Shown here in pieces: positions 1-64,000 of a stretch of DNA of 64,000 nucleotides. Position 1 is the first letter of the stretch. Each line of letters begins with the position of its first letter. The DNA is from Sedimentisphaerales bacterium (lineage in GTDB: Bacteria > Planctomycetota > Phycisphaerae > Sedimentisphaerales > Anaerohalosphaeraceae), in contig JANQGW010000098.1 of assembly GCA_028282905.1 (NCBI GenBank), positions 1 to 64,000 of the forward strand, in the 5' to 3' direction. Below the pieces are notes generated by a model. It was not told the DNA's origin. It searched no databases and was given only the letters and a program-made list of their open reading frames with translations. The position numbers and the translations under genes were made by a program.

Positions 1-417
1 ATACCACCCGCCCAGATTAATTGGTTTGGAAGAATAATTGCAGAGTTCAATCCAGTCCGAATAGCTGCCGTCCTCATCAACAATACCGGTGACACTGTCA
101 TTACTGGCGAGAAACTCACTAATCAGCACCATAACCTCTTGATGCCAGTTTTCAGCAAACACCGCCATATCCGCCAGATTAACCGTGTCATTGTCGTCCA
201 GATCGCCGCAGGTTTCATCCAGACAGTCCGCATCATCCAGCCACTGCAGTAAAAGATGCTGCAAATCAGCCAGGTCGACCATGCAATCCGTATTCAAATC
301 GCCAACAAGAAGCCCCTGACAGTTGCTTTCAGCATAAGAAACTGTTGAAAAAACAACCAAAGCCATCAAAAGCACAATCGTCCCAAGTGACCACTTGATA
401 ACCCCCATATCATTCAT
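1..417 (-). CDS. Secreted dockerin-like/lamin-tail protein, N-terminal part
   Basis: This gene runs off the left edge, so only the first 139 codons are present. It starts at ATG 417 behind GGGGAAAG. Residues 1-30 form a signal peptide with a hydrophobic core (GTIVLLMALVVFSTVSYA). Residues ~38-80 hold two dockerin-like repeats (GDLNTDCMVDLADL and GDLDDNDTVNLADM), each followed by a Trp (QWL, ENW). From residue ~93 a lamin-tail-like fold begins (VLISEFLASNDS, then DWIELCNYS). In planctomycetes this order is typical of large surface proteins, often with a CotH-like or cell-wall-binding remainder. The missing C-terminus prevents a functional call. It follows the LamG gene at 545-2608 on the same strand. 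Confidence 0.75.
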   Translation of the reverse strand, partial: MNDMGVIKWSLGTIVLLMALVVFSTVSYAESNCQGLLVGDLNTDCMVDLADLQHLLLQWLDDADCLDETCGDLDDNDTVNLADMAVFAENWHQEVMVLISEFLASNDSVTGIVDEDGSYSDWIELCNYSSKPINLGGWY

Positions 418-444
418 GATGCTTTCCCCATATACGCATGAATC

Positions 445-481
445 GGACAGCCCAACACTCACTGCTGAGTGCGGGCTGCCC
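445..481. repeat. Imperfect hairpin between the first two minus-strand genes
   Basis: Arms GGACAGCCCAACACTCA and TGAGTGCGGGCTGCCC pair with one mismatch and one bulge around a short loop. A second hairpin (GGTTTTGA/TCAAAACC) lies at 500-527. Neither is followed by a T-run on the minus strand, so they may mark the end of the 545-2608 transcript without being classical terminators. Confidence 0.45.
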
Positions 482-544
482 GTTTTCAATTCCTTTTCAG
501 GTTTTGACCGTAAAACAGATCAAAACCATATCACTATCTGAGCA

Positions 545-2608
545 TTACTGGCAGAAGGTCTCCGGATACCGGCCGCATTCAAGCCACTTAGCGGCAAAGA
601 CCACAAAGTCACCCAAGTCAACCACACAGTTGTCATCAAAGTCAAACTCCGGCTTCTCATCACAAACCCAACTGCCCCACAGACTGATGATGTCATTGGT
701 CGGATCAGCGTCTTCATCCGAGAACGGCAGTGCCTGATCCCAGATACAGAAGTTGTCAATCGCACCGTCAAAAGCCGTATGAGTGGCATTGCCCGCAATC
801 GCACCGATGCGGAAGTAAGGCTCGGCGGTTTCAAAAGTTCTGGCAATCTGGCCCAGATACTCAGCGTTTTTATAAAACTTTAAGGACTGCGTCCATTTGT
901 CGTAGGTAATGGTGATCATCTGCCACTGCTCCTCGTCAAACGCAACGCCGGTCGTCACATCGTAGCCGCCGCCCCAAAAGCTGATGTTCGCACCGCTGCC
1001 GGAATCCAGATAACGCTGAACAGCCACGTCTCCCGCAATCCCTAATCCAAAGCCGCCAAAGAGCTGCGTCATATTCACGCTGTCCAGTTTCACCCACTGG
1101 TTAATGGTCCACGATGATGAAGGATCGAAGATGTTATTCAACTCAGTCGGCAGTGTCACCATCCCGCTGTCAACATACTTATTCGGATCATCACTGCTAA
1201 ACTGCAGGGCATTGCCCTCTTTACCGGCCACCCAGTCGGCATCGACAAAACCGCTGCCTAATTGACCGTCAAAGCCGTTGCCGGAAGTATCGGCAGCCAC
1301 CGAACCGCTGGTTTCGTCAAACTTCCATTCGACAACCTTCACCGGCGGCGCATCCGGGACAACAATACCCAGATCATCAAAGTACATCGTCGCAGGCACC
1401 GAGCTGGTAATCCGCAGTTCGCTCAGCATCCAACTGTTCGGATCTGAAGCGTTGACCGCTACGGGAATCTCCACAAAGCTCCAGGCGGTTTCCTGAGTCG
1501 CACCGACTACCGTTGCGCTCGCTTCGATTTCATCGGCCATGTTGACAATATCAATCGTAATATCGCCGGCGACATTAGCCCCGTCACCTTTGAACCAGGC
1601 CACGAATTTCTTTTCGTCATCGGCGGTATAATTGTACACATAGAAAATGCTGTTGGCCGGATCGATTTCATTCGGTTCCTTGACAACCTTTTTCGTAATC
1701 GTATCAGCCGAATTAAAAACGATTTTCGCCGACTGTGTGCCCTGCAGAACTTCGGTGGTTTCAATCGTGGCAACCGCATCAGCCGCATTGTCCCACATTG
1801 ACTGCATTTCAGCGTCGCTGACATAATCATCCATGTCATCATTGAGCAGATTGGGAGCAGTTTCAAATTTGACGCTGGCGACACTCACACCCGTAAGATT
1901 ATTGCCGCCCCACTGGTCAGCGCCACGCTGGCCGATATAGAAATCACCACCGGGATAGAATTTGTAGTCACCGGAGGCGTCAATTTCTTCGCCGGTTTCC
2001 CAGTGCGTTGCAAACGCCGTATCGACGCTGCCGTCGGTATGGTCAACCAGCTTAACACCCAGACGTCCGGCAATCAGGCTGCATTCGAACGTGTATTCAT
2101 GGCTGGCCTCCAGAACACTGGGAATTTTCAGTTTATACCAATCCTGATTGGTCGATTCGGTCGCTGCGATACGTGCCTTTGAGGCAATCCAGAAATCAAT
2201 GCTGCCGGCGCCGCCCCAGTTGTTCAGGTAAATCAGAAAACCCCACGGATCGGCCTGACGTGTCCCTAACATCGCCTTACTCGAATTGGGATTGTAGGAA
2301 CTTTCTGTTCTGAAATTAACCGTCACCTTGAAATCCTCAATGTCAAAGACACCGGGTGTCGCAGCGTTCCCGTCCGGGTTACCTTCGATGACCACCATAT
2401 CATCACCGCTGAACAGCGCGGTGCCGTCACCGTTGAAAAAACCGGTCGCTGTGATGGCGCCGTCATTGCCGTTGCCCGAAAGATCGTCCAGAACCGCCGG
2501 ATTAGCTCCCTGGGTAAATTCCCAGTACCCAATCGTTCGGGCAGCCGAAAGCCCCGACAGGCCAAAAATCATCAGCACCGCAAAAAAGATTTTTGTTCGT
2601 TTGTTCAT
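545..2608 (-). CDS. Secreted double LamG-domain protein with dockerin-like tail
   Basis: The 687-residue product starts at ATG 2608 behind AGGGGTAAGG. A signal peptide (residues 1-22, cleavage near SAA) is followed by a concanavalin A/LamG fold at ~25-255 (YWEFTQG..., SGNGNDG). A middle beta-rich, carbohydrate-binding-like domain at ~260-420 ends in YFDDLGIV. A second LamG fold spans ~425-640 (VVEWKFDETSG..., SGNGFDG). The last ~33 residues are a single dockerin-like repeat (FDDNCVVDLGDF...KWLEC). No catalytic residues are visible, so a glycan-binding or adhesive role outside the cell is the best inference. It lies next to a PEP-CTERM LamG protein and shares the secretion theme of this cluster. 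Confidence 0.8.
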   Translation of the reverse strand: MNKRTKIFFAVLMIFGLSGLSAARTIGYWEFTQGANPAVLDDLSGNGNDGAITATGFFNGDGTALFSGDDMVVIEGNPDGNAATPGVFDIEDFKVTVNFRTESSYNPNSSKAMLGTRQADPWGFLIYLNNWGGAGSIDFWIASKARIAATESTNQDWYKLKIPSVLEASHEYTFECSLIAGRLGVKLVDHTDGSVDTAFATHWETGEEIDASGDYKFYPGGDFYIGQRGADQWGGNNLTGVSVASVKFETAPNLLNDDMDDYVSDAEMQSMWDNAADAVATIETTEVLQGTQSAKIVFNSADTITKKVVKEPNEIDPANSIFYVYNYTADDEKKFVAWFKGDGANVAGDITIDIVNMADEIEASATVVGATQETAWSFVEIPVAVNASDPNSWMLSELRITSSVPATMYFDDLGIVVPDAPPVKVVEWKFDETSGSVAADTSGNGFDGQLGSGFVDADWVAGKEGNALQFSSDDPNKYVDSGMVTLPTELNNIFDPSSSWTINQWVKLDSVNMTQLFGGFGLGIAGDVAVQRYLDSGSGANISFWGGGYDVTTGVAFDEEQWQMITITYDKWTQSLKFYKNAEYLGQIARTFETAEPYFRIGAIAGNATHTAFDGAIDNFCIWDQALPFSDEDADPTNDIISLWGSWVCDEKPEFDFDDNCVVDLGDFVVFAAKWLECGRYPETFCQ

Positions 2609-2690
2609 AACCTTACCCCTAAATTAAAGTTTTAATAAATCCGGCCGCCGACTCACGCCGCCGACGGCCGATACATTTCCTGAAATCTGC

Positions 2691-3452
2691 TTAAGCCTTT
2701 TTTCTGCGAATCAGGCCCAGACCGCCAACGGCCAGTAATGCCAATGTAGCCGGTTCCGGAACCGCTTCGATCTTGACGTGATCAATGCTGCCGGTAAACC
2801 AGTTTCCGCCGCCTTCCGGACCGCGTGCGCCGAAGACCCAGTTGGTACCGCTTGCCGCCGGCACATAATCTTCGTCCGGTGCATAGACTGTCGAAACCGT
2901 TGTTGCCGAACCGCCATTAACCGAATACGTCAGCGACTGTGTATCCACACCGTTGTACTCAAGAACAATCTGCAGACTGTCGCCGGTTTCAAAGACATCC
3001 GCCCCGGTTGCCGTTTCATTCCAATTGACACCATCGGTGGAAGAACCTGTCCAGAACGCGAGGCTTTTATTCGGCCAACCCCAGTTATAAAGCATGATCC
3101 CCGTTCGATCGACCAGACGGTTGCCCATCACACCGGCATAATTGCCGCTTAAAGCAGGCACATTCACCAGGTCAATCGTGATACGAAACGCACTCCCATG
3201 ATCCAGATCCAGATTCCCGGACGCGTTATCAACGACAATGGCAGACTGTCCGTCAAATGTTCCCACGCTGCCGTCAAAGGTCACCGCCCCGGCCGCGACA
3301 ACACCATCGTTGCCGTTGCCGGAAATGTCGGTCAATGTCGTCGAGCCGGCGGCTTCATTAAAGTCCCATTCCGCCAGCGTCTGCATCGCGGCATTTGTTG
3401 TCCCGGCTAATGCAACAACCACAACAGCTAAAATCATCAACATCTTTTTCAT
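2691..3452 (-). CDS. PEP-CTERM LamG-domain protein
   Basis: The start is ATG 3452 (MKKML), because GAGGAG sits 7-8 nt upstream. An in-frame TTG 15 nt earlier has no such site. The 253-residue product has a signal peptide (MKKMLMILAVVVVALAGTTNA), one LamG-like fold (~30-225, with EWDFNEAAGS and SGNGNDG), and a C-terminal PEP-CTERM tag: VPEPATLALLAVGGLGLI followed by RRKKA. In the known system the tag is recognised by an exosortase and such proteins are linked to exopolysaccharide. No exosortase gene is in this window, although a polysaccharide locus lies 17 kb away. Probably an exported glycan-binding surface protein. Confidence 0.85.
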   Translation of the reverse strand: MKKMLMILAVVVVALAGTTNAAMQTLAEWDFNEAAGSTTLTDISGNGNDGVVAAGAVTFDGSVGTFDGQSAIVVDNASGNLDLDHGSAFRITIDLVNVPALSGNYAGVMGNRLVDRTGIMLYNWGWPNKSLAFWTGSSTDGVNWNETATGADVFETGDSLQIVLEYNGVDTQSLTYSVNGGSATTVSTVYAPDEDYVPAASGTNWVFGARGPEGGGNWFTGSIDHVKIEAVPEPATLALLAVGGLGLIRRKKA

Positions 3453-3566
3453 TTTCACTCTCCTCAACTAAACAGTTCACATTAAAAAATCCGTTTACGA
3501 TAGTTCATCCTTACAAACACACTCCACTTTTATATTATTTCTGGTATGCATAGTCCTCTTGCGACC

Positions 3567-3586
3567 CCCAACGCCCCCGCGTTGGG
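3567..3586. terminator. GC hairpin downstream of the pseudopilin gene
   Basis: CCCAACGC and GCGTTGGG form an 8-bp stem around CCCC. It lies ~90 nt past the stop of 3678-4511 and upstream of the PEP-CTERM gene. The flank on the plus side is AATTTTAAAATT and there is no T-run on the minus side, so a terminator role is uncertain. Confidence 0.35.
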
Positions 3587-3677
3587 AATTTTAAAATTAA
3601 CGTCTGAAAACCTTCGTCTTATTGGATGTCGTTACATGAAGTCGAAGCCTTCACATACTCTAAGTTACCCCGGTTGA

Positions 3678-4511
3678 TTATGGTCGGGGTAGTTTCAAAT
3701 CATAAACACGTTCAAAATCATTGTGCCAGGAAAACGACCACATTCGCTCCAGATCGATCTTCTCTACATGCGTATCTCGAAACACAATATTCACCGCGTC
3801 GCCATGTCGGCTCAGTATGACCCGTGCGCTGGAGCGCTCGCCCGGCATTCGATAGGTACCTGAATAGCCGGAACCCTGCGTATCAATCATTTGGTTTTCG
3901 ATAAGGCTGGATTCATCCCCGCCATAATTCGGCCAGGCATCCACCCAGGCACCATCGCTGATCAGCGGAACACTGCCGCCCGCATCAATAAAATTGCTGT
4001 AAAAGCGTTTATCGGAACTGCCGGGCCGCTGCTGCATCCAGGCATTCAAGGTATAGCTGCCTTCAAGTTCGCGATCTCCGGCGACGCCTGTCCATTTCCA
4101 CGCCATATCAGCCGCGCCGTAGAGAGGACCGGCGTCATTATAGTCCGGTGCCCACTGTTTGGCCGCCGGGCAGTTCAGCAGCTTAATCACGCCGCTGCGA
4201 GAAGTCGCGTTGCGATCGCCCTCGGTAAAGCTGTTGTCAGCTGAGATATACGGCCCCAGTCGGTAAAACCAGAAACCGCCCTGATCCCATTCGGTGTAAT
4301 CGGCATAGTAGATATTTTTGCCGTCATTTTCATCGGCATATTGATTCCATGCCAGTCCAAACTGACGAATCTGAGCCGCACAGACAGCGGTTCTGGCCGA
4401 CTCCTTACACTTTTTCAACGCCGGCATGATAACCGCCATCAGCAACGCGATAATGGCAATGACCACCAGCAATTCAATCAACGTAAAACCCTCTTTGCGT
4501 CTGCGATCCAT
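3678..4511 (-). CDS. Prepilin-type N-terminal methylation protein (type II pseudopilin-like)
   Basis: The 277-residue product begins MDRRRKEGFTLIELLVVIAI, a textbook type IV prepilin/pseudopilin signal: a basic leader, Gly before the cleaved Phe, and Glu at +5. It is followed by a long hydrophobic helix. The globular part is rich in Trp and Tyr. Near the C-terminus, RHGDAVNIVFRDTHVE resembles the degenerate H-X9-DG motif of planctomycetal DUF1559-like pilins. Such proteins are processed by PilD and assembled in the inner membrane. Planctomycetes carry many copies, each usually beside secreted proteins. It sits between a FecR protein and a PEP-CTERM protein, which suggests a shared surface-export programme. 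Confidence 0.85.
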   Translation of the reverse strand: MDRRRKEGFTLIELLVVIAIIALLMAVIMPALKKCKESARTAVCAAQIRQFGLAWNQYADENDGKNIYYADYTEWDQGGFWFYRLGPYISADNSFTEGDRNATSRSGVIKLLNCPAAKQWAPDYNDAGPLYGAADMAWKWTGVAGDRELEGSYTLNAWMQQRPGSSDKRFYSNFIDAGGSVPLISDGAWVDAWPNYGGDESSLIENQMIDTQGSGYSGTYRMPGERSSARVILSRHGDAVNIVFRDTHVEKIDLERMWSFSWHNDFERVYDLKLPRP

Positions 4512-4575
4512 TATAATTTCTCTCCAAAAAATATACCTACATCTCGTAAGAACGATTTAGACTCAAACTTCGCCT

Positions 4576-6084
4576 TTATCGGGGCATTTCCCTGATCAAA
4601 CGAACATTGTCAAACACCGGCTGTGTTTGTTTTATCATTAATAGATTTATCAATCTGATTTGAATGCGATGATTCGCCACTTCCGGACCCGCCTTAAAGG
4701 TCAGTGTTTGATCGGTCAAATAGCCGGCCTCATCCGGCTTCAAAATCCCGGACGTTGAGCTGAGTTCTTTGCCGGTTGTTGCATCAAACAAACCAACCTT
4801 CCAGTGCGTCTCCGGACGGTCATAGACGATTCGGTGATCCAGTCGCAACCCAACCGATACTGTAAGCGTATAAACTTCTCCGTTGACATAGGAGGCATTT
4901 ACATCCTGGTACAACTCACTCATAATTTGCGGTTCGTCAGCAAGCGGCGGATTTAAATAGCAGACATATTTACCGTCATGACCACCCTGCGGCAAGTTGC
5001 CTCGCTTTGGCTGGTCCTCCGCCCCGGACCGCTTTGGATTGGTAGCTTGCCAGCCAGTCGGAATTCGCAAAGTAGAACCTTCCAGATTACCATCCATTTC
5101 AAACGAATGATTCCAGACAATAATCGGCTTGCGATACAAATAGTCCGGCAACTGCTTTGTAAACAACTGCTCCTGAACGGAAATATCCTGTTGGCCCCGC
5201 GCATCGGCCATCACAGCCTGACCGGTCGTCAGCGTTTTCTTCGTCATGGCCGAACGAGGTGATTCTTGTGAGAAAACCTCAACCGTTCCCTTGAAAACAT
5301 GGGTTTCCATGTCTCTCTGTGACACAATAACGCCAAATTCCGTGCCCAGATCAACCGTCGTCCCCCAGTCCGTCCGAACGGCAAAACCTTTGGCCCGTTC
5401 ACACACCCGGGCGGTCAGTTTGCCGGATTTCAAATACATGCTCCGGTCATTGTCGAGCGTAAATTCTGCCGGCCCTTCGATCACAACCACAGCACCGTTG
5501 CCGAACTCGATCTCGGCAAGTCCGCGGAACAATCGCAGCGGACCGGAATAAAGGTCAGCCCCACCCTCAAGAACCGTCTCATCGGGATTGTCCCACTGTG
5601 CCTCGAACGTCCCGTTTAAAAAGCCCACATACGTCCCGGAATTCTTCGGATGCGTATAAACGTATGCCATCAGAATCAACGCCGCGGCAATCGAAACAAT
5701 CGCCGAATAAATCGATTTTTTATTGATGGTGCGAACCGGCTTGACATGCTCAACCTTCTGGATAAGCACTCTTTCCGGCTCTTCCTGCTTGATTTCAATC
5801 GTCGGGGCATTCTTTTCAGTCTCGGCCAGTGTCATCAGAAGCCGCATGTAGCTGTCCGAATTGTCCAGTTCCGGCACAGCATCCTCGGCATTCTGTTTCA
5901 GTGTCACATCCGACATCCCCGGACATGACAACTCCGAAAAAATGGAGACAAACTCAACATACAAACGCGCCTGATCTTTGTCTTTCAGCTTGTCATTCAG
6001 CCGCGCCAACTGTTCGGCGGTCATCTCGCCTTCAAGCCGTGCGACGATCAATTCATAGAGTTCGATAATATCTTTCGTAGTCAC
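4576..6084 (-). CDS. FecR-domain membrane regulator, translationally coupled to ECF sigma
   Basis: GTG 6084 is the best start. It overlaps the sigma-factor stop as GTGA, and GGGAGGT lies 6 nt upstream. A longer in-frame ATG at 6123 would overlap the sigma gene by 43 nt. The 502-residue product has a short cytoplasmic anti-sigma-like region (1-120), one membrane helix (~126-144), a FecR domain (~165-275, with TDWGTTVDLGTEFGV), and a C-terminal galactose-binding-like beta domain (~330-500, from WNHSFEMDG). In known systems FecR proteins sense an outer signal and control the partner sigma factor. The extra C-terminal domain is common in planctomycetes and its ligand is unknown. Confidence 0.85.
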   Translation of the reverse strand: MTTKDIIELYELIVARLEGEMTAEQLARLNDKLKDKDQARLYVEFVSIFSELSCPGMSDVTLKQNAEDAVPELDNSDSYMRLLMTLAETEKNAPTIEIKQEEPERVLIQKVEHVKPVRTINKKSIYSAIVSIAAALILMAYVYTHPKNSGTYVGFLNGTFEAQWDNPDETVLEGGADLYSGPLRLFRGLAEIEFGNGAVVVIEGPAEFTLDNDRSMYLKSGKLTARVCERAKGFAVRTDWGTTVDLGTEFGVIVSQRDMETHVFKGTVEVFSQESPRSAMTKKTLTTGQAVMADARGQQDISVQEQLFTKQLPDYLYRKPIIVWNHSFEMDGNLEGSTLRIPTGWQATNPKRSGAEDQPKRGNLPQGGHDGKYVCYLNPPLADEPQIMSELYQDVNASYVNGEVYTLTVSVGLRLDHRIVYDRPETHWKVGLFDATTGKELSSTSGILKPDEAGYLTDQTLTFKAGPEVANHRIQIRLINLLMIKQTQPVFDNVRLIREMPR

Positions 6085-6599
6085 GAGCTGACCTCCCAGG
6101 CCGTGAGTGTCTTTGAAATACACTTCCGCAGCATCACATAAATCGCCGCCAGCCGTTTATACAGCAATGACACTGACATATTCGTGTCCTTCGCGATCTT
6201 CCGTACCGGCACGTTCTGCTGATAGCGAATCTTGATAAGATTGGCATCACGTAAATGCAGCTTCTTCAAACACCCCTGCAATGCCGACATACGGACATCA
6301 AGGCTTTTGTCCAGCGATTCGTTGGCGTCAATAATGTTGGCCAACGCCTCCTCATCGAATTTCAGCGTATGCTTCTGCTGGCGATAATAATAACTGATCT
6401 TATACCGGGCAATTTGCTTGGCCCATCCGTAGAAATTTGTCCCCTCCTCAAATGTCTCAAACTTGGTCCAGAGAATCGAGGCCACTTCCTGCATGATATC
6501 CTCCGCGTCATCATAACTCGGAACACAGGCAACAATAAAGCCGAAGAGCTTCTTATTGTTCTTTAATAATAGCGATAGAAATTGGTCTTTTTTTACCAT
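6081..6599 (-). CDS. ECF RNA polymerase sigma factor
   Basis: The 172-residue product has the two-domain ECF layout. Region 2 is at ~20-85 (DDAEDIMQEVASILW, FEEGTNFYGWAKQIARY) and region 4 at ~115-165 (LIKIRYQQNVPVRKIAKD, then a helix-turn-helix). No region 1 or 3 is present. The sequence style matches the planctomycete/verrucomicrobial sigma families that pair with FecR. It overlaps the downstream FecR gene by 4 nt, so the two are translationally coupled. Likely targets are surface genes such as the pseudopilin and LamG genes immediately downstream, but no promoter motif was confirmed. Confidence 0.9.
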   Translation of the reverse strand: MVKKDQFLSLLLKNNKKLFGFIVACVPSYDDAEDIMQEVASILWTKFETFEEGTNFYGWAKQIARYKISYYYRQQKHTLKFDEEALANIIDANESLDKSLDVRMSALQGCLKKLHLRDANLIKIRYQQNVPVRKIAKDTNMSVSLLYKRLAAIYVMLRKCISKTLTAWEVSS

Positions 6600-7255
6600 T
6601 ACATGCGGCCTTTATTAAATCTTCTCTATGACTCTTAATCACATAAAATCTACATGTGTGTAATAATTTTCACTTTTTTTGATAAGGAACCTTACGGGCC
6701 GAAACGCCTTCTATACCAATATATAACGATTTCAAACCCTGATAATGCGTTTTTCAGTATGAACACCCACGGTTTCCGACTATTTTGTACGTATTAAGAC
6801 ATGAAATGGTTCTTGTGATGAAAACAGCAAGAAATCTACTGTTTCTGGTTGTGCCAATCTTCTTCGGCACACGCTGATTCACCACCGGGCAGAAAATAAA
6901 GAATTTCCGAATTTTACAGCCGCAATATATCCACTGGCAGAGTAAAATATATAAAATTGAATATTCAAGAATAAACATTACCGGAGGGAGACTTGGCAGT
7001 GAACACACCGATGAGTTATCAGTGAATGGTGAATTTTTCGTTTTCTACTCTATGCCTTCTGTGGCAAAAAAATGCAAAACGAACCCAATTTCACGGCCCC
7101 CAAAATCACTATAAGTCTTTTTAAAATAAGAACTCAAGCCTAAAGCCTAAAGCCTGGCGCCTCAAAAAACAAACCCAAACGAACCCAATTTTGTACTTCA
7201 GCCAAAACCGGACACAACCGATATTAATTCAGCAAAGGCAAATGTGGCTTTTTTC
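6600..7255. other. Intergenic region, no convincing gene
   Basis: This AT-rich stretch separates divergent genes. An 84-codon minus-strand frame inside it has no good ribosome site and no recognisable motif. On the plus strand GGAACC at 6686-6691 followed ~16 nt later by CTTCTA resembles an ECF promoter, but there is no gene close downstream. A 15-nt AAACGAACCCAATTT-type word occurs near 7077 and again near 7177, and CCTAAAG is tandemly repeated near 7139-7152. Confidence 0.4.
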
Positions 7256-7283
7256 TTGCAAACCGTGCGATTTCGACTATATT
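7256..7283 (+). promoter_or_regulatory. Sigma70-type promoter for the PpiD-like gene
   Basis: TTGCAA (7256-7261), a 16-nt spacer and TATATT (7278-7283) form a good promoter ~60 nt upstream of ATG 7345. The -10 box is exactly framed by the inverted repeat TTTCGAC/GTCGAAA (7271-7277 and 7284-7290), which looks like an operator. Confidence 0.6.
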
Positions 7284-7344
7284 GTCGAAATTCGTTAAAA
7301 CCTTTAAAAACAATGATTTTCAATCAAAAAACGCAGGTGAAACT

Positions 7345-9561
7345 ATGAGCTTAGTGAAGTGGATTCGTAAAAATACCCGTAAGATTATGGTGGGCGTCAT
7401 TATTGTGGCAATGGTCGTATTCGTCATCGGTCAGATCGGCATGCAAATGATCATGAGTCGATTCAGCCCGGCTAAAAAAACGATTGCAACCTATGACAGC
7501 GGAAAAATCAGTTACATTGACCGCCAGACCGCTCAAAGCGACTTGAACACCCTGCGTATGCTCAACGGCGATCAACTGCTGGCAAGGCAGGGAGTAGGCG
7601 GAATGCTGTTATGCCGGATGATCTTCCCGGAATCGCCGTTTGTCAGCAATCTGGACGCTCAGCTCAAGCAGGCTGTTCAAAACCGACAGTTGTCATGCAG
7701 CGTTGAAGAACTGGAAGCTTATTTCAACCAGCGTTCCATACCCGCCGATATGATGTGGATGCTGCTCAAGGCCGAAGCTCAGCGGGCCGGCTATCTGGTT
7801 TCCTCTAACAGCGCCAAAGCTCAGTTGGTTCAGCTTGTCCCCCTGATGTCTCAGGGCCGGGCCAATGCCGGTCAGCTCATCAGCCTCGTTATGCAGCAAA
7901 CCAACCAGACCGAAGCCAAGGTCGTTCGCACTTTTGCCGACCTGCTGACAGTCTCAGACTACGCTAACCAGATCATGAACAACCAGGCCGTCACGCTGAA
8001 TCAAGTCAAGGCCTCACTGGGACACAGCAAAGAGCGTCTGGATGCCGAATTTGTCAAGATCGACGCTGAAACGCTTGTCGATGAAACCGCGACGATTGCT
8101 GACGCCGACATCACCGCACAGTTTGAAGCATTCAAGCAAATTGCTCCCGGCAGTATCTCCAAAAACAATCCTTACGGTTTCGGCTATAAGCTGCCCAAAC
8201 GCGTTCAACTGGAATACTTGATCGTAAAGGCCGACGATGTCAAAGCACAAATCGAACAGCCGACTTCCGATGAACTGGAGCAGTATTACAAAACCCATAT
8301 CGCCCAATACCAAACCGAAGAACCTTCGGATCCGAATGACCCGGAATCTGAGAAAAACATCGTCACTCAGCCATTTACAGAAGCCGAGCCGCGTATTCGC
8401 AGCTCGATTGAACAGCAAAAAACCGACCAGTTGACCAAGATGCTCTTTAATGAGATCAAGGATATCACCGAAAAGGGCTTTGAGAACATCACGTTTGACG
8501 AAGCGACGAACGCCCAGCTTCAAGAGGAAGCCGGCGATTATGAAGTCACCGCCAAGCAGATTGCCGAAGAGCACAAAATCACGGTTACCACCGGCAAAAC
8601 CGGCTGGCTGTCAGAAGCGGATTTCCTGCAGAACAATCTCCTGCGGACGCTGGCACGCCAGCAGGGTACCGCACGTCTGCCCCTGTCAGAGTTGGCGTTT
8701 ATCGCCAGCACCGAACCCAAGCAGCAGCGCCGCATTGGCCTGCCGGCCGTTCGCGTCTGGGAAAGCATTGGACCGGTTGATGATCGTCGTGCATCATATT
8801 ACGGAGAAATCCCTCCGACAAAAACAGCAATTGTACGCGTGATCGGCATTGAAGAAGCCGCGGTTGCCGCTGACATTAATGTGCAGTATGACACCACCGG
8901 CGTCGCCCAGTTTGAAACGCCGGAAGAAAAAGAGGACGCGACCTTCTCATTGAAAGAAAAAGTCACCGAAGACCTGCGTCTGAAAAAAGCCATGGAAACC
9001 GCCGCAGCACGTGCCAATGAACTGGCAACACTCGTCGCCAACTCCGACTGGACCGGCGGCGTCAAGGCTTACAATGACAAATACGACGCCAATGATCCGA
9101 ACAACATCGAAGCCGCTAAGCTGGCGGTAAAACTGGAATTCGCCAAGGACCAGGGCCGCGCAACTCAGACAGAAATTAACTTTGTTGTCAAGAACTACAT
9201 GACCAAAAATCCTGACGGCATCCGGCGATACCTGGCGAACAATGCTTTCAATCAGCAGCTTTACGCCCTGCTGCCCCAAGACGCCGAATCCACCGGTTCT
9301 CTTACCAAGGTGCTGACCTCTGAAGCCGGAGCAGCCTGCTATGTCGTCAAGGAAGTCATTCGCAAGCCCGCGACCGAGAAAGACTACCTCGATGCCAAGG
9401 CCCAAACCGCCATGCAGTTGAGCAGCGGAGACATGGCCGAATTAGCGCTGGTTCATTACAGCACCGAAAACATCCTCAAGCGGATGGATTTTGAATACAC
9501 GGACGAAGACGAAACACCTGAAGCCGAAGAAGAAGCTGAAAGCAGCAAGACCACTGAATAG
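7345..9561 (+). CDS. PpiD/SurA-like membrane-anchored periplasmic chaperone
   Basis: ATG 7345 follows AGGTGA and is preferred to an upstream TTG at 7282. The 738-residue product has one N-terminal membrane anchor (residues ~14-37, KIMVGVIIVAMVVFVIGQIG). A long soluble region follows, rich in Gln, Ala and charged helices. Residues ~70-240 resemble SurA_N-type helices. The stretch ~255-420 has the PpiD-like pattern of parvulin-flanking strands (QLEYLIVKADDV), but I see no convincing parvulin active site. The acidic C-terminus ends in EEEAESSKTTE. The likely role is helping to fold exported proteins at the cytoplasmic membrane. Two small membrane proteins follow closely. Confidence 0.7.
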   Translation: MSLVKWIRKNTRKIMVGVIIVAMVVFVIGQIGMQMIMSRFSPAKKTIATYDSGKISYIDRQTAQSDLNTLRMLNGDQLLARQGVGGMLLCRMIFPESPFVSNLDAQLKQAVQNRQLSCSVEELEAYFNQRSIPADMMWMLLKAEAQRAGYLVSSNSAKAQLVQLVPLMSQGRANAGQLISLVMQQTNQTEAKVVRTFADLLTVSDYANQIMNNQAVTLNQVKASLGHSKERLDAEFVKIDAETLVDETATIADADITAQFEAFKQIAPGSISKNNPYGFGYKLPKRVQLEYLIVKADDVKAQIEQPTSDELEQYYKTHIAQYQTEEPSDPNDPESEKNIVTQPFTEAEPRIRSSIEQQKTDQLTKMLFNEIKDITEKGFENITFDEATNAQLQEEAGDYEVTAKQIAEEHKITVTTGKTGWLSEADFLQNNLLRTLARQQGTARLPLSELAFIASTEPKQQRRIGLPAVRVWESIGPVDDRRASYYGEIPPTKTAIVRVIGIEEAAVAADINVQYDTTGVAQFETPEEKEDATFSLKEKVTEDLRLKKAMETAAARANELATLVANSDWTGGVKAYNDKYDANDPNNIEAAKLAVKLEFAKDQGRATQTEINFVVKNYMTKNPDGIRRYLANNAFNQQLYALLPQDAESTGSLTKVLTSEAGAACYVVKEVIRKPATEKDYLDAKAQTAMQLSSGDMAELALVHYSTENILKRMDFEYTDEDETPEAEEEAESSKTTE

Positions 9562-9572
9562 GAAATGACCGA

Positions 9573-10031
9573 ATGACCGATTCTGACCGTTTAACAGCAG
9601 ATGAGATGCTCCGGCTGGTGATTGTCGGACTGGCCGCCTGGGTTGTCCCCGGCGCCGGCCACTTTCTGATCCGCGAGCGCAAACGCGGCGTGATTATCTT
9701 CGTGACGATCACCGCCCTGTTTGTCAGCGGTCTGTGGATCGGTTCCATCGGTGTCATTGACCGCGTTGGCTCATGGCCGTGGTATCTGGGCCAAATGCTG
9801 TTTTCGCCGGCTGTCGGAATTCTCGGCAAAATAGCGCAAAACGGTGACTATGTCTGCTACGGCCGTCCGCTGGATACCGGCCAGATTTATACCGGCGTCG
9901 CGGGCCTGCTGAATCTGCTGTGTATTCTCAGTGCGGTCTATATGGCCTACTGCGGCCGCGGTGGTGAAATGATCGGCAGCGATGAAGACGACACCGGCCA
10001 GCCGGTCACGGAGGGCGACAGCAATGGGTAA
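9573..10031 (+). CDS. Small polytopic membrane protein (DUF6677-like)
   Basis: The 152-residue product starts 11 nt after the chaperone gene. It has three or four hydrophobic segments (~15-30, ~38-58, ~70-85, ~108-126). The loop GAGHFLIRERKRGVIIF is typical of small planctomycetal membrane proteins annotated DUF6677; I recall that family from genome annotations and could not search it. The acidic tail is cytoplasmic or periplasmic. It overlaps the next small membrane protein by 8 nt, so the three genes are probably one transcript. Function is unknown. Confidence 0.65.
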   Translation: MTDSDRLTADEMLRLVIVGLAAWVVPGAGHFLIRERKRGVIIFVTITALFVSGLWIGSIGVIDRVGSWPWYLGQMLFSPAVGILGKIAQNGDYVCYGRPLDTGQIYTGVAGLLNLLCILSAVYMAYCGRGGEMIGSDEDDTGQPVTEGDSNG

Positions 10032-10272
10032 TCTCTCATTCATCCTGGCGTCGTTTACCGCACCGATTGAAATTGGCACAAATCCGCAGGCATTGCTGTA
10101 TATGTTCCCCTTGCTGGCGGCGATTGCGATTGTCTATAAAGCCACCAAAATGCGGGTATTATTCCCCAAGCGTCTCGCCGTCCAGTCGCTGCTGTTGTTT
10201 CTGACCGTCAGCGGCTTCATGATCGCCGCAATCATCGTCATCAACTTAATAAGCTGGCTGGTTACAAGTTAA
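10024..10272 (+). CDS. Small two-helix membrane protein
   Basis: ATG 10024 follows GGAGGG by 8 nt and overlaps the previous stop by 8 nt. An in-frame ATG at 9982 would give a basic, non-hydrophobic leader and is rejected. The 82-residue product has two membrane helices (~20-34 and ~50-78) with a basic loop (ATKMRVLFPKR) between them. No family is recognised. Its placement suggests a partner of the preceding membrane protein. It ends 13 nt before the convergent rnc stop. Confidence 0.6.
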   Translation: MGNLSFILASFTAPIEIGTNPQALLYMFPLLAAIAIVYKATKMRVLFPKRLAVQSLLLFLTVSGFMIAAIIVINLISWLVTS

Positions 10273-10285
10273 TACGGACTGACTG

Positions 10286-10993
10286 TCAGTAAACCTCTTC
10301 AGGTTCCTGTTCCACAATCCCCAGTTCCACCAGCACATTCAAAGCGGCCTTTTGCTCGGCCTCCTTTTTGGTCACGCCCCAGGCGCTTGTGTACTCCTGA
10401 TGATTAATGACCACTGCCATTTCAAAACACTTGTTGTGGTCGGGCCCTTTTTCGTCCAGCAGATGATACATCGGCGTGCGGCCGAATTCCTTCTGGCAGT
10501 GCTGCTGCAAGAGTGACTTGTAGTTTTCCTGATGTGCCTTGGCATCCGCCTCGTCAATCATCGGCCCGAAGACCCGCAGGATAAACGCCTCGGCAGCCTC
10601 CATGCCGCCGTCCAGGTAAATCGCCGCGATAATCGCTTCGATACTGGCCGCCGCAATCGAGCCGGACATCGCCTTGGTATGATCCATGCCCTTGCCGACC
10701 CGCATAAAGTCCGGCAAGCCAAGTTTATTGGCAATCTTCGCACAGGTCTTGCGCGACACCAGGCGGCTCTTGATCTTGGTCAAGTCCCCTTCCAGATATT
10801 CAGGGAATCGCTCAAAAAGGGTTTTGCAGGTCACCAGCGACAGAACCGAGTCGCCGAGAAATTCAAAACGCTCATTGCTGTTGAGACGGTCATCGGCCAG
10901 GGAGGAATGCGTGACGGCCTCATCCAGAAATGCAGTGTCCTTAAAACGATACTCAAGGACCGCCTGTATCTGCTGTACAGTATCGGTGTTCAT
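10286..10993 (-). CDS. rnc: Ribonuclease III
   Basis: The 235-residue product has the RNase III signature ERFEFLGDSVL at residues 41-51, which carries the catalytic Glu44 and Asp48. A second acidic cluster is near residues 115-125 (EAIIAAIYLDGG). A double-stranded RNA-binding domain covers ~160-225 (NYKSLLQQHCQKEFG, TKKEAEQKAALNVL). The enzyme cuts double-stranded RNA in rRNA precursors and mRNAs. It is monocistronic here, behind a consensus promoter and an 87-nt leader with a strong hairpin. The usual neighbours era and recO are absent. Confidence 0.95.
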   Translation of the reverse strand: MNTDTVQQIQAVLEYRFKDTAFLDEAVTHSSLADDRLNSNERFEFLGDSVLSLVTCKTLFERFPEYLEGDLTKIKSRLVSRKTCAKIANKLGLPDFMRVGKGMDHTKAMSGSIAAASIEAIIAAIYLDGGMEAAEAFILRVFGPMIDEADAKAHQENYKSLLQQHCQKEFGRTPMYHLLDEKGPDHNKCFEMAVVINHQEYTSAWGVTKKEAEQKAALNVLVELGIVEQEPEEVY

Positions 10994-11026
10994 AAACTCT
11001 CCTGTTTACGCTATACAAGCAGATTG

Positions 11027-11054
11027 CGAAGACCGTTTTAAAAGACGGTCTTCG
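11027..11054 (-). promoter_or_regulatory. Perfect hairpin in the rnc leader
   Basis: CGAAGACCGT and ACGGTCTTCG form a perfect 10-bp stem with an 8-nt loop, starting 34 nt upstream of the rnc ATG. It lies inside the transcribed leader predicted from the promoter at 11087-11114. In E. coli RNase III cuts a hairpin in its own 5' leader to limit its synthesis. The same logic is possible here. Confidence 0.5.
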
Positions 11055-11086
11055 AAATGTGCTTGCGTTCTCTTTACAGGAACTCA

Positions 11087-11114
11087 ATTATAATGCATAA
11101 AAACGCCCTGTCAA
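11087..11114 (-). promoter_or_regulatory. Consensus sigma70 promoter for rnc
   Basis: Reading the minus strand, TTGACA (11114-11109), a 16-nt spacer and TATAAT (11092-11087) match both consensus hexamers exactly. The predicted start is near 11080, which gives a leader of about 87 nt before rnc. Confidence 0.75.
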
Positions 11115-11160
11115 GCCGGCACCGGACATCTTTACCGAAACCGGCGTTATTCGAATGTCC

Positions 11161-11496
11161 TTAGTTGACCAACTGCAGTGAAGCTAACGCGACAAACTGA
11201 TCATCCACAAACTGGAAGACATTGTCCAGGCCGGTCACAGCAAAAATCGAGTGGGTTTTGGGGCAAACCGCGGAAAACACGAGGTTTTGGCCGTTATCGC
11301 ACAGAACTTTCCGCAGTTTCAGCAGTTTGGCAATGCTGGAGGAAGTCACCACATCAACATCCATGAAATCGACCACAACGTCCAGATTGTCATGTTCGCT
11401 GACCATATCGATGACGGTTTGCAGCTCTTCGCCCATATCCGGCTCTTTGGCAAGATTCACTAAGACGACATCTTCTGACCAGTTTTGAATACCCAT
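11161..11496 (-). CDS. STAS-domain protein (anti-sigma factor antagonist-like)
   Basis: The 111-residue product is a single STAS domain. DVVVDFMDVDVVTSSSIAKL (~38-57) places a Ser cluster at the position phosphorylated in SpoIIAA/RsbV-type antagonists. Helices KLRKVLC and HSIFAVTGLDNVFQ complete the fold. In known pathways the unphosphorylated protein binds an anti-sigma kinase and frees a sigma factor. No kinase, phosphatase or sigma gene is adjacent, so the partner is unknown. The start at ATG 11496 has a good AGGAGA site. Confidence 0.85.
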   Translation of the reverse strand: MGIQNWSEDVVLVNLAKEPDMGEELQTVIDMVSEHDNLDVVVDFMDVDVVTSSSIAKLLKLRKVLCDNGQNLVFSAVCPKTHSIFAVTGLDNVFQFVDDQFVALASLQLVN

Positions 11497-11718
11497 TTGA
11501 GTCTCCTGAATACTTAATTGATTGTTTCACTGTGCATCATATCGGCATTGAAAATCCCGCAATTAATTGAAAAAACGCCGAATTCATGACTTTTTTATGG
11601 CGACTAGGCAACCGCTCGGCTTATTCTCGAATGGACTAAAGGCATCAAAAAAGCTAAGTTATCACGCCCGGAAGGACTGCCTTATCGGACTATTTCTTAT
11701 TCAAAGTCCGGTCGTGAC
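11497..11718. other. Intergenic region between divergent STAS and subtilase genes
   Basis: This holds the STAS leader and the region upstream of the subtilase promoter. Apart from the promoter at 11719-11747, no gene, repeat or clear hairpin was seen. Confidence 0.4.
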
Positions 11719-11747
11719 TTGATTTCAGCACTAAAAAAGCCTATAAT
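11719..11747 (+). promoter_or_regulatory. Sigma70-type promoter for the subtilase gene
   Basis: TTGATT (11719-11724), a 17-nt spacer and TATAAT (11742-11747) form a strong promoter. The predicted start near 11754 leaves a leader of about 110 nt before the coding region. Confidence 0.65.
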
Positions 11748-11864
11748 TAAGGTGTGTTCAAGTAATCTTAGGCACCTGCTGATATGGGGGACCGATTTGG
11801 TCGAAAATAATTTTATCATACGCCGAAATAATATTGCTGTTAGAATTATCGATGATATAAGGAG

Positions 11865-14800
11865 TTGACCATTTTTTTAAACCGAATAAATGAGCAATGC
11901 CAGAGAATATCTCTGGCCGTCATTTCGTTACTTTTCGTAATGTGGATTCCTTGCCTGGCTCAGAACCCAGACTACATCCCAGAGAAGGCCTACCAATTTA
12001 AAACATCAGACCTTAACGGCAATCCAGTCACATTGGACACTTTCAAAAATAAACAGGCTCTGTTTATTTTTGGACGCACGGACTGCACGTATTGCCGCAA
12101 ATTATGGTCAGTCTTGTCTGAATATACTCGACCAAGCGATGTTGAGATCTTTTTCGTTGCAGTCAGGCAGGATGCCGATGCCCTTATCGATGCCTTTTAC
12201 GGCAAACCGATCAACTTCGAGCTTATTCCTGACCCGGCCGGTATTTTAAGCGCAAAATACGGCATCAACCGTGTGCCGACTGTTATTCAAATCGATAAAA
12301 ACCAAAAAATCACATTTGCAGGTTCCGTTACCCAGTTTGAATTTTTGGAATTACTTTACGGCTCAGCCGTTTCGACCTCCAAATCTAAATCCAAGAGCCA
12401 ATCCGCTCAAAAGACCCAACTGCCCCGGCGTTTTATCGTGAATTTTGCATCTGAGATGCCTGCCAAAAATTTAGCTGCTCGCAGGAAACACCTGGATAAA
12501 GCCTTTCAACGCATACAAGCTCGCCTGGTCAAACGCCTGGCGACGAGAAAGAATGCCTGGGTGGTCGATATCGATCCGGAAAATCTCGAATCCCTCCAAA
12601 CCCTGCCGGGATTTCAAAACGTCAAGGAAGATCGTATCGTTCGAGCCCTGCTTGCCGACTCCGCTACCCAAATTAACGCTGATTATGCCTGGGATAATGC
12701 CATTACCGGTCAGGGTGTGCAGGTTTGCGTTATTGATACCGGTATCGATTATACCCACCCCGATTTATCCAACAGTATCAACAAGCAATACAACTTTTTC
12801 GATGACATCGATGATGCTATGGACGACAACGGTCACGGCACCCACGTGGCAGGTATCGTCGCTTCGGGCGGTTTGACGTATCGCGGCATCAGTCACGATG
12901 CAGGTCTCATGGCCGCCAAGGCCCTGGGCAGTGGTGGAGAAGGATATGCTTCCGATGTCATCGATGCCATCAACTGGTGTGTCGCAGAAGGCGCCGATGT
13001 GATCAATCTCAGCCTCGGAGAGGGACGGTATTCGCAAACCTGTGACGACAACGAAATAGCCATCGCGGCGAATAATGCCGTCGATGCAGGCGTTGTCGTG
13101 GTGGCAGCAGCCGGTAACGACGGAAGCGACACTGAAGTTGTTACCCCAGCGTGCGCTTCAAAGGTCATCGCTGTCGGGGCCTTGAGCAAAGATGACACCC
13201 GGGCTTCTTACTCTGACGGCGGAGCACCGCTGGATGTCTGTGCGCCGGGAGGTGATCAGTTCGGCGGCACAAATTATCCTGAGATCGTATCCTGTTTCAG
13301 TACGTTGGTTGCCAACGATCCTTACCTTTGTATGTATTTTGTTGGCGGTGGTTGTTATGATGACTATTTCGCGGTCGATGGCAGGCAGTACATCCGTGCT
13401 GTCGGGACATCGATGGCGACTCCTCATGTCGCCGGGGCCGCGGCCCTGCTGCTCGAGGCCAACGAAAACCTTACGCCTGCGCAGATCAAATCAACACTGG
13501 AGCAGACCGCCGATGACCTGGGCGATGCCGGTAGGGACGACTTTTTCGGCTGGGGCAAAATCAATATCGAACGCGCCCTGGATAATCTGCCCGCAAGCGT
13601 GGGTGAGCTAAAAATCTCGATTACCGATCCCAATCAACCCGAACCCCTTAACATAAATGAACCGTTCGAGCTGGGTGCCGATGTCGATTGCTACGGCGGT
13701 GACGGCTGTGGCAATGTCGAAGTGTTCGTCTCTTATTGCGAGGGCAGCGACTGCAATGACTTTACCAATTTAACCCCCATCACGACTTTCTCTACCGCCG
13801 ATGACAATCCTGTTGTCCTCGGGGCATTGAGCGGCATCACACAGAAAACCCCCCTGTCGCCTTTGTTCAGTGCTGAAACCGAGTATGATATCTCCGAAGA
13901 TGCTACCACCAAAATCATCGATCCGGTCCAGGGGCGTGTGGGTTCGACATTGCCGACATCTTACACCTCGGACGATCTCGAACCCAACGATGCCGTGGGC
14001 GCCTACGATGAAGATGCGACTCAAACCTATCCCTTTACCATTCCGGCAGGTAACCCCAGTCGTATTACCGTCCGCATGGAACATTATCTCGTTCTGTATT
14101 TTGATTCCACTCCGGCAACCGGCTGGATCGCTGAACTGGTCAATGCATCCGGACAGTCTCTGGGTATCATCGACCAATGTATCCCTGAAATCGGCGGTGG
14201 CGGTTTACCAACTCCCCCGGACTGTCTGTTTATCAGTGAATCCCCTGGACTGCTTTCAGCGCTCGATGCAGGTGGGGATAACTACTTACGCATCACGTCA
14301 TTCGACGTCGAGGAAGATGAATGGCTTGCGTTCAACAATCTCTATGTTACGATCGACTATCAGCTCGATCCCAACCAGGACGAGGTCTATCGTACCCTGA
14401 TGCAGTTCGACCTTTCCGGCATTGATACCGATTACGAACTCACTGCAGCAAGGCTGAACCTTACAGTCACCCAAGCAGTCGATCAGGCTTCCGGCCAGAT
14501 ATACCTGACACAAAACCACTACACAAGTCAAGATTCGGCTCAAAACCTGCATTCTCCGCAAGATCCTAACTATACCAACCTGCAAAATCCGATCAAAAGC
14601 TTCAGTGCCGAAACCGCCGGTGATGTTTCCATCAATCTCAAGGCTGCCGTTCAGGATGCCCTTGCCGCGAGTCAAGATCGTATTACCCTGCAGATTCGGG
14701 AATCCGGCAATGACCAACTGTTTGCCTTTGATACAGCCGCGGCCCTGGATATCTATCAGAAGCTGCCGCCCGGCGCTGATAACGGGCAGGATCCCGGCGG

Positions 14801-17267
14801 CGAGACGCCCCCCGAACCGCAGGCGATACTGGGCTACGATGCTGCCCTGATGCGAACCGTACTCAACGGCGAAACCACCAAGAGCGAATCGCCATCGGTG
14901 GTTCCAGTAGGCTCGCCGTTTGCCGCCCAGTTCGACACCGGCAACCTTGAGCCTGAAGCAGGCACAGGCGCCTCCGGAGAAGATGCACAGAAAGTTTACA
15001 GCTTCGACATCCCCGACGGCGACATCAAGGAAATCCGTATCCGCATGGAAAACTACTTTGTCCTGCAATGGAGCGATCCTGACAGCGGCTGGAACATCTA
15101 CACCTCTGATCCTAATGGAGCCGAGTTCCACCTTATCGGGGAATGCACCCCCATCACCGGCGGCGGCGGTGAACCAGCGCCGCCGGACTGTTGGTTTGTT
15201 TCCAGCGATCCAGCGGTCCTGAGCGACCTGGTCGCCGGCGGGACCAACTATATCAAGCTCATCTCGCATGACGTTGGAGAAAATGACTGGCTCACATTCA
15301 ACGCTTTAGAGGTCAGCATATTGTACAATATCAACCCCGGCGACGACGAGGTCCGCCGTTATGTCATGCGGTTCGACTTGAGCAACCTTGGCCCGGATGC
15401 CGAAATCGATTCAGCTCAGCTGAATCTGGCAGTCGGGACGCCTGCTGATGAGGCTGTCGGCGAGGTCCACTGGATCGAATCGGACATCGGCACACAGACC
15501 GGGGCGGTAAGCCTTTACGATGCCGAGATCCCTGATTATGCCTCCCTGACGAATCCGATTAAAAGCTTCTCGGCCGAGACGGCAGGTGTCCGTAAAATCA
15601 ATGTCAAATCCGCACTTGAAGCCGCTGTCGAAGCAGGCCGCCAGAGTGTGGCTTTTCTCATCAAAGAAGCCCAGGAAAACCAGTTGTTCACCCTCAACGG
15701 CTCGGGGACTGCCAATGGGCCCGAGTTGGAAGTTCACCTTCAATCCAGCCTGCATGGCGGCAGGGCCGTTTGGTCTGTACTGCCCAGTGAGCCCGGGCGA
15801 TATAGATTGCAGACACTGGCAATATCTTCACTGGGGGCAGAACAAAGAGATTCTGTTGTGCTTGATGTTGTCGATCCGGACGCGCCGGTCATTTTTGACA
15901 CACAAATCCGTGTCATGGGAGTCTGGAAACCGTTCGATGAACTGCAATACAGCGACACGATCGAAGCCATTCGTGTCGACGCCTTCGATCCACAGGAAAC
16001 CCCTACCGTTAGAGCCAGGCTGATCAACCTCCCTGACCAAGCGGTACTGCTGGATCAGGATCTGGCGTTTGATGATCCCAATTTTATCGTGTATCCCAAC
16101 ATCGGCATCACTGAATCCGGCCAGTGGGATCTGACCATCACTGCCGGTGATTCTCAGGGCAAGACCGCAGAGCAAACATACAGCGTCATCATTCCCTGGG
16201 GTCGTCTCCAGGCCGTTCTCACGGAACCGGCATCACCTGTGCAGGTAACCAAGAATACCACCCTGTCTGTATCTGCTCAAGTGACATGTCTCGATGGTGA
16301 ATGTGCAGACGTCATACCCAGCCTGTATGTGAATCCGGCAACCCAAGTCGGCTACGACGACGGCAGCCATGAAGATTATGCCAGCCTCGGTACCGCAGAT
16401 GGCTACCTTGCCGTGAAATTGACACCGCCTGATTATCCGTCACGGCTTAAGTCGGTGCAGTTTTATGTGCTTTTCCAGGCGCCGTATCCGTTCTATCTGC
16501 ACGTTTGGGATGATAACGGCAACGGCGGCAAACCCGGTACGCAGTTGATCACGCCGATTCTTGTCGATCCGGTTGCTTTGCCGTCTATTAGTGATACCGG
16601 CTGGCTGGAGATTGATTTGAGCAATGAAAACCTGACCGTCCCCAGCGGTGACATCTATGTAGGATGGAGCCAAGTCACTGATGTGAGCACAGGATGGATC
16701 GGCTTTGATATGAGTTCACAAAACAGCCGAAGCTATGCATATCTTAGTGATCCGACCTTTATCTTATTGTTTGGCGAGTGGCCTAACCTTGACGACTTAG
16801 CTTCGCTTGACCCCAGCTATTCCGGCAACATCATGATTCGAGGCGAATTCGACCACAACGATATATTCAGCGGCCCGATTCCCATCAGCCCGGCCGTGCC
16901 GGCTTACATGGCTCAGGCACTGCCGGCTTTGCCGGATATGAAACCTAACGACAGTCTCACTGCCGATTTCACGGCGTATGTTACCGGTCCGGTTGACAGC
17001 ACGATCTACCTTGAAGCGCGATTTGCCAACGCAATTGCCCAAAGTAGTGCAGGGTTGGCGCAGGTAACGATTGATCCGCCACTGTCGGAATGTCATGGGG
17101 CCAATCTTGACGCAACGGGCAGAGTCAATCTCAACGATTTGAGCCTGCTGGCCTCGACATGGCAGACCGTGGATAATCCACTCGCATGGGATGCGGATCA
17201 AGACAGCGATACAGATATAGAGGATCTGGCGATCATCGCTGAATACTGGTTATCGCCGTGCCCTTAG
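11865..17267 (+). CDS. Giant secreted subtilase with N-terminal thioredoxin-like domain
   Basis: With the TTG start at 11865 the product has 1800 residues. GGAG directly abuts that TTG; an in-frame ATT at 11871 has better spacing. A signal segment (~14-33) is followed by a thioredoxin/redoxin-like domain (~38-165) with CTYC at 74-77. Next come an I9-like propeptide (~185-265) and an S8 protease domain (~275-575). Its triad is Asp291 (DTGID), His324 (GHGTH) and Ser516 (GTSMATPH), with oxyanion Asn418. Two homologous ~320-residue beta units follow (~670-970 and ~1000-1290), each ending in a CBM96/DNRLRE-like domain. Further beta domains follow, and the C-terminus has two dockerin-like repeats. 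It is probably an extracellular or surface protease. The redox domain ahead of the propeptide is unusual. Confidence 0.85.
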   Translation: MTIFLNRINEQCQRISLAVISLLFVMWIPCLAQNPDYIPEKAYQFKTSDLNGNPVTLDTFKNKQALFIFGRTDCTYCRKLWSVLSEYTRPSDVEIFFVAVRQDADALIDAFYGKPINFELIPDPAGILSAKYGINRVPTVIQIDKNQKITFAGSVTQFEFLELLYGSAVSTSKSKSKSQSAQKTQLPRRFIVNFASEMPAKNLAARRKHLDKAFQRIQARLVKRLATRKNAWVVDIDPENLESLQTLPGFQNVKEDRIVRALLADSATQINADYAWDNAITGQGVQVCVIDTGIDYTHPDLSNSINKQYNFFDDIDDAMDDNGHGTHVAGIVASGGLTYRGISHDAGLMAAKALGSGGEGYASDVIDAINWCVAEGADVINLSLGEGRYSQTCDDNEIAIAANNAVDAGVVVVAAAGNDGSDTEVVTPACASKVIAVGALSKDDTRASYSDGGAPLDVCAPGGDQFGGTNYPEIVSCFSTLVANDPYLCMYFVGGGCYDDYFAVDGRQYIRAVGTSMATPHVAGAAALLLEANENLTPAQIKSTLEQTADDLGDAGRDDFFGWGKINIERALDNLPASVGELKISITDPNQPEPLNINEPFELGADVDCYGGDGCGNVEVFVSYCEGSDCNDFTNLTPITTFSTADDNPVVLGALSGITQKTPLSPLFSAETEYDISEDATTKIIDPVQGRVGSTLPTSYTSDDLEPNDAVGAYDEDATQTYPFTIPAGNPSRITVRMEHYLVLYFDSTPATGWIAELVNASGQSLGIIDQCIPEIGGGGLPTPPDCLFISESPGLLSALDAGGDNYLRITSFDVEEDEWLAFNNLYVTIDYQLDPNQDEVYRTLMQFDLSGIDTDYELTAARLNLTVTQAVDQASGQIYLTQNHYTSQDSAQNLHSPQDPNYTNLQNPIKSFSAETAGDVSINLKAAVQDALAASQDRITLQIRESGNDQLFAFDTAAALDIYQKLPPGADNGQDPGGETPPEPQAILGYDAALMRTVLNGETTKSESPSVVPVGSPFAAQFDTGNLEPEAGTGASGEDAQKVYSFDIPDGDIKEIRIRMENYFVLQWSDPDSGWNIYTSDPNGAEFHLIGECTPITGGGGEPAPPDCWFVSSDPAVLSDLVAGGTNYIKLISHDVGENDWLTFNALEVSILYNINPGDDEVRRYVMRFDLSNLGPDAEIDSAQLNLAVGTPADEAVGEVHWIESDIGTQTGAVSLYDAEIPDYASLTNPIKSFSAETAGVRKINVKSALEAAVEAGRQSVAFLIKEAQENQLFTLNGSGTANGPELEVHLQSSLHGGRAVWSVLPSEPGRYRLQTLAISSLGAEQRDSVVLDVVDPDAPVIFDTQIRVMGVWKPFDELQYSDTIEAIRVDAFDPQETPTVRARLINLPDQAVLLDQDLAFDDPNFIVYPNIGITESGQWDLTITAGDSQGKTAEQTYSVIIPWGRLQAVLTEPASPVQVTKNTTLSVSAQVTCLDGECADVIPSLYVNPATQVGYDDGSHEDYASLGTADGYLAVKLTPPDYPSRLKSVQFYVLFQAPYPFYLHVWDDNGNGGKPGTQLITPILVDPVALPSISDTGWLEIDLSNENLTVPSGDIYVGWSQVTDVSTGWIGFDMSSQNSRSYAYLSDPTFILLFGEWPNLDDLASLDPSYSGNIMIRGEFDHNDIFSGPIPISPAVPAYMAQALPALPDMKPNDSLTADFTAYVTGPVDSTIYLEARFANAIAQSSAGLAQVTIDPPLSECHGANLDATGRVNLNDLSLLASTWQTVDNPLAWDADQDSDTDIEDLAIIAEYWLSPCP

Positions 17268-17409
17268 ATATCGCGGTGGGCAGAAGTGCCAACCCTTACT
17301 CGGCTGCACGGTTTGGGAAAGATCCACTCACTGACGTTCGGGGTTCTGACTTGTCTGCTCCATGACTGTCGCGGTTCGGATTGGGGCACCCTGTTGGCCC
17401 GGTTTCTTA

Positions 17410-17423
17410 CACGCTGAAGCGTG
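17410..17423. terminator. Short hairpin between convergent subtilase and pyk
   Basis: CACGCT and AGCGTG pair around GA just beyond the pyk stop at 17429. The stem has only 6 bp and a two-base loop, and the T-run is poor, so it is at best a weak bidirectional terminator. Confidence 0.3.
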
Positions 17424-17428
17424 AACTC

Positions 17429-18865
17429 TTACTTTCCGATCTCGTGCATCATGATGGCACCGGTGGTGTTGCAGGCCAATACGGACAGCGGCGGCATCAG
17501 GAGGAGCTTATCGCCTTTGTCGGCCCAGCGGTTTTCGAGAACAACGTGATCGACGTCGGCAACCCACCGGTGGAATGATTCGCAGCGACCGGGCTGATAG
17601 ACGCTGATCAGACCGTAATTCAAACTGATCTGACGGGCAATATGCTGATCGGCGCACAATGCCAAAATCGGCACATCAATACGGGCCTTGCCCAGCAGTG
17701 AGGCAATTTCAGGACTTTCGATACTGGCGACCACCAATTTCGCGGGCACCTCATCAAGCAAGTGGGCCACGTTGCGAGCGGCAGCAGCTTTGCCGGCCAA
17801 ATCCGCCCCCGCATCAATGCGCGGACGCGGCTCATTCCTCGCTTCCAGGAACGATTCGGTCGTGCGGCTCAGATGGCCTAATGACTTAACGGCATCAACG
17901 GGATATTTCCCGACAGCCGTTTCGCCGGACAGCATCAGCACATCGGCATAATCCAACACGGCGTTAGAGACATCGGATGCTTCGGCGCGGGTGGGCGATG
18001 CGTTTTCGATCATGGACTGCAAGACCTGGGTGGCTACAATGACGGGCTTGCCAAGTCGGCGACATAACGCGGTAATTTGCTTTTGGACCAGCGGCACGCG
18101 GGCCAAGTCCATCTCGACACCAAGATCGCCGCGGGCAATGAGCACCGCATCGGAAACATTGATGATCGATTCGATATTTTCGACCGCCAGCGGCTTTTCG
18201 ATTTTGGGAACGACTTTGATATTCGAGCCTTTTTCGGCTAAATATTTTTTGAGTGTACGGATTTCATCAGCATACTGTACAAAACTCAGTGCCAGATAAT
18301 CAAGATTATGTTCAATAGCCCAGTCAACACATCGCCAATCTTTTTCAGTAATAGCCTTGGTTGAAAGGCGGGTGTCAGGCAGATTCAGGCCTTTATGGCT
18401 GGAGAGCGGGCCGCCGACAAGCACTTTGCAGCAAACGGCATCAGCGGTTTTGGACAGAACGCCGAGGATGATCTGGCCGTCATTAATGAGAATGCGCTGG
18501 CCGGATTCGATATCCTTAATCAGATCGACATACGTGGTGGAAAACTGCTCGGCATTCCCTGCTTCATTACCAACAACAATCGTCACTTCCTGGTCATCAT
18601 TGAGAACAGTCCCCGGCTCAATCTTGCCGATTCTGATTTTGGGACCGCACAGATCGCCCATGACGGAGATGGAATGAGAAAATTCGCTGCGAACCTGATT
18701 GATACGCTCCAGCACCTCCTGATGACTGTCGAAGGTACCGTGTGAAAAGTTCAAGCGAAACGTCGAGACACGGTGGGCAATAAATTCGCGAATCATTTCG
18801 GCCGATTCGGATGCCGGGCCGAGTGTGGCGATGATTCCTGTTTTTGAAAAATGTGCCATCTGCAT
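17429..18865 (-). CDS. pyk: Pyruvate kinase
   Basis: The 478-residue product converts phosphoenolpyruvate and ADP to pyruvate and ATP, the last step of glycolysis. It begins with the conserved KTGIIATLGPAS strand and HRVSTFRLNFSHGT. The active-site block VVPKIEKPLAVENI...ARGDLGVEMDLARVPLVQKQI is present at ~215-265, with the MIENASPTRAEASDVSNAV loop following. The C-terminal allosteric-type domain is complete (~350-478). Length matches bacterial enzymes. It is monocistronic, convergent with the subtilase gene and divergent from a small membrane protein. Confidence 0.95.
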   Translation of the reverse strand: MQMAHFSKTGIIATLGPASESAEMIREFIAHRVSTFRLNFSHGTFDSHQEVLERINQVRSEFSHSISVMGDLCGPKIRIGKIEPGTVLNDDQEVTIVVGNEAGNAEQFSTTYVDLIKDIESGQRILINDGQIILGVLSKTADAVCCKVLVGGPLSSHKGLNLPDTRLSTKAITEKDWRCVDWAIEHNLDYLALSFVQYADEIRTLKKYLAEKGSNIKVVPKIEKPLAVENIESIINVSDAVLIARGDLGVEMDLARVPLVQKQITALCRRLGKPVIVATQVLQSMIENASPTRAEASDVSNAVLDYADVLMLSGETAVGKYPVDAVKSLGHLSRTTESFLEARNEPRPRIDAGADLAGKAAAARNVAHLLDEVPAKLVVASIESPEIASLLGKARIDVPILALCADQHIARQISLNYGLISVYQPGRCESFHRWVADVDHVVLENRWADKGDKLLLMPPLSVLACNTTGAIMMHEIGK

Positions 18866-19173
18866 GTTTATGCGCTCTCTTTCTTTTATTCCAAACTGGT
18901 TGAGAATTTCCAGTATATCTCAATAGGCCATTATCTCATCACCCTTTCGAGCAATCTTGTCATCTCAATAAGACGCCGATAAAATCAACTTTCGTGTCAT
19001 CTTATCGCGGGTGAAGCATGAATTCAATGTGTTTCGTCCGGTTTTATAGGTATTTTCAGGGTTTTTTCTAAAGGCAGTAGCCGGATTGTTTTTTATATTT
19101 TATAGAGAAACAAGCTCTGGCGGTTACCGGAATCCCATTTCGGTTGCCCGGATTTTGGCTGTATGAGACTGGT
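18866..19173. other. Intergenic region upstream of pyk, no gene seen
   Basis: This 308-nt divergent region should carry the pyk promoter. A TATACT-like box lies near 18910 on the minus strand, but no matching -35 is well spaced. No RNA gene or strong hairpin was recognised. Confidence 0.3.
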
Positions 19174-19800
19174 ATGATGCTTATTCGACGTGAAGATAAA
19201 GAATTGATTCATAATCTGGCTGTATTGGGCGCCCTGTTCGGAGCGTGTGTCTGCGTGTTTTTGACGGTGCATCTGTCCAATCGTGCCCGCGAAAAGAACG
19301 CTGAGCAGAGTGAGTACCAGCAAACAAACGCAGCCCTGGTTAAGCTCAGTGCTCCAACGGCCGGTACGGAAACAGCCGTGGTGGATGAGAAGACTCTCAA
19401 GCAGGTACAGGAGCATATCCAGCAGGAACAGCCGACGGAACCGCCGAATCCCAAGAAAAGTTTTTGGGTGGATTTGCCGAAGTGGGGATTTTGGGGAATT
19501 TGTGCCGGCAGCGGCATTGCAGGCGGCATTGCGGGATTTTCAACAATTTGGGCAACCGGCTGGGTGGGGTCGGTATTGGTGTACAGCTTTATCCGCCTGA
19601 TGTACAAGGCAATCCGCAAGGTCGCCCCCAACAGTGCGGCGGCCAAACTGAGTGAGCAGGGGCAAATGCAGCAGCCGGAACATCCCGGCTTTGAGCGAAA
19701 CCAGCAGCGTATCTTCCCAACACTCGTGAAACTACTGTTTTTGCTGCTGATGGTACTGGGGGCACTGGCTATCGTTGTCTGGAACGTAACGGGGCTGTAA
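19174..19800 (+). CDS. Hypothetical membrane protein with three helices
   Basis: ATG 19174 (MMLIRRED) is chosen because the in-frame TTG at 19144 would add a leader without a ribosome site. The 208-residue product has a helix at ~15-35 and a polar, Gln-rich linker (~40-95) likely to be coiled. A Gly-rich hydrophobic pair sits at ~105-150 (GICAGSGIAGGIAGF), and a last helix at ~185-205 (LVKLLFLLLMVLGALAIVVW). No family is recognised. It stands alone between divergent pyk and a convergent ATP-grasp gene. A membrane structural or signalling role is possible but unsupported. Confidence 0.65.
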   Translation: MMLIRREDKELIHNLAVLGALFGACVCVFLTVHLSNRAREKNAEQSEYQQTNAALVKLSAPTAGTETAVVDEKTLKQVQEHIQQEQPTEPPNPKKSFWVDLPKWGFWGICAGSGIAGGIAGFSTIWATGWVGSVLVYSFIRLMYKAIRKVAPNSAAAKLSEQGQMQQPEHPGFERNQQRIFPTLVKLLFLLLMVLGALAIVVWNVTGL

Positions 19801-19841
19801 ACTCAAATCAAAATCACTGACAGAAAATTAAATCAGAACTT

Positions 19842-19870
19842 CACAATCCTTTTTGATAATAAGGATTGTG
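19842..19870. terminator. Bidirectional hairpin terminator
   Basis: CACAATCCTT and AAGGATTGTG form a perfect 10-bp stem with a 9-nt loop. It lies between convergent genes ending at 19800 and 19871. The T-rich loop side and flanking TTATTGG fit a bidirectional terminator. Confidence 0.6.
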
Positions 19871-20845
19871 TTATTGGCCACTTATATCCCAGTCGGGACA
19901 GATGATCTCGTCCTGTTTGAGCATACAGATGCCTTTGGGGCAAGCACCAATATCGGGAGTGAGCGTCTGGCCCTTTCGCATCGCAATGATTTTCTGGCAG
20001 AAATCGGCTCCCGCCAAGTGAGAACAGGGGTAACCGCCGCCAAAGCGGGGATTGATCTCAAGCAGTTTAGGGCCATCCCGGTCAATGACAACATCCACAT
20101 CCGCCGGCCCCATCAATTCCATGTTATTAAGCAATTTCTGTCCAAAATCAATCAGTAGCGGATCATTAGTACTAACAGCCTTGTCCGTTTCACCGGCCCG
20201 CATGGCCAGCTTTTTCTTACAATAGACACTGATAGGCTGATGGTCCCTGCCGCCAAACAGATCATATCCAAACTCATCGCCTTTGACAACCTCTTGAATC
20301 ATCGGTTCTGCGGTCTTTTCCCATGCCGCTTCGAGCTGAAGGCGATCATCGCAATACTCAATATTGACCGAAGCGCTGCCCTTGCGAGGCTTGACCATTA
20401 ACGGCCAAGACAATTTATTAGCAGTGACCTGTTCCAGCGCCTCATCAACCTGGATAAATGTCTGGGGAACTCCAAGGCCATTTTTTATCGCAAATCGATA
20501 GGTTTCATATTTATCGGACGCCATCTGAACCGTTGCTTCCGGAGAAACCAGCAACATCACGCCGGCATCCTCAAAAGGCTTCCGCCAGGACGCCAAGGCT
20601 TCCAGTTCCGGATCGATCAGGGGAATTACGATATCTATGCTGTTTTTTTGGCAGATATCCAGAAGAGCCTGCGGATAATGGTCTTTGACCACCTGCGGCA
20701 GAAGAACCGTCTGGTCACAATACGTAAATCCCGGCGCATAGGTGCTGTTGTCGCCTCCCCAGACCTGATCGTCAGGGCCAAGGGCCTCTTTAAAGTACTT
20801 GACGAGGTAACCTCGCCGGCCAATTGAAGAAAGTAATATTTTCAT
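19871..20845 (-). CDS. ATP-grasp ligase (carbamoyl-phosphate-synthase-like)
   Basis: The 324-residue product begins MKILLSSIGRRGYLVKYF, the pre-ATP-grasp Rossmann fold. VSPEATVQMASDKYETY precedes the ATP-grasp core. Phosphate- and metal-binding features are LMVKPRKGSAS (~172-182), EVVKGDEFGYD (~212-222) and the C-terminal LLEINPRFGGGYP (~285-297) with its Glu and Asn metal ligands. Enzymes of this class join a carboxylate to an amine or other nucleophile using ATP; the substrate cannot be read from sequence. It lies beside the exopolysaccharide locus, back to back with the WecA-like gene. It may therefore add an amino acid or similar group to a sugar, but this is inference. Confidence 0.85.
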   Translation of the reverse strand: MKILLSSIGRRGYLVKYFKEALGPDDQVWGGDNSTYAPGFTYCDQTVLLPQVVKDHYPQALLDICQKNSIDIVIPLIDPELEALASWRKPFEDAGVMLLVSPEATVQMASDKYETYRFAIKNGLGVPQTFIQVDEALEQVTANKLSWPLMVKPRKGSASVNIEYCDDRLQLEAAWEKTAEPMIQEVVKGDEFGYDLFGGRDHQPISVYCKKKLAMRAGETDKAVSTNDPLLIDFGQKLLNNMELMGPADVDVVIDRDGPKLLEINPRFGGGYPCSHLAGADFCQKIIAMRKGQTLTPDIGACPKGICMLKQDEIICPDWDISGQ

Positions 20846-20989
20846 AAACGAATTACCTGTTTATTCGTCCAGATTTTACCCGTTATTGAGTGAATATCAA
20901 AAGATATTTCCTAATAAATACCGATAGACTTTTTGTCGATATAACCATACAATAACGGCAATCATTTTGTTATAGGAGGCTGTGATTCC

Positions 20990-22144
20990 ATGATATTTAG
21001 CGATTTTGTCGGACCTGATCGTTCTTTGAGCTGGTCGGTTCAATTCTGGCCGGTGGTTTTGTGCGCGTGGATCGTTTCACTCGGCGCCACTTGGCTGTGC
21101 AAGAAAGTTGCGTTGAAACTGGGGATTGTTGATAAGCCCGATAATCTTGTGAAAACACATAAGAAGCCGGTCGCTTACCTGGGAGGGGTTGGGATTCTGG
21201 CCGGACTGACCGTGGGGATTCTTGCGGGGATTGTTCTGATTAAAGATTTTGAACAGTTTGACAAGAGTCTCAAATGGCTGCTGGGGATTCTGACCGGCGC
21301 GGGGATTGCCTGCTTTGTCGGACTGGTTGATGATATTCTGGATATCAAACCATGGCAGAAATTTCTGGGGCAAATTGTCGCGGCGATCAGCCTTTTGATT
21401 GTCGGCATCTACCCGGGCCTGCATTACACAACCGCATACTTTAATTGGGAGATATCACCTACAACCGAACTAATACTTGGCATCCCGATCGTCATTTTCT
21501 TTGTCCTGGGTTCGACTAATTCATTAAATCTATTAGACGGACTGGATGGATTGTGCGGCGGCGTAACAGCCATCATTGCCCTCGCCCTGTTGCTGCTATC
21601 GGTGCATCGGGCAACCTGGGGATTCAGTGAAACCGGGGATCCGGTCCGACTGATTGTCTGCCTGGGACTGGTTGGCGGCGTATTGGGATTTCTGCCGTTT
21701 AACCGGCATCCGGCCAAAATATTTATGGGAGACGCCGGCAGTATGCTGCTGGGATTTGTCGTCGCAGCCTTGATGATGCTGTTTGCCGAACAGATTCCGC
21801 GATGGTGGATGGCATCGATTGTGATTTTCGGCCTGCCGATTCTGGATACGGCGACCGCACTAGTCCGGCGATTCATCAACAAAAAGTCTCTGTTTGTTTC
21901 AGATCGCGGGCATATCTATGACCAGATGATTGACCGGGGCATCCCATTAAAAAAGACCGTCGCGATTTGCTACGGTCTTGCGGGGTTATATGCTTTTTTA
22001 GGATTGGCGATGAGCCAGGTTCGGACGTGGTATGCCGTGGGGGCCTATATCATTACTATCCTTGTTTCGGCGTTTGTCATCTGGAAAAAAGGATTCCTGA
22101 AGATGCAAGGCCATCGCGGCGCCATTCAAAAAGGTAAAGAGTAG
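20990..22144 (+). CDS. Undecaprenyl-phosphate sugar-1-phosphate transferase (WecA/MraY family)
   Basis: The 384-residue polytopic protein has about ten to eleven membrane helices. Family signatures are present: an Asp-Asp pair in LVDDILDIKPWQK (~113-125), NLLDGLDGLCGG (~180-191) and FMGDAGSMLLGF (~243-254), with HIYDQMIDRG near 308. It transfers a sugar-1-phosphate, typically GlcNAc-1-P, from a UDP-sugar to undecaprenyl phosphate at the inner face of the membrane, the first step of glycan assembly. TAGGAGG stands 9 nt before ATG 20990. It is divergent from the ATP-grasp gene and convergent with the main exopolysaccharide operon. That operon carries a second type of priming enzyme. Confidence 0.92.
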   Translation: MIFSDFVGPDRSLSWSVQFWPVVLCAWIVSLGATWLCKKVALKLGIVDKPDNLVKTHKKPVAYLGGVGILAGLTVGILAGIVLIKDFEQFDKSLKWLLGILTGAGIACFVGLVDDILDIKPWQKFLGQIVAAISLLIVGIYPGLHYTTAYFNWEISPTTELILGIPIVIFFVLGSTNSLNLLDGLDGLCGGVTAIIALALLLLSVHRATWGFSETGDPVRLIVCLGLVGGVLGFLPFNRHPAKIFMGDAGSMLLGFVVAALMMLFAEQIPRWWMASIVIFGLPILDTATALVRRFINKKSLFVSDRGHIYDQMIDRGIPLKKTVAICYGLAGLYAFLGLAMSQVRTWYAVGAYIITILVSAFVIWKKGFLKMQGHRGAIQKGKE

Positions 22145-22154
22145 CTTATACTTT

Positions 22155-23672
22155 TTATTGGCAGGCTTTTCTGATATATTCCTGTTTTAATATCGCACTG
22201 GTGTTATCGCAAAAAGCACTATTTGTTCTTTCTGATAATTTCGAAAATACTCCTCTAAAAGGATAAGCGATCTTGACCATAAAGTTAAACTTTTTGGAAT
22301 ATACAATATTTAATTTTGCGTATACTTTTGTGAAACCAAAGACATCAATTAAATATTCCTGGATGTTTGTTTTATGATGGATGCTTCTGCTTCCATCCAA
22401 TACGTACTTGAATTTTCTCTTATTTAAATAGTGTTCCAAAACTCCCTGCATAAATACATAACTCGAATAGTTTCTCAGACCAGCAGGGTCATACCAAATC
22501 TTTTCCAAAAAAACTGCATTATCCTGAATATAATTTTCTGAAAAACCTACGAGATTGTTTCCATCATAAACTCCATAGTATTCGAATGTATCGTTATAAT
22601 TTTCGGCCACTTCAATGTTCCGGTTAAACTTCTCTTCAGGAACGACAAATCCTTTACGGCCATACCGCTGTTGTGCCCTCAAACAGAGTCTATAACCATG
22701 TCTTCTGATCTCTGAAGAAGTTACAATTTTAGCTGTAAATCTTTTCATCCCGCGTCTAACTTTACTTCGGGTGTTTCTGCTTGCTTGCTGTATGTCCCAA
22801 GGTTTTGTTCTTAAAACATACCACCACTCTGTCTCCGAATCGATCCCAAAATCAACATTCCATCTTACAAAAGGAAGACCCGACGAAGAAAGTATTTTTT
22901 GGGCGGTCAATTCAGAAATCGGCGGCGTACAATGCGGCAAATACGCCGGCATCATAAACCCCTGATAGTCGTACCAATCAATTCCATCCACCTCAATAAC
23001 ATATTTCCCCTGAGCTTTTAGAAGTTGAGCATAATGATTGCTGACAGGCCTGAAGATTCTCTTTTGATTTTCAAATGACGAATCATAAACTGACACATCC
23101 GCAACATAAATATTGCTTTTAACCCCATGACTTTCGACTCGACAGGAAAAGTCAAATCCGTTTTTTTGATATAGCCTGTTTGCTGCTTCATTGAAATCCG
23201 CCACCAGAACTTTAACCTTGTGAATGTCCCTTTTAGACATTTCTTCAAGACCACGAAGAATCAGCTTTTTTGCAATTCCTTTGCCGCGTTGCGTTTCTGA
23301 AACAGCAATTGAGATCAATTCAGACTGCGGCAAATCCGGCATCACCTTTCCCGGATAAAAAAGCGTTTCCATAATTTTTTTAATTCTCTTTAACGAAAAA
23401 AGTTGCGATGCCAAGAGAAAAAAGAAACGCAAACTTCTTTTCAGGAAAATGCTCTTATACAGACTTTTGAGATTTGTCGAAAATGCCACAAATCCAACAA
23501 CCTCACCTTCCTCCTCTTCAACAAAACCAAAACCGTACGGACTTTCGGCAATCGCCTCATATAGAGCCGTCACAAACTCTTCGCCTAAAGAGCTTATGAA
23601 GCCCGTGGAAATTCCGGATATATGCAACCGGGCAATCTGTAATGCATGATTTTTTTTCAGTGGGGCAATCAT
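22155..23672 (-). CDS. GNAT acetyltransferase-FemAB fusion protein
   Basis: ATG 23672 gives 505 residues and an 8-nt gap after the thiolase gene; a longer start would overlap that gene. Residues 1-~195 form a GNAT domain (YGFGFVEEEEGEVVGFVAF, acetyl-CoA loop QRGKGIAKKLI, then ANRLYQKNGF). Residues ~215-505 resemble the GNAT-like FemAB fold (WWYVLRTKPWDIQQASRNTR, YYGVYDGNNLVGF, IWYDPAGLRNYSSYVF, VLDGSRSIHHKTN). FemAB-like proteins aminoacylate lipid-linked sugars or peptidoglycan, and a FemAB family is known to accompany PEP-CTERM/exosortase polysaccharide loci. Here the fusion closes the decoration module at the end of the operon. The region is AT-richer than its surroundings. Confidence 0.75.
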   Translation of the reverse strand: MIAPLKKNHALQIARLHISGISTGFISSLGEEFVTALYEAIAESPYGFGFVEEEEGEVVGFVAFSTNLKSLYKSIFLKRSLRFFFLLASQLFSLKRIKKIMETLFYPGKVMPDLPQSELISIAVSETQRGKGIAKKLILRGLEEMSKRDIHKVKVLVADFNEAANRLYQKNGFDFSCRVESHGVKSNIYVADVSVYDSSFENQKRIFRPVSNHYAQLLKAQGKYVIEVDGIDWYDYQGFMMPAYLPHCTPPISELTAQKILSSSGLPFVRWNVDFGIDSETEWWYVLRTKPWDIQQASRNTRSKVRRGMKRFTAKIVTSSEIRRHGYRLCLRAQQRYGRKGFVVPEEKFNRNIEVAENYNDTFEYYGVYDGNNLVGFSENYIQDNAVFLEKIWYDPAGLRNYSSYVFMQGVLEHYLNKRKFKYVLDGSRSIHHKTNIQEYLIDVFGFTKVYAKLNIVYSKKFNFMVKIAYPFRGVFSKLSERTNSAFCDNTSAILKQEYIRKACQ

Positions 23673-23680
23673 GGTCAGTT

Positions 23681-24913
23681 TTATAAGCCAACAATGAGAC
23701 AAACATTGGCCGTGGCTGTACCGCCGATGTTGAGGGTGGCAACTCGCCTGGCATTCTGGATCTGGTAGTCTCCGGCGGTATCGGTCACCTGCTTGTAAGC
23801 ATCAAGCAATTGTCGTGCGCCGGTAGCGCCGACGGGATGGCCGCAACCAATCAGGCCGCCGGAAGGATTCATTGGCAGTTTTCCGTTGATTTCAATCACC
23901 CCCTCTTCAATGGCCTGCCAGGATTTGCCGGGATCCGTCAAGCCAAAATGGTCAATTGCCATATACTCTGAGGTGGTAAAGCAATCGTGCGTTTCGACGG
24001 CATCCAGTTCCCAACAATCGTTAATGCCGGCACGCTGATAAGCGTCCGTGACGGCTTTTCGCGTCCACGGCAAAACATAGTCGGCATTTTCAGAATCATT
24101 CACTTTTGTAGAAAATTCGATCGGAGCGGTCGTATGCCCCCATCCCTGAATCACAGGAATTTGCCTGAGAGTAGTCCCACTGCGACGGGCATAGTCAGCC
24201 GCAAATGACTCGGATGCCAGATATAAACAGACCGCGCCATCGGTCACCTGTGAACAATCAGTCACCTTAATCCGACCGGACACTGCCGTATTATATTGAT
24301 TATTTGAGCAGGCATGGTCATACGACATAAACCAGTCGCGTGTCTGAGCATTCGGATTGAGACGGGCATTGGCGTAGTTGATATCGGAGATGCGGGCCAG
24401 GTGCTTATCATCCAGACCGTAACGGCTGTCGTAAACATCGCCAAGCTTACCAAACAACTTCGGGAAGGGAAATTCAACGCCGGCCGATTCTTTTTCGTAC
24501 CAAGCTGCGGTGCCCAAATAGTCTCCGCCCTGGGCCGGCGAGGCCGTCTTCATTAACTCTACCCCCACCAGTGCGATACAATCATAGATGCCGGCCTGAA
24601 TATGCGCCATCGCCGACAGGGTCGCCAGCGCGCTGGAGGCACAGGCGCCTTCCAACCGTGTTGTCGGTAACCCCTTGAAAGCCGGGTCAAAGTCCACAAA
24701 GAATGCCCCGAGGTGGCCCTGCATACAATACAACTCCGCAGCAAAATTGCCAATAAAGGCTGCCTTGATATCGTTCGGCTCCACTTTAGTCGTTATCAGC
24801 GACGCTTCATACGCTTCTCGCATGAGTGCGGATATATGTTTATTTTCGCGTGCCCAGTTCCGGGCAAAATCGGTTTGGTAACCGCCGAGTATGTAGGTTT
24901 TTGGATTTGTCAT
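23681..24913 (-). CDS. SCP2-type thiolase
   Basis: The 410-residue product has the thiolase double fold. The nucleophilic Cys lies in EGACASSALATL (~87-98). The C-terminal half has ETHDCFTTSE (~305), the variant seen in SCP2/SCPx thiolases in place of NEAF. The final His motif is GGLIGCGHPVGATGARQ (~352-368). Thiolases join or split acyl-CoA units. It starts 15 nt after the 3-hydroxyacyl-CoA dehydrogenase gene, but no enoyl-CoA hydratase or acyl-CoA dehydrogenase is nearby, so ordinary beta-oxidation is unlikely. Within this locus, synthesis of a short 3-oxoacyl-CoA for glycan acylation is a reasonable inference. Confidence 0.85.
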   Translation of the reverse strand: MTNPKTYILGGYQTDFARNWARENKHISALMREAYEASLITTKVEPNDIKAAFIGNFAAELYCMQGHLGAFFVDFDPAFKGLPTTRLEGACASSALATLSAMAHIQAGIYDCIALVGVELMKTASPAQGGDYLGTAAWYEKESAGVEFPFPKLFGKLGDVYDSRYGLDDKHLARISDINYANARLNPNAQTRDWFMSYDHACSNNQYNTAVSGRIKVTDCSQVTDGAVCLYLASESFAADYARRSGTTLRQIPVIQGWGHTTAPIEFSTKVNDSENADYVLPWTRKAVTDAYQRAGINDCWELDAVETHDCFTTSEYMAIDHFGLTDPGKSWQAIEEGVIEINGKLPMNPSGGLIGCGHPVGATGARQLLDAYKQVTDTAGDYQIQNARRVATLNIGGTATANVCLIVGL

Positions 24914-24928
24914 AACGTTTGCCTCTGT

Positions 24929-26218
24929 TTATCTGGCGGGGAAGAAACGGCCGGAATTAAATGTATATTTTTCACAAACCGTATCGTTTTCAAGTATGGG
25001 GGGAACTGCAAGGTTCTGCGACCGCAGCAATTCGACAGCCCTTTCCCGGCCGCCCAGCATATACACCAGCAAGCTCGGACCGGCCCAATTGAAGCCAGTT
25101 GCCATCACTCGGTCAATACCTTCAATACCGTCTTTTTCATCGGTCACCTCTCCGATGAGCATATAGGCATAGGCGATATACGTCGCCAAGATCTCATGAA
25201 CGATGGCCGCTTCCGGTCCCCTAGCATCCAGGATTGTTTGATAAGCCTGGCGGTACATTCCCAGGTGAATCTGCTCCTTGGCCTTTTCCACAAATTGGAC
25301 ATGCGGTTGAAAGGCGGGGATATACTCTCCGGAAGCCGGGTCCATATAGATGAACTTGCCGCTTTCAAGCCGCTTGTAGAAGCCTCCTTTTGTACGAGTT
25401 TTGTTGCCCAAATGACCGTTGGCAATCATCGTTTCAACATATTCGGGCAGCAGCAGTTTATTATGCATCGCATCATGGGTATGTGATTGAAGACTTTGGA
25501 TAATCGCCTTGTGGATGTCCAGTCCCACCAAATCCAGCGTCGCCAGCGGCGCCATTAAACGACCGGTATAGGGACCAATGAGGTAATCCATCATTTCAAC
25601 ACCATGTTCAACGGCCAGTTCAGTAATCCGTGCAAATAGCAAAAAGGCGATGCGGTTGCCGGCAAATCCGGCGGTCGGCTTGACCGGAATCACTGCACGG
25701 CGAAGTTTTTTGGCACAGAAGTCAGCTATGTATTCCATGACAGCCGGATCGGTCTGGCTTTGACCACAAATCTCACAGGCCAGCATTTTCCCTGGCGGAT
25801 TATAGAAATGTGTTGAGAGGAAATTCCTTTGAAACGATTCGGAACGGCCTTTCGGCAACTCTTCCAGCAGGAGGCTGGAGGTCACCGAGCTGACAATGGA
25901 GTCGGGCTTACGAAATTGATCAACCTTTTCATATAGCTGCTGTTTGATCTCGATGTCTTCGGCGACACATTCGAGTATCCAATCCGCCTGCTCGCAAGCC
26001 TCCCGCAGCATTGAATCATAGTCGCCGCAAATAATATTAGCCGCAATCACTTCCGAGCGGGCTTGTTTTTGAGCTTTTGCAAGACCTTTTTGAGAACCTT
26101 TAAGTGTTCTGCTCAAAAACCAGGTCTGAATGCCGTTCTGGGCTAAGACACCACCAGCCAGAGAACCAATTGTTCCGCTGGCACCCAGAATCACGACCTT
26201 TCTAATGTCCTGTGTCAT
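24929..26218 (-). CDS. 3-hydroxyacyl-CoA dehydrogenase
   Basis: The 429-residue product starts behind AAGGGATAATC. Its N-terminal Rossmann motif is VVILGASGTIGSLAGGVLAQNG (given here as VVILGASGTIGSL then AGGVL), residues ~8-25. It is followed by WILECVAEDIEIKQQLYEKVD and STHFYNPPGKM, which carries the conserved catalytic-region His. NRIAFLLFARI opens the C-terminal 3HCDH domain (~205-290). A second helical 3HCDH-like domain (~320-415, RVMATGFNWAGPSLLV) is as in FadB-type proteins, without a hydratase. It interconverts 3-hydroxyacyl-CoA and 3-oxoacyl-CoA with NAD. Operonic with the thiolase. Confidence 0.88.
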   Translation of the reverse strand: MTQDIRKVVILGASGTIGSLAGGVLAQNGIQTWFLSRTLKGSQKGLAKAQKQARSEVIAANIICGDYDSMLREACEQADWILECVAEDIEIKQQLYEKVDQFRKPDSIVSSVTSSLLLEELPKGRSESFQRNFLSTHFYNPPGKMLACEICGQSQTDPAVMEYIADFCAKKLRRAVIPVKPTAGFAGNRIAFLLFARITELAVEHGVEMMDYLIGPYTGRLMAPLATLDLVGLDIHKAIIQSLQSHTHDAMHNKLLLPEYVETMIANGHLGNKTRTKGGFYKRLESGKFIYMDPASGEYIPAFQPHVQFVEKAKEQIHLGMYRQAYQTILDARGPEAAIVHEILATYIAYAYMLIGEVTDEKDGIEGIDRVMATGFNWAGPSLLVYMLGGRERAVELLRSQNLAVPPILENDTVCEKYTFNSGRFFPAR

Positions 26219-26265
26219 GATTATCCCTTACTGCAATTCACTATTCGATAATAACTGTCCTTCGA

Positions 26266-26826
26266 TTAACGCACCTCGAAATGAACATGTGCGGGCAAGA
26301 ACTCCTCTGCCAGCAAACCAATCGAATGTAGATCAATTCGTTGGCCTTCAACAACGGCTTGCTTCCGAAGCGTCCCTTCAATCTGAAATCCCAACTTTTC
26401 AACAACCCGAAAGATTGCAGGATTGTTCGTTCGGATCAGTGCCCATATCTTGAATACATCCAATACTTCAAATGCCCATTGAAATAAAACAGAATGTATC
26501 TCTGTCCCCAACCCTTTGCCCCAATACTTCTTTTCACCGATGACGCAATAACATTCTGCTGTCCGGTTTTGAGTATCAATATTGATAAGCCCCGTAATAC
26601 CCATCGGCATACCGTCAAGTGTCTCCACCAGAAAATCAGCCCGGGTCTCATTATCCGAAAGCCGTTGAAACCACTGGACTGTTTTTTCAAGCTGAAAGAC
26701 TTCATCCACAACTAATGTTTTTCTCACGGAACGGTCATTGTACCATTTGACTTTGAGGATCATATCTTCCTGATTCAACGGCCTCAAACGGACGTGGTCG
26801 CCGGTGATGGTAATATTTTTGTTCAT
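26266..26826 (-). CDS. GNAT N-acetyltransferase (RimJ/RimL-like)
   Basis: ATG 26826 (MNKNITITGDHVRLR) is preferred. The upstream frame start at 26862 would overlap the previous gene and be encoded by a dispersed repeat. The 186-residue product has the RimL-type GNAT order: VRLRPLNQEDM, then GITGLINIDTQNRTAECYCV (~80-100), the acetyl-CoA loop KKYWGKGLGTEI (~104-115), and NPAIFRVVEKLGFQIEGTLR (~135-155). Such enzymes acylate amines of proteins, small molecules or nucleotide-linked amino sugars. The setting inside a polysaccharide operon favours a sugar amine, but the acyl donor is not shown by sequence. Confidence 0.8.
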   Translation of the reverse strand: MNKNITITGDHVRLRPLNQEDMILKVKWYNDRSVRKTLVVDEVFQLEKTVQWFQRLSDNETRADFLVETLDGMPMGITGLINIDTQNRTAECYCVIGEKKYWGKGLGTEIHSVLFQWAFEVLDVFKIWALIRTNNPAIFRVVEKLGFQIEGTLRKQAVVEGQRIDLHSIGLLAEEFLPAHVHFEVR

Positions 26827-26837
26827 TTTTAATTTTC

Positions 26838-26865
26838 GCCACGAATTAACACGAATATTCACGAA
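26838..26865. repeat. Dispersed repeat, copy A (half unit)
   Basis: GCCACGAATTAACACGAAT followed by ATTCACGAA shows the same CACGAAT unit at an ~11-nt period. On the minus strand it supplies TCG TGA, the last codon and the stop of the PLP decarboxylase-like gene. Confidence 0.6.
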
Positions 26866-28100
26866 AAAAAATAATTGCTGAAAATCTCATTCAGTGTCTG
26901 TTGTTTGCGAATGCGTTTAAATCCGTCGGGTTCTTTGGCAAGAATGGCCGGGGCGGGTGTGATAAACGGCGGGCTCATCACGACCGTATAGGCGCCGACA
27001 CAGTCAATCTTGATAAAGTCGCCAAGTTTGGGTAAGGGGCCGGAAATCTCTTTCAACAGATAATCCTTTTCCATACAGGTGGAACCGACAACACTATAAG
27101 TGTCCCCGGGACGGTCATCATTGCGTGTAATGATTTCATGCGGCAGGTTCAGACTGTGAAAGGTGGGCTTGGCGTGAAAAGCACTGCCGTCAACGGTCAC
27201 GAAAATACTGTCCTGAACGGTTTTGACACTGACGACCTTCGTTACAAAACTGACAGTATCGGCAACCATCGCAACTCCCGGCTCAATGACCAGCGTCGGT
27301 GTCTTGTGCTGTGCCCACGCATTACTATTTAACACTCCGGCTATCACGTTGGCATAATCATCAAAGGCCGGCGTGTTCTTAAACGGCATATCCGGGTGCA
27401 TTCGGCCGAAAAAGCCGCCGCCGACGTTAATGGTCCCCACTGTCTCGCCAAAATAGAGTTCAGCAATATTACACAGGGTACGTGTAATCACTTCAAAACA
27501 CCATTGGCTGCGGTCTGTCGTCGAAGTGTGACCGTGAAGACTGACGACTTTCAGATTCGCCTCCTCTGACAGCTTATTGTGAATTTTCTCCATTGCTGCC
27601 GGATCAAAACCGAAGCGGCCCACCTTCAAGCTGTTTTGAATATGCGAAAGTCCCTCGTCATCGGACAGGCCGATATTGATACGAAGGCCCACGGAAATCT
27701 CAGAGTCCGGATTCTGGTTGGCATATTCGACAGCAAATTCCAATTCCTCTGTCGAGTCCAGATTCACGAGACTGGCGTTGGCCAGCGCGGTATGAATGTC
27801 TTCGCGTGTTTTCACCGGTCCATTAAAGATAATCTTTGCCGGATCTTGCCCAACTTTCAGGGCCAGATCATATTCCATGCGGGAAACGACCTCGGCCCAG
27901 CCGCCCTTCTGCCGGATGATATCGCAGAGGTAGGGAATATAGTTGGTCTTATAGGAATAGGCCAGGGTGAACGGCTTATAACGGCTCGTAAACGCCTCGG
28001 TCAGCTCATCAAAATTAGCTTCGAATTTCAACCGGTCTACGAGATAAAACGGCGATGAGCCTGCAATCGATTCAAGTTGTTGAATGGTTTTAAAGTCCAC
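26859..28100 (-). CDS. PLP-dependent decarboxylase-like protein (DAP/ornithine type, fold III)
   Basis: GTG 28100 opens a 413-residue alanine-racemase-fold enzyme. The PLP lysine lies in LAYSYKTNY (~47-55). SLHGHTSTTDRSQ (~190-202), the Gly-rich GTINVGGGFFG (~223-233) and LVIEPGVAMVADT (~275-287) bind the cofactor phosphate. The C-terminal barrel has DCVGAYTVVMSPPF (~371-384), the usual site of substrate-contacting Tyr. It resembles diaminopimelate decarboxylase but diverges from LysA, and no lysine genes are near. It may decarboxylate an amino acid used to decorate the glycan. The stop codon and final Ser come from a dispersed repeat. Confidence 0.8.
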   Translation of the reverse strand: MDFKTIQQLESIAGSSPFYLVDRLKFEANFDELTEAFTSRYKPFTLAYSYKTNYIPYLCDIIRQKGGWAEVVSRMEYDLALKVGQDPAKIIFNGPVKTREDIHTALANASLVNLDSTEELEFAVEYANQNPDSEISVGLRINIGLSDDEGLSHIQNSLKVGRFGFDPAAMEKIHNKLSEEANLKVVSLHGHTSTTDRSQWCFEVITRTLCNIAELYFGETVGTINVGGGFFGRMHPDMPFKNTPAFDDYANVIAGVLNSNAWAQHKTPTLVIEPGVAMVADTVSFVTKVVSVKTVQDSIFVTVDGSAFHAKPTFHSLNLPHEIITRNDDRPGDTYSVVGSTCMEKDYLLKEISGPLPKLGDFIKIDCVGAYTVVMSPPFITPAPAILAKEPDGFKRIRKQQTLNEIFSNYFFS

Positions 28101-28122
28101 AGATTTCTCAGATTATCGTTTG

Positions 28123-28207
28123 AACCACAAATGAACACGAATTTACACTAATAGTATTTCTAAACAATTGTTTAAAAATTTGTGTTAATCCGTGTAATCT
28201 GCGGTTT
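28123..28207. repeat. Dispersed near-palindromic repeat, copy B
   Basis: The left arm reads AACCACAAATGAACACGAAT, and the right arm reads TTTGTGTTAATCCGTGTAAT then CTGCGGTTTC. The right arm is an inverted relative of the left. Related copies are at 26838-26865, 28844-28933 and 56941-57014. This copy overlaps the 3' end of the sugar transferase gene. Confidence 0.65.
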
Positions 28208-28805
28208 CGTTTTTAGGCGTTCCCATGAATTCATCGACCGTGACGTGGCCGTCTTTGGCGATGTCCGATTTCCGGACCACCTGCCAGAATGTCATCAACA
28301 AGATCTTCAAGTCCAGCCAGAGACTGCGATGGTCCACATACCAGACATCCAGCTCAAATTTTTCTTCCCAGGAAATATTGTTGCGGCCGTTGACCTGCGC
28401 CCAGCCGGTGATACCGGGTTTGGCCTCGTGCCGGCGGTTCTGTTCGGGTGTGTAGCGGACCAGATATTTCATCATCAGCGGCCGCGGCCCGACGAAACTC
28501 ATCTGGCCCTTAAGGACATTCATTAATTCCGGAAGTTCATCCAGACTTGTTGCCCGCAGCCAGTGGCCAAACGGGGGAAGACGCTGGTCATCGGGAAGCT
28601 GATTGCCCTGATCGTCATGGGTATTACTGGCCATCGTGCGGAATTTATACATCATAAACGGCTGACACTTAAAACCGGGACGCTCTTGGCGGAAGATGAC
28701 CGGCGTGCCTAATTTGAAGCGTACCAGTATCGCAACGACCAGCATCACCGGCCACAGAACCAGCAGGGCCATCGCAGAAAAGAAAATGTCAAAGAAGCGT
28801 TTCAT
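28185..28805 (-). CDS. Priming bacterial sugar transferase (WcaJ/EpsL type, short form)
   Basis: The 206-residue product has one N-terminal membrane segment (~10-28). The core follows: [21 protein letters not shown] (shown as FRQERPGF and MYKFRTM), [22 protein letters not shown] (~89-110, split here as LDELPELMN and SFVGPRP), and [12 protein letters not shown] (~130-141). It transfers a hexose- or HexNAc-1-phosphate to undecaprenyl phosphate at the membrane. It is the compact monotopic form without the four-helix N-terminal domain. The last residues, KNETADYTD plus stop, are encoded by an intergenic-type repeat, a recent or tolerated extension. With the WecA-like gene there are two different initiators. 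Confidence 0.92.
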
Positions 28806-28810
28806 TTTTT

Positions 28811-28839
28811 TGACAGGATTAACGGGATTGACAAGATTA
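28811..28839. repeat. Second short periodic repeat (GACAGGATTA type)
   Basis: TGACAGGATTAACGGGATTG then ACAAGATTA repeats a ~10-nt unit (GACAGGATT, ACGGGATT, ACAAGATT). It directly abuts copy C of the other repeat family, upstream of the sugar transferase start. Confidence 0.5.
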
Positions 28840-28843
28840 TACT

Positions 28844-28933
28844 AACCACGCACAACACGAAAGAACACAAATATATCAAATGATGCTTGAATAAACTCTT
28901 TAAATCTGTGTCATCTGCGTAATCCGCGGTTTC
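28844..28933. repeat. Dispersed near-palindromic repeat, copy C
   Basis: The left arm is AACCACGCACAACACGAAAG and continues AACACAAAT. The right arm is AAATCTGTGTCATCTGCGTA and continues ATCCGCGGTTTC. Layout and spacing match copy B. It fills the gap between the propeller gene and the sugar transferase gene. Confidence 0.6.
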
Positions 28934-28963
28934 TTTTTTCTCGTGAATTTGGTGTATTAGTGA

Positions 28964-30028
28964 TTACTTGTTATTTTCTTCGAGGAACTTCCAGATTTTG
29001 ACGGGGTAACCGGCGCGGATATCCGAGGTGGCAACGAAGCGGTTATCTGGTGAAAACGCGATTTTGGAAACCAGTTTATCCGCTGGCGAAAGTGTATGGA
29101 CGATCTTGTGAGTTGCTGCGTCAAGAATATAAGCTTTGGGATTGATAGTCACGACATAGTATCGACCGTCGGGGCTGAAGGCGGCGTTCAGGACGGAATA
29201 GTCATTGGTGATGGGACGGGTTTCGCCTTCTTCCAGCAATTGAATCGGCTTGGCCAGATCGCCTGTCTGGGCGTCCAGTTGGTACAGGAGGCCGTTGCGG
29301 TTGCCCGCCAGAATAGATTTCCCATCAGAAGCAACCATCACGCTGCAGAACTCTTTCGTGTCGTCATAGGTTTTGTCCCAGCGGATTTTTCCCCGGTCCA
29401 GGTCAATCGCGACAATCCGTCCGACCTCTTCATGACTGCCAGCAACATAGACCATGTCATCCGAATCAACAACAAAATCCACCACCACCTGAGAATCCTG
29501 CTGAATGGTTAATGCCGTCGGCACGCCGGGCAGGTCGTTTTTCAGATTGACTGTCAAAAACTCATACTGCTTGGTTTCGGCTGAATCTGGTTTGTTATGA
29601 CGCATCAGGGCAACCACACTTTTATCCAGTGAGGCCCGCGGCCAGACATCCTGACCAGCCTGGCCAACGGAGAAACTCTTGAGAATCTTACCCTCCGTCA
29701 AATTCACCACAGAGAGCACTTTTTTCCCCGTCTTCGAGACGGTCAGCAAACGCTCAGAATCCAACACACATACTCGGTCCGTCCGCACGGAAAAGTCAGC
29801 CCGCTGCACCGTCGCCGCCGACCAATTCCACACAACCGTCCGGCCATCCTGAAACACGGCCACCAGCGAATTGCCGGCTGTCTCCAAAAAGGCGGTGCCC
29901 CCATTATTTTTTACGGCCAGCGAAACATGATCTTTCCCACCCATATTGGCAACCAGCATCCACAGGAAAAGCCCTGCAAAAATAAACACAAACATCCATA
30001 CTGACGATTTCTTATTTTTCTGCTTCAT
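28964..30028 (-). CDS. Membrane-anchored beta-propeller (WD40/PQQ-like) protein
   Basis: The 354-residue product has an N-terminal signal anchor (~10-28, VWMFVFIFAGLFLWMLVANM). About six or seven blade-like repeats follow, with typical turns such as AGNSLVAVFQDGRTVVWNW, VAIDLDRGKIRWDK and YQLDAQTGDLAKP. FSPDGRYYVVTINPKAYIL and FSPDNRFVATSDIR close the propeller. It has no catalytic motif. It overlaps the upstream glycosyltransferase gene by 4 nt (ATGA), so translation is coupled. A propeller protein tied this closely to glycan-assembly genes may be a scaffold or sensor for the machinery, but its role is unknown. Confidence 0.75.
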   Translation of the reverse strand: MKQKNKKSSVWMFVFIFAGLFLWMLVANMGGKDHVSLAVKNNGGTAFLETAGNSLVAVFQDGRTVVWNWSAATVQRADFSVRTDRVCVLDSERLLTVSKTGKKVLSVVNLTEGKILKSFSVGQAGQDVWPRASLDKSVVALMRHNKPDSAETKQYEFLTVNLKNDLPGVPTALTIQQDSQVVVDFVVDSDDMVYVAGSHEEVGRIVAIDLDRGKIRWDKTYDDTKEFCSVMVASDGKSILAGNRNGLLYQLDAQTGDLAKPIQLLEEGETRPITNDYSVLNAAFSPDGRYYVVTINPKAYILDAATHKIVHTLSPADKLVSKIAFSPDNRFVATSDIRAGYPVKIWKFLEENNK

Positions 30029-31251
30029 GCTTTTGAATGCCTTGAGGAATTTACTTTATCAATTAAGGTTAAAATCCGATTTGAGATCAAATCCCGGTCG
30101 AATTCCGTTTCCGCCAATGTGCGGGCATTTTCTCTCATTTTCTGCAAGTTTTCACGATCAGCATACATTTGAATCAATTTCTCTGTATATTCATCGACAT
30201 CAAACAGCTTACAGCCATATCCGCAACGATTCGTTTCGATCAATTCTCGCTGCCAGCCACTATAGTTGATCAAAATCGGTTTTCCCGCGCTCAGAGAATC
30301 AAAAAATTTATTTGATGAATTGTCCTGAATTACCGGATAGTCACCGATAATCACGGTTGACACATCACAGGCAGCCACAACTTCCGGCAGTTCGTTTTTA
30401 CGAACCGGTCCTCGCACTTCAATGTTCTGGAGATTTAATTCACTGACCCGATTGGACAAATTCTGCCGTTCTCTGCCCTCGCCCAATAATACGATGTGAA
30501 TGTCTTGATATTCGCTGACTCTTTGTGACACATCAATGAGAAAGCCCAGAGAGTTTACCTTTCCCATAGCCCCAAAATGCAAAACAACAAATTTATTCTG
30601 CCAGCCCATTTCTTGCCGAGTTGCTATCCCGTCAATATCCGGGCGGAATAATGAAAGATCTGAACTGTTCGGCGCAATCACAACCTCTCGCGACATGTCT
30701 CTCAGTACCTGCCGGATGCCGTCGGCCATCCCTGGCGAAAGGGCTACAATGCCAGCTGAACTTTTATAGATGCACCGTTCCAGCCAGCGCAAGAGTGATT
30801 TCAACAGAGGATTTCGAATAATCCCCATCTCAATCGGAATGCGCGGCCACTGATCACGCACTTCAAAGACAAACGGCACGCGTTTGAACCACTTGAGCAG
30901 CATCGCCGGAATCCCAATGGTCAGCGGTGTGCTGGTGGCATAGATGACGTCGGCATTTTTAACGCACAATCCCGCCCAAAAACTCAACAGGATAAACTGA
31001 AAAAACGAAAAAACCCTGCTCAAAAATGAAAGGCTGTTGCTGTACTTTGTATTGAGTGCGACAATGTCAATACCGGCCGCTTGGTAATGACGCTTATTCT
31101 CCGTTAAATCAAACCCGCTCTGATCGCTTTTGCCGCAGACCAAGGTCACCCGGTGCCCGGCCTTGACCCAACGCCGGGCCAATTCATACGACCGTGTTCC
31201 AGTCGAACCTTCTGGCAACGCAAAATGCTGGTGGAGGTAGAGAATATGCAT
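30025..31251 (-). CDS. Glycosyltransferase family 4 (WbuB-like)
   Basis: The 408-residue product has the GT-B fold. The N-terminal domain opens HILYLHQHFALPEGSTGTRSY, typical of WbuB-like L-fucosamine/HexNAc transferases (written here as HILYLHQHFALPEG then STGTRSY). The C-terminal nucleotide-sugar domain carries KFVVLHFGAMGKVNSLGFLI (~220-240), LLGEGRERQNL (~253-263) and the acidic SNKFFDSLSAGKPILINY (~315-332). A central hydrophobic patch (~72-95) suggests membrane association. It adds a sugar to the lipid-linked repeat unit in the cytoplasm; which sugar is not shown. The stop overlaps the propeller gene start. Confidence 0.9.
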   Translation of the reverse strand: MHILYLHQHFALPEGSTGTRSYELARRWVKAGHRVTLVCGKSDQSGFDLTENKRHYQAAGIDIVALNTKYSNSLSFLSRVFSFFQFILLSFWAGLCVKNADVIYATSTPLTIGIPAMLLKWFKRVPFVFEVRDQWPRIPIEMGIIRNPLLKSLLRWLERCIYKSSAGIVALSPGMADGIRQVLRDMSREVVIAPNSSDLSLFRPDIDGIATRQEMGWQNKFVVLHFGAMGKVNSLGFLIDVSQRVSEYQDIHIVLLGEGRERQNLSNRVSELNLQNIEVRGPVRKNELPEVVAACDVSTVIIGDYPVIQDNSSNKFFDSLSAGKPILINYSGWQRELIETNRCGYGCKLFDVDEYTEKLIQMYADRENLQKMRENARTLAETEFDRDLISNRILTLIDKVNSSRHSKA

Positions 31252-31266
31252 ATAAAACCTTAAAAT

Positions 31267-32367
31267 TTATTTTTTAGCAAGGGCGTTATAGATTTCAAAA
31301 AGCTTTTCGCTTTCCGCCTCCCATGAATATTTTTCTTCGACCAACTTCCTTCCCTTTCCCGAAAGCGTCTTTCGTAAATCCGAATCACCCAAAAGTTTAT
31401 CAATCTGCGACGCCACTTCCTGTGGGGAACCGGGATTTGAAAACAGAACGTTATCTCCAAATATTTCCTTCCAATAATCGAAGTCTGACATGACCACAGG
31501 CAAATGACAGGCCATGTACTCAAACGGTTTATTGGGCAATGTTGTCAGGTGATTGGGTACAGGCAAAAATGTGACGACGGCAATATCACTTTTTTTCATA
31601 TAGCCGAAAACTTGCTCAACCGTCATATAGCCAAGGTATTTGACCTGTTTCCAGCCGGACAACTGCTCACATTCTTTTCTGAAATCCTCACTTTGCCAGC
31701 CTCCAATCAGCCATAATTCGGCGCGATCGCCGATGATTTCCATCGCCTGGATAAGCTGCCTAATCCCCCGAATATCTGTTAAACCACCGGCATAAACGAC
31801 CACCGGTTTATCTGCTGTTATTTTCGGTACCGGGGCCTCATCAATTGTTTTCAACACCGCCGCATTAATCACAGTTCGAACCTTTGAACAATTCCAGTGT
31901 TCAGCGATATCCGGCCGAGCAACGATAATCACATCAAAAAACAGCTTGCTAAGCGACTCAGCAAATCGCACTAATCCAAAAGCCAATTTTTTTTTAAGCT
32001 TATTGTCCAGGTATTTTTTGTTCAGCATCTGCTGTGCGGTATTTTCATGCACATCATAAATCACTTTTTTTCCGGCCATTTTCAACACCATGCAAACCGG
32101 AATCAATTCCGGATCATGAAAATGATAGACATCGGCTTTTTCACGAAACGCGTAACGCAAAGCCTGCAGCGGCGCCAGTAACATACGGCGCAGACGGTTT
32201 TTCCTCTTTATTAATGCGACAATACGAACACCGTCAATAACCTCATTTTGCTCGTGTGTAATAATCAGAGTTACAGAATGCCCTGCCCGAGCAAGCGTTT
32301 TACACTCCTTATGAAAAACCCGGTTATCATTGAGCGGATGCACTGTGCTGATTTGACATATTTTCAT
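31267..32367 (-). CDS. Glycosyltransferase family 4
   Basis: This 366-residue GT-B enzyme begins MKICQISTVHPLNDNRVFHK, with ARAGHSVTLIITH and VYHFHDPELIPV in the acceptor domain. The donor domain has PVVVYAGGLTDIRGIRQLIQ (~187-206), ELWLIGGWQ and PNKPFEYMACHLPVVMSDF (~278-296, with the E-x7-E-like acidic site reduced to FEYMA). It probably adds one hexose or deoxyhexose to the repeat unit. It sits 15 nt upstream of the next glycosyltransferase gene in the transcript, consistent with ordered assembly steps. Confidence 0.9.
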   Translation of the reverse strand: MKICQISTVHPLNDNRVFHKECKTLARAGHSVTLIITHEQNEVIDGVRIVALIKRKNRLRRMLLAPLQALRYAFREKADVYHFHDPELIPVCMVLKMAGKKVIYDVHENTAQQMLNKKYLDNKLKKKLAFGLVRFAESLSKLFFDVIIVARPDIAEHWNCSKVRTVINAAVLKTIDEAPVPKITADKPVVVYAGGLTDIRGIRQLIQAMEIIGDRAELWLIGGWQSEDFRKECEQLSGWKQVKYLGYMTVEQVFGYMKKSDIAVVTFLPVPNHLTTLPNKPFEYMACHLPVVMSDFDYWKEIFGDNVLFSNPGSPQEVASQIDKLLGDSDLRKTLSGKGRKLVEEKYSWEAESEKLFEIYNALAKK

Positions 32368-32437
32368 TGAAGTTTTCTTTCAAAATGACCTATCATATGA
32401 TTTAAAACATTCTTCTGGGATATTTTCTCCAAAAACC

Positions 32438-33412
32438 TCATGTCTTATTTCGTCTCTGTATCCAACCATGAATCGTACCACTCCAAGCTCCCATATCCAA
32501 CGCTAACATAATCGCAATCACACAAACGAATTTCAGAGGATTAATAAATGACTTCCATCGCTTCCGTCGTATCGTCCGAAATAAGACATAGCTTGCCCAG
32601 CCTGCCAGGCCTAAGAATGAGATATACCAGCCATATTGTATTCCAGCCAATACCAGCCCCAACCCCAACAGGCCAACTGCCAAGGACACAACATTCAACC
32701 GCACTGCCCATCCACTTAGCCCCCACGGATTGCGTAAAATAACCGACCCGGTTGTATTGCGTCGCTGCATTCTGTACAATGAGCCCAAGGAAGGACGAAC
32801 ACGCCAAAATGCCTTTGCTTCGGAGACATGTATATATTTGGCACCAGCATTACGCCATTTGTGGTTAAAGTGCGTATCCTCTCCGGCCAAAACAGACTCA
32901 TCGTATCCGCCAATCTTCTCAAAAATGGACCTTCGAAATGCAATGCTGCGTGACGAAGGATTAAAGGTGTCTTTTGGAGTCTCCTGCTGAAGCGCAGCAA
33001 CCGTTTTTTCAAAAAAATTCTCTCCAACAACTACAGTTTTACCTCCTGTCACATCACAGTCAGCGTCATCCAAAAATGGTTGAACCATAAGAGCCAAATA
33101 TCCATCAACCATTTGACAACCGCTATCAAAACTAAGAATCACATTACCCTGAGAATACTCCACGGCCAAATTTCGCCCGCGGGAAATATTCGCGCCAATG
33201 TCCTGAAAAACACGAATCCGAGGATTTCTTTGCTGAAACTCCTGAAGAAGCTCCCAAGTTCCATCGGATGACCCGCCGTCAACGATCACAATCTCAAGGA
33301 AACGCTGACCATCCAACTCCTGAATGAATCGTTCCAAGCAATCTTGTAGTCCTTCTATACAATTCAATGTTGTTGATATTATCGAAATACTTAATGATCT
33401 ATCTCTGTCCAT
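32438..33412 (-). CDS. Glycosyltransferase family 2, membrane-associated
   Basis: The 324-residue GT-A enzyme has SISIISTTLNCIEGLQDCLE (~7-26), FLEIVIVDGGSSDGTWELL (~38-56, the nucleotide-binding acidic turn) and VILSFDSGCQM (~91-101, a DxD-like variant). GYDESVLAGEDTHFNHKW (~170-187) contains the ED-type catalytic acid. Two or three hydrophobic helices at ~235-310 anchor it to the membrane. GGAGGTG precedes the ATG, which overlaps the upstream polymerase stop by one base (TAATG). The donor sugar is not identifiable. Confidence 0.9.
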   Translation of the reverse strand: MDRDRSLSISIISTTLNCIEGLQDCLERFIQELDGQRFLEIVIVDGGSSDGTWELLQEFQQRNPRIRVFQDIGANISRGRNLAVEYSQGNVILSFDSGCQMVDGYLALMVQPFLDDADCDVTGGKTVVVGENFFEKTVAALQQETPKDTFNPSSRSIAFRRSIFEKIGGYDESVLAGEDTHFNHKWRNAGAKYIHVSEAKAFWRVRPSLGSLYRMQRRNTTGSVILRNPWGLSGWAVRLNVVSLAVGLLGLGLVLAGIQYGWYISFLGLAGWASYVLFRTIRRKRWKSFINPLKFVCVIAIMLALDMGAWSGTIHGWIQRRNKT

Positions 33413-34680
33413 TAAACACCTCCATTGCCGTCAGTTTCATAGTCATTCCACTCCTGATATGGCTGAGAAAATTCCATTGCATCCGGACCAGAATAATGCC
33501 GATAAACATCCTCTTCCTGCTGAACAATCCCACAAATATAACCAAGGAACGCTAACAAGTACAAAGACCAAAGCATGGCGTAAAGATTATAACTCACCAT
33601 ACTTAGAACCAAGAAAGAAAATACTCCAAAGGCAAATGATGCTGCATAGGGCTGTTTTCGCAAAATCATTCCAGCTGCTTTTATTGACAAGTAAATACTA
33701 AAAAAGACATTCATAAAAAAACCAATGGCTCCGTATGCCCAAAGCGCCTCCATATAATCATTGTGCGCTCGAAAATCTCCTAAATACTCGCGAACCGCAT
33801 AATATCCCTTCCCAATCACACGATTAGATAATGGCCAGGCTTTATATTCCCGCCACAGAGCAGTCCAAATATCCAATCTGCCACTGCCCCTGTCCTGCTG
33901 TACATATTGTGCATGTTCCCAAAGTACTCCTGAAGTCGAGCGGTTCACATAAATCAAAATCAGAGCCAAACCAGCCATCAAAAAAGGAATCAGCAAAATA
34001 AATAGGGCTTTTTTTCTCTGCTCAATCATTACATTCTGAACTAACACATACAAAAAACCGCCCACAGAAATCTGAAGCAAAACGCTTCTTTTCATTGAAA
34101 ACAAAGCCAAACATGACAATGCAGCAAGCAAAATGTACCGAACGGTTTTGTTTTTAAGAATTGAAATCCACGGCAGAAGCATTGTGACATACAAGACACT
34201 ACCAACTCTCAGAATATCACCGACGAAATGCTTTTCCTTTGCAATAAATTCATAAGAATAGAAAAGCACAACAAAGGCTGTTAGAATAAAAAACAATCGT
34301 TGATTTGCCTTGAGGTTTCCGGGAGTACAATTTACGCCTTGAATATAAAAGCACAAAAACATAAGCAAAGGCCCACTCTGAAAGCAAACAGCCCGCACCA
34401 CACTTCTAAAGGGATATTCCCCCAGAAGCCCCGGCGAAGTCAGCCACATAAAGAATATCCACGGAAGAATCAATTTAATGCAAAGTCCCGCTCTTCTAAA
34501 ATAGAGTTCATGGTAATTTGCCAGAACAAACCCAAACGGCACAACCAGCAACAGGCCATAGGAAGCCGAAACGGCCGTCGAACTTGCATCCAAATTACTC
34601 GATAAAAACGTTGCCAGAGAATTCAAAAGCAAAACGACAAAAATCACATATGGAATCATCGTATGTTTTGTGTTTTCCAT
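33412..34680 (-). CDS. O-antigen polymerase/ligase-like membrane protein (Wzy/WaaL superfamily)
   Basis: The 422-residue product has about eleven membrane helices. The large periplasmic loop carries the Wzy_C-type block: DRGSGRLDIWTALWREY (~285-301) and FRAHNDYMEALWAYGAIGFF (~325-344), with the conserved His-Asn. Proteins of this superfamily polymerise or ligate lipid-linked repeat units on the outer side of the membrane. Clustering with a flippase and glycosyltransferases favours the polymerase role in a Wzx/Wzy pathway. It directly abuts the pyruvyl transferase gene with no spacer. Confidence 0.85.
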   Translation of the reverse strand: MENTKHTMIPYVIFVVLLLNSLATFLSSNLDASSTAVSASYGLLLVVPFGFVLANYHELYFRRAGLCIKLILPWIFFMWLTSPGLLGEYPFRSVVRAVCFQSGPLLMFLCFYIQGVNCTPGNLKANQRLFFILTAFVVLFYSYEFIAKEKHFVGDILRVGSVLYVTMLLPWISILKNKTVRYILLAALSCLALFSMKRSVLLQISVGGFLYVLVQNVMIEQRKKALFILLIPFLMAGLALILIYVNRSTSGVLWEHAQYVQQDRGSGRLDIWTALWREYKAWPLSNRVIGKGYYAVREYLGDFRAHNDYMEALWAYGAIGFFMNVFFSIYLSIKAAGMILRKQPYAASFAFGVFSFLVLSMVSYNLYAMLWSLYLLAFLGYICGIVQQEEDVYRHYSGPDAMEFSQPYQEWNDYETDGNGGV

Positions 34681-35826
34681 TTATCTTGCCGACTCCAAAA
34701 TTTTGTTAATTGTGCGCGAATACAAATCCCTTGCGAATTCGGCATACGCCATAATCGACGGTCTGTATGAAGACCGCAAAAGTTTTATCGTTTTTTGCGG
34801 CGACATTAAATATCGTGCCGACACCGTTGGCTGAACACGTCCCGGGCAATCTGCACGAACAGCCAAGTCATATGCACGGGACCCACTCCGGCTTAGCCAT
34901 GGATATCGTTGCTGGGTATCAATATTGATGAACGGCACTCCCGCTGACATCGAACAAATCTGCCCATGAAACAAACGGGTAATACACCCGGCAGCATTTT
35001 GTATCCAACTATACCATTCAAGCGGATGAAGCGGCAAAGAGATTGTCTCATCGAGATCAAACTGAGTATTGCCAAATGTTGTCGGAAAGGAATAAACCTC
35101 CAAGCCCTGCTGATGAGCCAGTTGTCGAAATTCTTCGACCCATTTTTTCGACAGATTCCTAGGGTTTGCCTGAAGAAGAATGTAACTCTGTCTTCTGGAA
35201 ACAGCAGCGGCAGAATACTCCGATGGAATCGAGCCATCAAACTTATATGCAAATGCCGGGTCAGGACAGTGAAATGGAACCTGCATACCTTTTGTAACCC
35301 ACTGCACCTGATGCGTCGTCCAATTATCCCGCGTCGAAAAATATTTAATCTGACCAAAAATAGCGGCAACTTCATTACGCAAATCTTCCGGTATTTTGGA
35401 AAAGTCGCTCCCTCTTGACGATGCAGACAAATAACACGCCGCAGGCGGGACAGGGAGATCTTTCATCCACGTCAGCCAAAATGGGTTGCCGCACTGCCTG
35501 TCAGGTGCGGCATTGGATTCATGCAGCAGCACCGCATCACCACCGCAAATAATCAAATCTGGCTCCCACTGCTTTACATACTCAGTAATATCATCTTTAT
35601 TGCGAAGCACAGGTGATTGATTAATATACGTTTTAAAATAGTCCTGATGAAGTTCATATTGCTCCTCACCGGCCATTTTCTTATGTTTTTTTTCTGTAAC
35701 TGTATCTTTATAGTTTAAAACACAAACATCATGCCCCAGCAATTTTAATTTAAAATAGGTGCTGCTGGATTGAATATTAGCTCCAAAATTAGCAACAGAG
35801 TGAAATGTCAATATTCCAATCTTCAT
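34681..35826 (-). CDS. Polysaccharide pyruvyl transferase family protein
   Basis: The 381-residue product starts MKIGILTFHSVANFGANIQS, the signature opening of the family. ICGGDAVLLHES (~95-106) and LSASSRGSDF (~135-144) follow. The C-terminal Rossmann-like half has SYILLQANPRNLSKKWVEEF, VYSFPTTFGNTQFD and CITRLFHGQICSMSAGVPFI, where the His of the nucleotide/PEP-binding site lies. Family members transfer a pyruvyl ketal from phosphoenolpyruvate to a sugar, giving the polymer negative charge. It is packed between the acyltransferase and polymerase genes. Confidence 0.88.
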   Translation of the reverse strand: MKIGILTFHSVANFGANIQSSSTYFKLKLLGHDVCVLNYKDTVTEKKHKKMAGEEQYELHQDYFKTYINQSPVLRNKDDITEYVKQWEPDLIICGGDAVLLHESNAAPDRQCGNPFWLTWMKDLPVPPAACYLSASSRGSDFSKIPEDLRNEVAAIFGQIKYFSTRDNWTTHQVQWVTKGMQVPFHCPDPAFAYKFDGSIPSEYSAAAVSRRQSYILLQANPRNLSKKWVEEFRQLAHQQGLEVYSFPTTFGNTQFDLDETISLPLHPLEWYSWIQNAAGCITRLFHGQICSMSAGVPFINIDTQQRYPWLSRSGSRAYDLAVRADCPGRVQPTVSARYLMSPQKTIKLLRSSYRPSIMAYAEFARDLYSRTINKILESAR

Positions 35827-35855
35827 TCAATAATCTCCTGTATAGCAGATATGGC

Positions 35856-36386
35856 TCAATAGTTGTAGTCTTTCTTCTCCCTCTTTCCTATTATTTTAGC
35901 TGGCACGCCACCCACAACAGCATAAGGAGGTACATCTTTTGTTACGACCGCCCCGGAAGCCACAACAGCAAATTCACCAATAGTTACTCCCGGCAGTATT
36001 ATTGCACGAGAACACACCCAGCTATGATGACCAATTGTCACAGGAGCACCGATCGACTTAAAATTCACATCATTGTAATCATGATGCAGCGTCCAGATAA
36101 AAACGCCAGTAGCAATAACAGCACTTTCCTGAATTTCCAGTCCGCGTCGAGCATCCAACAGGATACGGTTTCCAATTGATACGTTTGCTTGTATTTTGAG
36201 TCCCTTGGGATTTCTTATTTCACAATTTTTTCGGATTACTATATTTCTGCCAATCTCAGCGCCCGCAAAACCAAGGCACTTCAACCGAAGCTTCCTAAAA
36301 GAAGTTTCATATAATATGTATAAAGCCAGATTGGTTAATCTAACCTTTATTGCATTTCCTATTCTATTAAAAATTTTTTTTTCCAT
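35856..36386 (-). CDS. Hexapeptide-repeat O-acetyltransferase
   Basis: ATG 36386 (MEKKIF) is chosen over an in-frame GTG 9 nt upstream. The 176-residue product has the left-handed beta-helix repeats: [35 protein letters not shown], then [19 protein letters not shown] and [20 protein letters not shown]. The catalytic-type His pair is in TLHHDYND. It resembles the LbH_MAT-like WcaF/Wzb-type acetyltransferases that use acetyl-CoA to acetylate a sugar hydroxyl. It begins 16 nt after the flippase stop. Confidence 0.9.
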
Positions 36387-36401
36387 GCTAAACACATTCT
36401 T

Positions 36402-37928
36402 TTATCTTCGCATCAACTTCAATGCTTTAGATTTAATACTCTCGGGCAGAACGAGTAAGAATACCGCAACCCCATACGTAATAAACAAGAGCATCGCTTG
36501 GCAAATAAGCCAAAAATAATTGCCGTCAAATTCTGAAACTCGAAGTAATTTGCCTACTACAAGAATCACTAAAAAAATCGACGCCGGTTTAATATAAACT
36601 TTTACAACATATTCACTCATCGCAAAACTAAATGCTTTGCGGTAAGCCCACGGCAAATAAACGGCACATCTCAAGCAACGCATAACTGTCATAAATATAC
36701 CGATTGACAACAAATCCCACTGGAATACAACTGCTCCTAAAGTAACGCCAACAGATGTTACAATGCCCAAGACAACCTGACTGTAAACCTCCGGCAATAT
36801 ACTGCCCCCTCCTAACGCAATATATGACAGCGCGGCGGCCGACCGCGACAAAACAATCCCAATACCCATCACAGCTATTAAAAGCCATAGATAACTCTTT
36901 GTCTGTCCCAGCCAAAGCCCGATAACTTCCGGCCCATAAATCGTTAGCGGAAGAACAATGAGTAAGCCAACACTTATGATAACACCCGCCACCTGCACAG
37001 CCATTTGACCGAGGCATCGTGTGTCCCCATCGGCCTGCGCTTTACTCGCAAGCGGCACCAACGGCTTACTCATCTGCCCCAGGAAGTTCTGCAGAGAAGT
37101 CATGATTAAAACCGCCGGTGAAAACAGCGTCACTGCTTCGGGGCCGAGAGACGGCACAGCCCCGATAATTAAAACCGGCCCCTGAATCACAAAATAATTC
37201 GCTATGGTGTTCACTAAATTCAATACACCAAAGCTGAACAAGGACTTCAGTGAATTGCGATTGACCGCTTTAACGGAAAGAAAAACAGCCTTCCCCAAAT
37301 ATTTATAAGCAAAAGCAAAAAAAAGTACAAATCGGAAAAGCTGGGCCAGGAACATACAAAGCCCCATTAGCCATATCGACGGACCGATGAGTTCAAAACA
37401 TGCTACAATTAAACCCAATCGTAATACATTAGCGACAATTTCAATGCCGTTTGCAACATCGTAACGATTGCATCCCAACAACAAGCCATTGGAGACAATG
37501 AAAATCATATTCAAAAAGAGCGACGCCGCCATACAAAGCAGCAGCCCGATCGTATCCGCCCTCAACTCCTCCGGCACATTATAAATCCGTAAGAAGAACG
37601 GAATCATAATGATGACCCCCGCCATGCCAATACTGCCAAGAATCCCCAAAATCAATTGTGCAGAACCGCTGATTTTAGCAATCTCTTCGTGGTCTTTGTT
37701 GGCAATGGCCTTGGCACAAAAACGCACCAGCGTCGGCCCCATTCCCATCTGGAGAAACATAAAAAACACCAGCGCAGACCTAGCCAGTTGAAACAGGCCA
37801 TATGCTTCATCACCCAACCGCCAAATTGCATACGGCAGGAGAATAAAACCAACACCCGCTGCCACCAAGTGAGCGAACATGCCGCTGCCCGCATTTATGG
37901 CAAATTGTTTTTTTGTACTTTTAACCAC
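36402..37928 (-). CDS. Oligosaccharide flippase (Wzx family)
   Basis: The 508-residue product starts at GTG 37928 (MVKSTKKQFAINAG). It has ~12-14 membrane helices in the MATE/PST arrangement. Features include SGMFAHLVAAGVGFILLPYA (~15-34), the short cytoplasmic RLGDEAYGLFQLA loop (~37-49) and VRFCAKAIANKDHEEIAK (~67-84). The second half repeats the bundle. It moves the undecaprenyl-linked repeat unit across the cytoplasmic membrane. Its presence with a Wzy-like protein marks the locus as a Wzx/Wzy-dependent pathway; no ABC transporter genes are seen. Confidence 0.92.
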   Translation of the reverse strand: MVKSTKKQFAINAGSGMFAHLVAAGVGFILLPYAIWRLGDEAYGLFQLARSALVFFMFLQMGMGPTLVRFCAKAIANKDHEEIAKISGSAQLILGILGSIGMAGVIIMIPFFLRIYNVPEELRADTIGLLLCMAASLFLNMIFIVSNGLLLGCNRYDVANGIEIVANVLRLGLIVACFELIGPSIWLMGLCMFLAQLFRFVLFFAFAYKYLGKAVFLSVKAVNRNSLKSLFSFGVLNLVNTIANYFVIQGPVLIIGAVPSLGPEAVTLFSPAVLIMTSLQNFLGQMSKPLVPLASKAQADGDTRCLGQMAVQVAGVIISVGLLIVLPLTIYGPEVIGLWLGQTKSYLWLLIAVMGIGIVLSRSAAALSYIALGGGSILPEVYSQVVLGIVTSVGVTLGAVVFQWDLLSIGIFMTVMRCLRCAVYLPWAYRKAFSFAMSEYVVKVYIKPASIFLVILVVGKLLRVSEFDGNYFWLICQAMLLFITYGVAVFLLVLPESIKSKALKLMRR

Positions 37929-37970
37929 AATCGTATTTCGCTCGTACTATTCAATTCCATTAAAATGCAT

Positions 37971-40418
37971 TCAATCATTTACTGATCGGTCCTGTTTGTT
38001 TTCATGTAATTTGAGAAGTGTCTGGACAATTTTTTTTCTGGCTTGATATACCATATTTACATTTTCTCGACTGGAAATAACCCGCTTAACTTGTGTTGTT
38101 AAAACAGTTTCAGCTTTTTCCGCTGCTTCGGCGTCACTTTTACAAAGCTGCTTAATCATATTTTGTAACTGCACCAAGTATTCATAATCCTCAATTCCCT
38201 CTCGCCAGGCTTCCCATCTTTTCGAGGGAATAATTTTTTCGCCGTGCGTATTAACCGGGCTATTTGCCTGTCCATAAACCACATCATAATGCCCTCTCGG
38301 CAAGGTCCCATCATCCCAGTGTTGTTTATCCCGAGAAATATAAATCCAAAACCCGACTCCAGTCTGTCCGCGGGCAAAAGCATCCCAACTCATAAGCCGA
38401 TAATAAGAATACGGATCATTCCCTCTGCTCGGCGCTGCTGTTCTATAGGTCCAAACCTCTTTGCCAAAACTTTTTATATCCTCAAGCCAATCCGGATGAG
38501 CCTTGCAATGTTTCCAGTGAAGATCCCAAATGTCCACCAAATCTTTGAATCGTCTATAATCTTTTGGTCCCCGACCAAAATCATTGGCATAGATCTTTAT
38601 TTGGGGATCGATCTGTTTTATCAGCTTTGCAACCTGATAAAACTCATCACAAAGCGACTCATCGAAAGGATAAATAGCAAAGCGGTCATAACCAACGCCT
38701 TTTTCTCTTAGTGTTTTTACCACTCCACGAAGCCATAAAGTAAAGTTGCGCTTCCATGAGGAACTCATCCATTTGCCGAATCTGCCATTGTCTCTTTGAG
38801 TACTTCTCTCTGTTTTTTGGGGCCACCAATTAAAATACAAAAGATGCATCCTGTAAAAATCTCTATTCTCCAGGTACGCTTCAAATACCTCTTTGTGTTT
38901 ATACGGAATTCTTAAATGGGGAATAAGAATCGGATTAATTACGCCGATATTTACATGGTGATCTTTCAGGTCTTTTGATGTCGCCAGTGTGTCTTTTCTG
39001 GTAATCTCACTCACCCAAGTATATTGATCCCAAACACATGCGTTCATGCTACTTTGTTCAGGGAATATTACATTATCAACGTTCACCTCAATATCAATGG
39101 CGTGAACAGACAACGCCCTTTCACCCACAAAACCCGATATTGCAACAGCACTATGATAGCAACCTTCATGCAACTCTTTACCATTAACCGTCAACCAAAT
39201 CTGAGCCACAGATCCGGGTTCAACTCTAAAAGACTTATCACCTTGCAACACAAGCGGATCCGCCAGTAATCCGATCCCGTGAACCTTTACAAAAACTGCA
39301 CGCCGAATCGAATAAATATCCCCACTTTCAAGACGAGTGCCATTTTCTGTTATTATTGGCGAAAGCGATACCCTGAAATCAATTGGCTCATCAAAGCAAT
39401 TAAGGATATTCAAAGCAGATGATTCAGACTCATTTCGCCAAAGATTAATCTCCATTTCCTTCACATCCGCCCCTGCTTCAACCATTTCTCTGGCCAGCAG
39501 GTTTCCCATTGGATTGGCAGCAAAACAGAAAAAATCTTTTCCATAAATTTCCTTGTAAAGACTGCTTCGAAGAAGCCCCAGTTCTCTTTGAATTTCATGT
39601 AATTCATCAGGAAGATATATATGTCTCGCCGGCATCTGAAATTTTGTCGTCAATAATTCTATTTTTGAAGATGCTCTACTATACAATTCAGATGAAAATC
39701 CATAACGTTTCTCTTGAAGGAATTTCTTCGTTTCTTTAATTGTTTTTTTCAGTTCAAGATAATCTTCAATGTTATCACACACATTTCCTGAATTCTTAAA
39801 TTCAATCAGATCTTTTCGAGTGCTTGCAGAAGCAAATATATCCTTCTTTCGCCCCAGAACCTCAATCTCATCAAGAAAAAAATATGCATCGGTCGGCCGA
39901 ATAATCAACTTTACAAATCGTGCTCCAACATTCAGTTTATCCAACACAAAAACATGAGGAACTCGATTATTGCCAGTACTTCTAACTCCCGCAACCTTTT
40001 CATTGTCAATCAAACCGGCAAAACTATAATTTATTCCATTATCACTAACGAGCAGGGCAATAAACTCCGGAAATTCGACGTTGGCTAATCCGCCACCAAC
40101 ACTATGAATTTTAACCATATCGATAACATTGTGATTTTCAAGGTCTAAGGTAATTTCTATACCTGTCGAGCCCCATCGCCAGCCTACTGTACTTTTTTTT
40201 ACCCACCAACTTCCATTTTTTTTGCCGTCAGTTAGCTGAAACCTATCTTCCTTATCAGTACACCGTGAATAATTGGGCTTTGGAAAGTAAGAACAGGCTT
40301 TCTTAAAAGCCAGATTAACAGACATATCTGCATCACCGCCTGCCAACACTAAACCTGACAAAAAAATGAAAAAGAGTAAAAAGCCCCAAAACCTTAATGA
40401 TAAATTCTGATTTCTCAT
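37971..40418 (-). CDS. Secreted DUF4091 protein with discoidin-like domain
   Basis: The 815-residue product has a signal peptide (~8-27, FWGFLLFFIFLSGLVLAGG). An F5/8-type discoidin-like domain covers ~35-195 (GIEITLDLENHNVIDMVKIH, RFVKLIIRPTDAYFFLDEIEV). A helical linker leads to a barrel-like half with FAIYPFDESLCDEFYQVA (~590-607), the likely acidic active-site strand of GH123-related enzymes. The terminal DUF4091 region (~655-765) includes YSYYRLMSWDAFARGQTGVG and WREGIEDYEYL. It may be an extracytoplasmic glycoside hydrolase acting on the polymer made by this locus or on host glycans. The gene is AT-rich. Confidence 0.78.
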   Translation of the reverse strand: MRNQNLSLRFWGFLLFFIFLSGLVLAGGDADMSVNLAFKKACSYFPKPNYSRCTDKEDRFQLTDGKKNGSWWVKKSTVGWRWGSTGIEITLDLENHNVIDMVKIHSVGGGLANVEFPEFIALLVSDNGINYSFAGLIDNEKVAGVRSTGNNRVPHVFVLDKLNVGARFVKLIIRPTDAYFFLDEIEVLGRKKDIFASASTRKDLIEFKNSGNVCDNIEDYLELKKTIKETKKFLQEKRYGFSSELYSRASSKIELLTTKFQMPARHIYLPDELHEIQRELGLLRSSLYKEIYGKDFFCFAANPMGNLLAREMVEAGADVKEMEINLWRNESESSALNILNCFDEPIDFRVSLSPIITENGTRLESGDIYSIRRAVFVKVHGIGLLADPLVLQGDKSFRVEPGSVAQIWLTVNGKELHEGCYHSAVAISGFVGERALSVHAIDIEVNVDNVIFPEQSSMNACVWDQYTWVSEITRKDTLATSKDLKDHHVNIGVINPILIPHLRIPYKHKEVFEAYLENRDFYRMHLLYFNWWPQKTERSTQRDNGRFGKWMSSSWKRNFTLWLRGVVKTLREKGVGYDRFAIYPFDESLCDEFYQVAKLIKQIDPQIKIYANDFGRGPKDYRRFKDLVDIWDLHWKHCKAHPDWLEDIKSFGKEVWTYRTAAPSRGNDPYSYYRLMSWDAFARGQTGVGFWIYISRDKQHWDDGTLPRGHYDVVYGQANSPVNTHGEKIIPSKRWEAWREGIEDYEYLVQLQNMIKQLCKSDAEAAEKAETVLTTQVKRVISSRENVNMVYQARKKIVQTLLKLHENKQDRSVND

Positions 40419-40490
40419 ACTTCGTTTTGAAAATTCGTTATCAGTGTTCCACTGATCGATTGAGAAGGAATATCGTAGAATAAACTACAA

Positions 40491-41594
40491 TTATTGGTTT
40501 TGAGTTAATAGCATTTCTGCAATTCGCTCGGCCGCTTTGCCATCCCAGAATTTAGGGATTTGACCAGAGACGTCGAAATTTTTGGACTTGATGTCATTAT
40601 AGGCTGCCAGAATGTCCTCGGTGGTCAATGCGACCAGTCGGTTGGTGCCTTCGGTAATCGTCACGGGCCGTTCAGTGTTTTTACGCAGGGTCATACAGGG
40701 AACGCCGAGAATCGTTGTTTCTTCCTGTATGCCGCCGGAGTCAGTCATGACCAAGGCTGCATTAGCCATCAGCTTTAAGAATGCCAGATAACCAACCGGT
40801 TCCATGAGAATCAGATTTTCCATCGCATCCACACGTTTCTGCAATTCAGTCCCGGCGATATTATTGCGCGTTCGCGGGTGGATCGGAAAGACCAGTTTTA
40901 AATCTTTTTGAATGACTTCAAACGCGGCAATGATTTTTTCCAAACTGGCGATTTCATCAACATTACTCGGACGATGCAGCGTAATCACCGCATACTGTTT
41001 TGCAATTAGTCCCATTCCCTCCAGAATATCTGATTTCTCAGCCTTTTCTCTGTTCGATAAAAGGGTATCAATCATAACATTACCGACAAAATGCACTCGA
41101 TCTGAATCAACACCTTCATTTTTGAGATTATCAATCCCCGACTGCTCTGTTACAAACAGTAAATCACTAATACTATCGGTCAGAACACGGTTAATCTCTT
41201 CGGGCATGTTCCGATCACAACTGCGAAGACCGGCCTCCACATGGATGAGTTTAACACCCAACTTGACCGCAACGAGTCCGCAGGCAATCGTACTGTTCAC
41301 ATCACCAACGACCAAAACATAGTCGGGTTTGAAATCCTGAACAACCGGCTCGAAACGCTTCATGATTTCAGCCGTCTGAACGGCATGGGAACCGGACCCC
41401 ACCTCCAGATTTATATCTGGTTCGGGAATATTCAATTCTTCAAAGAACAGATGGCTCATTTTCTTATCATAATGCTGACCGGTATGGACCAATAAGGAAT
41501 TAAATCTACTGCTTTCCTGAAAGGATCGCATAATCGGAGCAATTTTCATAAAGTTGGGACGTGCACCACAGACACAAATAATTTTAATCATCAA
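40491..41594 (-). CDS. wecB: UDP-N-acetylglucosamine 2-epimerase (non-hydrolysing)
   Basis: The 367-residue product has the WecB fold: KIICVCGARPNFMKIAPIMR (~4-23), VHTGQHYDKKMS (~36-47), LVVGDVNSTIACGL (~94-107) and HVEAGLRSCDRNMPEEINR (~116-134). The C-terminal half has ITLHRPSNVD and MTDSGGIQEE (~288-297). It interconverts UDP-GlcNAc and UDP-ManNAc. With the UDP-HexNAc dehydrogenase at 43627-44952 this gives UDP-ManNAcA, a common acidic sugar for surface polymers. GAGGAA precedes the tandem ATG start. Confidence 0.95.
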   Translation of the reverse strand: MMIKIICVCGARPNFMKIAPIMRSFQESSRFNSLLVHTGQHYDKKMSHLFFEELNIPEPDINLEVGSGSHAVQTAEIMKRFEPVVQDFKPDYVLVVGDVNSTIACGLVAVKLGVKLIHVEAGLRSCDRNMPEEINRVLTDSISDLLFVTEQSGIDNLKNEGVDSDRVHFVGNVMIDTLLSNREKAEKSDILEGMGLIAKQYAVITLHRPSNVDEIASLEKIIAAFEVIQKDLKLVFPIHPRTRNNIAGTELQKRVDAMENLILMEPVGYLAFLKLMANAALVMTDSGGIQEETTILGVPCMTLRKNTERPVTITEGTNRLVALTTEDILAAYNDIKSKNFDVSGQIPKFWDGKAAERIAEMLLTQNQ

Positions 41595-41728
41595 TTATTC
41601 CTCTATAATTTAGACATGAACTCAGTTTTTCAGTCACTTCAATTACAAATTGGCAACATAAAATTCCGGTTATTAGAGTTTAATATTGTTGACTGTCAAC
41701 CATGAAAGCCAACAGCACTTTTCTTTTT

Positions 41729-41950
41729 TTACAGCACAACCGTCACCGTGTTCGATGGTTGGCTTTGGCCTACTTTGTTAGAGGCCACAACGCGGTATTC
41801 CAGCGACTTGCCGGTTGGCTGACGAGTCAGCTTGATCTCGGTTTTGTAGGTAAGGGTCACCAACTTCCAGTCGGTTTCGGCGGTTCGCCGCTGGATGCGG
41901 TAGTCGGCAGCCGGGCCGCCGGTTTTTGGTTTTTGCCAGCTTAGCGTCAC
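41729..41950 (-). pseudogene. Fibronectin type III domain remnant
   Basis: This frame encodes one C-terminal FnIII module: VTLSWQKPKTGGPAADYRIQ-type strands, then SLEYRVVASNKVGQSQPSNT and TVTVVL. It opens at a GTG without a ribosome site. An in-frame TGA lies three codons upstream, so the N-terminal part of the parent protein is lost. The remnant sits alone between wecB and a propeller gene, and a strong hairpin is just upstream at 41982-42014. I regard it as a decayed tail of a FnIII protein. Confidence 0.6.
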
Positions 41951-41981
41951 CGTAAATCAGGGATGTTCTGAAAAACCTTCC

Positions 41982-42014
41982 GTCTTCTTTGAGATTGTTC
42001 AACTCAAAGAAGAC
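41982..42014 (-). terminator. Perfect 12-bp hairpin downstream of the propeller gene
   Basis: GTCTTCTTTGAG and CTCAAAGAAGAC pair perfectly around a 9-nt loop. On the minus strand it follows the stop at 42096 by ~80 nt and is followed by GGAAGGTTTTTC, so it may terminate that transcript. It also marks the broken edge of the FnIII remnant. Confidence 0.5.
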
Positions 42015-42095
42015 AGAAACAGAACTCATTAAAATAATCAGCCATCATCATTTTATCTCGCTATAGCCACGTGGGTGACGGCGGATGGATCATGG

Positions 42096-43451
42096 TCAAT
42101 CGAAGCACCATGTGTCGTCGTAGGGGTTGCCGCAGGTTATCCACTGGGCGGCCATTTCGGCAAAATCATCCAAGCCAACAAAACAGTCGCCGGTGATATC
42201 GGCGGTCAGATTTTCGTCACACTGAAAAATCGTAAATGAATCGGCCAGCGTATCGCTCACCTCGCTATCATCAAAATCGCTGATGCGAATGCGGCAGTCG
42301 GTCGAATCGACATCAGCCACCGGGTTCCAATGATATACTTGCTCGGCGGGAACATTCGGCTCAATTACCTGCCAGGCACCACCGCTGTCCGGCTGAAATT
42401 CAATTGTTACCTGTTCTACCGGACCATCCGTCATCCAGGCAATCCCCATCGTCGATCCGGCCAGCACCATCTCGCCACCTGTCGGAGCCGTCAGGGTTAT
42501 ATCCTTCGGCGTCGCCAGCATTGCAATCCCGATGCCGGTGCCTTCATTTTGCCAGACGACTGTCCGACCGGAAATGTTCGGATACCACTGGTTGCCCGCA
42601 TCGTCACAGACGGTTTGAAATTGTCCGGTCATGCGGTCATAGAGACGGATATCATAGCCGCCGTCGGTGGTGTCGTGATTGTCCTGCCAAACGATAAGGT
42701 CGCCGCATACCGCCGGGTATGCCTGATCGCCGGGATCGCCACAGATGACAAATTCCGGATTCTGCGCGGCCGTGGTGTCATAACCGTAAATATCGCTGCC
42801 GGTGCCGCGGTCTTCGGCCCAGACAATCAGATGACCGCTGACCGCCGGATACCATTGAGCCGTTGTCGTGGTGCTGACAGGAGCCGCTGTGCATGGCAAA
42901 CTGCTGACATCACACCGATAGACCTGATAGAGGCCGCTGCGGTTATCCATCCAGACCACTGTATCGCCGCCGATGGCTGGGTAAATCTGCCTCGCTGTGT
43001 GATCGCACACTGTCTGCGGTGTTGGCGATGGTTCAGACAGGTCAATCATAAAAATATCCGGGTCCGTTGCGGTATCGGTGTAATCCTGCCAGACAATACG
43101 CGAACCGCTGATGACCGGATATCGCTGCTTGGCGGCGTTATTAGCCGCGGCCGGAAACAGCCAGGATGGGTCGCCCGTGTCAAAGCCATTGAGATCCTGA
43201 GGACTGCCCTGCTCAAAAATGACCTTGCTGCCGCTGACGCCGGGATAGGCCGGTGACGTCAATCCAGAAATGGAAGCCGGGGCATTGGCGTCGGCGATAT
43301 CATCCCAGACCACCGATGTCCCGTCAGCCCAAACCACTATCGTCCCGTCGATATCGGGACGTATGCCGCTGCTGCTTAAAACATCCGCATTGACATTGAC
43401 ACTCAGCATCACAATACTTACAAAAACAGCATTCCCAAAAATGTTTCTCAT
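42096..43451 (-). CDS. Secreted TolB-like beta-propeller protein with dockerin-like tail
   Basis: The 451-residue product follows GGGAGGTTGTC. It has a signal peptide (~1-22). Repeated blades carry the motif I-V-W-x-D (for example DGTIVVWADGTSVVWDD, SGSRIVWQDYTD, GDTVVWMDNRSG, SGRTVVWQNEG), with YPAI/YPAV between blades, together filling ~25-320. An Ig-like module (~325-410, TAPTGGEMVLAGSTMGIAWM) follows. The tail is a dockerin-like repeat (DITGDCFVGLDDF...QWITCG). It is a secreted protein of unknown ligand, not obviously part of polysaccharide synthesis despite lying inside the locus. Confidence 0.78.
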   Translation of the reverse strand: MRNIFGNAVFVSIVMLSVNVNADVLSSSGIRPDIDGTIVVWADGTSVVWDDIADANAPASISGLTSPAYPGVSGSKVIFEQGSPQDLNGFDTGDPSWLFPAAANNAAKQRYPVISGSRIVWQDYTDTATDPDIFMIDLSEPSPTPQTVCDHTARQIYPAIGGDTVVWMDNRSGLYQVYRCDVSSLPCTAAPVSTTTTAQWYPAVSGHLIVWAEDRGTGSDIYGYDTTAAQNPEFVICGDPGDQAYPAVCGDLIVWQDNHDTTDGGYDIRLYDRMTGQFQTVCDDAGNQWYPNISGRTVVWQNEGTGIGIAMLATPKDITLTAPTGGEMVLAGSTMGIAWMTDGPVEQVTIEFQPDSGGAWQVIEPNVPAEQVYHWNPVADVDSTDCRIRISDFDDSEVSDTLADSFTIFQCDENLTADITGDCFVGLDDFAEMAAQWITCGNPYDDTWCFD

Positions 43452-43511
43452 GACAACCTCCCTTCAAATAGAAATGAAATGATTTTGACCTCAATCGAGA
43501 TGAGGTCCCAT

Positions 43512-43539
43512 TATCTATCTTGCAGCCCTTTTATGCCAA
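43512..43539 (-). promoter_or_regulatory. Possible promoter for the propeller gene
   Basis: Reading the minus strand, TTGGCA (43539-43534), a 16-nt spacer and TAGATA (43517-43512) lie ~60 nt upstream of ATG 43451. The hexamers are moderate matches. It would give the propeller gene its own transcription start inside the locus. Confidence 0.4.
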
Positions 43540-43626
43540 GACATCATTCTTTGACGACCTTGGGCTTTTCAGCAGTTTTGCTGACACCGAGAAGAAACTT
43601 CGAAGCTGTTATATCCTTTCTTGTAA

Positions 43627-44952
43627 TTAAGCTTTGACGATTTTACTGCGGCCGGTCTTAACACCGGCGGTGGCATTGCGTGTATCGACGACCAATTGCG
43701 CGTTTTTAACGATCCACTTGTAATCGTAATCACTGTGGTTGGTCGCGATCAGCACACAGTCATATTTTTTGAGCATTGCCGCGGTCAGCGACTTGCTCTT
43801 CATCTTTAAGTCATATTCCCGCATCTTATGCGTTTGCGGCAGGTACGGATCATTGTAATCAACCTTGGCGCCGCCTTCTTTGAGCAGTTCAATCAGTTCC
43901 AGCGACGGGGACTCGCGGACATCGTCAATGTCCGGCTTGTAGGCCAGTCCCAGCACCAGGACTTTCGAACCGTTGAGGCTTTTCTTCTTGCCGTTGAGTG
44001 CTTCCATGACCTTATGGACAACATAGTGCGGCATATCCGTATTGATCTCGCCGGCCAGTTCGATAAACCGCGTGGGCATGCCGTACTGGCGGGCTTTCCA
44101 TGTCAGATAGAACGGATCGATCGGAATGCAATGGCCGCCGAGACCGGGGCCGGGATAGAACGGCTGATAGCCAAACGGTTTGGTCGAGGCCGCACGAATG
44201 ACTTCCCAGACGTCGATATCCATGCGGTCAAAAACCTGTTTGAGTTCGTTGACCATCGCGATATTGACGCAACGATAGACATTTTCCACAATCTTAGCCG
44301 ACTCAGCTGCTTCCAGCGAGGAAACCGGCACCATGGTATCAATGGCCGGACCATAAAGCTCAGTGGCCAGTTTTTTACAGGTGGGAGTCAGACCGCCGAC
44401 CACCTTCGGAATGGTTTTTGTCGTGAAATGCTTGTTGCCGGGGTCTTCCCGTTCGGGGGAATAGGCCAGGTAGAAATCCTTGCCGGCCTTTAAGCCCGAC
44501 TGTTCCAGAATCGGCAGCATTAAATCCCGCGTCGTGCCGGGGTAAGTCGTACTTTCCAATGAAACTAACTGACCTTTGCGGAGGTATTTGGCAATGGTCT
44601 GACAACTTTTTTCGACATAGGTCATATCCGGCTCACGGTTTTCCGTCAGCGGCGTCGGCACACAGATCAATATGGCATCCGCACTTTTCATTCGGGCCAT
44701 ATTCGAGGTAGCACTGAACTTTTTGGAGTCCACCATCGTCTTGACCTGAGCATGAGGAACAGTTTTTAGAATGCTTTTTCCGGAATTGAGTTTTTTGACT
44801 TTTTTATCATCAATATCAAAGCCCAGCACTTTCACGCCAGCAGAGGCAAACTCCCGCGCCAGCGGCAGGCCGACATAACCTAAACCCAAAATTCCCACAA
44901 CCGCTTTTTTATCTGCAATCTTTTGTTCCAGCGACATTGCTTTTTTAGCCAT
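43627..44952 (-). CDS. Nucleotide-sugar dehydrogenase (UDP-HexNAc 6-dehydrogenase, WbpA/WecC type)
   Basis: ATG 44952 (MAKKAMSLEQ) is preferred because GGAG lies 7 nt upstream; the ATG at 44958 is too close to it. The 441-residue product has the NAD motif VVGILGLGYVGLPLAREFA (~19-37), LICVPTPLTENREPD and LESTTYPGTTRDL. The catalytic Cys lies in GPGLGGHCIPIDPFYLTW (~267-284). The C-terminal domain has KVLVLGLAYKPDIDDVRESP. It oxidises C6 of UDP-GlcNAc or UDP-ManNAc to a uronic acid. The first position of GHCIPIDP is typical of HexNAc rather than glucose dehydrogenases. Confidence 0.93.
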   Translation of the reverse strand: MAKKAMSLEQKIADKKAVVGILGLGYVGLPLAREFASAGVKVLGFDIDDKKVKKLNSGKSILKTVPHAQVKTMVDSKKFSATSNMARMKSADAILICVPTPLTENREPDMTYVEKSCQTIAKYLRKGQLVSLESTTYPGTTRDLMLPILEQSGLKAGKDFYLAYSPEREDPGNKHFTTKTIPKVVGGLTPTCKKLATELYGPAIDTMVPVSSLEAAESAKIVENVYRCVNIAMVNELKQVFDRMDIDVWEVIRAASTKPFGYQPFYPGPGLGGHCIPIDPFYLTWKARQYGMPTRFIELAGEINTDMPHYVVHKVMEALNGKKKSLNGSKVLVLGLAYKPDIDDVRESPSLELIELLKEGGAKVDYNDPYLPQTHKMREYDLKMKSKSLTAAMLKKYDCVLIATNHSDYDYKWIVKNAQLVVDTRNATAGVKTGRSKIVKA

Positions 44953-45005
44953 TACCATTCTCCGTTTGATGTTATATTTACCACGAAAAACAACTTGTTT
45001 ATCAT

Positions 45006-46106
45006 TTAAGACAGAAAATCTAAAATTGTTTCTGCCACATAATCCTGCATTTCATCGGTTAGTTCCGGATAGACCGGCAGCGCAATGACTTCTTTGGCCG
45101 CCTGTTCAGCCACCGGGAATGTCCCAACACCGAGATTCATATAAGCGAAGCATTCCTGCAGATGCAGCGGCACCGGGTAATAAATATCACAGCCGATATT
45201 GTTCGCCTGCAGATGCTTGAACAATTCATCCCGTTTGGGAACGCGAATAACATATTGGTTATAAATCGAAACACAATCGTCTGAAATTACCGGTGTCTGC
45301 ACAACAGAACCGGCAAACTTTTCATTGTAATAGGCAGCATTATTACGACGGCCCTGTGACCATTTGTCCAACAGAGGCAGTTTCACCAGCAGCGCTGCGG
45401 CCTGAATAGGATCCAGGCGGAAATTGCCGCCGATATATTTATGGTAATATTTTGGTTCCGAGCCGTGATTTCGCATGATGAAAACCTGGTGATAAAGTTC
45501 TTCATCGTTGGTCACAATCATGCCGCCGTCACCAATACCACCGAGGTTTTTACTGGGGAAGAAACTAAAGCACCCACAGGTTCCCATCTCACCGGCCTTT
45601 TTGCCTTTATAGGTACTGGAAATCGCTTGACAAGCGTCTTCAATCACTGCCAGAGAAGCCTGGCCTGCAATCTGCATAATCGGGTTCATATCCGCCATCT
45701 GACCATACAGATGTACGGGCATAATCGCTTTGGTCCGTTCGGTAATCGCCGCTTCAATCTGTGCCGGATCGAGATTGTAAGTCACCGGGTCGATATCCAC
45801 AAAGACCGGCGTCGCCCCGACACGGACAATACTGCCTGCGGTGGCAAAAAACGTAAATGGCGTGGTAATCACCTCGTCCCCGGCACCAATCCCCAAGCTC
45901 ATCAGGCTGTTGATGAGGGCATCGGTTCCGCTGGAAACACCAACGGCGTATTTACAATTACAGGCCGCGGCAATTTTTTCTTCCAATTCCTCGACCTTAG
46001 GACCGCCAATGCAGCGCTGTGTGTCGAGTACCTCGTTAATCTGTTTTAGTACGTCATCCTTGATGGTGGCGTATTGCGCTTTTAAATCCAATAAAGGCAC
46101 CTGCAT
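45006..46106 (-). CDS. DegT/DnrJ/EryC1/StrS sugar aminotransferase
   Basis: ATG 46106 (MQVPLLDLKAQY) matches the usual family N-terminus. Longer frames to 46118 or 46214 overlap the preceding epimerase gene or lack a spaced ribosome site. The 366-residue PLP enzyme has VGVSSGTDALINSLMSLGIG (~56-75), VIEDACQAISSTYKGKKAG (~155-173) and the PLP Lys in CFSFFPSKNLGGIGDGG (~179-195). GGNFRLDPIQAAAL and a terminal HLQECFAYMNLG follow. It adds an amino group to a keto nucleotide sugar, using glutamate. It resembles WbpE-like enzymes of the UDP-GlcNAc3NAcA route, but the partner Gfo/Idh oxidase is not here. Confidence 0.9.
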   Translation of the reverse strand: MQVPLLDLKAQYATIKDDVLKQINEVLDTQRCIGGPKVEELEEKIAAACNCKYAVGVSSGTDALINSLMSLGIGAGDEVITTPFTFFATAGSIVRVGATPVFVDIDPVTYNLDPAQIEAAITERTKAIMPVHLYGQMADMNPIMQIAGQASLAVIEDACQAISSTYKGKKAGEMGTCGCFSFFPSKNLGGIGDGGMIVTNDEELYHQVFIMRNHGSEPKYYHKYIGGNFRLDPIQAAALLVKLPLLDKWSQGRRNNAAYYNEKFAGSVVQTPVISDDCVSIYNQYVIRVPKRDELFKHLQANNIGCDIYYPVPLHLQECFAYMNLGVGTFPVAEQAAKEVIALPVYPELTDEMQDYVAETILDFLS

Positions 46107-46179
46107 GAAATTATCCATTCCTTTCTGTGCTAAGTTAATCCATTCTCTCGGAAAACACGCCTGTTTTCCAGAACTTTTA

Positions 46180-47235
46180 TCATCCCACCTTATAAAACTC
46201 TTTATACCATGCAATAAACCGACTCACGCCTTCCTGAATCGGTGTGTTCGGCTTATAATCTAAATCCTCCACCAAATCGGTGACATCCGCCCATGTCGCA
46301 GGCACATCCCCCGGCTGAATCGGCATCAGGTTCTTTTCGGCCTTTTTGCCAAGCGAAGCTTCAATTGCTTCAATGAAATCCATCAGCTTAACCGGACTGC
46401 TATTTCCGATGTTATAGACCTTGTACGGAGCCTTCGAGCAGGACGGATCAGGCGAAGCGCCAGTCCATTCCGAATTCCCCGCAGGCGGATGGTCAATCAC
46501 ACGAATGACACCTTCGACGATGTCATCGACATAGGTAAAATCCCGTTTCATTTCGCCATAGTTGAACACGTCAATCGGTTTATCTTCCAGCATGGCTTTG
46601 GTAAATAAAAACAGGGCCATATCCGGTCGGCCCCACGGACCATACACCGTAAAGAAACGCAGGCCTGTCGTCGGCACGCCAAACAGGTGGCTGTAGGTAT
46701 GGGCCATGAGTTCATTGGACTTTTTACTGGCCGCATAAAGACTGACCGGATGATCGACGTTATCGCTCGTGGAAAACGGCATGGTCTCGTTCAAACCGTA
46801 AACACTGGAACTGCTGGCATAGGCCAGATGCTGGATATTGTTATGGCGGCAAGCCTCCAGAATATTGACAAAACCGATAATGTTGGCATTGATATAAGCC
46901 TGTGGATTGACCAGACTGTAGCGAACACCCGCTTGGGCCGCCAGGTTGCAGACCCTGTCAAACTTCTGTTCCGCAAAGAGAGCATCCAGGTTCTCTTTAT
47001 CTTCCAAATTCATCTGAACAAACTGGTAATTGTCAAACTTGCTGCTACGGATGAGTTTGCCGTACTCAATAGACTCTTTCTCAATCCCGGTATTGGCCAG
47101 ACGGCCGTATTTTACGCTCTGGTCATAGTAATCATTGATATTATCCAGCCCGACAACTGTATCACCACGTTCTAAAAGCCGCAACGCCAAATGATAGCCA
47201 ATAAACCCTGCCGTCCCTGTTACTAAAATCTTCAT
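46180..47235 (-). CDS. NAD-dependent epimerase (UDP-glucuronate 4-epimerase-like)
   Basis: ATG 47235 (MKILVTGTAG) is chosen; a TTG six bases earlier is nearer to the GGAGA site and cannot be excluded. The 351-residue extended SDR has the NAD motif KILVTGTAGFIGYHLALRLL (~2-21), GLDNINDYYDQSVK, NLAAQAGVRYSL and YASSSSVYG. The catalytic YAASKKSNE (Tyr and Lys, ~165-173) and FFTVYGPWGRPDMALFLF are present. The GRPDMA and YDQSVK features match UDP-GlcA 4-epimerases. It would convert UDP-GlcA, the product of the adjacent Ugd, to UDP-GalA. Confidence 0.92.
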   Translation of the reverse strand: MKILVTGTAGFIGYHLALRLLERGDTVVGLDNINDYYDQSVKYGRLANTGIEKESIEYGKLIRSSKFDNYQFVQMNLEDKENLDALFAEQKFDRVCNLAAQAGVRYSLVNPQAYINANIIGFVNILEACRHNNIQHLAYASSSSVYGLNETMPFSTSDNVDHPVSLYAASKKSNELMAHTYSHLFGVPTTGLRFFTVYGPWGRPDMALFLFTKAMLEDKPIDVFNYGEMKRDFTYVDDIVEGVIRVIDHPPAGNSEWTGASPDPSCSKAPYKVYNIGNSSPVKLMDFIEAIEASLGKKAEKNLMPIQPGDVPATWADVTDLVEDLDYKPNTPIQEGVSRFIAWYKEFYKVG

Positions 47236-47253
47236 TGTCAATATATCTCCGGT

Positions 47254-48543
47254 TTAAGAGCGTCCGATGGAATGGTATTCCAGGCCCTGCTTTTTGACAA
47301 ATGACGGACTGTAGAGATTACGGCCGTCAAAGAGGGTTGGCGACTTGAGCCGTTTGGCGATTTGTTCAAAGTCCGGCGTGCGGAACTCCTGCCAGTCCGT
47401 AAAGATGACCAGAGCATCAGCGTCATCCAAAACATCGTAAGCGTTTTTCACACGGGTGATATTTGTGTCAAAGTCCGGGCATTCCGCTTCCGGATCGTAA
47501 GCTGTAATCTGCATGCCGGCATCCAGGAATTTATTCAGACAGTAAATCGCCGGCGACTCACGGGTGTCATCAGTGCGTGCCTTGAATGCCAGACCCCAGA
47601 CGCCAAGCTTAATATTATCTTTGCCTTTGAAATAACCCAGAATCTTTTGGGCAAATCGTTCATGCTGGTCAAAATTGGCCTGCTGAACGGCTTCTGCGAT
47701 TGTCATCCGCATGTCTTTTTGCCGGCCCATGTGAATCAATGCCCTGACATCCTTGGGAAAACAGCTTCCGCCGTATCCCACACCGGCAAACAAAAAGGCG
47801 TTGCCAATCCGGTTGTCACTGCCGAGACCGCTACGGACACTTTCAATATTGGCCCCGAACTCTTCGCACAACGCACTCAACTCATTCATAAATGAAATAC
47901 GTGTCGCCAGCATGGTATTAGCGGCATACTTAGCCATTTCAGCACTGGCCGGATCCATGAACAAAATCCGGCTACTCTTACGCATATAGGGAGCATACAG
48001 AACCTTCATCAGCTCCATGACCGCCGGATTGGTGGTGCCGATAATCACCCGGTCCGGCTTCATAAAATCATCTACCGCCGAGCCTTCCTTGAGAAACTCC
48101 GGGTTGCTGACATAATCAAAGGAAACTTCCGTTTTAGAAGCCACTATTTCGCTGACAAGTTTATGGGTGCCAACCGGAACGGTACTCTTGGTCACTAAAA
48201 TGCGGTATTCGGTCATCAGTTCGGCAATTTGGCCGGCTACTGCCAATACCGCGGAAATATCAGCCGAGCCATCATCAGCGCTCGGCGTACCGACGCCGAT
48301 GAAGATCAGCAGGGATTCATCGACGCCCTGTTTGAGATCGGTCGTAAAAATCAAACGCCCGGCTTCGGTGTTCCGCTGAACAATTTCCGTTAGGCCCGGT
48401 TCATAGATGGGGATGATCCCCTTCTTGAGATTCTCAATTTTGGTTTCATCATTATCCACACAAATAACGTGGTTGCCGCCGTCCGCGAAACACGCCGCGG
48501 CCACGAGACCGACATAACCCACACCAACAACCGCTACTTTCAT
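47254..48543 (-). CDS. ugd: UDP-glucose 6-dehydrogenase
   Basis: The 429-residue product has the NAD motif VAVVGVGYVGLVAAACFADG (~3-22), GKGIIPIYEPGL-type substrate loop (KGIIPIYEPGLTEIV) and GVGTPSADDGSADI. The conserved VSNPEFLKEGSAVDDF, catalytic Lys region PASAEMAKYAANTMLATRIS and catalytic Cys in GVGYGGSCFPKDVRAL (~255-270) complete the enzyme. It makes UDP-glucuronate from UDP-glucose. It is the first gene in the direction of transcription of the polysaccharide locus, and the epimerase follows after 18 nt. Confidence 0.95.
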   Translation of the reverse strand: MKVAVVGVGYVGLVAAACFADGGNHVICVDNDETKIENLKKGIIPIYEPGLTEIVQRNTEAGRLIFTTDLKQGVDESLLIFIGVGTPSADDGSADISAVLAVAGQIAELMTEYRILVTKSTVPVGTHKLVSEIVASKTEVSFDYVSNPEFLKEGSAVDDFMKPDRVIIGTTNPAVMELMKVLYAPYMRKSSRILFMDPASAEMAKYAANTMLATRISFMNELSALCEEFGANIESVRSGLGSDNRIGNAFLFAGVGYGGSCFPKDVRALIHMGRQKDMRMTIAEAVQQANFDQHERFAQKILGYFKGKDNIKLGVWGLAFKARTDDTRESPAIYCLNKFLDAGMQITAYDPEAECPDFDTNITRVKNAYDVLDDADALVIFTDWQEFRTPDFEQIAKRLKSPTLFDGRNLYSPSFVKKQGLEYHSIGRS

Positions 48544-48891
48544 GACGATAAACCCTTTAATAGATAAGGTTTACAGAATTATCTGGGGTGATTTCAAAAA
48601 GAAGTGCTGCCTTTTCAATTTACACTCCGTGCTCGTCAGTTACACCAAAAATGCGTGTACTGATTAACCGTAACTCATTCAAAAACAAATGGTTATAATA
48701 AAACTCCGAAGGCGTTCCCCTCCGGAATCCTGATCGTCTGGCATTTACCCCAAAAAAGAAAAATTGAGGTAAGATAATATCTCTATCGGCTAATCATTAA
48801 GATAGTATTAACAACAAGTTACAATAAATTTCCTCATAAAAATCCGTTCGTTGTTGGACAAAATCATGGCAAATCCAGCAAAAGCAGTGTT
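48544..48891. other. Intergenic region upstream of the polysaccharide locus
   Basis: This 348-nt AT-rich gap lies upstream of ugd on the minus strand and downstream of the PTPS gene. It is the natural place for the main locus promoter. Several TATAAT- and TTGTTG-like words occur but no well-spaced pair stands out. No gene or RNA was recognised. Confidence 0.35.
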
Positions 48892-49695
48892 TTATTGACC
48901 ACTATAACTGCAATAAGTCCGGTCATTCTCCCAAACGGTCACTTTTAGCAGTTTAGCATCTTCAAACTTTCCCGCCAGTTTTTCCCACGCATAATACGCC
49001 AGATTCTCAACCGTTGGAATGAGGTTTTCAAACCCCTCCACATCGACATTTAAGTTCTTATGATCAACAAGGTTAAGAAACTTTTCCTCAATCACTTGCT
49101 GGTAATCACTCAACCACCCTGTTTGAACCTGCTCGATAGCACTTTGAACCTGCACTTCAAGCACATAATTGTGTCCGTGACCAGCGGGATTGGCACATTT
49201 TCCGAATTTTTCATAGTTGGTTGCCTCATCGAATGCCTCATTCCACAGCCGGTGCATCGCGGCAAACTCAAATTTCTCACTGAAAATAAACATCTCAGCA
49301 TTCTCCGAATCAATCGTAATCCGCCGGAACGGATTCAGTTCCAACTTCAGTTGTTTCAAGACTTTATCATCAAAACCCGCCTGCACTACCGGCCAGCAAC
49401 GCCGCAAGCAGCACACCATATCCCACAGCAATGGCGTTTTCCTCACGGCGAAAAATGACTGGACCGTCTGCCTGAAAATCGGGATTACATTGGCCCGGAT
49501 AAACTTATCAATCTCGGAGACATTGACCACGAATCCCGTTTTAGCATCGAGTTCACTTTCCAAATCGACCCACAGCGAAAAATACAGCCCCACACCCTCA
49601 CCGGCCGGTTTGGATGCATACGAGTTGTACCCCTGAACCAATTCCTCTTCGAACGGGTCGATCATAAAACGAATTTGCCGACTGAGTGTATGCAT
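48892..49695 (-). CDS. Tandem T-fold 6-pyruvoyl-tetrahydropterin synthase/QueD-like protein
   Basis: ATG 49695 is chosen; a TTG precedes it by one codon. The 267-residue product is twice the usual QueD length. The N-terminal half (~15-125) looks like a degenerate T-fold (LYFSLWVDLESELDAKTGFV, NVSEIDKFIR) without zinc ligands. The C-terminal half (~135-267) is complete: FEFAAMHRLWN, CANPAGHGHNYVLEV with the active-site Cys and zinc His residues, NLVDHKNLN and VTVWEND. Known enzymes act on dihydroneopterin triphosphate, making pyruvoyl- or carboxy-tetrahydropterin. folE, 7 nt upstream, provides that substrate. Confidence 0.85.
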   Translation of the reverse strand: MHTLSRQIRFMIDPFEEELVQGYNSYASKPAGEGVGLYFSLWVDLESELDAKTGFVVNVSEIDKFIRANVIPIFRQTVQSFFAVRKTPLLWDMVCCLRRCWPVVQAGFDDKVLKQLKLELNPFRRITIDSENAEMFIFSEKFEFAAMHRLWNEAFDEATNYEKFGKCANPAGHGHNYVLEVQVQSAIEQVQTGWLSDYQQVIEEKFLNLVDHKNLNVDVEGFENLIPTVENLAYYAWEKLAGKFEDAKLLKVTVWENDRTYCSYSGQ

Positions 49696-49702
49696 CAATC
49701 CA

Positions 49703-50275
49703 CTATCTCTTGTCCGGGTGCATCAGGGTTAGTACTTCAGCGCGACTTCGCGGGTCTTTCTTGAAGATTCCCCGCAGCGCACTGGTCACCATGACCGCAT
49801 CAGGTTTTTTGATCCCGCGAATGGTCATACAGCTATGCGATGCCTCCAGAACCACGGAAACACCTTTAGGCTTTAGGTTTTCCATTAAAAAGTCGGCGAT
49901 CTGGGCGGTCAGCCGTTCCTGAACCTGCAGGCGGCGGGCAAACGCATCCACCAGTCGGGCCAGTTTGCTGACGCCGAGTACTTTGCCGTCCGGCAGATAC
50001 GCCACATGCGCCTTGCCGATAAACGGCATCATATGGTGCTCGCACACGCTGTAAAACGGAATATCCCGCAACAGCACGATCTCGTCGTACTCCTCATGAA
50101 AAATACTCTGCATGTGCTCGGACGGCTCATGCTGCATGCCTTCCAGCAATTCGGCATACATCCGGCCAACGCGTGCGGGCGTATCTTTCAGCCCCTCACG
50201 ATTGGGATCTTCACCCACAGCCTCTAAAATCTCATGAACAGCCTTTTCAATACGTTTTAAATCAACTTCTTTCAT
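49703..50275 (-). CDS. folE: GTP cyclohydrolase I
   Basis: The 190-residue product makes 7,8-dihydroneopterin triphosphate from GTP. It shows [19 protein letters not shown] (~22-40), [20 protein letters not shown] (~77-96) with zinc Cys and His, and [20 protein letters not shown] (~102-121). [14 protein letters not shown] (~155-168) supplies the last zinc Cys. It is complete and of normal length. The PTPS/QueD-like gene follows at 7 nt, so both likely serve one pterin or deazapurine pathway. Confidence 0.97.
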
Positions 50276-50329
50276 TTCAATCTCACTTTTATAACTGCAA
50301 AAAAAACGCAGATTTTACTGATTATTATA

Positions 50330-51856
50330 TTACTTGCAATTCATTGCAAATTGCGTCAGCAGGCGTACGCCAAAACCAACTGAACCGGGCGCATCGCCTT
50401 CATTGGCACCCCAGACACCCGGGCCGGCCATGTCCACATGTGCCCACTTGGCCTTATCGACAAACTGGCTCAGGAACGCTGCCGCGGTGCAGGAACCGCC
50501 CCACCGACCGCCGGCATTTTTCAGGTCCGCAATTTTGCTTTTCATTTCTTCGACAAACTCATCGTCACAGGGCAGATGCCATACACGTTCGCCGGTTTCA
50601 TCGGAGGCGGTCTTGATCTGATCAACCAGTTTGTCATCATTGCCCATAACACCGGCACGTTTTTGTCCCAGCGCCACAACGCAAGCGCCGGTCAGTGTTG
50701 CAATATCAATAATCCGCCCACAGCCGAGTTCTTCCGCATAGGCAATCGCATCGCAAAGAATCATCCGGCCTTCGGCGTCGGTGTTCTGAATCTCAACGGT
50801 TTTGCCGCTGTAGGTCGTAACAATATCGCCGGGACGATAACTGCCGGTACCGGGCATATTCTCGGCCGCGGGAATCAAGCCGTAAACTTTCACCTTCGGT
50901 TTGAGCTGGGCAATCGCTTTCATCGCTCCCAGGACGGCCATACCGCCGGATTTATCGAATTTCATATCGTGCATTCCCGCACCGGGCTTGAGACTGATAC
51001 CGCCGGAGTCAAATGTCACGGCCTTGCCAACCAAACCCACAGCAGGTGTCTTTTTCGTCGCGCCGGATGGACTGTATTGCAGCACAATCAACCGCGACGG
51101 TGTCGCTGAACCCTGACCAACGGCGATAATCCCGCCCATCTTCTTGGCCTTCAACTGCTTATCATCCAGTACCGTGCAACGCAGACCCGCGGTATTGCGT
51201 GCCAGGGCCTGTGCTTCTTTGGCAAGTGTGATCGGATTAATCACGGCGCCTGAACGATTGGCAATCGTGCGGGCATAGTTCTGGGCTTCGCCGGTCTTGA
51301 CACCGACGGCAATGCCCTTTTTCAATTGGGTTACAGCTTTGGTATTCGCATCGACAATCGTCGCCTTAATGGCCGCCGGACGCTTGTTGTTGGAATCGGT
51401 CATGTATTCATCATAGCGATAGGCACCAAAGCAGGCGCCTTCGGCCAGTGCCTGACCAATTGATGCTATGTCAATTTTATCCGAACTCACATCGCTGTGC
51501 AGGCACAAAACGATAGACTTTGCTTTCAGGTCAACTGCCTTTGTCGCTGCCAGTGAGGCGGCTTTTCTCAGGCAATCGGCCTTGATGTCTTTACGTTTTC
51601 CCAATCCCACCAGCAGAATACGCTTGGCGGCTACAGCTTTTTCGGCGTACAGCAAACAACTTGTTTTGGGCTTGCCTTCAAGGTCGCCCAGCTTTTTCAG
51701 TTGAGCAATTTTGCCGCCGAGTTTTTTATCCAGTGTTTTAACAATCGAATCAGCCGGCGCATCTGAGAAGACGCCTACTGCCAATACATCCGTCGATATG
51801 GCCAGACAATCGGCCTTTTGAGCTTTTACTGAAATCTTTATCAATGATTTTGTCAT
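50330..51856 (-). CDS. pepA: Leucyl aminopeptidase (M17 family)
   Basis: The 508-residue product has an N-terminal macro-like domain (~1-175). The catalytic domain carries GLVGKAVTFDSGGISLKPGA (~265-284), with metal-binding Lys and Asp, and MKFDKSGGMAVLGAM. The family signature NTDAEGRMILCDAI (~350-363) has the dinuclear metal ligands. Late conserved segments RAGVMGND and KIADLKNAGGRWGGSCTAAA are intact. It removes N-terminal residues from peptides in the cytoplasm. AGGGGATTAGACA precedes the ATG. It is flanked by folE and a sulfatase without evident functional link. Confidence 0.96.
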   Translation of the reverse strand: MTKSLIKISVKAQKADCLAISTDVLAVGVFSDAPADSIVKTLDKKLGGKIAQLKKLGDLEGKPKTSCLLYAEKAVAAKRILLVGLGKRKDIKADCLRKAASLAATKAVDLKAKSIVLCLHSDVSSDKIDIASIGQALAEGACFGAYRYDEYMTDSNNKRPAAIKATIVDANTKAVTQLKKGIAVGVKTGEAQNYARTIANRSGAVINPITLAKEAQALARNTAGLRCTVLDDKQLKAKKMGGIIAVGQGSATPSRLIVLQYSPSGATKKTPAVGLVGKAVTFDSGGISLKPGAGMHDMKFDKSGGMAVLGAMKAIAQLKPKVKVYGLIPAAENMPGTGSYRPGDIVTTYSGKTVEIQNTDAEGRMILCDAIAYAEELGCGRIIDIATLTGACVVALGQKRAGVMGNDDKLVDQIKTASDETGERVWHLPCDDEFVEEMKSKIADLKNAGGRWGGSCTAAAFLSQFVDKAKWAHVDMAGPGVWGANEGDAPGSVGFGVRLLTQFAMNCK

Positions 51857-51884
51857 GTGTCTAATCCCCTATTTGAATGTATTA

Positions 51885-53294
51885 TCACTTTTCAGATGGC
51901 AAGAACTTAAAGACCGAATTGGTCGTTCTCGCCTCTTTCATTATTGTTTCCATTTTTTTTACTATCGCCAGGTTCGATTCGGCAATGTTCTTTTCCTCAC
52001 CCAAGTTGCGACTCAAGTCATACAATTGAATCGGTCCATTGGGTTTCTTGCGGACATTAAGTCGGACGCCCTTCCACTTGCCTATTCGGACGGCCTGCTT
52101 GCCACCCTGTTCGTGAAATTCCCAATACAGGTATGGATGAACAGATTGTTTGCCTTTTTTCAACAATGTTGGCACAAATGAAATCCCATCGGTACCAGCC
52201 GGGGTCTTGACGGACGCCAAGTCCGTACAGGTCGGCAGCACATCCCAGAACGCACTGATATGGTCGGTAACACTACCGGCCTTAACTTTGCCCGGCCATC
52301 GCACCAGCATCGGAGCCCGGATGCCGCCTTCGTTCAGGTCACGCTTGTGCCCACGCAGTGGACCATTGCTGTCAAAGAATTTCGGATCGTGGCCGCCTTC
52401 CTTATGCGGGCCGTTATCACTGGTGAACATGACAATGGTGTTATCGTCAATGCCCAGCTCTTTCAGCAGTGCCAGCACTTCACCGACGCCATTGTCCATG
52501 TGCTCAACCATCGCGGCAAAGGCCGCAACGGGATTTTGAACTTTAGGTCCGGCATACCGACCAATCTTGTTTTCAAACTGCGGAAACTGCTTGCGGTATT
52601 TATCATGCAAGTCTTTCGGCGCGTGCATCGCAGCGTGCGGAATCGTCACCGGCATATAACAGAAGAACGGCTTGTCCTTATTCGTTTTGATAAAGTTTTT
52701 GGCCGCGTCCATAATCAGGTCATGCGAATAGGTCTTGCCGTCCAGTTCGACCTTTTGACGGTTGTGCCAAAGGTGCTTCGGATAGAACGTATGCGCTTCG
52801 CGCTGGCAGTTGTAGCCGTAAAATTCGTCAAAGAATACCATCGGATCGCTTACAGAGCCGGGAGCGCCCAAGCCCCACTTGCCAAACATGCCGGAAGTGT
52901 AACCTGCCTGTTTGAGCAATGTTGGAATCGTCACCGTCCCGGCAGGCATCGGCGTCTGGCCTTCAGGTTTTGCCTCACGATTGCCGCGAATAACGGTATG
53001 GCCGGTGTGCATCCCGGTCATCAGGCTGCATCGCGACGGCGCACAAACGGTACTGCCGGAATAATGGTGTGTGAATTTCATGCCTTCGGAGGCGAGCCGG
53101 TCAATATTGGGCGTTTGAAACTTCGTCTGCCCATAGCAGCTTAAATCACCATAGCCCAAGTCATCGGCAAGAATGTAGATAATATTCGGTCGCTTATGTC
53201 GGGCCTTTCCAAACGCACCGGTGCCACAACCGGCAACAACAGACACTGCCGCTGTCGCGGCCATTGTTTTTAAAAAATCACGTCGGGAAACCAT
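51885..53294 (-). CDS. Arylsulfatase-family sulfatase, exported
   Basis: ATG 53294 is certain enough because AAAGGAGGATTGCC stands directly before it; an upstream frame extension has no such site. The 469-residue product has a Tat-type leader (VSRRDFLKTMAATAAVSVVAGC) shown here as SRRDFLK, with a possible lipobox ending at Cys23. The active-site signature CAPSRCSLMTG starts at Cys84, the residue converted to formylglycine. Metal ligands include ADDLGYGD (~43-50) and MFTSDNGPHKEGGHDPK (~300). It would release sulfate from sulfated polysaccharides outside the cytoplasm. Its maturation enzyme is not in this window. Confidence 0.93.
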   Translation of the reverse strand: MVSRRDFLKTMAATAAVSVVAGCGTGAFGKARHKRPNIIYILADDLGYGDLSCYGQTKFQTPNIDRLASEGMKFTHHYSGSTVCAPSRCSLMTGMHTGHTVIRGNREAKPEGQTPMPAGTVTIPTLLKQAGYTSGMFGKWGLGAPGSVSDPMVFFDEFYGYNCQREAHTFYPKHLWHNRQKVELDGKTYSHDLIMDAAKNFIKTNKDKPFFCYMPVTIPHAAMHAPKDLHDKYRKQFPQFENKIGRYAGPKVQNPVAAFAAMVEHMDNGVGEVLALLKELGIDDNTIVMFTSDNGPHKEGGHDPKFFDSNGPLRGHKRDLNEGGIRAPMLVRWPGKVKAGSVTDHISAFWDVLPTCTDLASVKTPAGTDGISFVPTLLKKGKQSVHPYLYWEFHEQGGKQAVRIGKWKGVRLNVRKKPNGPIQLYDLSRNLGEEKNIAESNLAIVKKMETIMKEARTTNSVFKFLPSEK

Positions 53295-53307
53295 TGGCAA
53301 TCCTCCT

Positions 53308-54433
53308 TTATTTCGCGGGTGCCTTATTTTTCTTTTCCGCACGATACCGCAGGTAACTTTCGATAAACGCCTCAATGTCGCCGTCCAGTACGGACTGGAC
53401 ATTGCCGCTCTGGTGGTCGGTGCGATGGTCCTTAATCATCTGGTACGGCTGGAGCACATAGCTGCGAATCTGGTTGCCCCAGGCAATTTCGCCCTTGTTG
53501 CTGTAGAGCTTGGCCAGTTCGGCGTCGCGTTTTTGCTGTTCGAGCATATAGAGCTTACCCTTGAGCATTTTCATCGCCTCGGCCTTGTTCTTATGTTGAC
53601 TGCGATCGTTCTGACACTGCACGACAATATTGGTCGGCAGGTGGGTAATGCGAACTGCCGAGCTGGTCTTGTTGACGTGCTGGCCGCCGGCGCCGCTGGC
53701 GCGGTAATAATCAATCCGCAGCTCTTTTTCATCGATTTCGACTTCGATATCGTCTTCAAAGTCCGGCATGACATCGACCGCGGCAAAACTGGTATGCCGC
53801 CGGCCCTGAGAATCAAACGGACTGATGCGTACCAGCCGGTGAACGCCGGTTTCACATGAGAGCTTGCCGAAGGCGAACGGCCCTTCCACCCGCAGCGTAA
53901 TCGATCGAACGCCCGCTTCTTCGCCGGGGGTAATATCGAGTTCTTCGTACTTGTATTTATTATCTTCAAAGAATCGGGTGTACATCCGAAGCAGAATACT
54001 GGCCCAGTCGCAGCTTTCGGTGCCGCCGGCACCGGCGTGAATGCTCACAAAACACGGACGCATGTCGTCTGGACCACTGAGCATCCCTGCGACCTCGATC
54101 TTGTCGCACTGTTGATTTAACTGCTCCAGATCGTCGGCTATTGACGCTAACGTCTCCTCATCGCCCTCTTCTGCGGCCAACTCCAGCAGTTCCCCAAGGT
54201 CAGAAACGGCCTTTTCAGCCTCCTGAACTGGGGTAATCATGGATTTGATCGCACTGAGCTGCGAAACGATGCGCTGGGCTGCGTCGGGATTGTCCCAAAA
54301 GCCCGGCTGGGCAATTTGATTTTCTAAGTCGTCACGAAGGGTGATTTTTGACGGCAGGTCAAAGCCAGTCCCGAACCTGCAAAATCCGGGCCTCCAACTG
54401 CTGCTGTGATGTGCGTAATTCCGAAATTTCCAT
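53308..54433 (-). CDS. prfB: Peptide chain release factor 2, expressed by +1 frameshift
   Basis: The full gene starts at ATG 54433 (MEISELRTSQQQLEARILQV) and reaches CTT TGA C after 24 codons (CTT at 54364-54362, TGA at 54361-54359). A +1 shift past that stop continues as DLPSKITLRDDLENQ and runs to 53308, giving 374 residues, the normal RF2 length. The main frame includes the GGQ motif in ASGAGGQHVNKTSSAV and the RF2-type SPF anticodon-like tripeptide in RISPFDSQG. RF2 ends translation at UGA and UAA. Low RF2 lets the ribosome stall at the internal UGA and shift. A frame-limited annotation would wrongly start at 54240. Confidence 0.95.
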
Positions 54434-54616
54434 CGGCAAATGCGGTCCTATCATTTTAAAAACAAGTCATTTACAATCTTTCCAACAAAACAACCCTTAT
54501 ACCCAAAACCCCCAACGTTTGCAAGCAATTCCAAAAGAAAACACGACCACCAATCCATAGATTCAAGACAATAAAACAACACAACCAAGGCAACGCCCTG
54601 CAGAGAGCATTTTTGA

Positions 54617-54645
54617 TTGACGCAACAATTCCGGGTGTGTATAGT
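54617..54645 (+). promoter_or_regulatory. Promoter of the BRO-N/HNH island
   Basis: TTGACG (54617-54622), a 17-nt spacer and TATAGT (54640-54645) form a good sigma70 promoter. The predicted start near 54652 leaves ~68 nt before ATG 54720. Confidence 0.6.
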
Positions 54646-54719
54646 CAATAATAAATCTGCACCACAATAGAAGTGAATACGAAGGACCTAAGAAACAATT
54701 TAGATGGAGGTTGATTACA

Positions 54720-55568
54720 ATGGACCATGAGCAGGCATTAGCAGTTTTTGAGGATTTCAAGATTCGCCGGGTCTTTGACGAAAAGTCCGAAACTTGGTTT
54801 TTCTCCGTCGTCGATATTATCGCAGCTCTGCTGGAACAACCGGATCACCAGAAGGCAAGAAAATACTGGAATAAGCTCAAAGAACGCCTCAAAAAAGAAG
54901 GAAGCCAAACGGTGACAAATTGTCACCGGTTGAAAATGTTGGCTCAAGACGGAAAAATGCGGTTTACAGACACTGCCAGCCCGCAAGTTTTACTTCGACT
55001 GATTCAGTCTGTCCCAAGCCCCAAAGCCGAGCCAATCAAACTATGGCTGGCAAAGGTCGGGTATGAGCGGATTCAAGACATGTCGGACCCGGCCCGGTCG
55101 CTGGATCGTGCGCGGGAGTACTGGCAGCAGCACGGCCGGAGTGAAAAATGGATCCAACAGAGGATGATGGGGCAGGAAACTCGTAATAAGCTGACGGATT
55201 ACTGGAAAGACCATGATGTTCAGGGCGAAAAGGAGTATGCCATACTAACCAATATCATTCACCAGGAATGGAGTGGTTTGTCGGTTAAAAATCATAAGGA
55301 TTTGAAGGGTCTAAAAAACCAAAACTTGCGGGATCATATGAGCGAGGCGGAATTGATTTTCACAGCGTTGGCCGAACTTTCTACCCGCCAAATTGCCGAA
55401 AGCGCCGAAGCAACGGGCATGGAGGAAAATTCAGAGGCTGGCAAAAAAGGTGGAAAAATCGCCAAAGACGCCCGCATGGAACTGGAACAAAAAACCGGCA
55501 AAAGTGTCGTCACAGGCGAAAACTTCCTGCCGAAAAGTAAGTCAAAAAGAAAACTGAAAGACAAATAA
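54720..55568 (+). CDS. BRO-N domain protein, DinD-like
   Basis: ATG 54720 follows GGAGG by 8 nt. The 282-residue product has an N-terminal BRO-N domain (~5-105: IRRVFDEKSETWFFSVVDII, then RKYWNKLKERLKKEG). A C-terminal part recalls E. coli DinD (NIIHQEWSGLSVKNHKDLKG, LRDHMSEAELIFTALAE, then SEAGKKGGKIAKDARMELEQ). BRO-N proteins occur in phages and as antirepressors; DinD is SOS-induced and inhibits RecA filament function in vitro. The C-terminus is very basic. It forms a two-gene operon with an HNH nuclease 16 nt downstream, flanked by unrelated core genes, which points to a mobile or defence origin. Confidence 0.8.
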   Translation: MDHEQALAVFEDFKIRRVFDEKSETWFFSVVDIIAALLEQPDHQKARKYWNKLKERLKKEGSQTVTNCHRLKMLAQDGKMRFTDTASPQVLLRLIQSVPSPKAEPIKLWLAKVGYERIQDMSDPARSLDRAREYWQQHGRSEKWIQQRMMGQETRNKLTDYWKDHDVQGEKEYAILTNIIHQEWSGLSVKNHKDLKGLKNQNLRDHMSEAELIFTALAELSTRQIAESAEATGMEENSEAGKKGGKIAKDARMELEQKTGKSVVTGENFLPKSKSKRKLKDK

Positions 55569-55584
55569 TAAAGGTTTTTATGTA

Positions 55585-56205
55585 ATGAATTGGAAAATAG
55601 CGGTTATAGAATCGATTACTCGAATTTCTTTAAGGAACAAAACGAATTTAATCAGTCGCCAACAAATAATTTCTGAAGAATTAGAGCAGATAATTTCTGA
55701 TGTGTCCTCAAAGGGGGCAACCCCAGAACAAACGCTAAGTAGAATTTTACAAGACCTGAGAGATGAAGGCTATTTGGAATTTGATGGCAATGGAAAATAT
55801 CTATTACTGGAAAGCAACCATATTCCAAACTCTATAGATGTACATATTCAAGAAGAAATCCCTGAAAGAACACCCACGACAGTACATCGAATCCTGCGTG
55901 ACTCCAATTTAGTAAAAGAGCTAAAAAGATTGTACAATTTTAAATGTCAAATATGCGAGACTCGCTTGGAGTTGTTATCTGGCTATTATTGCGAAGTACA
56001 TCACTTAAAACCTCTTGGAAATCCACACAATGGGCCTGACAGGAAAGATAATATGATAGTTGTTTGCCCTAACCACCATGTATTATTGGATTATCTGGCG
56101 ATAAATCTCGAATTAGATAGCCTTAGACTTAAAAAACACGATATCTCTGGAGAATATATTGATTATCATAACGAACAAATCAACAAATCCTGTGCCTTAA
56201 AATAA
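55585..56205 (+). CDS. HNH endonuclease with N-terminal winged-helix domain
   Basis: The 206-residue product has an N-terminal helical, winged-helix-like region (~1-75: LISRQQIISEELEQIISDVS, LSRILQDLRDEGYLEF), similar in style to the DNA-reading domain of Dam-replacing/DpnI-type enzymes. An HNH nuclease core lies at ~115-170: CQICETRLEL, EVHHLKPLG with the catalytic His pair, DNMIVVCPNHHVLLD with the Asn and metal His. Two CxxC-type Cys clusters should bind structural zinc. It is AT-rich relative to neighbours. It may be a modification-dependent restriction enzyme, but no methyltransferase is adjacent. Confidence 0.82.
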   Translation: MNWKIAVIESITRISLRNKTNLISRQQIISEELEQIISDVSSKGATPEQTLSRILQDLRDEGYLEFDGNGKYLLLESNHIPNSIDVHIQEEIPERTPTTVHRILRDSNLVKELKRLYNFKCQICETRLELLSGYYCEVHHLKPLGNPHNGPDRKDNMIVVCPNHHVLLDYLAINLELDSLRLKKHDISGEYIDYHNEQINKSCALK

Positions 56206-56232
56206 ACAAAGCTTTTTTGAGATTCGTGATAG

Positions 56233-56430
56233 TTATATGTCACAAATTTTTAGTTCTTTCATCCAATCGACTTCGACTAGAGGGCGGAGGACGAGGCGGG
56301 CGGTGGCTCGGCCTTTTTGGATGAGCAGGACTTCCTTGTCGACGATGAGCCGTTCGATGGTTGGCTCATCGTAGTGGCGGATGGTCAGCAATTCCAGTTC
56401 TTCGTTATACGCTCCCAACAGTACTATGAC
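56233..56430 (-). pseudogene. ACT-like C-terminal fragment, possibly of an aspartate kinase
   Basis: This frame encodes VVIVLLGAYNEELELLTIRH then YDEPTIERLIVDKEVLLIQK and GRATARLVLRPL. The pattern resembles, from memory, the last ACT strand-helix region of some aspartate kinases. The frame can be traced upstream only into the terminator hairpin at 56467-56489, so it has no credible start. I see it as a decayed 3' end left beside the BRO-N/HNH island. A small unrecognised protein is an alternative. Confidence 0.35.
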
Positions 56431-56466
56431 AACCTTATGGAGCAGACCACGGTTATGAAAACAGAA

Positions 56467-56489
56467 CCCCCGCAACCGGGTTGCGGGGG
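56467..56489 (-). terminator. Intrinsic terminator of the Cys-rich protein gene
   Basis: CCCCCGCAAC and GTTGCGGGGG form a 10-bp GC stem with a 3-nt loop, 15 nt past the stop at 56504. On the minus strand it is followed by TTCTGTTTTC. Confidence 0.7.
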
Positions 56490-56503
56490 CTTAAATGCTT
56501 GTT

Positions 56504-56857
56504 TTACTGGATGTCAATGGGCGGCGGTGCCGGATGGGCGGGTTCTTCCTCGGGGGCCAGCTTGAACTCGGTTTCGCCTTCCGGCGGCGCAACCGGACGC
56601 GGACGGACGGCAGCCGGTTTGGGCTTGTTGGCGGCAATCTGCTCGGGTTTGCGTCCGGCGAACTGGCCGCACCAGTTGGTGTCATAAACCTTGGGCCAGT
56701 GAACATCCACTTTAATCGACCCCACGGCGTTGACCTTCGGTACAAACGTCGCCGCGTTGGGGTGCGGCGCGTACCGGCGGCACTCACCGTAATTGGCATC
56801 GGTTTTTTCGTAATACATACACTTGATACATCCCATTCCCTTAATCGGAGCTGTCAT
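56504..56857 (-). CDS. Small Cys-rich metal-binding-type protein
   Basis: The 117-residue product carries GMGCIKCMYYEKTDANYGECRR (split: GCIKCMYYEK then YGECRRYAPHP) and later VYDTNWCGQF. The spacing C-x2-C-x12-C plus a distant WCG matches a widespread family of short hypothetical proteins that probably bind zinc or an iron-sulfur cluster through four Cys. The last ~45 residues are Pro-, Ala- and Glu-rich and likely disordered. No membrane segment or signal is present. It stands alone with its own terminator. Function is unknown. Confidence 0.7.
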   Translation of the reverse strand: MTAPIKGMGCIKCMYYEKTDANYGECRRYAPHPNAATFVPKVNAVGSIKVDVHWPKVYDTNWCGQFAGRKPEQIAANKPKPAAVRPRPVAPPEGETEFKLAPEEEPAHPAPPPIDIQ

Positions 56858-56940
56858 AACAAACTCTCCCTTCGTGATAAATGGTTAAAAAAGCGTGACA
56901 TTCGAGCGGGCCATCAGCCTTTGTCAAGACTACGGCTTGA

Positions 56941-57014
56941 CACGCGAATGGACACGAATAGACACGAATAGACACGGATTAATAGAAACCGCAGACTGCA
57001 CGGATTCACACAGA
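56941..57014. repeat. Dispersed repeat, copy D
   Basis: Four CACGAAT/CACGGATT units in a row (GACACGAATA repeated at ~11-nt spacing) are followed by GAAACCGCAGACTGCACGGA, the inverted right arm. It lies just beyond the stop of the UbiB-family gene. Confidence 0.6.
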
Positions 57015-57056
57015 ACTCAAAAACTATTCACTTTTCACAACTTTCTACTTACGAAT

Positions 57057-58748
57057 CTAATACCGCCGGTGACGCAGAATCGTCACGACGAGCCACAGCC
57101 CCATAATCATCGCAGTGATATAGCCCAATACACCCAGTGTTTGCAGGCTGATAAGGCCAAGAATCTGCCCCGGTTCGGAAACCAGCATACTGGAACCGAT
57201 CAACAACGCCGCAATAATCACGGCAAACGCGATGCGGTTGGAACTGTTGTCCAGCGTCTGTTCCAGTTCTTCAAGGTGTTCGTGATGGACGTGGATTTTA
57301 AACTTGCCCCGTCGAAACTTGCTGACAATCGCGGCGGCATCTTCGGGAAACCGGGCGGCAAACTCGCCGGCCTCACGCGAGGCCTTGCGGAACTGGCGAA
57401 ACAGGGTGTCCGGGCGAATCTCTTCAAAACTGAACTTGCGGGCATAGGGTTTTAAATGCTCGATGATCTGGAAGTCCTTATCCAGCTCGGTCGCAAATGT
57501 TTCAATCGTCATCAGACACTTGAGCATCAGCGTAAAATCCCGCGGCGGCTGGACGCGGTGACGGCGAATCACCTCAAACGTCCGGCTGATGGCCTCGCCG
57601 AAAGGAATATCCTTCATCGGCAGATTTGCATAGGTATCCAGAATCTCCTCCAGATCGCGGGCCAACTCGGTCAGGTCCGTCTCTTCGTCGATCACATGCG
57701 ACCGCTCCAAACCAGTGACCAACTTGCTGACATCACCGCCAACGATCGAAAGAATGAAATACCGCAGCAGCATCCGGTCCTGCTTGGTCAGCCGCCCGAC
57801 CTGGCCGAAGTCCAGCGGCACCAGCACATTATCGGCGATCACGAGAAAATTGCCGGGGTGCGGATCACAATGGAAAAAGCCGTGATCGAACACCTGCTTG
57901 AGCACAAAGTCCGCCCCGCAAGCGGCCAGGAACTTCGGATCCAGCCCGACCTCTTTCAATCGCTCAATCTGGCTGGGCTTGATACCGTCGATGTATTCCA
58001 TCGTCAGCACGCCGTCATTGCTGTACTGCTCATAAACAATCGGCACATGCACGGTCTTGTCGTCAGCAAAATTATTGGCAAACCGCTGCTGGTTACGGCG
58101 TTCATTAGCATAGTCCACTTCCTTCGTAACCGCCTGGGTAAACTCGCTGACCATTCGTACCGGGTCGAAGGTTTCGTCACCGATGCGATTGTTCAGCAAC
58201 ACCGCCAGATCGGTCATTATCTCCATCTCAGTGCGGAGTGTCTTAACGATACCGGGCCGGCGTACTTTAACGACTACTTCCTGACCATCTTTGGTGCGGG
58301 CACGGTGAACCTGCGCGATACTGGCGGCGGCAATGGGAACCGGGTCAAAGGATTCGAAAATATCCTCGGGGTAAGCGCCGAGGTGTTTTTTGATGTGATT
58401 GCGAATGTTTTCGATTTTTTCCGGTGCGACACTGTCCTGCAGCAATTCCAGCTCTTTGATATAGGATTCGCTGACCAAGTCGGGGCGTGTGCTGAGCAGC
58501 TGGCCCATCTTAACAAACGTCGGCCCCAAATCCTGCAGGGCCAGACGCACGCGTTTGGCCGGTGACGTCTGGGCCAGGTCACGCATCTTCGCGGTCGGAA
58601 GAGATTTGCTGCCCAGCCCGATTTTCAGACGGCGAGCAAACAGTCCGGCGACTTCTTCGAAGCCGTACTTTATCAGCACCCCCATGATATGGCGGAAGCG
58701 CACCAAGTGCGTGTACCGCCGTTTGACGCCGGACAACGGATTTCGCAT
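57057..58748 (-). CDS. UbiB/ABC1 (AarF) family atypical kinase
   Basis: The 563-residue product has the family marks: LGPTFVKMGQLLSTRPDLVS (KxGQ motif, ~73-92), the Ala-rich loop PIAAASIAQVHRART (~137-151), VVVKVRRPGI with the catalytic-type Lys, and FFHCDPHPGNFLVIADN (~295-311), then LDFGQVGRL for metal binding. Two C-terminal membrane helices (~505-560) anchor it. Relatives act in ubiquinone or other isoprenoid-lipid metabolism as ATPases. The phasin-like gene ends 9 nt upstream, so the pair is probably cotranscribed. Confidence 0.93.
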   Translation of the reverse strand: MRNPLSGVKRRYTHLVRFRHIMGVLIKYGFEEVAGLFARRLKIGLGSKSLPTAKMRDLAQTSPAKRVRLALQDLGPTFVKMGQLLSTRPDLVSESYIKELELLQDSVAPEKIENIRNHIKKHLGAYPEDIFESFDPVPIAAASIAQVHRARTKDGQEVVVKVRRPGIVKTLRTEMEIMTDLAVLLNNRIGDETFDPVRMVSEFTQAVTKEVDYANERRNQQRFANNFADDKTVHVPIVYEQYSNDGVLTMEYIDGIKPSQIERLKEVGLDPKFLAACGADFVLKQVFDHGFFHCDPHPGNFLVIADNVLVPLDFGQVGRLTKQDRMLLRYFILSIVGGDVSKLVTGLERSHVIDEETDLTELARDLEEILDTYANLPMKDIPFGEAISRTFEVIRRHRVQPPRDFTLMLKCLMTIETFATELDKDFQIIEHLKPYARKFSFEEIRPDTLFRQFRKASREAGEFAARFPEDAAAIVSKFRRGKFKIHVHHEHLEELEQTLDNSSNRIAFAVIIAALLIGSSMLVSEPGQILGLISLQTLGVLGYITAMIMGLWLVVTILRHRRY

Positions 58749-58757
58749 CGGCTGCTC

Positions 58758-59045
58758 CTATCGGGCAAGCAATTGGTCGAGTTTTTCCTCAATGCGTTTG
58801 ATGTCTTCCTTCGTCGCCAGCGGCTGTTTGGTCAGCGCCTTTTCAACCTGTTCGGAGATGGTTTTTTCGAGGTCTGATTTGGCTTTTTCCGCCTGATCCA
58901 TGACATCTTTGACGAAGCCGCTGCGCTGTTCCTTTTGGGCCTTTCCCTTTTCGACGTATTCATCGAAAATTTCCTCAGCCTTTTCCCGGGTCATGCTCAT
59001 CGCTCCCAGCCCGGCCAGCATAAGTTTGTCGAGTGCTTCAAACAT
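58758..59045 (-). CDS. Phasin-like/PhaF-type coiled-coil protein
   Basis: ATG 59045 (MFEALDKLMLAGLGAMSMTR) follows GGAAGG; the longer frame upstream is an unsupported extension. The 95-residue product has a short hydrophobic start (DKLMLAGLGAMSM) and a long charged helix (REKAEEIFDEYVEKGKAQKE) that continues as a coiled coil to KRIEEKLDQLLAR. It resembles poly(hydroxyalkanoate) granule-associated proteins and other small helical envelope proteins. It is coupled to the UbiB-family gene across many bacteria that carry this pair (from memory), suggesting a regulatory or scaffolding partner. Confidence 0.75.
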   Translation of the reverse strand: MFEALDKLMLAGLGAMSMTREKAEEIFDEYVEKGKAQKEQRSGFVKDVMDQAEKAKSDLEKTISEQVEKALTKQPLATKEDIKRIEEKLDQLLAR

Positions 59046-59332
59046 CGCTTTTTCCTTCCTGCATTTAACATGAATGGTTTTGGACGATTTTGATCCTGCC
59101 TGACAAACTCCATTATAACAAGCGGAAACTGTCTTTTCAACAGTGAAATTATCCGGTTTCAAATCGCCCTCCTGCGTTCAATCCCATTGAAATACCCCTT
59201 GGAACAACTCACGTATACCAAAAAAATTTTACCCATTCAATAATTATTGCACCTGGTTTTGAACCTGATGTCAATGCGTTCCTGTTATTATCAGACGGAG
59301 GGTTCGTTTGCCCTTGAATACCCCCGTCAGCC

Positions 59333-59361
59333 TTGATTTTTGACTTATTTTCAGCTATACT
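59333..59361 (+). promoter_or_regulatory. Promoter of the candidate non-coding RNA
   Basis: TTGATT (59333-59338), exactly 17 nt, then TATACT (59356-59361). The predicted start is near 59368. No ribosome site and coding frame with support follow. Confidence 0.65.
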
Positions 59362-59367
59362 GCGGTC

Positions 59368-59598
59368 AGTATTGAAAAGCTATTTTGGGGTGAGAAAGAG
59401 TGATGAAAAAATTGACGCGAAAATTTTGTTTTTGGTTTGTGCGCCGCCGGAAAGACCGGCAGGCCTATCCGGTACAGGTTGCGAAACGACCGACAAAACA
59501 CGCCTTAAATACCTGGCGCACGATTTAACTTTGTGCAAACTGAAGCTAACATGGTTTCGACCATGATAAGCCGTCTGCTTGTTGCCGACGGCTTTTTT
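59368..59598 (+). ncRNA. Candidate structured non-coding RNA, unassigned
   Basis: About 230 nt lie between a good promoter and a strong terminator. A closing stem GTGCGCC (59439-59445)/GGCGCAC (59515-59521) encloses hairpin GCCGG-AAAGA-CCGGC (59446-59460). It also encloses an arm AGGC (59461-59464)/GCCT (59502-59505) containing GGTTG-CGAAA-CGACC (59477-59491). A separate hairpin CATGGT-TTCG-ACCATG lies at 59550-59565. The G-U pair in the inner hairpin favours plus-strand transcription. It lacks recognisable tmRNA, SRP, RNase P or common riboswitch motifs. No gene follows in the same direction, so a trans-acting RNA is more likely than a riboswitch. Confidence 0.55.
59568..59598 (+). terminator. 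Intrinsic terminator of the candidate RNA
   Basis: AAGCCGTC (59568-59575) and GACGGCTT (59587-59594) form an 8-bp stem with an 11-nt loop, followed directly by TTTT. Confidence 0.8.
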
Positions 59599-59644
59599 CG
59601 CGCGCATTTTATTTCAAACGTGTTCAAATAATACTCGTGTGTTT

Positions 59645-59710
59645 TGTCATACCCGCGCAGGCGGGTATCCAGAGGGTTTCGCATAGATTCCCGCCTTCGC
59701 GGGAATGACA
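59645..59710. repeat. REP/MITE-like inverted repeat element
   Basis: TGTCATACCCGCGCAGGCGG begins the element and CCCGCCTTCGCGGGAATGAC ends it. The ends are ~24-bp imperfect inverted copies, and each is itself a small hairpin (ACCCGC/GCGGGT and TTCCCGC/GCGGGAA). This style of 66-bp element is common in diverse bacteria as a non-autonomous repeat. Confidence 0.65.
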
Positions 59711-59758
59711 AATAGACCGGGCTGAATTTTTCATTAAACAGGTCTCATTTAGCTGGTA

Positions 59759-60898
59759 TCAAAATTTCAAATATCCAGCGGCTTTGGTCAGGAGTTTACC
59801 GGGCTTGCCGATATCACTGATGCGGCGTATACGGTATTGCTTGCGATATTTGAGAATGCGGTTGACCGTCACCAGACCCATCCCCGGCACACGCAGCAAG
59901 TCATGCTTGCTTGCGTTATTGATATCCAGCGGGAACATTTGTGGATTCCGATCCGCCCAGACTTGTTTGGGGTCTTTCTCAAGCGACAGTTTCCCATCCG
60001 CGCCAAAAACAATCTCGTTGTCCGAAAAGCCGTACTTTCGCATCAGAAAATCCACCTGGTAAAGCCGATGCTCGCGTGTCAACACATTGGCGGGATTGGT
60101 CGGCGATGCGTTTTCGGCCGGCAGATTCACATCACCCAACCCTCGCTGATAAGCACTGAAATAAATGCGGTTCAGATGAAGTCGATCATACAGGCCGCCC
60201 ATGTAGCGGACAATATCGTAATCGTTTTCATCGGCAGCACCAACAATGAACTGCGTGGTTTGATGCACCTTTTGGAACCGATTGCCCTTACCGGTCAGGC
60301 GGCTGATAAGCTTGATCGGTTCGATGATGTCCCGAATATAGTCTTTCTTGTTCGATAATTTCACAAGATTGCCAGCACCCGGCGTTTCAATGTTAAGCGA
60401 AACCGCATTGGCCAGTGACAAAGCATCCTCAATCGCCGACGGACTGGCTCCGGGGATGATTTTCAAATGGATGTAGTCCCGGAACCGATGGCGGTATCGC
60501 AAAATGCGGGCGATGGCATTAATACGCTGCATCGTATTATCGGGCGAACCAATGACACCGGACGAGATAAAGATACCGAAAACCTTCTTTTGCCGGTAGT
60601 ACTCCAGGAACAACCGAACCGTCTCTTCAGCCTCCAGCGTACATCGTCGGATATCCATATTGTCCCGCAGCGGACAATATTTGCAGTCGTTGGCACAAAC
60701 ATTCGACAGCAGAATCTTGAAAATACTCGCCTTGCCGCCGTTGGGCAGCGTGATTGGGTAAATCCATTTTCCGTCATTGCCGCGAACGCGGTGTTCGTCC
60801 TTTTTCGAACCGCACGCGCATGCCAGATCGTACTGGGCGTCGGCACTGAGGATCTTCAGCTTCTCGATGGTATCGGGTTTGCGGATAATCGCGGTCAT
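59759..60898 (-). CDS. Putative DNA modification/repair radical SAM protein
   Basis: The 379-residue product carries a radical SAM cluster motif CANDCKYC at Cys68, Cys72 and Cys75 inside KILLSNVCANDCKYCPLRDN. SGVIGSPDNTMQRIN and LHLKIIPGAS-type strands complete the barrel (IHLKIIPGASPSAIEDA). QFIVGAADENDYDIVRYMG follows. The C-terminus has a helix-hairpin-helix DNA-binding unit (LDINNASKHDLLRVPGMG then VNRILKYRK). This matches the family annotated as putative DNA modification/repair radical SAM proteins. The usual partner, a uracil-DNA-glycosylase-like/DUF4130 protein, is not adjacent. The exact reaction is unknown. Confidence 0.88.
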   Translation of the reverse strand: MTAIIRKPDTIEKLKILSADAQYDLACACGSKKDEHRVRGNDGKWIYPITLPNGGKASIFKILLSNVCANDCKYCPLRDNMDIRRCTLEAEETVRLFLEYYRQKKVFGIFISSGVIGSPDNTMQRINAIARILRYRHRFRDYIHLKIIPGASPSAIEDALSLANAVSLNIETPGAGNLVKLSNKKDYIRDIIEPIKLISRLTGKGNRFQKVHQTTQFIVGAADENDYDIVRYMGGLYDRLHLNRIYFSAYQRGLGDVNLPAENASPTNPANVLTREHRLYQVDFLMRKYGFSDNEIVFGADGKLSLEKDPKQVWADRNPQMFPLDINNASKHDLLRVPGMGLVTVNRILKYRKQYRIRRISDIGKPGKLLTKAAGYLKF

Positions 60899-61060
60899 TT
60901 TTCCATTCCACCTTGCAACAGCATCCTTGCTGAAGCGTTATCATATTCAGTGGCACAGCGGATTGCAACAGGACAAAAACTTTTTCTGGAAAAAACAGCA
61001 AAAAGCACATAGGATAGTGCATTAACAGACAAAGAATACACTCTATTGAAAGGAGAGGTT

Positions 61061-61438
61061 ATGCATTCATTATTTGGAGCTGCCATGCTTGCCGGTCATA
61101 ACGGTTTCGCAACTGTCGGAGCAATGAAAGACGCCACCAGTGCCAAACATTCGGCTAATCGTGCTGAAGTCCAGTTGAAGCTGATGGAGGCCAACCTGGC
61201 CAAGTCGCTGATGATTTGTGAAGCCCTGTGGGAATTACTGGCCGAGAAAACCGGCCTGACGCTGGACGACCTGCACAATAAACTCTACGAAGTGGATATG
61301 CGGGACGGCGTGCTGGACGGCAAAAACCAGCGGTCCATCGTGGAATGCCCCGGCTGCAATCGCAGCGTTTCACCGCGACATCCGGCGTGCCTGTATTGCG
61401 GTCAGGTCATTGATGACTCCGTGTTCAAAATGGGATAA
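61061..61438 (+). CDS. Zinc-ribbon hypothetical protein
   Basis: ATG 61061 directly follows AAAGGAGAGGTT. The 125-residue product has a short N-terminal hydrophobic stretch (SLFGAAMLAGHNGFATVG). A helical middle (~25-85) has coiled-coil-like spacing (AEVQLKLMEANLAKSLMICE). A C-terminal zinc ribbon reads CPGCNRSVSPRHPACLYCG (C-x2-C-x11-C-x2-C). No family is recognised. The ribbon suggests nucleic-acid or protein binding. It stands between the divergent radical SAM gene and the GH101 gene. Confidence 0.72.
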   Translation: MHSLFGAAMLAGHNGFATVGAMKDATSAKHSANRAEVQLKLMEANLAKSLMICEALWELLAEKTGLTLDDLHNKLYEVDMRDGVLDGKNQRSIVECPGCNRSVSPRHPACLYCGQVIDDSVFKMG

Positions 61439-61475
61439 ATTACTTTATAACAATTTGCTACGACAGCAGGAGGAT

Positions 61476-61507
61476 TGCCGGTGCGATAATTATCGGCGAT
61501 TTTTTTG
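61476..61507 (+). terminator. Likely terminator after the zinc-ribbon gene
   Basis: GCCG and CGGC enclose a CGATAATTATCG palindrome and are followed by GA and seven T. The stem is short, but the T-run is clear and lies ~60 nt past the stop. Confidence 0.45.
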
Positions 61508-61580
61508 TTGCCTGACCGGTTTATTCGGCGGTAGAATACTGCCATTGCGGAGTTAAAAACAACACAATCTTCTTTGGGGA

Positions 61581-64000
61581 AATGTACGAAACGATGAAAT
61601 TGAACGCACTGTTAGCAGCTTTAACGTTATCTGTCACCGGCAGCCTTTGGGCTGACTTAGCAATACTCGAAAGCCGGAAACTCAAGGTCACGGTTGATAC
61701 CGGGTTTCCACGCATTGTCCAATATGAGAGCAAAGTAAACGGTCAGTGTATTGGCGGCCAATCCAGCCCGGTCACGTCCATTGAACTGAACGGCACAATC
61801 ACTCCCTGCAAAGTCACGTTTACGGAGACCAGTAATCAATCAGGGAAATATGTCCTCGATTTTGAGCAGGCACAGATTGCGGTCACTTTACAAATCACGG
61901 TCAATAACGACCATGTTGACTATCGCGTAACTAATGTTGTCGAATCGGGACCCACAAAACTAATGTCTTTTGCCTTCCCCGATAATGCTCTGCTGTATTA
62001 TAAAAACACTCCTTCTGAAGTTGAAATCGCAACAGTGATCTCAACCATCAGCGAAGGTTATAAAAAACACGCAACAGCCGGCATCGTCTATAAACATCTT
62101 TCCCGTGAAACAATCAACAAATTGTCAGACATAAAACCTGCTGCTGACACAGGAAACTATTTCTTTATTTCAGATGGAAAACTCGCGGCCGGCATTGCGA
62201 GTAATCATTGTGTGGACGTCAAGCGTACCGCTTACAAAGTTGAACAGGTCAATGGAGACCAAACCTGTGCCGCTTGGTGCCCTGAATGGATTTATCGCCA
62301 GATCGATTCAGAAACACTTGAATTTCCTTTTGCAAAGATTTTTATCACCGCAGACTGCAATGGCGACGGCAAAGCTACCTGGCAGGATGCCGCGATTGTT
62401 TATCGTCACACGATGCCAAAACCTTATGGCCATGAATACACCAAAAAACTGGTCGGGGAAAATATCGCGATGAATTTTGCCAGCGGCGCACAACAACCGT
62501 TTCTTCGCATACTCGACGAGATTAAGAAGATTCATCGCGCAACCGATGGTATTGACAACCAGGTCATCATTAAAGGATTTTCGGCGGAAGGCCATGACAG
62601 TGCGAATACCGACTACTCCGAGAATTATAATGAACGCGCGGGAGGACTTGGCGATTTGAATATTCTTCTGGAAGAAGCCAAGCGATACAATTCAAGGATT
62701 GGCGTTCATATCAATGCCTCAGAAATCTATCCTGAGTCACGCCGTTTTAATCCCGAAACGCTGATGTACAAAGACGGCAAACCACAAAAGGGGTGGGTCT
62801 GGCTGGATCAGTCCTATTATCTGGACAAACGCAGAGACCTTTTGGAGGGAGACTTAATTCCGTCACTGAAGAAGATGAGGCAGGAACTGCCGGAGCTTGA
62901 TTTTATTTATCTGGACAAAGACCATGTCTCCAGATGGGAATCCATGAAGCTGGCAAAGGCAATCAATGACCTTGATTTACCCTTGTATGTGGAAGGCACG
63001 ATGTCACTTGACCCCTGGGTGACATGGTCTCACTGGAGGGGAGGCCCTCTAAGCAGAATCATGCTGTTTCTCTGGTACTCGGAACGCGATTTGTATACGA
63101 ACCAGCCAATTTTACGCGGCGGGCGGTCGGACCACGATGGTTTTATGGGATGGCAAAATAAGCATGATTTCAACAGTTTTATTCACGGCACTTTTTCCCG
63201 CCGCCTGCCTGCCAAATATCTTCAGCACTTTGAATTACTCCGATGGGAGCCGGGTAAATCGGCCGTTTTCAGCGGCGATGTAAACGGAAAAAAAGAAGGG
63301 GACACGGTAACTTATTCGCGCAATGGCAGAGCTTTCATGACATGGAGCGGAAGTGGCTCACAGAGCAGGATTTTTGTGCCTTGGGATCCGATCAAAGAGA
63401 ACAAGATCTATGTGTGGGATGAAGTTGGAACTCCAATAACCTGGAAGCTTCCGGAATGCTGGAAAAGCAGCAAAACCGTTTATCTCTATAAACTGACCGA
63501 CCGGGGACGCTGCGGAGAAACTGAAGTCAGCGTTGTTGATGGCGAAGTGACCATTACACCGTTAAAAAACACCCCGTATGTTATCTACCGGAACAAAGCT
63601 CCCGAACAGCAAACATACAAATGGGGAGAAGGCTCTTTGGTGAAAGATCCGGGATTTGACAGTTACGGATTCAAGGACTGGAAGTCGTTTTCTAACGGTA
63701 TTTGTATTGAAAACGACAGCCGCAGAAATGCCCGTCTTGTCATAAAGGAAACGGATGCGGTTTCCATCTCGCAGGAAATCGAAGGATTGCAGCCGGGAAA
63801 GACTTATGCAGCCTCGGTTTGGGTGCTGGTCAACGGCAAACGAAAGGCTTCGCTTGAGATTTTACCCATGGGTGTAGAAAATGCCGAGCCGGTTTCAAAT
63901 TATGTTGACATCTGCAATGTAAAACATGGCATGCCGAACGATCCGAGAAAAGGCAGTAATTATCAACGGTTGAAAGTCATGTTTGATACCCCAAAAGACT
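61581..64000 (+). CDS. Endo-alpha-N-acetylgalactosaminidase, GH101 family (partial)
   Basis: The frame is open from ATG 61581 to the right edge (806 codons seen). A second in-frame ATG at 61593 (MKLNALLAALTLSVTGSLWA) opens directly into the signal peptide and may be the true start. The catalytic domain has GFSAEGHDSANTDYSENYNE, RAGGLGDLNILLEEAKRYNS and GVHINASEIYPESRRF, all hallmark GH101 blocks. DFIYLDKDH carries the expected nucleophile Asp and LPLYVEGTM the acid/base Glu. GH101 enzymes release Gal-beta-1,3-GalNAc from mucin-type O-glycans. A beta-sandwich domain starts near residue 690. The 3' end is outside the window. Confidence 0.9.

What the first reader, a model, noticed from the sequence alone, without database searches (positions are those of the whole stretch)
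59333..59598. Free-standing structured RNA gene with its own promoter and terminator
An exactly 17-spaced promoter, a multi-arm fold with a 7-bp closing stem and three inner or side hairpins, and an intrinsic terminator occupy a gap with no supported coding frame. One inner hairpin pairs only on the plus strand through a G-U pair. I could not match it to tmRNA, 6S, SRP, RNase P or a riboswitch family. No plus-strand gene follows for 1.4 kb, so it likely acts in trans.
Basis: partly seen in the sequence, partly recalled or inferred. Interest (0 to 1): 0.78.

Follow-up and report, generated by a model that had tools for sequence, protein, structure and literature searches.

The report
Orphan small-protein gene, probably not ncRNA
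A short stand-alone transcription unit in a Phycisphaerae-type bacterium has a promoter and a strong terminator, but it looks more like the mRNA of a tiny, basic, 41-42-residue protein found in no relative than like a new structured RNA.

Summary
The promoter (TTGATT-17-TATACT) and intrinsic terminator are real and together far from chance (0 of 3000 shuffles), so 59333-59598 is probably a real plus-strand transcription unit. First, the multi-arm fold dominates only if the 93-nt core is cut out. In the predicted transcript its closing stem has about 13% probability, and 15% of intergenic strands in this genome contain a 93-nt stretch folding as well. Second, the gap does have a supported reading frame: GTG 59400/ATG 59403 to TAA 59528 (41-42 codons). 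It has a 7-nt Shine-Dalgarno match (GGGGTGA) and a stop 64 nt before the terminator T-run, the spacing seen after many ordinary genes here. Codon statistics are supportive in one model, neutral in another. No homologue turned up as DNA, protein or covariance model in genus or family, or as DNA or protein in about 400 genomes of the class; Rfam and Pfam are blank, and neither neighbour keeps this gap in the genus. Best reading: a species-restricted (orphan) monocistronic mRNA for a small basic protein; a lineage-specific sRNA is the main rival. Neither can be proved without RNA-seq and ribosome profiling. Interest is low to moderate.

The parts
59333..59361 (+). sigma-70-like promoter TTGATT-17-TATACT
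   Evidence: 9 of 12 matches; sequence; together with the terminator 0 of 3000 shuffles
59387..59393 (+). Shine-Dalgarno-like GGGGTGA (7 consecutive pairs with the GGAGGTGA complement, one G-U)
   Evidence: such a match precedes 0.3% of internal start codons and 3% of gene starts in this genome
59400..59528 (+). small ORF, GTG 59400 or ATG 59403 to TAA 59526-59528: (M)MKKLTRKFCFWFVRRRKDRQAYPVQVAKRPTKHALNTWRTI, strongly basic
   Evidence: stable when the core is folded alone, about 13% probability in the transcript; no homologous structure in relatives
59550..59565 (+). 6-bp hairpin CATGGT-TTCG-ACCATG in the 3' untranslated part
   Evidence: pair probability about 0.8
59568..59598 (+). intrinsic terminator, 8-bp stem and run of T
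   Evidence: 0 in shuffled sequence; pair probability about 1

Best explanation
A short monocistronic gene. Transcription starts around 59367-59370 from the 59333 promoter, ribosomes bind GGGGTGA at 59387-59393, a 41-42-residue very basic protein is translated from GTG 59400 or ATG 59403 to TAA 59528, and transcription ends at the intrinsic terminator at 59598. The protein is restricted to this species as far as can be seen. Its composition (13 K/R and 1 D/E, an FCFWFV patch in a single predicted helix) suggests a nucleic-acid- or membrane-binding small protein, but that last step is inference only. Shown: the signals in the sequence and their non-randomness. Inferred: transcription, translation and any function.
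For: Promoter plus strong terminator. SD match of 7 nt before GTG/ATG; a shuffled transcript has an ORF of at least 41 codons in 23% of cases, with this codon score in 0.6%, and with an SD of 6 or more in 0 of 5000. Composition-corrected codon score equals the median of real genes, top 5% of intergenic small ORFs and top 0.4% of simulated ORFs. The stop is 64 nt before the T-run; nine of the 20 strong terminators in this genome sample lie 45-77 nt after the stop of an ORF of at least 90 aa. Of eight strong terminators checked without a long gene immediately upstream, only two follow an ORF with an SD of 6 or more: this one and an 80-aa basic MAKKKAAKKK... gene in L153, also SD 7 and 66 nt.
Against: A third-order periodic model gives the ORF only 0.006 bits/nt, about the lowest tenth of real-gene pieces and matched by 20% of intergenic ORFs; a second frame of the same stretch scores as well in both models. 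No homologue of the protein in own genus, family, class or phylum samples, phages or plasmids, and no Pfam, NCBIfam or PHROG family. AlphaFold2 on the single sequence gives only a helix 6-21 at pLDDT about 76 and low confidence elsewhere.
Confidence: 0.58

Rival explanations
1. A lineage-specific non-coding sRNA of about 230 nt with its own promoter and terminator, acting in trans by base pairing; the ORF is incidental.
For: Free-standing promoter and terminator, no downstream plus-strand gene for 1.4 kb; 3' hairpin plus terminator as in many sRNAs; trans-acting sRNAs are often poorly conserved (general knowledge); the third-order coding score is neutral.
Against: The proposed fold is a minority conformer and folding energy is not unusual for this genome's intergenic DNA. 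A strong SD and start sit about 33 nt into the transcript. No DNA or covariance-model relatives; the best genus hit is antisense inside a conserved protein gene.
Confidence: 0.27
2. A dual-function RNA: a regulatory RNA that also encodes the small protein (SgrS/SgrT-like arrangement).
For: Both an ORF with SD and structured 3' elements occur in one short transcript.
Against: No independent evidence for a regulatory part.
Confidence: 0.05
3. No functional gene: a decaying or recently arisen non-functional gap in which promoter, terminator and ORF came together by chance or are remnants.
For: No conservation anywhere searched; the gap also carries a dispersed palindromic repeat.
Against: Promoter plus terminator plus ORF with SD is very unlikely in shuffled sequence.
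Confidence: 0.1

Closest known systems
Orphan or taxonomically restricted bacterial small-protein genes (sORF-encoded proteins of 50 aa or less)
   Same: Own promoter, SD, short basic ORF, terminator; missed by ordinary annotation; no family match
   Different: Translation not shown; no homologue; function unknown
Intergenic trans-acting sRNAs with intrinsic terminators
   Same: Stand-alone promoter and terminator, about 230 nt, hairpins at the 3' end
   Different: Contains an ORF with a strong SD; no stable dominant fold; no target or chaperone evidence
SgrS-type dual-function RNAs
   Same: Short transcript with a small ORF
   Different: No regulatory seed or homologue identified

Membership tests
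Rfam structured RNA families (tmRNA, 6S, SRP, RNase P, riboswitches and others) | Score at or above the family's gathering threshold | tested here: not met
   none; best match overlapping the target was RcsR1 at 18.3 bits against a threshold of 60
tRNA/tmRNA | ARAGORN detection | tested here: not met
Conserved structured non-coding RNA | Stems kept by compensatory changes in relatives | tested here: inconclusive
   No relatives found by DNA or covariance model, so covariation cannot be measured
Conserved structured non-coding RNA | Folding clearly stronger than background of the same genome, with a defined dominant fold | tested here: not met
Bacterial small-protein gene | Start codon with ribosome binding site, open frame, terminator at 3' UTR distance | tested here: met
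Bacterial small-protein gene | Coding-type base composition in frame | tested here: inconclusive
   supportive, neutral
Bacterial small-protein gene | Conserved homologues with protein-level selection (strengthens the case; not required of an orphan gene) | tested here: not met
Bacterial small-protein gene | Ribosome footprints or peptide | not testable with these tools
   needs Ribo-seq or proteomics
Dual-function RNA (SgrS type) | Separate regulatory base-pairing part besides the ORF | not tested
   no target prediction was run

The most novel reading that the evidence does not exclude
A new lineage-restricted structured trans-acting RNA (possibly also encoding a small protein) in Phycisphaerae, with no relative in any RNA family.
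Probability: 0.1. Interest if true: 0.45.

Novelty: new member of a known kind. Interest (0 to 1): 0.2.

Why it matters
If translated, it is one more species-restricted small basic protein, in a phylum for which my paper search found no differential RNA-seq study. The case also shows how a GC-rich coding stretch between a promoter and a terminator can be read as a structured RNA. If it proved to be a trans-acting RNA instead, it would be a Planctomycete-specific sRNA, a little-charted group.

Tried and rejected
DNA search in own genus, family and order and 397 class genomes: only 21-34-nt chance matches. Protein search of the ORF in family, class and phylum: weak hits inspected, lying in spurious or long unrelated frames. 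Pattern scans of viral contigs for two peptide stretches: only 8-12-residue coincidences. Phage and plasmid tblastn: none. Covariance models of one sequence: best genus hit (G007) is antisense within a 425-aa conserved protein gene and was rejected. Synteny with either neighbour: the phasin-ubiB pair is conserved but its other side is clpP or unrelated genes in the genus; the radical-SAM gene has other neighbours too. tmRNA and Rfam families rejected; a separate sub-threshold 6S-like match lies on another contig. The 64- or 77-codon frame overlapping the ORF (59333/59372-59566) was rejected: no SD and a neutral score.

Full report
Observation. The letters are as described. TTGATT (59333-59338) and TATACT (59356-59361) are 17 nt apart, and a terminator with an 8-bp stem and T-run ends at 59598. 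The promoter score of 9/12 alone is common: 2.2 sites are expected per 2.3 kb by shuffling. The terminator is not common: a scan for equally strong ones found 20 in 366 kb of this genome (both strands) and none in shuffled sequence, and no shuffle of the gap out of 3000 had such a terminator 150-320 nt behind a promoter. A plus-strand transcription unit is therefore likely.

The fold. In the predicted transcript 59367-59600 the same closing stem has probability 0.13, and 0.02 without the 3' hairpins; other long pairings win. Over longer stretches z is only -1.0 to -2.1. When the best 93-nt stretch is taken in each of 120 intergenic strands of the same genome, 15% fold as well relative to shuffles. 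The single U-G pair in the hairpin 59477-59491 is real but is one base pair. Rfam is silent and ARAGORN finds nothing.

The coding frame. GTG 59400/ATG 59403 to TAA 59528 encodes (M)MKKLTRKFCFWFVRRRKDRQAYPVQVAKRPTKHALNTWRTI. It is preceded by GGGGTGA (59387-59393), a 7-nt run that can pair with the 16S tail; 3% of long genes but 0.3% of internal start codons in this genome have one as long. In shuffled transcripts an ORF this long is common (23%), but with this codon score it is 0.6%, and with an SD of six or more it is 0 of 5000. A codon model puts the ORF at the median of true genes. A stricter third-order periodic model is neutral and does not separate it from a second overlapping frame, so composition alone does not decide. 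The 64-nt distance from stop to T-run is what many ordinary genes in this genome show: nine of the 20 strong terminators lie 45-77 nt after the stop of an ORF of at least 90 aa. Of eight strong terminators checked without a long gene immediately upstream, only two follow an ORF with a strong SD: this one and an 80-aa lysine-rich gene on another contig (L153, SD 7, 66 nt). That second case works as an internal example of a small basic gene built the same way.

Relatives. The DNA finds only itself in the own genome and 58 relatives, and only 21-34-nt chance matches in the class. The protein finds nothing convincing in 39 family genomes, 397 class genomes and 392 phylum genomes, or in phages and plasmids. 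In the genus the phasin-ubiB pair keeps its order, but the gap beyond it leads to clpP or other genes, and the radical-SAM gene also has other neighbours. The element is thus restricted to this species as far as these collections show, and neither covariation nor protein selection can be measured.

Verdict. Inferred: transcription, translation, and the small-protein reading (about 0.6) over a lineage-specific sRNA (about 0.27). The function of the protein is unknown; its basic composition suggests binding to nucleic acid or membrane, which is a guess. The single-sequence structure prediction gives only one helix at modest confidence.

Noticed in passing
window 59636-59720: Imperfect palindromic REP/MITE-like repeat (TGTCATACCCGCGCAGGCGGGTATCC...GATTCCCGCCTTCGCGGGAATGACA) with 45 matching places listed across the own genome; it also produces the weak FtrB and CRISPR-repeat Rfam matches.
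   Followed up: partly
window 59112-59140, minus strand: Near-consensus extended promoter (TTGAAA-17-TATAAT with TG, 11 of 12) for the phasin-like and ubiB genes, divergent from the reported unit.
   Followed up: no
window 59759-60898, minus strand: Radical SAM protein of the TIGR03916 type (putative DNA modification/repair), 295 bits against a cutoff of 343, with a C-terminal helix-hairpin-helix.
   Followed up: no
L256 (own genome contig C174:2338-2526, minus): Full-length 6S RNA match below Rfam's threshold (33 bits against 46.4, E 1.3e-4): possible divergent Planctomycete 6S RNA.
   Followed up: no
L153 12957-13199, minus strand: 80-aa lysine-rich protein (MAKKKAAKKKVAKKKATKKK...), strong SD and its own terminator 66 nt downstream; histone-H1-like composition.
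   Followed up: no
L037 and L039, upstream of the phasin gene: In two genomes of another genus of the family the stretch beyond the phasin gene holds a conserved terminator-like hairpin (GCCGGCAA...TTGCCGGC plus T-run), perhaps another small transcription unit.
   Followed up: no
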